Positions 1 to 34,181 of a stretch of 34,181 bases of DNA are shown one piece after another; positions within the stretch are counted from its first letter, which is position 1, and every line of letters starts with the position of its first letter. Under the pieces are notes generated by a model. That model had not been told where the DNA came from, ran no database searches, and saw only the letters and a list, made by a program, of their open reading frames with translations. Origin of the DNA: Bacteroidales bacterium (GTDB lineage Bacteria; Bacteroidota; Bacteroidia; Bacteroidales; UBA10428); contig JAFGEO010000007.1 of assembly GCA_016931575.1 (NCBI GenBank), forward strand, positions 1 to 34,181. Direction: 5' to 3'. Position numbers and translations under genes: made by a program.

Positions 1-142
1 AACATGAGCGGTTTGCAATACCTGTCCCGCGTTCTTGCGGGAACCCGGCGATTGTTCCCGGTTGAACTACATCCCGGGCAACTGGCTATGCGCTTATTGA
101 GGGTTTTGAGTATTATTTTCGGTTAATCCGGAACAGGGATTA
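1..142 (+). repeat. Diverged dispersed repeat, copy A
   Basis: This stretch aligns with 1662-1837. Shared blocks include GCGGTyTGCAAT near the left end, GCGGGAACCC, GGCTATGCsCTTATTGAGGG and GGAACAGGGATT at the right end. The centre holds an inverted repeat (GGGAAC / GTTCCC) that could fold as a hairpin. No coding capacity is evident. The two copies flank the intron remnant and the tocopherol-cyclase-like gene. The left boundary may lie outside the window. Confidence 0.6.
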
Positions 143-321
143 ACTCTTATGGTGGGCTTCAGCGCTTCCCGGCGTGCTGTTTTTCCCAAAAAAAGGCTTC
201 TCCATTACGTTAAAGCTGCAAACGACCATATAACCGCATGCGGACTGGAGCTTCGGGGATGGTTAACTACTTCGGTAAGTTCAAGGTTATTCTTGTTAAA
301 TCGTTTAGATTTGTATGACAA

Positions 322-430
322 GAGCCATGTGATGGGAACCGGAATGAAATGGAGCTCGTGACCAAAGGGAACAAACCATCAGGCACGGTTCTGTGAGAGG
401 CTCGGGCTGAAATGCCCTTGTCTACCCGAC
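322..430 (+). mobile_element. Probable 3' end of a group II intron (domains V and VI)
   Basis: GAGCC at 322-326 pairs with GGTTC at 387-391, and GATGG pairs with CCATC, giving a domain-V-like stem whose terminal loop is enlarged to about 40 nt instead of a tetraloop. A domain-VI-like hairpin follows (GGGC TGAAAT GCCC). It has a candidate branch-point A at 424, seven nucleotides from an AC end at 430, the usual geometry of a group II 3' splice site. No reverse transcriptase is visible in the window; it would lie to the left or be lost. The small open frame at 149-361 runs through this structure and is probably not a gene. The call rests on folding by eye and general familiarity with the family. 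Confidence 0.5.
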
Positions 431-513
431 GGGCGAAACGTTGGTATTATTTAAGATTTTACGGTGAATAAACAAATGCATATTAATGAGTGAGAAATTA
501 AATTAAATTGAAA

Positions 514-1644
514 ATGAAATATTTGGTAGTACTTATGGGAATCACTCGTGTACGATATTTAATAATAAGTCTTTTCTTATGCACTGCTGTTATTTCTGCA
601 AATGGCCAAGATTTAAAAAAAGGTGAATTTTTTTCAAAGCATAAATTCTTACCTTTTTATACGATCAAAAAAATAAACAATACGATTATTTTTCAAGGAA
701 ATAAAAAGAAGAAAAAATACTTTGAAGGATGGTATTTTAAAATGGTTGCAGAAGATGGATCATCTATTCTAAGTGTGATTCCGGGAATTTCATTGTCGGC
801 TGATGGCAATGATCAACATGCATTTATTCAGATAATTGACGGAGTTACGGCTCAAACTAATTACTACACATTCCCGATAGAAGAATTTTCATTCTCAACA
901 AAAGAGTTTGCCATTAAAATTGAAGATAATTATTTTTCAAAAGATAGTATTGTTCTTAATTTAAAAGACAACAATTCCTATGTTTCAGGAAACATAATAC
1001 ATTCTAATTCTATTGATTATGCATCAGGCAAATTAATTAATACTGGAATAATGGGATGGTATCGCTTCATTCCATTTATGGAGTGCTATCATGGAGTAGT
1101 AAGTTTAACACATAATCTAAGAGGCAAACTGATACTTAACAACAAAGTTCATGATTTTAATAACGGCAAAGGATATATTGAAAAGGATTGGGGGACAAGC
1201 ATGCCATCCTCCTGGATCTGGATGCAAAGTAATAATTTCAGTGACTCCAATAGTTCATTTATGCTCTCAATCGCTAGTATACCCTGGCATGGAAAATCAT
1301 TTAATGGTTTTTTAGGGTTTTATTATCATGACAATATAATAAATCACTTTGCTACCTATCGCCCAACAAAAATGGAACTGGAAATCACTGATTCAAATAA
1401 ACTGAGTATAATAATTAAAAATAGAAAAAACACTTTTTTAATAGATGTGAGATCAAATAAAACAGGTTTGCTTCAAGCTCCGGTTGATGGATCAATGGAT
1501 CGGAGAATTCCTGAAAGCATTGATGCTTGTATTAAAATTACTATGCTGGATAAAAAGGGGGAGATAATTCTTAAGGACAGTACAAATATTGCAGGACTTG
1601 AATTGGTAGGAGATTTTAAAAATTTACAAGGATTATTAAAATAA
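514..1644 (+). CDS. Secreted tocopherol-cyclase-like family protein
   Basis: This is a protein of about 377 residues with an N-terminal signal peptide (hydrophobic LIISLFLCTAVISANG, cleavage near residue 28). The mature part has the hallmarks of the tocopherol cyclase-like family: YFEGWYFK near residue 70, an HAFIQI strand, a GWYRFIPFMECYHG segment and a GKGYIEKDWGTSMPSSWIW block around residues 220-240. Plant and cyanobacterial members cyclise prenylquinols, but many bacterial members have unknown substrates. A role in quinol or lipid chemistry is only an inference, and the signal peptide argues for an extracytoplasmic site. The start is placed at ATG 514, since TTG 508 is just upstream in frame; ATG 535 is an alternative that still keeps the signal peptide. 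The gene is very AT-rich and lies between two copies of a repeat. Confidence 0.72.
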   Translation: MKYLVVLMGITRVRYLIISLFLCTAVISANGQDLKKGEFFSKHKFLPFYTIKKINNTIIFQGNKKKKKYFEGWYFKMVAEDGSSILSVIPGISLSADGNDQHAFIQIIDGVTAQTNYYTFPIEEFSFSTKEFAIKIEDNYFSKDSIVLNLKDNNSYVSGNIIHSNSIDYASGKLINTGIMGWYRFIPFMECYHGVVSLTHNLRGKLILNNKVHDFNNGKGYIEKDWGTSMPSSWIWMQSNNFSDSNSSFMLSIASIPWHGKSFNGFLGFYYHDNIINHFATYRPTKMELEITDSNKLSIIIKNRKNTFLIDVRSNKTGLLQAPVDGSMDRRIPESIDACIKITMLDKKGEIILKDSTNIAGLELVGDFKNLQGLLK

Positions 1645-1661
1645 CTATGCCTGATACAAAG

Positions 1662-1837
1662 GAATATAAGCGGTCTGCAATGCTTTTCCGGCTTTTCGCG
1701 GGAACCCAGGGAGTATTAGCTTCGCTGAGCTCGTCCTGCGTCCCCGGTTCCCGCTTGAATTTTTTTCCGGGGGAAAGGCTATGCCCTTATTGAGGGTTTT
1801 AAAAAGTATTTTAATTTAATTTGGAACAGGGATTGAA
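1662..1837 (+). repeat. Diverged dispersed repeat, copy B
   Basis: This is a partner of 1-142, with the same block order and about 34 extra bases in the centre. It contains a hairpin of GGGAACC (1700-1706) with GGTTCCC (1746-1752), which could act as a transcription terminator for the upstream gene. Its right end (TTGGAACAGGGATTGAA) overlaps a TTG-initiated extension of the next open frame, so that extension is not used. Confidence 0.6.
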
Positions 1838-1859
1838 TCAAAAAATAAAAAACAGACAT

Positions 1860-2126
1860 ATGAAATCTTACTGCTTGAAGGAATTAAGCGACCTGGAACT
1901 GGTACAAAGATTAAGAAAAATCAAAAATAATATAATCATTGATGCTTCAATTGTTGGATTCACTATTGGGATCGCAATTTATGGCGCTGTGAAAAATGGT
2001 TTAGAAATTTTTACTTTCTTGCCCTTAATATTGGCATATGTGATAATTAAAAATTCGGGAAATAATAAAATCCTGGAGAAAGAAATGCGAAAAGAACTGG
2101 ATTCCCGAAACTTCTGTAAACATTAA
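1860..2126 (+). CDS. Small two-helix membrane protein, unknown function
   Basis: The protein has 88 residues. An N-terminal charged helix (LKELSDLELVQRLRKIKNN) is followed by two hydrophobic segments (about residues 27-46 and 52-68) and a charged C-terminal tail with KEMRKELDSR. The pattern matches small Bacteroidota inner-membrane proteins with an 'LSDxEL' start and 'LExExxxR' end, for which no function is known to me. The start is ATG 1860; the longer frame from TTG 1821 begins inside repeat copy B. No operon partner is clear: the gap to the kinase gene is 228 bases. Confidence 0.6.
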   Translation: MKSYCLKELSDLELVQRLRKIKNNIIIDASIVGFTIGIAIYGAVKNGLEIFTFLPLILAYVIIKNSGNNKILEKEMRKELDSRNFCKH

Positions 2127-2179
2127 AAAAATCACATAATCAAAGCGTTATATTAAAACTTCTATACCGGCTTCGTCCT

Positions 2180-2293
2180 CTATTCACGTAGTTCGGTTTC
2201 TAAACATTCTTTGTTCTTGACCAGGAATCCGTATCTTTCCGATACGTGCCATACCTTAAAACCGTTGGTACCAATTGATACATTATATCTAAT
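2180..2293 (-). pseudogene. Possible 3' gene remnant, unidentified
   Basis: On the minus strand an open frame of 37 codons reads SIGTNGFKVWHVSERYGF and then LVKNKECLETELRE before a TAG. It has a protein-like composition but no start codon and is closed upstream by TGA. It may be the tail of a degraded gene. I do not recognise the family, and chance is not excluded. Confidence 0.2.
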
Positions 2294-2354
2294 TCAGTGG
2301 GTGAAAAAAATATTGCAAGAATATTTGTACCTTGTAAAAGACAAGGTAGTTGAT

Positions 2355-3359
2355 ATGAAGTTTCTTAAATTTGAATATAAAATAACCATATTTTACTTAC
2401 TGGCTGGAGGTCTGTGGATACTTTTCTCAGATAAGATACTTCTTATTCTGATAAATGATAGAACAGTATTAAGTGAATTTCAAACCTATAAAGGCTGGTT
2501 TTATGTTGTTGTAACCGCTATAATCTTATACTTTTTCATAAGAAAGCATTTGAATAAACGTCGGGATTTAGAAAGAAAATTACAGGAACACCAAAATCAT
2601 CTTGAGAAGATTGTTAAAATCCGGACTGTAGAATTAGAATCTACTATTAAACACCTTAAGGAAACTCAGTCGCACTTGGTTCAATCAGAAAAAATGGCTT
2701 CTTTGGGGCTTCTTACAGCAGGGGTAGCACATGAAATAAATAATCCTCTTAATTATATAATGGGCAGTTATTCAGGTCTGAAACTTGTTTTAAAAAAACA
2801 ACTTGATGAAGATGAAAAATTGAACAAGCTGCTCAAAAATTTAAAAATTGGTGTAGATAAAGCAGCTGGTATTGTTAAAGGCTTAAACCAATTTAGTCGG
2901 GATCAGGAAAGTTTTGATGAAACATGTGAAATCCATTCTATTCTTGATAATTGCTTAGTAATGTTGAACAGTCAACTTAATGGTCTTATTAAAATAGAAA
3001 GGGATTATGCAGAGGCATTACCTCCGTGTATTGGAAATGTTGGGAAACTTCATCAGGTATTTATTAATATTCTGACAAATTCAATACAAGCAATTAACAC
3101 AGCTGGTAAAATAAAGATTTCAACAAAAACTATTAATAATTCTATATTAATTGAAATAGCTGATACAGGTTGCGGTATCAGTAAGGAAGATTTACCAAAA
3201 ATATTCGACCCTTTTTTCACTACTAAAGACCCAGGAAAGGGCACAGGACTCGGATTGGCAATAACTTACAATATTATTAAAATGCATAATGGTCAACTGG
3301 ACTTTACCTCAGAGTTAACCAGCGGGACCAATGCAAAAATTATTTTACCAATAAAATAA
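2355..3359 (+). CDS. Membrane sensor histidine kinase (NtrB-like HisKA/HATPase)
   Basis: The protein has 334 residues. Two membrane segments (about 12-34 and 47-62) flank a short external loop; the motif [16 protein letters not shown] is typical of a common small-sensor N-terminus. A coiled coil (68-110) leads to a HisKA domain with [19 protein letters not shown], phospho-acceptor His126. The ATP-binding domain has the N box ([10 protein letters not shown]), [15 protein letters not shown] and GTGLGLAI. It autophosphorylates and presumably passes phosphate to the response regulator encoded five bases downstream. The start is ATG 2355; the longer frame from TTG 2211 adds an unconvincing hydrophilic extension. 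The external loop is too short for a classical ligand-binding domain, so the signal is unknown. Confidence 0.85.
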
Positions 3360-3364
3360 CCAGA

Positions 3365-3733
3365 ATGAAGAAGTTTAAAATATTGTATGTTGATGACGAA
3401 TTCATTAATCTTGAGCTTTTCGAAATTAGTCTGGGAATAAAATATCATGTTTTCACAGCTCATAATGGTATAGCTGGTCTTCAGGTTGTTGAAGAAAATC
3501 CGGATATTAAAGTAGTAATTAGTGATATGAAGATGCCGATCATGAATGGACTTGAATTTTTAAGAAAATTATGCACTAAACATTCAGAAATTTCATGTTT
3601 TCTTCTTACAGGATATGGCTTGACTCCAGAGATTAATGAAGCCATCAGGGAAGGATTAATATTAGATTGTATGAGTAAACCTTTTGAGATGGAACTGATA
3701 GACAAAGAGATACAAAGGGTGTTGAATAAGTAA
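3365..3733 (+). CDS. Single-domain response regulator (CheY-like)
   Basis: The protein has 122 residues and is a receiver domain only. The acidic pair is D10/D11, the phospho-acceptor is D54 in VVISDMKMP, the switch threonine is T82 (LLTGY) and the conserved lysine is K105 in MSKPF. No output domain is present, so it must act by protein contact or in a phosphorelay. It starts five bases after the kinase stop codon and is almost surely co-transcribed with it as its cognate partner. The gene is AT-rich like its neighbours. Confidence 0.88.
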   Translation: MKKFKILYVDDEFINLELFEISLGIKYHVFTAHNGIAGLQVVEENPDIKVVISDMKMPIMNGLEFLRKLCTKHSEISCFLLTGYGLTPEINEAIREGLILDCMSKPFEMELIDKEIQRVLNK

Positions 3734-3818
3734 CAACCGGAGCCAATAAATAGGAATACTTAAAAGATTCTAGCAAAAGTGAGCTGGGTGTTTTGCCATT
3801 AGCATCCTATATCACTAA

Positions 3819-3838
3819 CCCCGGTATTTATGCCGGGG
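3819..3838 (+). terminator. GC-rich hairpin after the two-component pair
   Basis: The arms CCCCGGTAT and ATGCCGGGG pair almost perfectly (one G-T) around a two-base loop, 86 bases after the response regulator stop. There is no clear T-run after it, so its action as an intrinsic terminator is uncertain. Confidence 0.4.
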
Positions 3839-3961
3839 GGATTGCCAGGTGTGCGAATTTTCTGTATTTTAGGGAAATAAACAAAACCATGCTCACACAC
3901 TACCATTGCCTGAGTTGGCGTTAATGACAGGAACTGAACTGCGCTAAAATCACAATTGAAA

Positions 3962-4708
3962 ATGAAATATAATTTACTACTGGTTTTCCTGATTAATTCT
4001 TTGATTAGTTATAGTCAGGAATATGTTATTGAAATAGCTCAATTAACCGAAACAGTTGATAATAAGTATGTATCTGAAATTCCAAGATTAAAGGATAAAT
4101 CCAATGAAAGTAATCCTGTTGTTGAAAGGATTAATTCACAGATTCTTGACTATTTTATGATTAATAGTTTTATACAGAGCGAATTAGAGGAATTTAGATG
4201 GTACGAAGTTAGTTATTCGTCCGAGATAAAAGACAGTATTCTGTATATATCATTTGCCGGTGAATATTATGGTGCTTATCCAAATTACGTTTCTGATGAA
4301 TTATTTTTTAATTTAAAATCCGGGGAAGCCTTAACATCAACTTTTATCCCGTTTCAAGCTTTATTCACATTATCAGGATATCAGGATTTTCTCAATAAAT
4401 ACTGGCTTGAAGGAGTGAAAAATGAGTTTGAAATCGCTATGGAATGTGCCGGATTTGAGCCTTACTGCAGTTACTACGATATTAATTATGAAGTTGACAC
4501 CAACACCTTGTCCATTTCTCTAACAAATGACTGTTATCCACATGTGGCTCAGGGCTGCTCACCAACTTATAGTAAATCTATTGAACTTGATTCAGTTAAG
4601 CGATACCTAAACAATATCGGGAAATATCTGCTGTTGGAGAGTAATTACATGACCATGACTCCGATTGAGAAATTTCAAGAGAATGAAAGATTAAAGGAAA
4701 AATTTTAA
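3962..4708 (+). CDS. Secreted protein with DUF3298/RsiV-like domain
   Basis: The protein has 248 residues with a signal peptide (LLLVFLINSLISYSQ, cleaved near residue 19). The segment FAGEYYGAYPNYVSDELFFNLKSGEAL resembles the core of DUF3298/RsiV-type periplasmic domains, where a Y/H-G-x-x-P-N motif precedes 'N(L)-K-(S/T)-G'. Four cysteines in the C-terminal half (ECAGFEPYC, NDCYPHVAQGC) could form disulfides outside the cytoplasm. The start is ATG 3962 in the context ATTGAAAATGAAAT, which is the same context seen at 514. Function is unknown; by analogy it may be an envelope sensor or binding domain. It converges on the DUF5916 gene. Confidence 0.55.
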   Translation: MKYNLLLVFLINSLISYSQEYVIEIAQLTETVDNKYVSEIPRLKDKSNESNPVVERINSQILDYFMINSFIQSELEEFRWYEVSYSSEIKDSILYISFAGEYYGAYPNYVSDELFFNLKSGEALTSTFIPFQALFTLSGYQDFLNKYWLEGVKNEFEIAMECAGFEPYCSYYDINYEVDTNTLSISLTNDCYPHVAQGCSPTYSKSIELDSVKRYLNNIGKYLLLESNYMTMTPIEKFQENERLKEKF

Positions 4709-4775
4709 AACAGCGTATTCCTGTTTGGGATAATTGAAGAAAGATTCCCGTTCAGCAGGGCAATAACACATCCTG

Positions 4776-4837
4776 ACCAACATAATCAAATTAGTATCTC
4801 TGAATGAGATACTTATCGGGAAACCTCCTTTGTTGGT
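4776..4837. terminator. Nested inverted repeat between convergent genes
   Basis: The inner stem is AGTATCTC (4793-4800) and GAGATACT (4806-4813) with loop TGAAT. An outer stem is ACCAACA (4776-4782) and TGTTGGT (4831-4837). It lies between the convergent genes ending at 4708 and 4901, so a bidirectional terminator or mRNA-protecting structure is plausible. No long T-run is present. Confidence 0.45.
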
Positions 4838-4900
4838 TGTATTCCTGAAGTACATGCAAAACCAGCGTAAGGTAACTTCTCGTAGTGGATCAGGTTTTTG

Positions 4901-7531
4901 TTACAGTGATAGCCAGTAATTGAGCTTTATCATAAATACATTGGTGCCGCCTACGGAATTTAAATTCCTGAAATCTTCACTGATTGTCGGCATGTTAATG
5001 CTTTCGTCGGCGGTCTTGTCGTGCGACCAGACCAGGTGCAGCACCGAGCCGGGCAGGTACTCCCAGCGGAAAATAAAGTTTGTCCTGATCTGCCCAAACA
5101 TAAAATCAGGGTTGTCAAAACTGTTGGGTACTGTTGTGAGGGGAAAGTACATGGAGTATTGATTCGCCGGCGTCAGGTTTTCAATGATGTCGGAGGCATC
5201 AATATACCGGTTTTCTGTTTCCCGGGCACCGGCATCATCCACAAAATAAAATTCAGAATAGTGACCGACGGAATAATACGGGCTTCCATAGAATTGCAGG
5301 GACATTTCAGGCGTGATAAAAAGTTCGGCCCTCAGGGTGAAGGACAGGGTCTGACGGTTCAGGCAGCCCATCAGGTAGTAAGTTTCCTCACCACTGCTCA
5401 TCTGGTCGATATAATGGTATTGCGTCACATCATCGTTATAGCTGACGAAGGGGGATATCCTGATCCGGCTGATCGGATGCCAGTTTATTTCCCCGTGGGC
5501 AAACCATTCCCGGGAGTCTTCATTTTGTGTGATGGAATAATGCACCCCTCCGTTGAAATTCAGGTTTTTCGACTGGTTGCTGTTTATGTGGAACGAAAAG
5601 TCATTGTGGCCATTCATCCAAAGGGCAGGGCCTCCCCGAAGTTCCCTTGTCTCGAAACTGGCGAACGCGATACTCCAATCAGCGCTAACGCTCCAGAGGT
5701 TGTTAAACTGGGTACTGGCCCCAATTCCGGCTTCCGAATTGGTCAGCTCACCGCTAAAGCTGAGGGAGTTGGACTGATAGGCAGAAACATTGAATGAGCG
5801 TGAGTATTTGTGGGGCTCTGTTTCCCGGTATTGCAGGGAAGTGGTTTGGTACATGTAGTCCGACTGCCGCAGGTAGCCGATGTCGTTCAGGTCAAGTCCC
5901 GGGGAAAGCCAGCTGATCTCCTCATTAAAGCGCCATTTGCCGCCCTTTTTTCCCCCTTCAATCGTTCCGCCTGTTCCGCTTAGGCTGGTCTGGCTAACAG
6001 CATAGTCCTTTTCCAGGTGTGTGGCATCCGGTCGCTGATACAGGTGTACATACGATTCCTTCAGTAGCTGAATGGAGGACTCACTACCCCTGAGTTCCGA
6101 GAAAATGACTTTTCCGGCGACATAATAGGTCTTGTTCCTGAAATTGTGCTCAAAGTCCAGGCCCCCGGTATAGGCTTCCTTATGTTGTTCCCCGGCGATA
6201 CGGCTATCCATGTTAATGGCATGGCTGCTGGTGAACACTCCGCCCAGCATGGTGTTGCCATGATTCTTTTCCTGCATGACTCGTGCAACCAGGAAATTCC
6301 GTTGCGGGGCAACCAGGGTATCGGTTATGTCCTCATCGGGACGGTATATACGGGCAAACTCGGATGCGGTGACACTCTCCATCAATCCCACCGATAAGCC
6401 CTTATCGGTTTTACCTGTGACTTTTGCTGCTCCTATAATGGTTGAGCTGGTCGGTACCTCAGCATAGTGGTCTCCTTCAATATCGGGGATGTGCGAGGGT
6501 GCCCCGCCAATGCGCCTTGAATAGTATATAGGGTTGCCGCCGATATCATAGTCGAAGATCTCCCTTCCTTCCATGAAGAAGGGTCGCTTCTCATCGTAAA
6601 ATGTTTCATAGGCCGTGAGGTTCAGTACGGAAGGGTCCGCCTCTACCTGGCCAAAGTCAGGATTGATGGTTGCATCGAGCGTGAAATTGGAAGACAGGCC
6701 TATTTTGGCATCAAAACCACCATTGAGAATCATATCTTTCGTTTTTCCGTAAGGATTTGACTGATCAGCAGCTTTTGGAAGATAACCGGAGACAACATAG
6801 GGGAGGAGCTCCACCTGCCGGGAATTGCGGATCCCGGATAATCCGTTAAGCTCGCCAAAACGGAACACCATAGCCGGAGCGTTAATGGGGATCAGGATCC
6901 ACTGGCTTTCTTCATTTTTGCGATCGATCCAGCGCCAGATATGCAATCCCCATTTCTGCTCTTCCTTATTGGTGTACCTGACCTGGCTGAAGGGAATCCT
7001 GAACTCAGCCGTCCAGGCGGAGTCTTCCAGGCTCGTCTTTCCTTCCCAGACTGCATTCCAGTCCATGTCAAATTCATAATCCCCCTTATGCTTCAGGTCG
7101 ATCTTTTGTCCAGCTGCGCTGAGGTTGAACTCGAAGGCGGTTTTATCATCATTGTAGGTGTCCAGTGCGATGCCGGTCATATCTCCACCGAAATTGTCCC
7201 TGCCTGAAAATTTCAGGCTCATTTTTTCGGGCTCGTGATCATAACAGCGGATGGCTACAAAAAGGTTGTTGGTGTTATATAAGATCTTGATTTCGGTAGG
7301 GAAGGAAGGCAGCGTATCCTCCAGGGGTACCTGTTGTACAAAATCACCGTGCCACTCACCCTCGTTCCAGCATGCATCGTCAAGCTTTCCGTCGATGCGC
7401 GGTGGATTTTCAGTTGAGATGGCAGTGTAGTAGCGCATGGGAATGCTGTCATTCTTTTTCTGACCAGAACATAAGGTTGAGGTCAATAGAAAAGCCAGCA
7501 CAAGGGTGCGTGTAAGTGAAATATTTTTCAT
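4901..7531 (-). CDS. DUF5916 outer-membrane protein with CBM9-like domain
   Basis: The protein has 876 residues with a signal peptide (LTRTLVLAFLLTSTLCSG). Residues about 40-225 form a carbohydrate-binding family 9-like domain: PPRIDGKLDDACWNEG, then FVAIRCYDHEP and TAEFRIPFSQVRY with the conserved tryptophan-rich strands. The remainder matches the DUF5916 family, with FTLDATINPDFGQVEADPSVLNL and the ERRPFF-like block EKRPFFMEGREIF around residues 310-330, followed by amphipathic strands ending in aromatic-rich FMIKLNYWLSL, as expected for a beta-barrel. It probably sits in the outer membrane; the ligand is unknown, though relatives occur near peptidase and glycan genes. It is monocistronic, more GC-rich than the genes to its left, and has a -7-like element just upstream. 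Confidence 0.85.
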   Translation of the reverse strand: MKNISLTRTLVLAFLLTSTLCSGQKKNDSIPMRYYTAISTENPPRIDGKLDDACWNEGEWHGDFVQQVPLEDTLPSFPTEIKILYNTNNLFVAIRCYDHEPEKMSLKFSGRDNFGGDMTGIALDTYNDDKTAFEFNLSAAGQKIDLKHKGDYEFDMDWNAVWEGKTSLEDSAWTAEFRIPFSQVRYTNKEEQKWGLHIWRWIDRKNEESQWILIPINAPAMVFRFGELNGLSGIRNSRQVELLPYVVSGYLPKAADQSNPYGKTKDMILNGGFDAKIGLSSNFTLDATINPDFGQVEADPSVLNLTAYETFYDEKRPFFMEGREIFDYDIGGNPIYYSRRIGGAPSHIPDIEGDHYAEVPTSSTIIGAAKVTGKTDKGLSVGLMESVTASEFARIYRPDEDITDTLVAPQRNFLVARVMQEKNHGNTMLGGVFTSSHAINMDSRIAGEQHKEAYTGGLDFEHNFRNKTYYVAGKVIFSELRGSESSIQLLKESYVHLYQRPDATHLEKDYAVSQTSLSGTGGTIEGGKKGGKWRFNEEISWLSPGLDLNDIGYLRQSDYMYQTTSLQYRETEPHKYSRSFNVSAYQSNSLSFSGELTNSEAGIGASTQFNNLWSVSADWSIAFASFETRELRGGPALWMNGHNDFSFHINSNQSKNLNFNGGVHYSITQNEDSREWFAHGEINWHPISRIRISPFVSYNDDVTQYHYIDQMSSGEETYYLMGCLNRQTLSFTLRAELFITPEMSLQFYGSPYYSVGHYSEFYFVDDAGARETENRYIDASDIIENLTPANQYSMYFPLTTVPNSFDNPDFMFGQIRTNFIFRWEYLPGSVLHLVWSHDKTADESINMPTISEDFRNLNSVGGTNVFMIKLNYWLSL

Positions 7532-7550
7532 GGTTTTTTTTATTCGGGAG

Positions 7551-7558
7551 CAAAAATA
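7551..7558 (-). promoter_or_regulatory. Bacteroidota -7 promoter element for the DUF5916 gene
   Basis: The minus strand reads TATTTTTG, matching TAnnTTTG, 20 bases upstream of the ATG. No convincing -33 TTTG is seen at the right distance. Confidence 0.4.
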
Positions 7559-7704
7559 CTATAACAAAAATAATTTGATTATGACATATGTAAGCTAAAT
7601 ATGAGTACTTTGACAACTATGGCTACATCTTGATTACATCATTCCTGCTGGAAATAAATTATTGGGCGCTTTCCTGAGCATACTGTTTACCATAAAAATT
7701 TTTA

Positions 7705-7712
7705 TACCTTTG
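7705..7712 (+). promoter_or_regulatory. -7 promoter element for the attenuator/aminotransferase transcript
   Basis: TACCTTTG is an exact TAnnTTTG match. It lies 27 bases before the leader peptide ATG, so transcription would begin near 7718 and include the leader, the terminator and the aminotransferase. A weak GTTTAC stands where a -33 element would be expected, at shortened spacing. Confidence 0.55.
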
Positions 7713-7739
7713 TTGCCATCAATCGGTTTTGAAAGACAA

Positions 7740-7811
7740 ATGAAGCAAACTTATTACATAGTCGTCATTAGCATTATTCTCGTGGTCGCAGGTATTCTGC
7801 CGTCTCCATAG
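7740..7811 (+). CDS. Leader peptide rich in branched-chain amino acid codons
   Basis: This is a 23-codon frame, ATG 7740 to TAG 7809-7811. It begins MKQTYY and continues IVVISIILVVAGIL before PSP. Residues 7-20 contain five Ile, four Val and two Leu: 11 of 14 positions are branched-chain. This resembles the ilv leader peptides of enterobacteria, in which ribosome stalling at Ile/Val/Leu codons controls transcription of the operon behind it. The stop codon sits inside CCATAGGG, which can pair with the 5' arm of the terminator at 7844. The alternative reading is a tiny membrane peptide, since the same residues are hydrophobic; its position between a promoter and a terminator favours the leader role. 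Confidence 0.65.
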   Translation: MKQTYYIVVISIILVVAGILPSP

Positions 7812-7876
7812 GGTGTGCTTTAGACTATGCTGAAAACATACAGCCCCTGTGGAAGAAACCGCAGGGGTTTTTTTTT
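7806..7876 (+). promoter_or_regulatory. Transcription attenuator: antiterminator/terminator switch
   Basis: CCATAGGG (7806-7813, spanning the leader stop codon) is complementary over 8 bp, with one G-U, to CCCTGTGG (7845-7852) in the 5' arm of the terminator. If a ribosome stalls on the upstream Ile/Val/Leu codons, CCATAGGG is free and can sequester that arm (antiterminator). If the ribosome reaches the stop codon it covers CCATAGGG and the terminator can fold. The pairing is seen directly; the mechanism is inferred from known amino acid operon attenuators. Confidence 0.6.
7844..7876 (+). terminator. Intrinsic terminator of the attenuator
   Basis: The arms CCCCTGTGG (7844-7852) and CCGCAGGGG (7859-7867) form a 9-bp stem with one G-T pair around the loop AAGAAA, followed directly by nine Ts (7868-7876). 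This is a textbook intrinsic terminator located 56 bases upstream of the aminotransferase start, with no preceding gene except the leader peptide. Confidence 0.88.
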
Positions 7877-7931
7877 GGACGCTTGCCGGAGAAATGAGAA
7901 GCAGGAAATATTCACACTAAAAAGCCATAGC

Positions 7932-9140
7932 ATGCAACAACCATCAACAACAGAACAGGGCTTTCAGGTTGAAAGCTTTTTCGCCGAAAGAATGAAAAAT
8001 ACCCCACGATCGTTTATCCGGGAGATCCTGAAAGTAGCGGTCAGCGAGGAGATCATCTCCTTCGCCGGGGGATTGCCAAATCCGGAGATTTTTCCGATGG
8101 AGGCCATTCGGGAGGCAGCTGTTCGCGTGCTAGGTCAGCGGGGCAGGGAAGCTCTTCAGTATAGCAATTCGGAAGGCTACCTTCCGCTTCGCCGGTATAT
8201 TTCGCACTGGTATCATGAAAATGCAGGGATGGAAGTTTCCCCTGAAGATATCCTCATTACCTCCGGCTCACAGCAGGGACTGGATTTGATCGGCAAGGTG
8301 GTTATCAACCCGGGCGACCGGATTATCATCGAAGAGCCTGGGTACCTGGGGGCCATTCAGGCTTTCTCCCTTTATCAGCCTCAGTTTATTCCGGTCCCCC
8401 TGAAAACTACTGGCATGGATCTGGAGGTTCTTGACCGGGAGCTTAACTCTGGAAATCCCCGGATGATGTACCTTATCCCCGATTTTCAAAACCCTTCCGG
8501 CATCAGCTATTCCAGGGAAGTAAGGGAGCAGATCGCAGAAAGGATCCGCGGAAAGAATATCCTGCTGGCGGAGGATACACCCTATTCCGATATCCGGTTT
8601 TCAGGGGAACGGGCTCCCGGATTTTACCCGATGCTTCCGGAACAGACCATCTTGCTGGGGACCTTCTCTAAGACAGTGGTTCCGGGTTTCAGACTGGGAT
8701 GGATCGTTGCCAGGAAGGAACTGATGGATAAGCTGATCATTGCCAAACAGGCTGCCGATCTGCATACCAACATTTTCACCCAGCAGCTGCTGTATGACTA
8801 CCTGATTAATAATGATATAAAAAGCCATATCCACCTGATTTCCAATTTGTATGGACGGCAGTGCCATGCCATGCTGGAGGCTTTGAAAACCTATTTCCCG
8901 AAAGATGTACAGTACACCGTTCCGAAAGGGGGGATGTTCCTGTGGGTTACCCTGCCGGAGGGGCAGTCGTCCCTGGAATTATTTAACCGCGCCCTGGAGC
9001 ATAAGGTGGCTTTTGTACCCGGCAATCCCTTCTATGTTGACGGGTCAAAGCACCGCTCTACGTTGCGCCTGAATTTTTCCTGTTCGGATGAGGCAACGAT
9101 TTTTGAAGGGGTAAGGAGGATTGCCGGGGTTTTAGGGTAG
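7932..9140 (+). CDS. PLP-dependent aminotransferase, class I/II (LysN/2-aminoadipate-type)
   Basis: The protein has 402 residues, fold type I, without the GntR domain of MocR proteins. Visible landmarks are ISFAGGLPNPEIFP near the N-terminus, ITSGSQQGLDLI, PDFQNPSG (cofactor-ring Asn187), AEDTPYSDIRF (Asp215, Tyr218), GTFSKTVVPGFRLGW (Schiff-base Lys247, phosphate-binding Arg254) and LRLNFS with the substrate-carboxylate Arg near the C-terminus. Relatives include Thermus LysN and broad-range transaminases that accept aminoadipate, leucine and other hydrophobic amino acids. The Ile/Val/Leu-rich leader upstream suggests a branched-chain substrate or pathway here. The start is ATG 7932; the frame is open back to 7827, but that stretch is the terminator itself. 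A decayed partial copy of its 3' end lies at about 15383-15612. Confidence 0.85.
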   Translation: MQQPSTTEQGFQVESFFAERMKNTPRSFIREILKVAVSEEIISFAGGLPNPEIFPMEAIREAAVRVLGQRGREALQYSNSEGYLPLRRYISHWYHENAGMEVSPEDILITSGSQQGLDLIGKVVINPGDRIIIEEPGYLGAIQAFSLYQPQFIPVPLKTTGMDLEVLDRELNSGNPRMMYLIPDFQNPSGISYSREVREQIAERIRGKNILLAEDTPYSDIRFSGERAPGFYPMLPEQTILLGTFSKTVVPGFRLGWIVARKELMDKLIIAKQAADLHTNIFTQQLLYDYLINNDIKSHIHLISNLYGRQCHAMLEALKTYFPKDVQYTVPKGGMFLWVTLPEGQSSLELFNRALEHKVAFVPGNPFYVDGSKHRSTLRLNFSCSDEATIFEGVRRIAGVLG

Positions 9141-9284
9141 AATTGGAGTATGAGCATGAATTTTGAGGGTGAGGGGGCTCCGGATCAGCTTGAAAAGTGC
9201 AAAACTTGCTGTTCCTTACTGGTTTTCAAAGAAATCAAAATACTGAATATCAGCAAACTGATCATAAAACTGGTACTTTGTTTA

Positions 9285-9707
9285 TCATTGTACGGACTCA
9301 ACATATCTCTTGAAATTATTAAGAATTGCCTGCCACCCGGATCTTTGGAGTTCCTCTGAATTAGTACCTTCAGCTTCGAACGATTCAATCAGTTTTACAT
9401 TCTTCCCTTCTGTCAAAAAGTTGATGGAGACGGCTCTGCCATCTGATATTTTATAAGTGATCAATTCTTTATCCTTAACTTGCAGATATGTTCCTGTAAA
9501 ATCAAAACCTATCCCTCCGTCTTTAGCTTCCATTCTCCAGTTTAATTCTCCATCCGGTCTTAAATCATTAACAGCGTTTGGACAACACCATTCTTCTGAA
9601 GCAAAATTCCAATTTACAATATGTTCCGGTAAAGTCCATAAATTCCAGACAAGTTGTATCGGGGCTTCAATAGTAGTTTCAATTGTAATCGTTACATTTA
9701 GACTCAT
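9285..9707 (-). CDS. SRPBCC/AHSA1-family protein
   Basis: The protein has 140 residues. It shows the START-like fold signature of the Hsp90-ATPase-activator (AHSA1) family: TIEAPIQLVWNLWTLPEHIVNWNFAS at the start, then EWCCPNAVNDLRPDGELNWRMEAKDG, GFDFTGTYLQV and a C-terminal helix GWQAILNNFKRYVESV. Such proteins bind hydrophobic ligands; the ligand is unknown. The start is ATG 9707, fitting the usual family start; the frame is open for a further 36 codons of unlikely sequence. The gene is transcribed toward the aminotransferase and is AT-rich. Confidence 0.8.
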   Translation of the reverse strand: MSLNVTITIETTIEAPIQLVWNLWTLPEHIVNWNFASEEWCCPNAVNDLRPDGELNWRMEAKDGGIGFDFTGTYLQVKDKELITYKISDGRAVSINFLTEGKNVKLIESFEAEGTNSEELQRSGWQAILNNFKRYVESVQ

Positions 9708-9845
9708 AGTTATCCGGTTTAAAGAGTTTATTTTGTGTAAAACAATTATTATAATCAGTTGTTTAGGAAGTTTTACCTGCTGGTTAATGAACAGACATTT
9801 TTGATTTCCGGGCATAAAAAAATAGTTCTCATTGGATCTAATGTT

Positions 9846-9853
9846 TAAATTTG
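9846..9853 (+). promoter_or_regulatory. -7 promoter element for the sigma-54 regulator gene
   Basis: TAAATTTG matches TAnnTTTG exactly and lies 16 bases before ATG 9870, giving a short leader. The -33 element is not clear. Confidence 0.45.
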
Positions 9854-9869
9854 GTCATTATTCAGCCGG

Positions 9870-11216
9870 ATGAAAAAAGGAAAAATACTGGTAATAGATG
9901 ATGAAGATCAACTTCGTAAAGCCCTTTCAAGGATCATTGAACTTGAGGGTTATGAAGTAGTGCAGGCAGATACAGCTATAAAAGGGCTTAAACTGTTTGA
10001 AAAAGAAAAAGATTTTTCGCTTGTTATTTGCGACGTAAAATTGCCTGATACCAATGGACTCGAAGTACTCAAACACATAAAATCAAATAGTACCTTCTCG
10101 GAAGTAATCCTGATAACTGCGTATGGTACCATTCATGATGGAGTGTTTGCGATGAAGCAGGGTGCTTTTGATTATATCACCAAGGGAGATGGGGATGAGC
10201 AGTTATTGGTAACCATCGAGAAAGCCGTCGAGAAAGCCCTGATGCAAAAGAGGATACTGGAACTGGAAAGTAAATTAGAGTCGCGATATAGCTTTGACAG
10301 GATTATTGGTAAATCTAAAATTATAAAGGATACTTTAAGCCTGGCTAAAAAAGTTGCACCCACTGACTCAACAGTATTACTGGAGGGTGAAACAGGTACA
10401 GGTAAAGAATTATTTGCTCAGTCTATCCATAGTTCAAGCCCCAGAAAGAATAAACCCTTTATTGCAGTCAACTGCAGTGCATTCCCAAAAGAATTGCTTG
10501 AATCTGAAATATTCGGGCATAAAAAAGGTGCATTTACTGGTGCTAACCTGGATAAAAAAGGATTGTTTGAAGAAGCCGACAGAGGAACGCTGTTTCTTGA
10601 TGAGATTGGCGAGATGCACCCGGATTTACAGTCAAAATTGTTACGTGTTATTGAAGAACAATCCTTTATAAAAATCGGGGATACAAAATCCACCAAAGTA
10701 AATGTCAGAATAATTGCTGCCACAAACCGGAATTTGTTAGAAGATGCCCGGCATGATAAATTCAGGAGTGATCTCTACTACAGATTATCAGTTTTTAAGA
10801 TCAGGATACCTTCGTTAAGAGAAAGAAAGGAAGACATTCCTATGCTTGTGGAGAACTTTGTTTCAATATATTCCAATAAGACGAAGAAGAAAATCAGGAA
10901 CATTACCCCGGAATTCTATGAACGGCTTTCGGCTTGTAACTGGCCCGGCAATACTCGCGAACTAAAAAATATTATTGAAAGGGCGGTAATTCTTACAGAG
11001 GATGGACAGATCACTCATCATCAACTTCCCATTGAAGTTCTTGTTCCTCAGGAAAGTAACAAAAACGAGCGTTTTGGGACTCTGGAAGAAATGGAGAAGG
11101 AACATATTCAGAAAGTCCTGATCCATACCAGGGGTAACATGACCAAAACAGCTGAAAAACTAGGTATAGGTGTACCAACTTTATACCGGAAACTTAACCG
11201 TTACGGACTTAAATAG
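9870..11216 (+). CDS. Sigma-54-dependent response regulator (NtrC/AtoC family)
   Basis: The protein has 448 residues in three domains. The receiver (1-120) has D10/D11, phospho-acceptor D55 (VICDVKLPD), T83 and K105. The AAA+ domain (about 143-380) has Walker A GETGTGKE (173-180), the sigma-54 contact loop GAFTGA (220-225) and Walker B LFLDEIGEM. A Fis-type helix-turn-helix is at the C-terminus (MTKTAEKLGIGVPTLYRKLNRYGLK). It should remodel sigma-54 holoenzyme at target promoters when phosphorylated. The GAFTGA loop is intact, so it is a true sigma-54 activator. The lysine is followed by Gly rather than the usual Pro (ITKGD). The histidine kinase 0.3 kb downstream is the likely partner. Confidence 0.9.
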   Translation: MKKGKILVIDDEDQLRKALSRIIELEGYEVVQADTAIKGLKLFEKEKDFSLVICDVKLPDTNGLEVLKHIKSNSTFSEVILITAYGTIHDGVFAMKQGAFDYITKGDGDEQLLVTIEKAVEKALMQKRILELESKLESRYSFDRIIGKSKIIKDTLSLAKKVAPTDSTVLLEGETGTGKELFAQSIHSSSPRKNKPFIAVNCSAFPKELLESEIFGHKKGAFTGANLDKKGLFEEADRGTLFLDEIGEMHPDLQSKLLRVIEEQSFIKIGDTKSTKVNVRIIAATNRNLLEDARHDKFRSDLYYRLSVFKIRIPSLRERKEDIPMLVENFVSIYSNKTKKKIRNITPEFYERLSACNWPGNTRELKNIIERAVILTEDGQITHHQLPIEVLVPQESNKNERFGTLEEMEKEHIQKVLIHTRGNMTKTAEKLGIGVPTLYRKLNRYGLK

Positions 11217-11241
11217 AATCTTTCCAAAATAGAATTTTACC

Positions 11242-11256
11242 GTTTCAAAATGAAAC
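11242..11256. promoter_or_regulatory. Perfect 6-3-6 inverted repeat, candidate operator
   Basis: GTTTCA AAA TGAAAC lies 26 bases after the sigma-54 regulator stop and about 150 bases upstream of the next short gene. The size and symmetry fit a Fis-type HTH dimer site at enhancer distance. A degenerate -24/-12-like sequence (TTGG at 11367, TTCA at 11379) lies downstream, but the -12 GC is missing. Binding by the neighbouring regulator is an inference. Confidence 0.35.
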
Positions 11257-11392
11257 ACTCATCGACAGCATAATTATTCAGCACATGTTTTTTCCTCCGG
11301 TCTACTCCCAGATTATCAACCTACTACACTTGATGATCCCTTAATTTCGAAATTCCGGAACGTCTTTTGGTAACCTAATTCAAAAAGATGTA

Positions 11393-11518
11393 ATGGAATA
11401 CCGGATAATTTCCCTTTTACTGGTGATTGCTGTATTTTTGATTCTATATCTGATCGGCAGATATGCACTGAATACCATTGATGGAATTTTTAAGTATAAA
11501 AATCAAAGGCATTATTAA
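11393..11518 (+). CDS. 41-residue single-span membrane peptide
   Basis: ATG 11393 opens a 41-codon frame. It has a short N-terminus (MEYR), one membrane segment (IISLLLVIAVFLILYLI) and a basic tail (FKYKNQRHY). It lies between the sigma-54 regulator and the histidine kinase on the same strand. KdpF-type and other accessory small proteins of potassium systems occupy similar places, but the sequence lacks the KdpF tail (KPE-F), so the identity is open. Length and hydrophobicity are the only direct support. Confidence 0.4.
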   Translation: MEYRIISLLLVIAVFLILYLIGRYALNTIDGIFKYKNQRHY

Positions 11519-11550
11519 AATGCATACGACATTTGTCTGAAAAATCAGTT

Positions 11551-13395
11551 ATGATACGAGTAAGCATAAAGAATAAGCTGTTCCTGGGATTCGGATTTCT
11601 GTTTTCGATCATTGTACTGATCTGGATAATTGGAGGATATTTTATCTATGACTTATCCAACCGTTCTGCTGCCATGCTGAGCGAGAACTATCAGACCGTT
11701 GAATCCACGAAATTTCTGCTGCAGTCTGTTGATGATATTAAAAATCAGCAATTGAAATTTATCATTGGCGGGAAGGAGATTTTTGATGAGCAGTTATTGG
11801 AACAGAGCCACCGTAGTTTTATGGCGAATTTATCTGCGGTACGGAATAATATAACAGAAGAAGGCGAACAATCAGTCATCGATCAATTATCCAATAGCTA
11901 TCAACAATACACAGCTTCTTTTGATCATCTAAAGACCCAATCAGAGGCAGATTCTATTCTTTATTTTCAGGAATTGATCCCGAAGTACACAATTACCAGA
12001 AATCTGATTGTGAGCCTTTGGGATATGAACATGGATGCAATAAGTCATAAAAATACACTTCTTAAAAGTACCGCTCACAGGGCATTTGTTTTAATCTCGA
12101 TCATCGGGACTATCTGTTTCATACTATCCGCGCTTTTTTTCTTCAGGTACCCTCATAATATAGCCAAACCCATCGGGGAGTTTATTCGGGGAATAACTGA
12201 GATTGCTAATAGAAACTATTCAAAGAGGCTGGATTTTCACTCGAATGATGAACTCGGGGAACTGGCGAAGGCATTTAACACGATGGCTGCAAAGTTGGAT
12301 GAGTATGAGCATAGCAAACTGTCGGAGTTACTTTTCGAGAAAAAAAGAATTGATACCATTATCAATAATATGAATGATGCCATTATCGGACTGAATGATA
12401 AAAACGAAATAATATTCTCCAATAATTATGCATGTAAAATTTTGAATATTAATGAGCCTGCCTTAATTGGCAGATATGCTTCAGATGTAGCACTTAATAA
12501 TACTATTTTTCATACACTGATGCATGATATCATTGATGATGAATCTAAGGATCTGAAAGATTTTAAACCATTAAGGATAGAGCGGGATAATAAAGTCAGG
12601 TATTTCACACGGGAGGTGCATGATGTAAAGATTACCAAAACAGGAGAAGCCAATCCGATTCGTGCGGGTATTGTTGTAGTTCTTAAAAACATCACCCGCT
12701 TTCTTGAAAAGGATGAAGCTAAAACCAATTTCATTGCCACAATCTCTCATGAACTTAAAACGCCGATTTCATCTCTTAGGTTGAACCTGAAACTTCTTGA
12801 TGATACCCGGGTGGGATCACTTAATGAAGAACAGCATGAAATTGTACAAGCCCTTAAAGCAGAAACAAATAAAATGCTGACCATTACATCCGAACTTCTT
12901 GATTTAGCCCAGGTCGAGACAGGTAATATTCAGTTGAACTTTCAGCCTGTCGAAACTAATCAAATAGTTGAATATATAAGGACAACCTCCGAAAATCAGG
13001 CCAAAAACAAATCGATCAAACTGGATTTCAATATTGAACCTGGTTTACCTCTGGTATATACCGACCCGGAAAAAACGGCTTGGGTACTAGTAAACCTTAT
13101 AAATAATGCCATTAAGTACTCCGAAAAAGAAAGTCGGATAGTGGTGGAAGCTTCCAGCGACAAGGACGAAATCATTTATATGGTGCAGGATTTCGGGAAA
13201 GGGATTGACAACCAATATCTGGATCTGATTTTTCAGAAATTTTTCCGGGTTCCGGGTTCCTCAGAAAAAGGAACAGGACTGGGATTAGCCATATCGAAAG
13301 AATTCATTACCAAACTAAATGGAAGAATCTGGGCTGAGAGCAGCCTTGGAAGCGGGAGCAGGTTTTATTTTAGTTTACCCATCTTTCAACTGTAA
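11551..13395 (+). CDS. Membrane histidine kinase with 4-helix sensor, HAMP and PAS
   Basis: The protein has 614 residues: TM1 (about 10-34), an extracytoplasmic four-helix-bundle region (35-175), TM2 (178-200), HAMP (201-255, ending NTMAAKLDEYE), PAS (about 268-380), HisKA with FIATISHELKTPISSL (His400), and HATPase with NLINNAIKYS, DFGKGID, FQKFFRV and GTGLGLAI. The start is ATG 11551; TTG 11533 only adds six residues. It probably phosphorylates the sigma-54 regulator upstream. It is co-oriented with, and 12 bases ahead of, a solo copy of its sensor-type N-terminus and then TrkH, suggesting a signal linked to ion or turgor state, although the sequence does not name the ligand. Confidence 0.88.
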   Translation: MIRVSIKNKLFLGFGFLFSIIVLIWIIGGYFIYDLSNRSAAMLSENYQTVESTKFLLQSVDDIKNQQLKFIIGGKEIFDEQLLEQSHRSFMANLSAVRNNITEEGEQSVIDQLSNSYQQYTASFDHLKTQSEADSILYFQELIPKYTITRNLIVSLWDMNMDAISHKNTLLKSTAHRAFVLISIIGTICFILSALFFFRYPHNIAKPIGEFIRGITEIANRNYSKRLDFHSNDELGELAKAFNTMAAKLDEYEHSKLSELLFEKKRIDTIINNMNDAIIGLNDKNEIIFSNNYACKILNINEPALIGRYASDVALNNTIFHTLMHDIIDDESKDLKDFKPLRIERDNKVRYFTREVHDVKITKTGEANPIRAGIVVVLKNITRFLEKDEAKTNFIATISHELKTPISSLRLNLKLLDDTRVGSLNEEQHEIVQALKAETNKMLTITSELLDLAQVETGNIQLNFQPVETNQIVEYIRTTSENQAKNKSIKLDFNIEPGLPLVYTDPEKTAWVLVNLINNAIKYSEKESRIVVEASSDKDEIIYMVQDFGKGIDNQYLDLIFQKFFRVPGSSEKGTGLGLAISKEFITKLNGRIWAESSLGSGSRFYFSLPIFQL

Positions 13396-13407
13396 AAATT
13401 ATCAGCC

Positions 13408-13704
13408 ATGAAGAAGATAAAAACTAAACTGTTAGTGGGAATTTTTTCCATATTTCTGGTCTCTTTCATTCTGTTAATGGTAAACATCGGTGCTAATAAT
13501 CGCATAGCCAACAATTCTAAGGCTTTGCTGGTAAATAATTATACTTCCATAAAATATTCTATTGAGATGTTGAATCATCTGGATATGATATATGACATTT
13601 TACAAAGCCAGAATATCCTGCAACAATCAGTCGATGAATCGCTGATTATACTGGAAGATATTTTTGAGAAGATTGTTAAGGAGTTTCAAACCAGAGAGCA
13701 CTAG
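13408..13704 (+). CDS. Solo sensor-domain membrane protein, paralogous to the kinase N-terminus
   Basis: The protein has 98 residues: one membrane span (about 7-27) and then a helical external segment. It aligns by eye with the start of the kinase just upstream: IKTKLLVGIFSIFLVSF against IKNKLFLGFGFLFSIIV, and SKALLVNNYTSIKYSIEML against SAAMLSENYQTVESTKFLL. It stops after roughly the first half of the helical bundle, with no second span, HAMP or kinase domain. The frame is intact and starts 12 bases after the kinase; the TrkH ribosome-binding site overlaps its stop. It may pair with the kinase sensor as a modulator, or be the stub of a duplicated kinase. Confidence 0.6.
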   Translation: MKKIKTKLLVGIFSIFLVSFILLMVNIGANNRIANNSKALLVNNYTSIKYSIEMLNHLDMIYDILQSQNILQQSVDESLIILEDIFEKIVKEFQTREH

Positions 13705-13716
13705 GAGTCAAAAATT

Positions 13717-15168
13717 ATGATCGAGATCGTCAATTTCAGAATCATCTTTAAACTAATAAGTATAAATTTATTCATTATTGCCGTTGCTCTTTTAGGATGC
13801 ATTGGCATTGCGATTCTATATTCTGAACCTATCTGGCCGTTTCTGCTGGCGGGGATAATTTCAGCTGTAATAGGTTTTGTTTTATTCAGATTTAACCGTG
13901 GAGAAGATGAGAATGCATACATCACAAAAAAAGATGCCTACCTGATAGTAAGCTTGTCCTGGTTGTTTATATCTATAATTGGTGCGTTGCCCTTCCTCTT
14001 TTCCGGTTCCATACCTGGCGTTACGGATGCATTATTTGAATCCGTATCCGGATTTACCACAACCGGATCTTCTATACTGACCGATATCGAAGCACTTCCA
14101 AAATCAGTTTTGTTCTGGCGTAGCCTCACTCATTGGATCGGCGGATTGGGTATTATAGTACTTGTAATAATTATTATGCCGACGCTGCAAATTGGAGGAT
14201 ATAACTTATTTACCCTGGAATCATCCTTGCAGGAAAAGATACAACCAAAAATAAAATCAGTAGGCTTCAGATTATTATGGATTTATCTTTCTCTTACACT
14301 TGCCGAAACTGCACTTTTAATGCTTGGGAAGATGAATTTTTTTGAGAGTATCTGCCATGCATTCGGTACCGTAGCAACGGGTGGTTTTTCACCTAAAAAT
14401 ACCAGTATATCTGATTATTCTCCGTATATCCAATATGTCATCATGATCTTTATGGTACTTGCAGGTACCAATTTTGTTATTCATTATTTCATTTTTAAAG
14501 GAAATTTTAAAAAAGTTAAGGAAAACGAGGAAGTCCGGTTTTATCTTGCCATAATTTTTATCCTGGGCTTAATTATCACTCTTTCTCTGCATTTCGATGC
14601 CGGAAAGCCTTTAGAGCTATCGTTCAGAGAGTCTTATTTTCAGGTAATATCAATCGTTACCTGTACCGGCTATGCGACAACAGATTATCTGCTATGGCCT
14701 CAGTATGCCTGGATAATTATTTTCTTCTCCATGTTCCTGGGTGGCAGTACAGGTTCAACTGCGGGAGGGATAAAAATGGTAAGACACCTGGTAATGATAA
14801 AGAATATTAAACGAATTTTTCAGCAACTTGTCTCGCCACGTGCAATAATACCAATTCGTTTAAATGGCCATCCGATTAGCGGGGAGACAAATAATTCTAT
14901 CCTGTCTTTTATTTCTCTTTACATGTTAATTTTTATCATAGGGACAATGCTGCTGGCATTGATGGGAATTGATGGAAAAACAGCCTCCAGCTCAGTGGCA
15001 ACCTGCATGGCGGGAATTGGTCCCGGTATTGGAAATGTTGGGCCGGTAAGCAATTTTGCACACCTGCCTCAGTTAGCAAAACTTTTGCTATCATTTCTTA
15101 TGCTGGTTGGCAGATTGGAGATTTATACCATCATCCTGTTATTCACAAGGTTTTTTTGGAGTAAATAA
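13717..15168 (+). CDS. trkH: TrkH-family potassium uptake protein
   Basis: The protein has 483 residues with about ten to twelve membrane segments arranged as four pore repeats. The filter glycines are in TTGSS (115-119), ATGGF (220-224), TCTGY (315-319) and AGIGPG (432-437). The block MFLGGSTGSTAGGIKMVRH is diagnostic. It carries K+ (or Na+) inward across the inner membrane and usually works with a TrkA NAD-binding gating protein, which is not encoded in this window. AGGAG (13703-13707), overlapping the upstream stop codon, gives one of the few clear Shine-Dalgarno sites here and supports ATG 13717. Its place after a kinase and sensor protein suggests expression with them. Confidence 0.92.
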   Translation: MIEIVNFRIIFKLISINLFIIAVALLGCIGIAILYSEPIWPFLLAGIISAVIGFVLFRFNRGEDENAYITKKDAYLIVSLSWLFISIIGALPFLFSGSIPGVTDALFESVSGFTTTGSSILTDIEALPKSVLFWRSLTHWIGGLGIIVLVIIIMPTLQIGGYNLFTLESSLQEKIQPKIKSVGFRLLWIYLSLTLAETALLMLGKMNFFESICHAFGTVATGGFSPKNTSISDYSPYIQYVIMIFMVLAGTNFVIHYFIFKGNFKKVKENEEVRFYLAIIFILGLIITLSLHFDAGKPLELSFRESYFQVISIVTCTGYATTDYLLWPQYAWIIIFFSMFLGGSTGSTAGGIKMVRHLVMIKNIKRIFQQLVSPRAIIPIRLNGHPISGETNNSILSFISLYMLIFIIGTMLLALMGIDGKTASSSVATCMAGIGPGIGNVGPVSNFAHLPQLAKLLLSFLMLVGRLEIYTIILLFTRFFWSK

Positions 15169-15179
15169 ATGTAAATCTG

Positions 15180-15612
15180 CAAAATCATACTCCATAAAGT
15201 ATCTGTCTTACGATCCCGAAGCTTAATATGAGATATGCTCTGGGTGGTATTCATCATGAAAACACTTACAGTGCTCTGTACAGGATAGATCCTGATTTCG
15301 CAGCTGTAACCGCCGCCGCCGGGATGGCTGAAGCAGCGGGAGCCCTTCCTTTCTTTCAGGAACCAGCCCAGGGTATGGACAGCGTTGCCATGCCATACCG
15401 GAGGCTTTGAAAACCTATTTCCTGAAAGATGGACAATACACTGTTCCCAAAGGGGGATGTGGGTTGACCTGCCGGGGTTTTAGGGTAGAATTACTGTATA
15501 AGCATGAATTTTGAGAGGGAGGAGGGCTTCGGATCAGCAGGAAAAGTGCAAAACTTGCTGTTCCATACTGCTAATCAAAGAAATCAAAATGCTGAATATC
15601 AGTAATCTGCCC
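15180..15612. pseudogene. Chimeric scar of duplicated hydrolase and aminotransferase fragments
   Basis: 15180-15380 is a decayed copy of the 3' part of the serine hydrolase gene (source about 16640-16828, same orientation), including the CCGCCG run one triplet shorter. 15375-15612 continues as a copy of the aminotransferase 3' end and its downstream flank (source about 8850-9262). The switch occurs at a shared TATG-AC. Inside the second part a 169-base stretch is missing exactly between two TGCCGG hexamers of the source (8953 and 9122). Frames are broken by stops and small indels, so it is not a gene; the short plus-strand frame at 15228-15410 is only antisense to the hydrolase copy. Confidence 0.75.
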
Positions 15613-15689
15613 ATCTTGTATCGTTCTGATTTTTGTTGAAAGTATAGGACTATTTACCCTCTAAAGATAAAAAGTTCTTTTCACTGTTG

Positions 15690-15998
15690 TCATACCTTCA
15701 GTTCATCTCGGCAGATACATGTAAGAGCTTCTCCCTGTCGGCTGTTGACAGTGGGGCTGCTTAACCAATTGCAGGCATTACGGCGATGAAAGTTCACGCA
15801 AAAGTCCTTCAGGTACCATTCGAAAATCATCAAAAAACGCTCGTCTGTCAGAAAGGATGTTATATCAATGCGTGCTGAACGCTTATAAAAGTATGCCTGA
15901 TCTCTCTGACCCCAAAAATTATCTTGCACCGCAAGCGAACTCTTTTCACCTTGCTGTGTTACACCAGATGTTGGTAGTATGAGATAGGCAACCTCTCT
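15690..15998 (-). pseudogene. Unidentified open coding stretch, possibly a gene remnant
   Basis: A minus-strand frame of 103 codons, including the TGA stop, runs open to a stop at its upstream end with no convincing start; the first ATG gives 79 residues (MQDNFWGQRDQAYF...). Its composition is protein-like (FLMIFEWYLKDFCVNFHRR, ACNWLSSPTVNSRQGEAL). I do not recognise the family. It abuts the chimeric scar and the start of the flavodoxin gene, so a truncated gene is the most likely reading. Confidence 0.3.
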
Positions 15999-16003
15999 TC
16001 ATC

Positions 16004-16543
16004 ATGAATAGGACTCTTATTGTTTACGGTACCCGGAAAGGGACAACAGGATCAACTGCTGCGGTGTTGGCAGAAACACTCATTTTGCGACTGAAGCATG
16101 AGGTGGAGTTAGTAAATATCAGAAGACTGCGGAAAGTCCGGAAGCACCTGGACAAATTTGATAATATCATCGTCGGCTCATCAATCGTAAATGGAAGATG
16201 GAAACGCAGCGTTCTGCGCTTTTTACGACGTGAGGAACTTGAAGACCGGAAGATTGCCCTTTTTATTACCGCAGGGAACACCATGCACAGAGCTTTGACG
16301 GAAGGGATGACAAAGGATGAGGCCAGGGAGTTAGCTATAAGAAAATACATCAGTATTCATCAGGACGCATTTCATTTCAGCCCTGTGGCCAAAACTGCCT
16401 TTGGTGGTATTGTACAACAGTCGCCCGCAAAGAAAGTGAATACCTGGAGTCGGGAGGATATTGAGGATTGGGCTGTTTCTCTGAAAGCGCTGTTTGAGAA
16501 AGAGCCGGCAGAATCTGCCATTTTTCATCCTCAAAATGTTTAG
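16004..16543 (+). CDS. Flavodoxin-domain protein (HemG-like)
   Basis: The protein has 179 residues. The N-terminal beta strand and FMN phosphate loop are LIVYGTRKGTTGSTA; the second FMN-contact region is IIVGSSIVNGRWKRSVLRFL and the third IALFITAGN. The TMHRALTEGMTKDEARELAIRKYI insertion before the last strands resembles the menaquinone-dependent protoporphyrinogen oxidase (HemG) branch of flavodoxin-like proteins. It may be an FMN-dependent oxidoreductase. Whether it acts on protoporphyrinogen is not shown, and no heme gene is nearby. It follows a degraded region. Confidence 0.75.
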   Translation: MNRTLIVYGTRKGTTGSTAAVLAETLILRLKHEVELVNIRRLRKVRKHLDKFDNIIVGSSIVNGRWKRSVLRFLRREELEDRKIALFITAGNTMHRALTEGMTKDEARELAIRKYISIHQDAFHFSPVAKTAFGGIVQQSPAKKVNTWSREDIEDWAVSLKALFEKEPAESAIFHPQNV

Positions 16544-16630
16544 AGTTTTTGTCACAAAGGCATTATCAATCAATTCAGGTATTGTCTCTCAGGTGGTAAA
16601 TAGTGAATATGCATGGCTACCGTCAGGTAG

Positions 16631-17746
16631 CTACCGGATGAAATAACTGTCCAGCCTGTCCAGAAGCTTAAGATGTGAAAAGGACTGGGTGGTATTCATC
16701 ATGAAAACGCTTACAATGCCCTGGTCAGGATAGATCCTGATTTCGCAGCTGTAACCGCCGCCGCCGCCGGGATGGCTGAAGTAGCGGGTTCCTTTCCTTT
16801 CTTTCAGGAACCAGCCCAGGGTATGACCGGCACTTTTGCCATTTTCGAGGAACTGTTCCTCAAAAAGCAGGTTTTTGGTCGTATCGGATAGGAGGGGACT
16901 GTCCTTTTGCATCAGGGTCTGCCCGTATTTCAGGAGGGTTCCCGCATTGGCAAACGAACCGCCATAGGAAGCGGCATTCAGGTACAGGTCGTTATACCCC
17001 ATGAAATGCGACTCCCTGCCGGAATAAAACACTTTACGGTCGATCATCAAACCCCACAGGAGGTGCATCATCCGGCGGGTGTGCTGGTAGGCTTTGGCGG
17101 TATGTTCGTTGAAACCGAACCCATAGGCAACCTCATCACCCAGCCTTTCAAAGATGTTTTCCCGGACGTAATCTTCATAGTCCTGTCCGGAGACCTTCTC
17201 GATGACCATGCCCAGCAACAGGTAACCGAAGTTTGAATATTTTTTCTTTTTGCCGGGGTGGGGACTGATTTTCGTGTATTTACGGGCAAGGCTTTCCTGG
17301 GCTGCCTTTGTATCGAATTGCTCATGTTCCGATGCCAGATGGATGCTGATCACTCCCTGTGAGCTGGTCAGGCCGCCGGTGTGGGATAAAGCCTGACGTA
17401 TCGTAACAGGCTCGCTGAAAGGAATATCCAGTATTTTTCCGATCTCATCATCCGGACTGATCTTTCCCTGTTCAATGAGTTGCATAATGGCCAGGGCCGT
17501 AAGGGTCTTGGTTGAGGAGTAAGCTTTAAATTCCGTATCATGGCTTACCGCGACCTTTTTATTGATGTTGGCATAGCCCCCGTTATATTCATACAGAACT
17601 CCGGATGCATCTGCAATCAGGTATTGAAATCCCGGGGTTTCCTTACCTGTAATTTTACTCTCAATGTAGCGGGTAATTTCGTCTTGAGCGTTCATAGTTC
17701 CAAAGATAAATAGTGTCAGACTGATTGTAGTGAAAATTGTTTTCAT
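16631..17746 (-). CDS. Secreted beta-lactamase-family serine hydrolase
   Basis: The protein has 371 residues with a signal peptide (IFTTISLTLFIFGTMNAQ). It is a PF00144-type serine hydrolase (class C beta-lactamase/DD-peptidase/esterase group). The catalytic S77-S-T-K80 lies in KAYSSTK, the Y170-S-N172 motif in KKYSNFGYLLLG, and the third motif is HPG (His325) followed by a run of glycines. Small Bacteroidota members are usually of unknown substrate, and resistance should not be assumed. The start is ATG 17746, where the signal peptide begins; the frame is open for a further 19 codons. It lies 72 bases after the Crp-type gene, probably in one operon. Its 3' end was the source of a duplicated fragment at 15.2 kb. 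Confidence 0.85.
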   Translation of the reverse strand: MKTIFTTISLTLFIFGTMNAQDEITRYIESKITGKETPGFQYLIADASGVLYEYNGGYANINKKVAVSHDTEFKAYSSTKTLTALAIMQLIEQGKISPDDEIGKILDIPFSEPVTIRQALSHTGGLTSSQGVISIHLASEHEQFDTKAAQESLARKYTKISPHPGKKKKYSNFGYLLLGMVIEKVSGQDYEDYVRENIFERLGDEVAYGFGFNEHTAKAYQHTRRMMHLLWGLMIDRKVFYSGRESHFMGYNDLYLNAASYGGSFANAGTLLKYGQTLMQKDSPLLSDTTKNLLFEEQFLENGKSAGHTLGWFLKERKGTRYFSHPGGGGGYSCEIRIYPDQGIVSVFMMNTTQSFSHLKLLDRLDSYFIR

Positions 17747-17818
17747 GATTCTGGTTTTAATCACCACAAAGATGAAGGGTATTTCGCTACCCAGTTTTAA
17801 CAAATGTTAAAAAAATAG

Positions 17819-18391
17819 CTATGAACTTCTGAGCCGGCTCAGGGAAACCTGTGAGATGCCCAGGTAGGACGCAACATGGTGAAGGGGAACCCGGTTTTCC
17901 AGGCCCGGGTAGAGCTTCCTGAAAAAGTTTAGCCTTTCTCGTGCGGGCTGTGTTACAAATATTTTCTCTTTTTGTATCCTGAGTCGGAGTTCCGATTCAA
18001 CGATCGCATAGGCAAAGTTCCGGATGTCAAGGTATTTGTTGATCAGGGCGCTGAAGCCCGCGGCACTGAACAGGAAGTATTCGCAATATTCCAGTGCCTG
18101 TACCGAGTAGATTTGTTTTCCGTTGACGTTGCGGATGAAGTAGGGCTCCATAACCTGCGGGCCGTTTAGAAATGAAATATTCACTTCCCGGTCCCGGCTG
18201 TCACTAAGCAGGTTCCTGGCTACCCCGCGGATCAGGAAAAGCTCATACCTGAATTCCTGGGATTCCCTGGTCAGGAATCCCCCTTTTTCAGTTTCGCGGT
18301 ATTCCAGCAAGGGAAGCAGCTCATCCCAGGAGCTTAAGTTACTGCTGATGATTTGCTCAATGTAGGATTTAAAGACCAGGAGATTATCCAT
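17819..18391 (-). CDS. Crp/Fnr-family transcriptional regulator
   Basis: The protein has 190 residues. The N-terminal cyclic-nucleotide-binding-like beta roll covers about residues 20-110 (LLPLLEYRETEKGGFLTRE, ELFLIRGVARNLL, REVNISFLNG). A long dimer helix follows, then a C-terminal helix-turn-helix (PLHHVASYLGISQVSLSRLR). This is the compact Bacteroidota type; the canonical cAMP contacts are not evident, so the effector is unknown. Its start overlaps the end of the DUF6483-like gene by 8 bases, indicating translational coupling, and it may control its own operon with the hydrolase. Confidence 0.85.
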   Translation of the reverse strand: MDNLLVFKSYIEQIISSNLSSWDELLPLLEYRETEKGGFLTRESQEFRYELFLIRGVARNLLSDSRDREVNISFLNGPQVMEPYFIRNVNGKQIYSVQALEYCEYFLFSAAGFSALINKYLDIRNFAYAIVESELRLRIQKEKIFVTQPARERLNFFRKLYPGLENRVPLHHVASYLGISQVSLSRLRSS

Positions 18392-18809
18392 ACTTTGCTA
18401 GTTCGTTGCGGATCGAGAGAATCTTTGCCTGGCGCTCAATGGAGAAGGTATTTCCCTTTTCATCGACATGGCTGAGCAGGGCAGCGGCAGTCTCAAGGAA
18501 CCTGATTTTCCTTTCTGTATCGGATTGTGTGCCTGCATGCAGCAACAGCAACTCTGCAAACAAGTCAAGGTTCTCAATATGCAATCTCTTCCCGCAGGTG
18601 ATCCATTCAGCTACTTCTTCAACCGGAACCTGCATCATCTCGGTCAGCTCAAAGTCGAAATGTTCGGTAAGCATTTCATTTGTGGCCTTTTCCATCTGCT
18701 GTTCCTCATCCGAACTTTCTTCTTTCAACCCTGTTAATTTTCTGATCAGTGCTGTAAGCACTTGTGCCATCATTTGAATTTGCCGGAGTAAATAATCTCG
18801 TTGTTCCAT
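18384..18809 (-). CDS. DUF6483-like helical protein
   Basis: The protein has 141 residues, all helical, beginning MEQRDYLLRQIQMMAQVLTALIRKL. This start resembles the DUF6483 family of small cytoplasmic proteins, whose function is unknown. The middle is acidic (KEESSDEEQQMEK) and the C-terminal half resembles paired TPR-like helices. It is the first gene of a minus-strand unit with the Crp-type regulator, overlapping it by 8 bases. It is divergent from the aldo/keto reductase, with only 65 bases between the two start codons. Confidence 0.6.
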   Translation of the reverse strand: MEQRDYLLRQIQMMAQVLTALIRKLTGLKEESSDEEQQMEKATNEMLTEHFDFELTEMMQVPVEEVAEWITCGKRLHIENLDLFAELLLLHAGTQSDTERKIRFLETAAALLSHVDEKGNTFSIERQAKILSIRNELAKYG

Positions 18810-18874
18810 GCAAAGGGATTGTATGAATGAGTATATTCGAAAATATTAGTAGCTGTTAAAAGTAGTAATAAGTT

Positions 18875-19708
18875 ATGAAGATATCAGATATAAACGGAAG
18901 CGTAAGCCTGGCCAATGGGGTGAAGATGCCTTATTTGGGGCTGGGTGTTTTTGAAGCTGAACAGGGAAATGAAACGGTGCAAGCCATTCACTGGGCGCTG
19001 GAAGCCGGCTACCGGCACATCGACACAGCTGCCCTGTACGGGAATGAAGAAAGTGTTGGAAAGGCCATTCAGACCAGTGGCATTCCACGCGAAGAGATTT
19101 TCGTAACCACCAAGGTCTGGAATTCGGATCAAGGCTTTCATTCAACGCTGGATGCCTTCAGCCACAGTCTGGAGAAACTGAAGCTTGATTATGTGGACCT
19201 TTACCTGGTGCACTGGCCGGTCCGCGATAAGTATGTCTATACCTGGGAGGCACTGGAAGAGCTGTACGCAGGGAAACTGGTCAGGGCAATCGGCGTGAGC
19301 AACTTCCTGAGGCACCAACTGGAAAGGCTCATCAACCGAAAGGGCATGCTCCCCATGGTGAACCAGGTCGAATTTCATCCTTACCTGGTACAGCCGCAAC
19401 TTCATAAGTTCTGCCGGAAAAACAGCATTCAATACCAGGCCTGGACCCCTATCATGAAAGGGCAGGTGAATGAGATCCCGCTTTTGCAGGAGCTGGGTAG
19501 GAAATACAGTAAAACACCTGTTCAGATTACCCTGCGCTGGGACCTGCAGAAAGGCGTCGTTACCATTCCCAAATCGGTCCGGAAGGAAAGGATCATAGAA
19601 AATGCATCGATCTTCGATTTTGAGCTTACACCGGAGGAAGTTAAAGCAATTGATGGTCTGGACCGGCATTCACGTATCGGCGCCGATCCGGATAATTTTA
19701 ATTTCTGA
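18875..19708 (+). CDS. Aldo/keto reductase
   Basis: The protein has 277 residues, the usual length for the family. It has the TIM-barrel signatures GYRHIDTAALYGNE (Asp50, Tyr55), VTTKVW (Lys80), LVHWPV (His113), i.e. a complete catalytic tetrad, plus VRAIGVSNF, MVNQVEFHPYL and the NADPH-binding IPKSVRKERI loop. It reduces small aldehydes or ketones with NADPH, in the style of 2,5-diketo-gluconate reductases or methylglyoxal reductases. The substrate cannot be set from sequence. It is followed by a hairpin terminator, so it is probably monocistronic. Confidence 0.92.
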   Translation: MKISDINGSVSLANGVKMPYLGLGVFEAEQGNETVQAIHWALEAGYRHIDTAALYGNEESVGKAIQTSGIPREEIFVTTKVWNSDQGFHSTLDAFSHSLEKLKLDYVDLYLVHWPVRDKYVYTWEALEELYAGKLVRAIGVSNFLRHQLERLINRKGMLPMVNQVEFHPYLVQPQLHKFCRKNSIQYQAWTPIMKGQVNEIPLLQELGRKYSKTPVQITLRWDLQKGVVTIPKSVRKERIIENASIFDFELTPEEVKAIDGLDRHSRIGADPDNFNF

Positions 19709-19722
19709 TAGCATGGACAGAA

Positions 19723-19774
19723 GGTTTACCCGGATTCGGACCTGAAGGACCTGAGTCGGTAAACCGGCTTGTTT
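19723..19774 (+). terminator. Intrinsic terminator after the aldo/keto reductase
   Basis: GGTTTACC (19723-19730) pairs with GGTAAACC (19758-19765), and an inner GATTC pairs with GAGTC. A T-rich tract (CTTGTTTCTTT) follows. It lies 15 bases after the stop codon. Confidence 0.65.
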
Positions 19775-19893
19775 CTTTGGCGTAATTTTTTCATATTGCA
19801 TTGCCGAATTCCAGGAGTGATAGTTTTGTTCACTGGCTGGATACTTGCCAACCCAAGCCAATCTGTATTTACAAATTGTATAATCCTGGAATT

Positions 19894-21306
19894 ATGAAAA
19901 AACTGTTCTTATTCGGGTTTCCTCTGCTGCTTTTCATCTTTTCATTGGCTTGCAATGATCCGGATCCAATAAACGGAGAGAACGAGAATCCTGTCGATAC
20001 CCCCTTGTACAGCCACCATTCGGAGTGGTCATATAACCTGGGTATCTACGAGGTAAATATGCGGCAATACACCGATGAAGGTACCTTTGCAGCCTTTGAA
20101 GAACACCTTCCGAGGTTGAAGAATATGGGGGTTGGGATCCTCTGGCTGATGCCAATACACCCGATTGGGGAGCTCAACCGGATCGGATCCCTGGGAAGCT
20201 ATTACTCGGTGAAGAATTATGAGCAGGTTAACCCGGAATATGGTACGATGAATGATTTTAAGCACCTGGTGAAAGCTATTCATGATCAGGGAATGTTTGT
20301 CATTATCGATTGGGTTGCCAATCATACCTCCTGGGATAACTACCTGACGGCAGATTTTTCAGATTACTACTCAACAGACGGCAACGGCAATTTCATTCCG
20401 CCGCCCGGTACCGACTGGTCCGATGTTATTGACCTGGACTTTTCAAATACGGATCTGAGGTCGTACATGATTTCGGTAATGAAATACTGGGTTACGGAAA
20501 TCGGTATTGACGGTTTCCGGTGTGATGCAGTGGACTATGTTCCGCTGGATTTCTGGACAGAGTCTATCAGCGAACTTAAGGAGGCGAACCCCGGCATTTT
20601 CATGCTGGCCGAGGGCAATGACGTCAAATACCATACAACAGCAGGCTTTGACATGAGTTATGCCTGGCCTATGCATGGCTTTGATTACGGGATCATGACC
20701 CAGATCTTTGAGGGAAGCAAGACGGCAAATGATATTGCCACCTATGTTCAGGGTGTCCACAATCAGTATCCTGATTCAGCCATCAAAATGTATTTTACTT
20801 CGAATCATGATGAAAACTCCTGGTATGGGACGGTCTTTGAGCAGTTTGGGGAGAGCGCGGAAACCTTTGCCGTGCTGACCCATGTTGTTGATGGCATGCC
20901 CTTGATATACAGTGGGCAGGAAGCTGGGCTCTCGAAGCGTCTCGCGTTTTTTGACAAGGACCAGATCCCCTGGGCAGACCACCCCTTCAGTGAGCTGTAT
21001 ACTACCCTTCTTGAGCTTAAGAAAAACAATCCTGCTCTGTGGAACGGAATAGCAGGAGGGGAACCCGTACGCATAAGCTCTTCAGAAAATGAGACGGTTT
21101 TTGCCTTCATCCGCGAAAAGGAGAATAATAAACTGGTAGGGATATTTAACCTGAGCCCTTCAGCAATCAGCTTTGCACTCAATGAGGGTGATTATGCTGA
21201 TCTTTATACCAATGTATTTACCGGAGAAGATTACAATCTGGTATCGGCTCAGGACATCAGCCTGGGTGCATGGGAGTACCTTGTGTTGGAAAAAATAGCG
21301 GAATAG
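19894..21306 (+). CDS. GH13 alpha-amylase-family lipoprotein
   Basis: The protein has 470 residues. A lipobox (FSLAC, Cys20) marks it as an outer-membrane or periplasmic lipoprotein. The GH13 regions are DWVANH (139-144), GFRCDAVD with nucleophile Asp211, LAEGND with acid/base Glu240, and TSNHDEN with Asp306. A C-terminal beta domain ends the protein. It hydrolyses alpha-1,4 glucans or maltooligosaccharides, similar in outline to SusG or neopullulanase-type enzymes, but no SusC/SusD genes lie nearby. The start is ATG 19894; the frame is open upstream to 19801 without a good start. It converges on the hybrid kinase with only 4 bases between stop codons. Confidence 0.9.
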   Translation: MKKLFLFGFPLLLFIFSLACNDPDPINGENENPVDTPLYSHHSEWSYNLGIYEVNMRQYTDEGTFAAFEEHLPRLKNMGVGILWLMPIHPIGELNRIGSLGSYYSVKNYEQVNPEYGTMNDFKHLVKAIHDQGMFVIIDWVANHTSWDNYLTADFSDYYSTDGNGNFIPPPGTDWSDVIDLDFSNTDLRSYMISVMKYWVTEIGIDGFRCDAVDYVPLDFWTESISELKEANPGIFMLAEGNDVKYHTTAGFDMSYAWPMHGFDYGIMTQIFEGSKTANDIATYVQGVHNQYPDSAIKMYFTSNHDENSWYGTVFEQFGESAETFAVLTHVVDGMPLIYSGQEAGLSKRLAFFDKDQIPWADHPFSELYTTLLELKKNNPALWNGIAGGEPVRISSSENETVFAFIREKENNKLVGIFNLSPSAISFALNEGDYADLYTNVFTGEDYNLVSAQDISLGAWEYLVLEKIAE

Positions 21307-21310
21307 AAGG

Positions 21311-24300
21311 CTATTTTAGCTCGAGGTACCGGTTAATGATTTCGAGCAGAAGCTTTCTGTGGATCGGTTTAGTGATGCAATCATCGCACCCGGCTTCAAG
21401 TGCACGGTGATTATCATTCAATGATGCAAAGGCCGTTTGCGCAATAACCGGCAGGCCGGGGCGGATTTTCTTTATTTCCTGAGTAGCTTCAAGCCCATCC
21501 ATTACCGGCATCTTTATGTCCATCAGGACCAGATCGATGTTTCGGTTATTCCTGACTTCATCGATGGCCAGCTTTCCGTTCTCAACATGAATGATTGAGG
21601 TGTTGAAATCCCTGAATACCTCTTTGATATACAGATAGCTGGACTCATCATCCTCTGCAAGCAGCAGGGTGGTGGACTTACTTTTAAAGCCCACTTCGAC
21701 AGGTTCCTCAGCTGTGTCGGCTTCTTCCTTAACCGGGGAAAAAGGCAGAGTGAAATAGAATACGGAGCCCTTGTTTAATTCGGATTCAAGCCAGATCCTC
21801 CCACCCATTAATTCCAGAAAAGCTTTGGATATTGACAGTCCCAGTCCTGAGCCTTCCACAGCTGCATCCTTCCCGTGATTTCCCTGTCTGAACCGTTCAA
21901 AGATTATTTTCCGGGAGGCGGGGTCGATTCCTGTACCAGTATCCTCCACATAGAACTGAAGTTCTCTTTCCACAAGCTGGTAACCGAATTCTATCTTTCC
22001 CTCAGCTGTATATTTCAGGGCATTTTTTATCAGATTTGATAAAACCTGACTCAGTTTGATTTCATCCGTATTGATCACAGCGGCCTTATCTGACAGATCC
22101 TTTCGGACTACCAGTGCAATATGTTTCCTGGAAGCATCCGGAAGAAAGAAGTTGTAGAAATTGTCAAGGACCTTGTTCACGGAGATGGGTTTGATGTCAA
22201 TTTCAACCTGCCCGGCTTCAATTTTAGAGATATCGATCAGGTCGTTAATTATATTAAGCATTCGGTGGCCGCTTTTCTGAATGATATCCAGGTACTTGGT
22301 AAATTCAGAATCTGTCAGGTTAGTCTGCCGCAGCAGATCCGTGAAACCCAGAATTCCATTCATCGGGGTCCTGATTTCATGGCTCATATTTGCCAGGAAG
22401 GCTGTCTTCAGGTGGTCGCTTTCTTCTGCCTTATTCTTGGCGTCTTTTAATTCATAGTTGATTTGATTGATCTTATCAAGGCTTTTTCGAAGTTCCTGGT
22501 TTTTTTCAAGGTATTGCTCATTCAGCTTTTGATAGTTCATTACCTGCTCCCGCATGGCAGCCTCGGCATTTTTAAGATCGCTGATGTCCTTTATCAGGGC
22601 CAGGAGGTACTCAATTTCCCCTTCCTTGTTTCGCATGGCCGCAACCACGATGCTGGCCCAGATGAGTGACTTATCTTTTTTTAAGAACTTAATTTCTTCC
22701 CGTATATGCTTTATTTCATCCCTGACAAGTCTCTTTATTTGTTCTGTGTAATATTCAACCTGATCCGGGAGTATCATATTCTCCAACTTCAGTTTAGCGA
22801 TCTCTCCGGATGTATACCCGAGCATTTTACACAGGTATGGATTTGCCCCTTCAAGTTTCCGGTTATCAGCCCGGATAAATGCCATACCGATCTGGCTCTC
22901 CTCATAGATCCTTCTAAACCTTTCTTCGCTTTTTTGCAAGGCTTCTTCAGCTTCTTTCTGCCTGGTTATATCACGGTAATTAACCACAAGTGCTTTAACA
23001 TTCGGATCATTCAGCAGGTTGGTCGCTGTACCGTATACCCAGTAGATACTGCCATCTTTCCTAATTGCCCTGAATTGGGCATTCATGGATTCCCCGGGTG
23101 ATTTTGCCACGGTCGACATAATCTTCATAACGGAAGGGAGGTCTTCCTTATAGATCAACTCAAGTGAACTCCTTCCGATTCGCTCCTCCGGTTCGAATCC
23201 TGTCATGTATTTAGCTGTCGGGCTTTCGTAGGTGACGGTCCCTTTTGCATCGATGAGGGTGATACATTCCCCGCCATGTTCAATCATATGGCGGAATTTC
23301 TTTTCGCTTTCCAGCAGGCTTTGCTCAGCCCTGCGCAGATCGGTGACATCGAGGATCACTTCTACGCCCCCCCGTATTTCACCTTTTTCGTCCAGCAGGG
23401 GGACGGCATAGGCTTTTGTTGCAATACCCATCATCTCTTCTTCTTCCGGGGTAGAAACCCTGGTAACCAATTCTTTTGTTTCATAAGCCTTTACCAAACC
23501 ACATTGTTCACAGGGGAATTTGCTGCCCTTCCGGGTTAGGTAGCATTTCTTCCCTATTACTTCATCCGGATTAGAATTACCGAATACCCGGATCACTTCG
23601 TTGTTGGCAACCAGTACGTTAAATTCTTTGTCAACTACACTGACCATGCCTGGCAGGGCATTAATGATTGCCTTAAGTTTTGTGATGCTTTGCTGGAGCT
23701 TCTCCCGGCTTGCCAGCACTTCTTCACGGTTGAGTTTCTGGTCGGTGATATCAAAACTTGTACCAATAAGCTTTGTAGGACGGCCATCTTCAGAATATTC
23801 GGTTATTTTGCCACGGATAAATATCCAGGAATAATCTCCGTCTTTATTTTTAATGCGGACCTCCGATTCATATAGCGGCAGCTCACTGGCAAGGTGTTTT
23901 TGAAGCGCCTCCAGGTTCGGTGCTATATCGTCGGGATGCATAAGTTTCCGGACAGCTTCGATGGTTCGGGGGACCTCCTCTAATGTATAACCGAAGTAAT
24001 TGGCAAATTGCTGACTGAAAATCAATTCCTGTGTTTCCACATTGATGATCCAGCTGTCTGCACGGGCACCCTCCAGGGCCATCCTGAGTTTTTGCTCACT
24101 CTCAATCAGTTCACTTTCAACCAGCAATTTTTCTGTGATATCATTATGAACCCCAACCAGACCGATGATTTTTTCATTCACATCCTTAATGGAGGAGGCC
24201 CTGAGATTAATGCTCAGAATCTCACCATTTTTGCTGTACATTTCTACCAGGCCATTCCAGTCATTTCCTTCCATAATTGTATGAAAGACTTCCCTTCCAA

Positions 24301-24859
24301 CATCTTTATTGACATACAGGCTATCAATCGGATCAATACCGACTTCACCGAACAGCTCATCAAAAGCCTTGTTCTGATAGTAATGTTTTCCACCTGGGGT
24401 GGACATCCCTATTGCATCCGTGGAGTTTTCAACAGCAATACGGTATAGCTCCAGATGTTGATAATATTCTACTTGATCTGTGATGTCGCAAAATACCAGA
24501 TATACCAGAAAGGGTTTATCTTCTCCTTCCCGAATTTCAGGGATAGCGTCAACTTTTAACCAGCATCTTCTCTTGTGCTTTGGGTGTATAAAGCCAACAA
24601 ACGAATTCTTAATTGTTTTCCCTTTTTTTAAAGCTTCATAATCAGGATATTCATTCGTATTGACCGGAGAGTGGTCCTGACTGAAGAATTTCAGGGGTTC
24701 AGCGAAGGGCTCGCTATTTCTAAGGGTTTCAAGAGAGTACCCCAGGATCTCTTCCCCTGCTTTGTTTAAGTCGGTAATGTAACCCTCCTCATCACGGATG
24801 AGTATGCCGAAATTGACCGATTCGAAGAGGAAATTGTATTTATCGGATTTGTTGGGCAT
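21311..24859 (-). CDS. Six-PAS hybrid histidine kinase
   Basis: The protein has 1182 residues with no membrane span, so it is cytoplasmic. Six tandem PAS domains occupy about 8-130, 135-245, 255-373, 393-508, 517-635 and 643-765. A coiled coil (765-815) precedes HisKA (ANMSHEIRTPMNGILG, His827), HATPase (NLIKNALKY, DTGTGID, GSGLGLSI) and a C-terminal receiver (Asp1114 in LMDIKMPVMDG, Lys1164). The fourth PAS has a cysteine cluster (Cys439, Cys450, Cys453). No output domain is present, so phosphate may pass to another protein. It lies 114 bases downstream of the SiaC-like gene on the same strand and is probably co-transcribed. The stop codon is 4 bases from that of the convergent GH13 gene. 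Confidence 0.92.
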   Translation of the reverse strand: MPNKSDKYNFLFESVNFGILIRDEEGYITDLNKAGEEILGYSLETLRNSEPFAEPLKFFSQDHSPVNTNEYPDYEALKKGKTIKNSFVGFIHPKHKRRCWLKVDAIPEIREGEDKPFLVYLVFCDITDQVEYYQHLELYRIAVENSTDAIGMSTPGGKHYYQNKAFDELFGEVGIDPIDSLYVNKDVGREVFHTIMEGNDWNGLVEMYSKNGEILSINLRASSIKDVNEKIIGLVGVHNDITEKLLVESELIESEQKLRMALEGARADSWIINVETQELIFSQQFANYFGYTLEEVPRTIEAVRKLMHPDDIAPNLEALQKHLASELPLYESEVRIKNKDGDYSWIFIRGKITEYSEDGRPTKLIGTSFDITDQKLNREEVLASREKLQQSITKLKAIINALPGMVSVVDKEFNVLVANNEVIRVFGNSNPDEVIGKKCYLTRKGSKFPCEQCGLVKAYETKELVTRVSTPEEEEMMGIATKAYAVPLLDEKGEIRGGVEVILDVTDLRRAEQSLLESEKKFRHMIEHGGECITLIDAKGTVTYESPTAKYMTGFEPEERIGRSSLELIYKEDLPSVMKIMSTVAKSPGESMNAQFRAIRKDGSIYWVYGTATNLLNDPNVKALVVNYRDITRQKEAEEALQKSEERFRRIYEESQIGMAFIRADNRKLEGANPYLCKMLGYTSGEIAKLKLENMILPDQVEYYTEQIKRLVRDEIKHIREEIKFLKKDKSLIWASIVVAAMRNKEGEIEYLLALIKDISDLKNAEAAMREQVMNYQKLNEQYLEKNQELRKSLDKINQINYELKDAKNKAEESDHLKTAFLANMSHEIRTPMNGILGFTDLLRQTNLTDSEFTKYLDIIQKSGHRMLNIINDLIDISKIEAGQVEIDIKPISVNKVLDNFYNFFLPDASRKHIALVVRKDLSDKAAVINTDEIKLSQVLSNLIKNALKYTAEGKIEFGYQLVERELQFYVEDTGTGIDPASRKIIFERFRQGNHGKDAAVEGSGLGLSISKAFLELMGGRIWLESELNKGSVFYFTLPFSPVKEEADTAEEPVEVGFKSKSTTLLLAEDDESSYLYIKEVFRDFNTSIIHVENGKLAIDEVRNNRNIDLVLMDIKMPVMDGLEATQEIKKIRPGLPVIAQTAFASLNDNHRALEAGCDDCITKPIHRKLLLEIINRYLELK

Positions 24860-24973
24860 ATCTTGAAAAGCACTAATATTAAAAAGATTACATTGTAAGA
24901 TACAAAATCTTTGTTAATATCGTGTATTCAGCATGCTGTTAAGTCCCTAAAAAGTTTTCAAAGGAACTGAAAC

Positions 24974-25354
24974 CTAGCTTTCAGCCTTTTTTTCGTATTC
25001 AACAAGCGAGAACTTGATTTCGGTAAGGGATTCAGCCAGGATTTTACCGGTTTCAAGGGAATCTTCATCCCATTTTTGATAAAACCAGTTGATCTTAACG
25101 TGGTTGATCCTGCGGCTGTTTTGCAGCATCTTCAGGAGTTCAAATAATTTCTTGGCTGAAGCGGTATTGATATAGTCAAGGATTAAATCGAAATCTACAG
25201 TTTCTACCTCAAGTTCATCGATCCAGTCAAGGATAGGGTCAAAAAATTCTTTTGCGTTTTCAGCAAAGGCAGAGCCAGCCATGATCAGCTTTCCCGAAGT
25301 AAAGAAATCAACGAGGGGGGTGTTCTTGGTTGGGGTAATCTGTAAATCTTCCAT
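24974..25354 (-). CDS. SiaC-family regulatory phosphoprotein (DUF1987)
   Basis: The protein has 126 residues. The family pattern is clear: ITPTKNTPLVDF, then GKLIMAGSAFAENAKEFFDPILDWIDE, DYINTASAKKLFELLK and VKINWFYQKWDEDSLETGK. In Pseudomonas, SiaC is switched by phosphorylation of the Thr in this NT(S/A)S segment; Thr64 and Ser66 are the equivalent candidates here. Such proteins usually sit with a SiaB-type kinase and a SpoIIE-like phosphatase. Neither is present; instead a large hybrid histidine kinase follows. The gene probably links stress or surface sensing to a signalling output. Confidence 0.85.
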   Translation of the reverse strand: MEDLQITPTKNTPLVDFFTSGKLIMAGSAFAENAKEFFDPILDWIDELEVETVDFDLILDYINTASAKKLFELLKMLQNSRRINHVKINWFYQKWDEDSLETGKILAESLTEIKFSLVEYEKKAES

Positions 25355-25489
25355 TTGAAACTGGTTTAGGTTATTGAAATGTTTTGTGGCTGCAAATTAT
25401 TATGAATTCCTGTAATATCGAAATAAAGCTTCTTTTTTTTCCGGCTCCAACGGAATATACTCTTATAAGCGAAAAATGTTTCGTCATAA

Positions 25490-25527
25490 AATTAAAAATA
25501 TGCCGGGCGGCTGATTTCTTCCCGCCC
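25490..25527 (-). terminator. Intrinsic terminator of the flavodoxin gene
   Basis: On the minus strand GGGCGG and CCGCCC (plus 25522-25527 and 25505-25510) form a stem around an 11-base loop, followed by a T-rich tract (ATATTTTTAATTTTA). It lies about 80 bases after the stop of the gene at 25609-26109. Confidence 0.6.
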
Positions 25528-25608
25528 TACAGGTGAAGAAATGATTCTCTGTTTTCTTCTTTTCCTTGCCCGGAAGAGCAGTCGAATACCCTGACCGGAT
25601 TTTATAAC

Positions 25609-26109
25609 TCATTCAACCGGTATACTGACCTCAGTATGCGTATAGGCTACAAATCCCCATTCGTTTGCCCGTTGCATTTCCTGATCTAAAAGGGGGCCCT
25701 CTTCTCCGCTCACAAAAAAGCCTTCAGGTTGAAGCATAACACTGGCACCGCGGGAAGCCAGCATCCTGGAAATGCGGGTGGCAGCATAACCTCCGGTTCT
25801 GACAATGAATTTTAATGCCCTTGAATTTATTTCCGGCAAACTTAAACGTGTGTCAAATGCAGCTGCCTGAACGTTTTTCAGTTCTCCCCGGCCAATATTT
25901 TTCAGAAAAGCTGCGATTGCCGGTGTAGGCCGGAATCCCCGTGTAGGCGAACCTACTATGAGTAGATCGGTCTTATGTAGCATCTGAGGGCTTACTGCAG
26001 AGACATGCACACATCGCACATTTGCATTGTCAGGAATTCCCTGGAAAATTGCATGTGCGATTTTTGATGTATTGCCAAATACTGAGTCATAAATAATCAG
26101 TGTTTTCAT
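25609..26109 (-). CDS. Flavodoxin-family protein
   Basis: The protein has 166 residues. The FMN phosphate loop is LIIYDSVFGNTSKIA; the second loop is LLIVGSPTRGFRPTPAIAAFL, and a third strand AAAFDTRL completes the fold. The C-terminal part includes GGYAATRISRMLASRGASVM and the PEGFFVSGEEGPLL segment common to NAD(P)H-oxidoreductase-like flavodoxins. It is probably an FMN-binding electron carrier or oxidoreductase; its partner is unknown. It is monocistronic with its own terminator and is not closely similar to the flavodoxin at 16 kb. Confidence 0.82.
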   Translation of the reverse strand: MKTLIIYDSVFGNTSKIAHAIFQGIPDNANVRCVHVSAVSPQMLHKTDLLIVGSPTRGFRPTPAIAAFLKNIGRGELKNVQAAAFDTRLSLPEINSRALKFIVRTGGYAATRISRMLASRGASVMLQPEGFFVSGEEGPLLDQEMQRANEWGFVAYTHTEVSIPVE

Positions 26110-26314
26110 GATTTTGATTTTTAAGTTATGTTACAAAGATCTGACCTGAAGAAATCGAAAGCGCCCGCGCAGATTTGCCGGGACTTGATTTCACGGGATG
26201 AAAGCCTAACTGTTAGATATTGAAATATATAAATCGGGTTCGTTAGGATTGGCGAACGTATCTACAGCATGGAATAAGCTTACGGGAAGTCTGAATTTCA
26301 GCTACTGGCCGGGA

Positions 26315-28108
26315 TTATTTTCTCATTTTGAAATAATCGGAAGGTGTTGTATGGATTGTTTTCCTGAAAAATGAGTTGAAGGTAGTTTTTGAATTGAAAC
26401 CGCATTCGTAGGCCAGTGACAGCAGCTTAAAATTTCGGAATTCAGGTTTATCATGGACTTCGAGCAGATAATTGAGACGATATTTATTTACATAATCATA
26501 AAAGTTCTGTCCGAGAAATTCATTGAGCAGCTGCGACAAGGTATGGGTACTCACATCGATCAACTCAGCAAGGTCCGAAAGATTCAGGGTTGGGTTGAGC
26601 CATGGCTTCTGCTTATTCATTTGCAGGTCCAGTGCTTTGATCAGCAGCTGCGCATCCTCGGATGTTAGCATGGAACGGGCATATTTGTTTTTCTTCGCGG
26701 GAATGAGATCCTTTAACCCGGGATATTGAATGGCCTCTGTTGCCCGAATATATTCCGGTTCGTTCCTGATATCATCCCAGGCAGTGTTCAGCTTATGAAA
26801 AAGGAGAGGGGCAGACCGCTCGCTCATTCCCCGGACGAAGTAACGGAGGCTCTCTTTCTTATCTCCCAGCAGCAGGAAAATTTGGGCGAAAAAGGCCGCC
26901 TCCGGATCATTGAAACCCTGTTGGCTTCTACCTTCAGATTCCATGATTCGGATTTGCCCGAGGGCTGATTCGTTTTGTCCTGAGCTGGCAAAATAATACG
27001 CCTTCAGCCCGGCTATCGATAAGCCTGATCTGGGGTTGGACTCCACCATTTCAATGGTTCGCCAGGCTTCTTCAAAGCGCTTCAGTTTACATAGTGCCTC
27101 AACTTTAAACATATATTGCGCATCCCAATAGGGAGCGATCCGGATGTTTTGATCGATATATTCCAGGGCTTTGGCATCTTCTCCGGTGTAATAGTAGACC
27201 ATGCCGATTCCGGATTTGATGTTCGATGAATAGGGATCAAGCCGGTCGGCCTGGAAAAGATGATCCAGGGCTTCCTCCACATTTCCGCAACTGGCGAGAA
27301 TAAGGCCTTTGGAAACCAGATTGTCAGTAGCGCCCGGCCTGAGTTCAAGGGCTTTGTCAATGTTCTTCATGGCAGATCGGATGTCCCAGTTAATCCAAAA
27401 GTCACGGGAGGCATTTAGTGAATAGATATCGGCACAGTTGGGATCCAGCTCCAGCATGCTCAACATGGCATTTTCAATATTCCTTTGGGTTTCCTCCTTG
27501 GAGAGGTATCCGGTAGAACCCAGCCAGGTGGATGCATTAACAAGGCCAATATAGGCCTGTATAAGTTCGGGGTCGAGCCGGATGGCTTCCTTGAAAAGTT
27601 CGATCAGCTCTTTGGCCCTTGAGAAATCCCAGGTTGACAGGATATGGTTCCCCCGCAAATAGGCATCAATGGCCGCAGTATCTTTTACAACATGCTGATG
27701 CGGAGGTTCCGGGTGTTCAATATTCGAATTTACTTTTCCTGAGATCAGACCAGCAATTTCATCCTGAAGGATAAAGATGTCTTTCAGCATGCGATCCCAT
27801 GTTTCGGACCACACATGAAAGCCATTGTCTGTTCGGGTAAGCTGTGCCGTAATTCGGATCTTGCTCTCCGATTTACGAACTGAGCCTTCCAGTACCAGGG
27901 CAACGTTGAGTTTTTTACCAACTTCCCGAATATCTACTGACTGGTTCTTAAAAACAAATGCCGAGGTTCTGGCAGTGACATGAAGATCATTGATCTTAGA
28001 TAGGGCATTGATGATCTCTTCTGTAATTCCATCGCTGAAATATTCATTCTCGGGATCGGAACTGATATTCACAAATGGAAGAACCGCTATGCTGTATTTA
28101 GATATCAC
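26315..28108 (-). CDS. TolB-like/TPR/AraC-family HTH regulator
   Basis: The protein has 597 residues in three parts. The N-terminal TolB/FlgO-like domain (1-125) has YSIAVLPFVNISSDPENEYF, SDGITEEIINALSKI, VLEGSVRKS and FHVWSETWDR. TPR repeats cover about 140-440. A C-terminal AraC/XylS helix-turn-helix domain (about 490-597) has LAELIDVSTHTLSQLLNEFLG and LAYECGFNSKTTFNSFFRK. This is a common Bacteroidota one-component architecture; there is no membrane anchor here. The start shown is GTG 28108. The frame is open 18 codons further to the TAA of the lipoprotein gene without ATG, GTG or TTG. It is likely the last gene of the unit with YdjC and the PKD lipoprotein. Confidence 0.82.
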   Translation of the reverse strand: MISKYSIAVLPFVNISSDPENEYFSDGITEEIINALSKINDLHVTARTSAFVFKNQSVDIREVGKKLNVALVLEGSVRKSESKIRITAQLTRTDNGFHVWSETWDRMLKDIFILQDEIAGLISGKVNSNIEHPEPPHQHVVKDTAAIDAYLRGNHILSTWDFSRAKELIELFKEAIRLDPELIQAYIGLVNASTWLGSTGYLSKEETQRNIENAMLSMLELDPNCADIYSLNASRDFWINWDIRSAMKNIDKALELRPGATDNLVSKGLILASCGNVEEALDHLFQADRLDPYSSNIKSGIGMVYYYTGEDAKALEYIDQNIRIAPYWDAQYMFKVEALCKLKRFEEAWRTIEMVESNPRSGLSIAGLKAYYFASSGQNESALGQIRIMESEGRSQQGFNDPEAAFFAQIFLLLGDKKESLRYFVRGMSERSAPLLFHKLNTAWDDIRNEPEYIRATEAIQYPGLKDLIPAKKNKYARSMLTSEDAQLLIKALDLQMNKQKPWLNPTLNLSDLAELIDVSTHTLSQLLNEFLGQNFYDYVNKYRLNYLLEVHDKPEFRNFKLLSLAYECGFNSKTTFNSFFRKTIHTTPSDYFKMRK

Positions 28109-28162
28109 TTTTTTTTCAGCTAAATATTTTACATTGAGAATTCCCCGGCATTGGACCGGAAT

Positions 28163-28786
28163 TTATTCTTTAACAATACGATACTTTTCGGATCCATAAT
28201 TATGATGCCAGACACCGGAAATGCTATCATTATGATAGATGCCGAAGAGCATATTTCCATTATATCGGGCTACAAAGCCGGAATCGTTCCTGGATATATC
28301 GCCAAACCCGAAGGAGGAATTCAGCTCATAGATCTCACCGGCAATGCTAACAAAGAAGCTCCCTTTGAAAGTGTCGATGTGTTTGTCGGAAAGGCTCATC
28401 CGGATGCTGCCACCTGCTTCGGTATGCCCGGAATAGGTTCCGGGTGAGGGCCAAAGGATTTCCGGTCTGCTGACCTGTATCAGATGGGATGTATCATCGG
28501 AACCCAGGCTGTTTTCGACATAAAGCTCTACCCTGTACTCACCCTCCAGACTATAATAGTGACTCGGGTTCTGAAGGTCTGAAGTATACCCGTCGCCGAA
28601 GTTCCAGAGGTAGCTTGTCGCCCCGGCAGACTGGCTGGTGAACTTAAGGGTTTCATTGATTTCTGGCTGAGATTTGCTGATCCTAAAGCTCGCTCGGGGA
28701 GGGGAGTGCGGTTCAGGTACACATGCAATAACAAACAGCATGAGCAGCAGTCCGGTATGATCTAGTACTTGTTTCATGCTATTCAT
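28163..28786 (-). CDS. PKD-domain lipoprotein
   Basis: The protein has 207 residues. A lipoprotein signal (LLLMLFVIAC, Cys22) is followed by a PKD fold (about 30-110) with ATSYLWNFGDGYTS and the downstream YSLEGEYRVELYVEN strand. The C-terminal half is beta-rich (FKGSFFVSIAGEIYEL, GNMLFGIYHNDSISGVW) and not recognised. It is probably exported to the outer membrane or surface for glycan or protein binding. Its start overlaps the stop of the YdjC gene (TAATG), indicating translational coupling. Its stop codon is in the same frame as the regulator downstream. Confidence 0.8.
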   Translation of the reverse strand: MNSMKQVLDHTGLLLMLFVIACVPEPHSPPRASFRISKSQPEINETLKFTSQSAGATSYLWNFGDGYTSDLQNPSHYYSLEGEYRVELYVENSLGSDDTSHLIQVSRPEILWPSPGTYSGHTEAGGSIRMSLSDKHIDTFKGSFFVSIAGEIYELNSSFGFGDISRNDSGFVARYNGNMLFGIYHNDSISGVWHHNYGSEKYRIVKE

Positions 28787-29709
28787 TAATCAGGGTACAT
28801 CACTTTTTGAATATGCCCCCAGCCAATGATGTGGATTTCTTCAGCTTCCAGCACATCAATAAACTCTTTGCTGCGGATGACATCCAGATCGCGCTGGCGC
28901 CAGGCAGCTTCGTAGTACTCATGCCTGCGGGTCATGGCCCGGGTTTCCGCATTGTCATAGGCAAGGTGAAGGATGATTTCCGAGATCCCCGGTTCAAGAT
29001 TTTTGATTACGTTGAGATAGTATTCCTGCCAGTTTTCCGGATCCACTTCCGTGGGAGCCTCATAGACATTTATCAGCGGGTAGTTCTCTGTCTCCGGAAT
29101 TCTGAGGCTATCCGGAAAGTCAGGAATGTTGCCCTGGATCATAACAGGCACGCCATATTCATTACCAAGTTTAACATAAACCCGCAACAGCGCAGCGCTG
29201 CCATAAACCGTATTCATGTGTGTATCGAAATGGCTGGGTTTGATACCGGCAGCCAGGGCTTTTTCGATCTGTGCCCTCAATTCAAGTTCGACCTCATCAG
29301 GACGGGCATGCTTCACGGCTTCGGGAGTTGTTGCATAGAAATACCCCTGTTCGTTGAGCAGGCTGGGGATGCTTGTTGAAGGAGCTACTCCCCCCCATTT
29401 ATACCCTTCCCACTCAGAAGAAAAGGTCAGGTGCAGACCGAAATCAAATTCCGGGTGCAAACGGGCAAATTCAGCGATTTCCGGGAACCAGGGGCAGGGT
29501 ACCATGATGGCAGTGGAAGAGATCAGGTTATCCTGAAAGGACTCCGTCACGGCTTGATTGGTGGAGGCAGATACTCCCGCATCATCGGCATGAATGATCA
29601 GCAGTTTAGCATCAGGTCCGAAGCCCAGCTTTTCCTGGATGCTTAGGTTCTGGGATGAGAGGTTCATGATCATGATCCAGCAAAAAATGAAGGTTAGTAA
29701 TCCTTTCAT
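28786..29709 (-). CDS. Secreted YdjC/ChbG-family carbohydrate deacetylase
   Basis: The protein has 307 residues with an N-terminal signal peptide (LLTFIFCWIMIMNLSSQ). The YdjC fold is marked by LLIIHADDAGVS (metal ligand and base Asp42/Asp43), FDFGLHLTF (His93) and SHFDTHMNT (His160, Asp162, His164), and LHLAYDN near the C-terminus. Family members remove acetyl groups from chitooligosaccharides or related diacetyl sugars with a divalent metal. Export and the coupled PKD lipoprotein suggest an extracytoplasmic glycan substrate. It is the first gene of the minus-strand unit. Confidence 0.88.
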   Translation of the reverse strand: MKGLLTFIFCWIMIMNLSSQNLSIQEKLGFGPDAKLLIIHADDAGVSASTNQAVTESFQDNLISSTAIMVPCPWFPEIAEFARLHPEFDFGLHLTFSSEWEGYKWGGVAPSTSIPSLLNEQGYFYATTPEAVKHARPDEVELELRAQIEKALAAGIKPSHFDTHMNTVYGSAALLRVYVKLGNEYGVPVMIQGNIPDFPDSLRIPETENYPLINVYEAPTEVDPENWQEYYLNVIKNLEPGISEIILHLAYDNAETRAMTRRHEYYEAAWRQRDLDVIRSKEFIDVLEAEEIHIIGWGHIQKVMYPD

Positions 29710-29904
29710 GTTAGTTTTTTTGTACAGCCCGGGTATCGCCGGCCCAGGTTGAATTATGCTTCTAAAGTACTAAACCTGATGGAAACAATGCAATAAATTC
29801 GGGTTCAGTTCCGGAGTTTGCTTCGCGAAACTTTTCAACCATTAATAGCATTTTTTCACCAGTCTTTTCGGACTGTAAAAATATTCATTAGATTTAGTAC
29901 CTAA

Positions 29905-31647
29905 ATGTTTTTAGAGGTGTATTACGGAATCATTGATTTATTGAAACTCATTGGTTCGCTTGTACTATTTCTGTACGGGATGAAGCTCATGAGCGAATCA
30001 TTACAAAAGGTGGCTGGTGACCGGATGAGAAGCATCCTGGCAGCCATGACTTCAAACAAGTTTCGAGGAATACTTACCGGATTTCTTATTACTTCCATTA
30101 TTCAGTCATCTTCGGCAACCACCGTTATGCTGGTGAGTTTTGTGAACGCTGGTTTGATTAATCTCCTGCAGTCGATAGGCGTAATTATGGGGGCAAACAT
30201 AGGGACAACAGTTACTGCCTGGATCATTTCAGTGCTTGGCTTTAAAGTTAGCATGGGGGAACTTGTCCTCCCTTTGATGGGGATTGCATTACCGCTGATA
30301 TTTTCCAAAAACAGGCAGCGCAGCAACTGGGGAGCTGTAATCATCGGTTTTGCCCTTATCTTCATCGGCCTAAACTTCCTGCAGGATTCGACACCCGATG
30401 TGAACGGCAACCCTGAAATCCTTCAATTCCTGAGCAGGTATGCTGAAATGGGCTATGGGTCTGTATTAATTTTTTTACTGGTAGGCACTTTGCTAACCGT
30501 TGTGATTCAGTCGTCAAGTGCAGTAATGGCCCTTACGCTGGTGATGTGTTCAAAAGGATGGCTATCCTTTGAAGTTGCTGCAGCCATGGTCCTTGGTGAG
30601 AATATAGGAACAACGATCACTGCTAACCTGGCGGCTTTAATAGCCAACACCTCGGCGAAAAGAACAGCAAGGGCGCACCTTATTTTTAATGTATTCGGGG
30701 TTATTCTGATCCTATTCTTTTTCTATCCTTTCCTGAATTTTGTGAATTGGGCTGCTGTCGAACTGGGTTTTAATTCCCCTCTGGGGAAGGGAGGGCAAAC
30801 CCCACAGGAAACCGCCGATGCGGTTCCGATAGCCTTATCGATTTATCACACTTCCTTTAACATGCTGCTGACCTTTCTGCTGGTCTGGTTTGTAAAGCAC
30901 CTGGCAGCGATTGTGACATGGATGGTTCCTCAGAAGGAAGATGACGAAGAATTTCGCTTAAAGTATATAAGCACCGGTATGTTGTCTACCAATGAGCTTT
31001 CCATTCTACAGGCCCAGAAAGAGAGCCAGGTATATGCAATACGGATCCGAAAAATGTTCGACTGCACCGAGGAACTCATTCAGGGAAGTAAAACCCGTAA
31101 AATGGATAAATTGCTTCAAAAGATCCGGAAATACGAAGATATCTCGGATCGAATGGAAGAGGAAATTACTTCATACCTTACCCGTATGGGCGAAGCTTCG
31201 CTGAGTGATGCCGGATCGGCCCAGATAAGCCGGATCCTTTACGCCATCAATAAAATTGAAAGTATTGGTGACAGTTGCCATATGATTGCCAGAACTGTCG
31301 AGCGGCAAATGGATAAAAAGATCCAGCTGACACCTGAGATGAACGAAAATTTCAACAACCTGTTCGCCCTTTGCAAGTACCAGCTGGATGCTATGGCCGG
31401 ATACCTCGATCTTGATGGGCAGGGCGTCCCCTTTGAGGAGGTAAGGCAAAACCACCAGAAACTGGAAAAAATGATCTCGAAATTCCAGGCGGAGCATTTC
31501 AAAAATCTAAAGAAAGGGCTCTATAAATGCAAGGACGGGATCATTTACACGGATATTTATTCCGAGTTAGGCAACATTGCTAACCTGGCCTTCGAAATCA
31601 ATAGTCAGCTCCAGGGAGCGGCCCTTGTTCAGGAAGCTGTCAGTTAA
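29905..31647 (+). CDS. Na/Pi cotransporter family protein (NptA/YjbB-type)
   Basis: The protein has 580 residues. Two inverted transport repeats each carry the QSSS motif (Gln67-Ser70 in IIQSSSATTVM; Gln202-Ser205 in VIQSSSAVMAL) and the paired GANIGTT/GENIGTT segments. About nine membrane spans end near residue 345. The C-terminal 220 residues are a PhoU-like helical domain (TGMLSTNELSILQAQKESQ onward). It exports or imports phosphate coupled to Na+; in Bacteroidota the PhoU-like tail probably senses phosphate status. It is monocistronic; no pho genes are adjacent. A TAGATTTA sequence 14 bases before the ATG resembles the -7 element with one mismatch. Confidence 0.9.
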   Translation: MFLEVYYGIIDLLKLIGSLVLFLYGMKLMSESLQKVAGDRMRSILAAMTSNKFRGILTGFLITSIIQSSSATTVMLVSFVNAGLINLLQSIGVIMGANIGTTVTAWIISVLGFKVSMGELVLPLMGIALPLIFSKNRQRSNWGAVIIGFALIFIGLNFLQDSTPDVNGNPEILQFLSRYAEMGYGSVLIFLLVGTLLTVVIQSSSAVMALTLVMCSKGWLSFEVAAAMVLGENIGTTITANLAALIANTSAKRTARAHLIFNVFGVILILFFFYPFLNFVNWAAVELGFNSPLGKGGQTPQETADAVPIALSIYHTSFNMLLTFLLVWFVKHLAAIVTWMVPQKEDDEEFRLKYISTGMLSTNELSILQAQKESQVYAIRIRKMFDCTEELIQGSKTRKMDKLLQKIRKYEDISDRMEEEITSYLTRMGEASLSDAGSAQISRILYAINKIESIGDSCHMIARTVERQMDKKIQLTPEMNENFNNLFALCKYQLDAMAGYLDLDGQGVPFEEVRQNHQKLEKMISKFQAEHFKNLKKGLYKCKDGIIYTDIYSELGNIANLAFEINSQLQGAALVQEAVS

Positions 31648-31764
31648 ATTCTATTGAGCATCTCAAGCTGCGAATGGCTTTCCCTGAAGATCCCTTAATG
31701 GTTATCAGAAGGTCTGAACAATTCTAAAATATTCTGGTTATAAACGAAATATAAGCGTATAACT

Positions 31765-32172
31765 ATGAGTCTGTTAAATAACTTCTATGAGGTAAACTGG
31801 CTTTCTGTAATCGTGTCAGCCATTGTTGCATTTGCTATTGGCGGATTATGGTATTCAGCCCTGTTATTCGGAAAAAGCTGGCAGAGCCTGCTGAAACTAA
31901 GTGATGAAGATGTCGGAAATGCGAACATGCCCCTGATCTTCGGTCTTACCTTTCTTCTTAACCTGGCAGGTGCCCTGGTCCTTGATCTGACACTTGGTTT
32001 TGCTGCCGACTGGTCAGAGGGTCTCCTTACCGGTCTGACCATCAGCCTGGCCTGGGTGGCCACATCCATTGGTATCAATTATCTATTTTCACGGAAACCG
32101 CTTAAACTCTTTCTTATTGATGCGGGATACTTTGTGCCATTTTTCACGGCTTCCCTGCCTAACGTTCCCTGA
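31765..32172 (+). CDS. DUF1761 membrane protein
   Basis: The protein has 135 residues with four membrane segments. The start NWLSVIVSAIVAFAIGGLWYSALLFGKSW is characteristic of DUF1761, as is the SLAWVATSIGINYLFSRKPLKLFLIDAGY block. Function is unknown. The last residues (VPFFTASLPNVP) do not look like the hydrophobic end expected for the family after IDAGY, so the C-terminus may have been altered by a small frameshift. It stands alone between the Na/Pi transporter and a GNAT gene. Confidence 0.78.
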   Translation: MSLLNNFYEVNWLSVIVSAIVAFAIGGLWYSALLFGKSWQSLLKLSDEDVGNANMPLIFGLTFLLNLAGALVLDLTLGFAADWSEGLLTGLTISLAWVATSIGINYLFSRKPLKLFLIDAGYFVPFFTASLPNVP

Positions 32173-32218
32173 TGATTCTCCGGATATTGAAGGATTCTGT
32201 TATTATTTCAGAAATTAT

Positions 32219-32226
32219 TATTTTTG
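32219..32226 (+). promoter_or_regulatory. -7 promoter element for the GNAT gene
   Basis: TATTTTTG matches TAnnTTTG and lies 24 bases before GTG 32251. The last bases overlap a TTG that would open a longer frame, which argues for the GTG start. Confidence 0.4.
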
Positions 32227-32250
32227 AGGGCAATATCAACCCGCATCACC

Positions 32251-32784
32251 GTGAAATCAACAAAATATCCTGAAGTAAGCCTGTGTATCCTGGAAGAAAC
32301 AGATGCCAGACAGCTTGCTGAACTTGCCAATAATAAAAAAATCTATGATAATGTAAGGGATTTTTTCCCACATCCCTATACCGTTCAGAATGCCCTGGAA
32401 TTTATCAGCTATTGCGCTGACGAAAATCCAAAGCTTACATTTGGGATCAGGTACGCTAATGAATTATGTGGCGTAATAGGACTTATACTGCAAACTGATG
32501 TTTATCACAGGACAGCAGAGATCGGGTATTGGCTGGGAGAATCCTTCTGGGGGAAGGGAATTGCTCCTGAAGCTCTTAAGCTGATGATTAAGTACGCCTT
32601 TCATGATCTTGGATTGGTGCGCTTGAACTCCGCGGTCTTTGAGCATAATAAGGCATCGATGCGGGTGTTGGAAAAATGTGGTTTTGACCAGGAAGCTATC
32701 TTCCGTAAATCAGTGATCAAGAATGAACTAATCCTGGATGAATATCGGTACGGACTGGTGAACCCCGACTTTGAAGGAACCTGA
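32251..32784 (+). CDS. GNAT-family N-acetyltransferase (RimJ/RimL-like)
   Basis: The protein has 177 residues. The pattern of the RimJ/RimL branch is clear: LCILEETDARQLAELANNKKIYDNVRDFFPHPYT at the N-terminus, AEIGYWLGESFWGKGIAPEALKLMIKYAF (acetyl-CoA pyrophosphate loop) in the middle, and NKASMRVLEKCGFDQEAIFRKSV near the end. It transfers acetyl from acetyl-CoA to an amine, possibly a protein N-terminus or small molecule. The start is placed at GTG 32251 because there is no ATG nearby and the family usually begins a few residues before the first strand; TTG 32224 is the alternative. Confidence 0.85.
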   Translation: MKSTKYPEVSLCILEETDARQLAELANNKKIYDNVRDFFPHPYTVQNALEFISYCADENPKLTFGIRYANELCGVIGLILQTDVYHRTAEIGYWLGESFWGKGIAPEALKLMIKYAFHDLGLVRLNSAVFEHNKASMRVLEKCGFDQEAIFRKSVIKNELILDEYRYGLVNPDFEGT

Positions 32785-32944
32785 GAGGCCATCATTCAGG
32801 ATAGATTATTATCTTTTCGGCCCGGGAGAGCTGATGAAACTGGGATAAGTTCTGTAAAATCTTCAGCAGAAGAATATCAAAGTCTTTCTATTTGTTATAT
32901 ATTAGTAGTTGAACAGACTTTACCGTTTAAAACGTACTGAAAAA

Positions 32945-33979
32945 ATGAATATCATACCTTCTGCCACTGAATTACCCGAAATGAAAGCAAAGCTGGACGC
33001 ACTCAGCAAAAAGCTGACAGCTGCGCAAGAGCTAAAAGATAAAGAGACCAGCGATGCTTTAAAGGCCGAGATAAAGGATTTGGAGAAAAAGGTGGAATCG
33101 TACGAAAGGGAAATCGGACTGGAGATCGACAAGATTACACAAGAAAGTCAACCCATTAGGGATGAGCATGCTGAGTTGGAAAACGAACTGAACGGGAATG
33201 AAGAGCTTTATTCAAAGAAGGAAATACTGAAGGATGTCTATCAGCAGAAAAAAAGTGATCTTGGGAAAAAGCTGAAAGCCAAAAAGCAGGAGCTGGAAAA
33301 ATATGATTCGCTGCTGGATGAATACAATTTCTACCTGGAACATATAGGGAAAGGGAGCTACCGGAAACAAAAGCAAACTACCCCTTCCGTTGGAGCACCT
33401 GTTTCCGATGAAAAAGCCTTCTGGCTAACTATTGGCCGCTTTTTTTCTAAGCTGTGGGGCAGGCTCCGAAAGGTAAAAAGAAAGTGGTATATCTGGATGG
33501 TAGTCATTCTTTTAGTTGCAATTCCCGTATGTATTCTATTTGATTATATATATCTGTTTACCAGCCAGGAAATCAGTTGGCAAATCACCAAGATTAAGGA
33601 TTCCGAGGAAGCCTACGCAAAGTATAAGGATGATTACTATGCTTCACGGCATTTTGAGGAAGCTGCCGGCAGGCATGCTGAAAAAATGTGGGAACGTGTG
33701 AAAGATATTAAAGAACCCTATAAACTTATCCACCTGTTTAATGATAATCGGTTTGAAGATGCTAAATACCGGGAAATGCTCAGGATCAAATGCTACGATG
33801 TTTTATGGGACAGTGTAAAAACCGTAAACAGCATTGAAGCCTATGGGCATTACCTGAGGCTTATGAGCAGGGGAACTCATAGGCAGGAGGCTATAGATTC
33901 CGTCAATTCCCTGGAACAACAAATGATGAAAAATTGGGGATCAGGAGCAACCGATACTCTGGATGGAAGTTGGGATTAG
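32945..33979 (+). CDS. Coiled-coil single-span membrane protein, unknown function
   Basis: The protein has 344 residues. Residues about 10-135 are a long, highly charged coiled coil (KLDALSKKLTAAQELKDKE and onward). A basic stretch (KLWGRLRKVKRKW) precedes one membrane span (about 187-207, WMVVILLVAIPVCILFDYIYL). The last 130 residues are helical and contain a repeat-like pattern with SIEAYGHYLRLMSRGTHRQEAIDSV, reminiscent of the 'Y-x-x-Y-L-x-x-x-P-x-G-x-h-x-x-E-A' helices found in Bacteroidota TPR-like proteins. Without a signal peptide, the coiled coil should be cytoplasmic and the C-terminus periplasmic. No family is recognised. The start is ATG 32945; TTG 32909 is a possible extension. 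Confidence 0.6.
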   Translation: MNIIPSATELPEMKAKLDALSKKLTAAQELKDKETSDALKAEIKDLEKKVESYEREIGLEIDKITQESQPIRDEHAELENELNGNEELYSKKEILKDVYQQKKSDLGKKLKAKKQELEKYDSLLDEYNFYLEHIGKGSYRKQKQTTPSVGAPVSDEKAFWLTIGRFFSKLWGRLRKVKRKWYIWMVVILLVAIPVCILFDYIYLFTSQEISWQITKIKDSEEAYAKYKDDYYASRHFEEAAGRHAEKMWERVKDIKEPYKLIHLFNDNRFEDAKYREMLRIKCYDVLWDSVKTVNSIEAYGHYLRLMSRGTHRQEAIDSVNSLEQQMMKNWGSGATDTLDGSWD

Positions 33980-34054
33980 GTTGGAGGATGCTATTTTACG
34001 GGAATACAAAATGGAGTATTTGGCAGACGCATGACCAGGATAGGTTCGTTATTA

Positions 34055-34181
34055 GCAATATGGAAAGGCTGAAAGCCTGAAAGATTGAAGCCTCAGATCG
34101 GCAATACCATTAACAGGCTGAAAGCCTGAAAGATCGAAGCATAAAATAAGTAATTGGTAATACCAGGCTGAAGGCCTGGGA
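34055..34181 (+). repeat. Tandem palindromic repeats, cut by the window end
   Basis: AGGCTGAAAGCCTGAAAGAT occurs at 34066 and 34115, and a third partial unit (AGGCTGAAGGCCTGG) starts at 34165, giving a period of 49-50 bases. Each unit is preceded by a related GCAATA or GTAATA sequence. The core CAGGCT-GAA-AGCCTG is a hairpin. The array continues beyond the window, so its length and nature are not known. Confidence 0.7.

Follow-up and report, generated by a model that had tools for sequence, protein, structure and literature searches.

Attenuation in the ilv and leu operons of enterobacteria is exerted by the leader attenuators ilvL, ivbL and leuL, in which translation of a short peptide decides whether transcription continues. 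Within Bacteroidota, the phylum of the DNA studied here, strong clues for leader-peptide attenuation before amino acid biosynthesis operons have been described in Flavobacterium psychrophilum (PMC9723704, in extract), and leader-like short open reading frames (ORFs) are reported in 5′ UTRs of Bacteroides thetaiotaomicron (PMC7366714, in extract). The term 'ilv' appears 0 times in the main texts of these two papers; their element lists are in supplements, and overlap with the elements described below is possible. PMC4833913 cites a comparison, published in 2010, of how amino acid operons are attenuated (Lopatovskaya et al.). Tandem attenuators, with two short ORFs in one leader, are known from mgtCBR of Salmonella (PMC3641672, in extract), whose operon encodes a virulence protein and a transporter of Mg2+ and does not serve amino acid biosynthesis. 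The literature searched, mostly outside subscription papers, yielded no earlier account of a branched-chain attenuator set in Bacteroidota, which does not establish priority.

Here we analyse a stretch of 34,181 nucleotides from a Bacteroidales bacterium (contig JAFGEO010000007.1), hereafter the window. It very probably carries a ribosome-mediated transcription attenuator that senses the charging of branched-chain tRNAs and controls a single aminotransferase gene.

Anatomy of the candidate attenuator

A reading made from the sequence alone had proposed a promoter motif, a leader peptide, an antiterminator and a terminator in this region, and all of these parts are present in the right order (Table 1). 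The motif TACCTTTG matches TAnnTTTG, which we take to be the Bacteroidota −7 promoter element; TACCTTTG occurs in two plus-strand copies within the window, and the TAnnTTTG motif also precedes many of the leaders in relatives. The proposed 23-codon leader, with 11 of 14 consecutive residues being Ile, Val or Leu, is found as described (5 Ile, 4 Val and 2 Leu). The terminator had been given a 9-bp stem and nine Ts; the nine Ts stand, but the stem is 10 bp long, the first T being its last base, and the hairpin has a computed energy of −19.7 kcal/mol. Also borne out is an 8-bp antiterminator, in which CCATAGGG (7806–7813) in the stop-codon region pairs with CCCTGTGG (7845–7852) in the terminator 5′ arm through eight base pairs, one of them U-G. 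A ninth pair, T7805–A7853, lengthens this duplex.

Table 1 Features of the candidate attenuator and its predicted target gene in the window
Feature	Position	Strand	Details
Promoter-like TACCTTTG	7705–7712	+	Predicted; matches TAnnTTTG
Leader ORF, ATG to TAG, 23 codons, MKQTYYIVVISIILVVAGILPSP	7740–7811	+	Predicted frame; translation read from DNA
Segment 1, leader codons	7757–7794	+	7770–7785 with 7806–7819; 7757–7763 with 7823–7829
Segment 2, antiterminator 5′ arm TCCATAGGG	7805–7813	+	Includes leader stop TAG (7809–7811)
Segment 3, antiterminator 3′ arm CCCTGTGGA	7845–7853	+	Overlaps terminator 5′ arm
Intrinsic terminator	7843–7876	+	Stem 7843–7852/7859–7868; 6-nt loop; T tract 7868–7876
Putative regulated gene, class I/II PLP aminotransferase, 402 aa, LysN/KAT-II-like	7932–9140	+	PF00155

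The aminotransferase starts at 7932, whereas an ATG at 7827 falls within the attenuator. The terminator sits between TACCTTTG and this gene, and the window sequence between 7877 and 7931 holds no TAnnTTTG. Because the upstream neighbour (4901–7531) lies on the minus strand, the plus-strand terminator has no upstream gene to end. The downstream neighbour (9285–9815) is also on the minus strand, which makes it most likely that the window aminotransferase is transcribed alone.

The 1:2 protector hairpin of classical attenuators is also present in the window. In RNA that begins at the leader start and does not yet include the terminator, the Ile/Val codons pair with the arm that holds the stop codon. 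Specifically, the arm 7804–7813 pairs with upstream codons with a mean probability of 0.79, a value equalled or bettered in 5 of 500 controls in which the upstream part was shuffled. The corresponding probability ranges from 0.26 to 0.97 in 14 other attenuators tested. When each of these was compared with 150 upstream-part shuffles, six were reached by at most three shuffles and five by 9 to 22; the weak cases are leuA, G007 and G014, reached by 32, 46 and 60 of 150, with a probability in G014 of 0.26 versus 0.24 in its shuffles. If the transcript stops at 7858, its fold is the antiterminator (−18.5); RNA whose first base is 7806, 7812, 7819 or 7824 takes up the terminator fold. For the full-length RNA, the terminator is the more stable structure by 2.3 kcal/mol, which means that antitermination would depend on the order of synthesis. 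The layout in the window is thus that expected of a full classical 1:2, 2:3 and 3:4 attenuator.

If this model is correct, plentiful Ile and Val would allow the ribosome to reach the leader stop and cover segment 2, whereupon the terminator (3:4) would form and transcription would end near 7876. When Ile or Val is scarce, the ribosome would stall at the Ile/Val codons and open the 1:2 hairpin, and the freed segment 2 would pair with segment 3, blocking the terminator so that the aminotransferase gene is read. Failure of translation would leave both 1:2 and 3:4 to form, and transcription would end. We infer this regulatory response, like the substrate of the enzyme, from sequence.

As a single-sequence observation, the antiterminator pairing is moderately unusual and not decisive alone: 144 of 10,000 dinucleotide shuffles (1.4%) pair the stop region with the terminator arm as well, and 86 of 13,656 other window stretches (both strands, overlapping) pair the terminator arm equally well. 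The full combination is rare. We scanned 2.71 Mb of both-strand sequence for a short ORF rich in Ile, Val and Leu with a terminator and an antiterminator, which gave 67 rows. All 39 rows with a duplex of −12 kcal/mol or lower precede aminotransferase, ilv or leu genes; many of the scanned loci overlap, such that the 39 rows represent a smaller number of sites and are not independent, and the loci were fetched around such genes, such that the scan tests specificity within loci and not in random genome. Rows weaker than −12 kcal/mol lie mostly elsewhere. The window itself yields two rows, the attenuator site (−18.4) and another at −2.4. A second scan of 0.35 Mb (loci L210 and up, likewise overlapping and fetched around such genes) behaved in the same way. 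The detector missed the leaders of G450 and G153 and gave that of G006 a low score; all of these were picked up by reading and then re-checked. No Rfam family matches the window at gathering score, and sub-threshold matches to NsiR1, anti-hemB and a toxic sRNA, all spanning the terminator region, are unrelated and were judged to be chance.

Conservation and covariation among relatives

We examined the region upstream of the aminotransferase or its operon in 27 genomes. Fourteen came from matches at E ≤ 1e-60 among 60 relatives, ten new ones from 15 matches at 1e-100 among 393 genomes of the order, and the last three from searches at 1e-110 (two new from four matches in 71 genomes, one new from two matches in 20); two other searches contributed no further genome. 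A leader, a terminator and the pairing between them are found in 17 of the 27. The attenuator accompanies the gene alone in G000 (the window), G002, G005, G006, G012, G014, G153, G239, G319, G397, G450 and G476, and accompanies ilv genes in G007, G051, G439, G026 and G144. Where the aminotransferase is at least 49% identical to that of the window, 15 of 18 genomes have it, versus 2 of 9 where identity is lower. The short frame and the CCATAGGG pairing, whose conservation in orthologues the sequence-only reading had named as its check, are thus both kept in most close homologues. No recognisable attenuator was seen upstream in the other ten genomes (G008, G011, G025, G046, G052, G139, G399, G409, G084 and G280). 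Three of these homologues (G139, G399 and G409) share 52–56% identity, and G409 has an Ile/Leu-rich frame with no clear terminator.

A second terminator lies ahead of the first in 12 of the 17 (G002, G005, G006, G007, G012, G014, G051, G153, G397, G439, G450 and G476). This extra terminator has its own checked leader in ten of the 12, the first-copy leader being uncertain in G002 and G006; one terminator was seen in the window, G026, G144, G239 and G319. All 39 leaders counted, including those of ilvD and leuA, proved on re-reading of the DNA to be complete frames with a terminator after them, and 32 of them have a duplex of −12 or better. The seven weaker duplexes belong to the gene-adjacent copies of G006 and G153 and to the first copies of G005, G153, G397, G450 and G476. 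The serial attenuators of four loci, L216 (G397), L225 (G450), L217 (G153) and L226 (G476), differ in terminator and pairing sequence while keeping the layout, and so do not resemble recent duplicates. In the same four loci, the antiterminator of the first copy is the weaker by a simple duplex score.

More widely, 80 named loci were kept from 586 relatives, and four of them gave a row at −12 or lower: L056, L066, L068 and L078, all Bacteroidota. From their identical leaders, these are taken to be the same as G144, G051, G005 and G439, respectively. The remaining 76, from many phyla, gave no scan row at this level, indicating that the aminotransferase subfamily is not always under branched-chain regulation.

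The antiterminator also covaries. In an alignment of nine proximal attenuators (A2), 95.1% of antiterminator cells are paired, compared with 25–58% when the arms are slid, a comparison that favours the unslid version on cells paired because the arms were placed with knowledge of the window pairing. At three of the nine antiterminator pairs, both partners have changed (U-A to C-G, C-G to A-U and A-U to G-C), each in two sequences, and terminator pairing covers 87.7% of cells in the nine. With arms placed by eye, 101 of 110 positions pair in the aminotransferase/ilvB class (11 operons), as do 105 of 110 in the ilvD/leuA class (11 operons). The stop codon falls inside the 10-nt arm in 7 operons of the former class, the remaining four having it immediately after the arm, and in all 11 of the latter.

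A search with model R1 returned 13 matches in 11 of the 60 genomes. Eight are training sites (the ninth training genome is outside the 60), two are first tandem copies outside the model (G002 and G007), and one, in G017, is a newly found single leader, rich in Val, ahead of ilvB and of an ilvN-like gene that scores below the ilvN cut-offs. The last two, G018:C80 (E 0.005) and G055:C127 (E 0.048), we regard as false, each lying within the span of a long opposite-strand ORF. The conserved frame and pairing, the covariation and the 1:2 hairpin support the layout of ribosome-mediated attenuation that had been proposed from the window alone.

Linkage to ilv and leu operons and identity of the enzyme

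Both the aminotransferase gene and the attenuator layout are linked to branched-chain operons. An ilvD–aminotransferase–ilvB–ilvN operon stands under one Val-rich leader in G026 (L018) and in the MAG ADurb.Bin217 (G144; L056/L210), the genes of the latter being 75–82% identical to their G026 counterparts. In G007 (L017), Breznakibacter xylanolyticus DSM 6779 (G051; L019/L066) and G439 (L078/L224), ilvB and then the aminotransferase follow two Val-rich leaders. IlvD, IlvB and IlvN of G026 and IlvB of G007, G051 and G439 score above NCBIfam cut-offs. At L057, the aminotransferase precedes ilvB, and no leader was seen in 420 bases. Since the aminotransferase lies inside ilv operons in five relatives, its branched-chain assignment, put forward earlier for the window gene, rests on synteny plus the leader, which together argue for such a role.

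The genome to which the window belongs carries the same layout before ilvDBN (C31, leader MIQNLLIVVVILVSVLKTLN) and leuACD (C45, leader MTRNISILNSILLLGILQKPE), in each case with the stop codon in the antiterminator arm; its LeuA, LeuC and LeuD are above the NCBIfam cut-off. Such a leader precedes ilvD in 9 of 10 fetched ilv loci, the tenth (L192) having given no ilvD match. Leader composition follows the pathway. In 12-residue cores, the Val fraction is 0.43 in ilv-linked leaders versus 0.00 in two leuA leaders, and the Leu fraction is 0.21 versus 0.42; the leuA leader of Breznakibacter, for example, is MTKVNSLYILSILLCILLWVRD. These relatives of the window within Bacteroidota hold a set of branched-chain attenuators, before ilvDBN, leuACD, ilvB–aminotransferase and stand-alone aminotransferase genes, many with two serial terminators.

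Two further features of these operons were noted. A second acetolactate synthase large subunit is encoded at L017:1602-3290, L019:7876-9537, L224:4170-5855 and L149:3112-4800; all four are best matched by PRK08155, below its cut-off and above that of TIGR00118, and only at L149 does an ilvN-like gene follow. The aminotransferases in the ilvDBN operons (L018:12842-14209 and L210:5874-7223) and at L057 (~3080–4420) have an N-terminal extension of ~45 residues, MRMSK.YDAFVTWASGIK.P.NKKILDQMAAWS..., that is absent from the stand-alone aminotransferases looked at.

The window aminotransferase matches PF00155 (Aminotran_1_2) at 4.3e-36 and has no other domain, PF12897 being below cut-off. Its PLP lysine, K247 of FSK, is invariant in all nine sequences compared. 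The nearest solved relatives (1x0m, 3aov, 1wst and 2egy) comprise an aminotransferase II homologue, PH0207 (3aov), a multiple-substrate aminotransferase (1wst) and LysN (2egy), and the gene is accordingly annotated here, by similarity, as a LysN/KAT-II-like class I/II aminotransferase. None of the best 25 of 64 matched NCBIfam models reaches its cut-off. Class I/II aminotransferases of this subfamily carry general names only, because sequence does not give the substrate, whereas leader codons and ilv operons offer a hint that is independent of sequence similarity.

The IlvE-type class IV domain PF01063 is not in the window aminotransferase. PF01063 genes are separate loci and occur in 60 of 60 relatives searched, the window's own genome included, such that the enzyme would be an additional and not the sole candidate transaminase; we therefore reject the idea that a second transaminase is there because IlvE was lost. 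Most likely, the enzyme would carry out the last, amino-transfer step of branched-chain synthesis beside the class IV (IlvE-type) aminotransferase.

A quick tree was built with 60 rows, of which 33 come from the 80 named loci and 27 from elsewhere; L134 was excluded because of an internal stop, and the remaining named loci because of their size or because they were the same genome with a different name. In this tree, 13 proteins linked to an attenuator or to ilvB, the window's included, group together (SH-aLRT 94, short of the 95 mark). Aminotransferases embedded in ilvDBN operons fall in a second group and G012 and G014 in a third. Branched-chain control may therefore have been acquired by this enzyme class on more than one occasion; three changes are needed on the tree, its starred branches force only one, and fewer events are possible.

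The DUF5916/CBM9-like gene at window 4901–7531 is divergent from the attenuated aminotransferase; a homologue of 50% identity adjoins the aminotransferase in G002 (L016:9103-11718), and homologues of 24–26% lie two genes from the unattenuated aminotransferase in G280 and G084 (L218:7996-10431 and L219:7986-10433). An aldo-keto reductase and a small MEQRDYLL.. protein are encoded together at window 18384–19708, 9 kb from the aminotransferase, and their homologues (58% and 33%) directly adjoin it in G002 (L016:5921-7214). The window also encodes a protein with a tocopherol cyclase domain (PF14249) at 508–1644.

Alternative readings and comparison with known systems

A possible, if doubtful, alternative keeps the same attenuator and makes the enzyme mainly an alanine–valine (or alanine–leucine) transaminase, the stand-alone leaders sensing Ala plus branched-chain residues. 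Alanine is present in the Ile/Val/Leu core of the leader in 9 of 12 stand-alone aminotransferase operons versus 1 of 17 ilv/leu operons (Fisher p 0.0002, genome kinship ignored), and at least two alanines in 5 of 12 versus 0 of 17 (p 0.007, likewise), with G002 and G006 entered with one leader each. Such cores include VIAAAI (G012 and G014), VAVAV and AAVVVLA (G450), and ALALALLL and AALLLALLL (G153). This enrichment suggests alanine sensing and a reaction of the alanine–valine type, and we treat it as a lead. However, the p values disregard the relatedness of the genomes, one base change turns Val to Ala, the single Ala of the window leader lies just outside the core, and G006 and G397 have no core Ala. 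A described enzyme of this kind is AvtA, the alanine–valine transaminase of Escherichia coli, which takes the valine oxo acid and has a monocistronic gene (PMC4094517, in extract). AvtA belongs to a different subfamily, and the window enzyme scores far below the cut-off of the valine–pyruvate transaminase model NF006967 (94.2 bits versus 402), although that model covers another subfamily.

A more specific proposal, which we hold to be rather unlikely, is that the stand-alone serial leaders act as a switch that reads branched-chain residues as well as alanine, the two substrates of the enzyme. If so, a branched-chain/alanine transaminase gene would be opened only with the relevant tRNAs uncharged at two serial attenuators, the Ala-to-Val/Leu codon ratio of each leader would be tuned to the local substrate of its enzyme, and the substrates of aminotransferases would be readable from leader codons.

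It is improbable that the enzyme mainly serves 2-aminoadipate or aromatic or other amino acids, in a LysN or KAT-II role with incidental branched-chain control. The presence of LysN, PH0207 and the multiple-substrate aminotransferase among its nearest solved relatives is what such a role would predict, but branched-chain leaders occur in 17 of the 27 genomes, five of those inside ilv operons, and attenuator-bearing or ilv-linked enzymes occupy three places in the tree. A very improbable reading is that the short frame is accidental or encodes a membrane peptide, that the hairpin is a plain terminator and that the gene is transcribed from a promoter further downstream. Although the leader is hydrophobic and the shuffles described above match its pairing at a low rate, this account conflicts with the antiterminator covariation, the lack of an upstream plus-strand gene for the terminator to serve, the lack of TAnnTTTG in 7877–7931, and the position of all 39 strong scan rows before aminotransferase, ilv or leu genes, repeated on 0.35 Mb more.

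The reading that we favour, a branched-chain attenuator before an aminotransferase gene, invokes a mechanism that is already known; its target and the doubled terminators are less usual. Like ilvL, ivbL and leuL, the system combines a short leader rich in branched-chain codons, alternative 1:2, 2:3 and 3:4 pairings and an intrinsic terminator, and it recurs before operons of the branched-chain pathway. In the ilvB–aminotransferase operons (G007, G051 and G439), ilvB scores best against the acetolactate synthase model PRK08155, below its cut-off. Unlike in ilvL, ivbL and leuL, the target in the window is a class I/II aminotransferase, and its relatives often carry two serial terminators.
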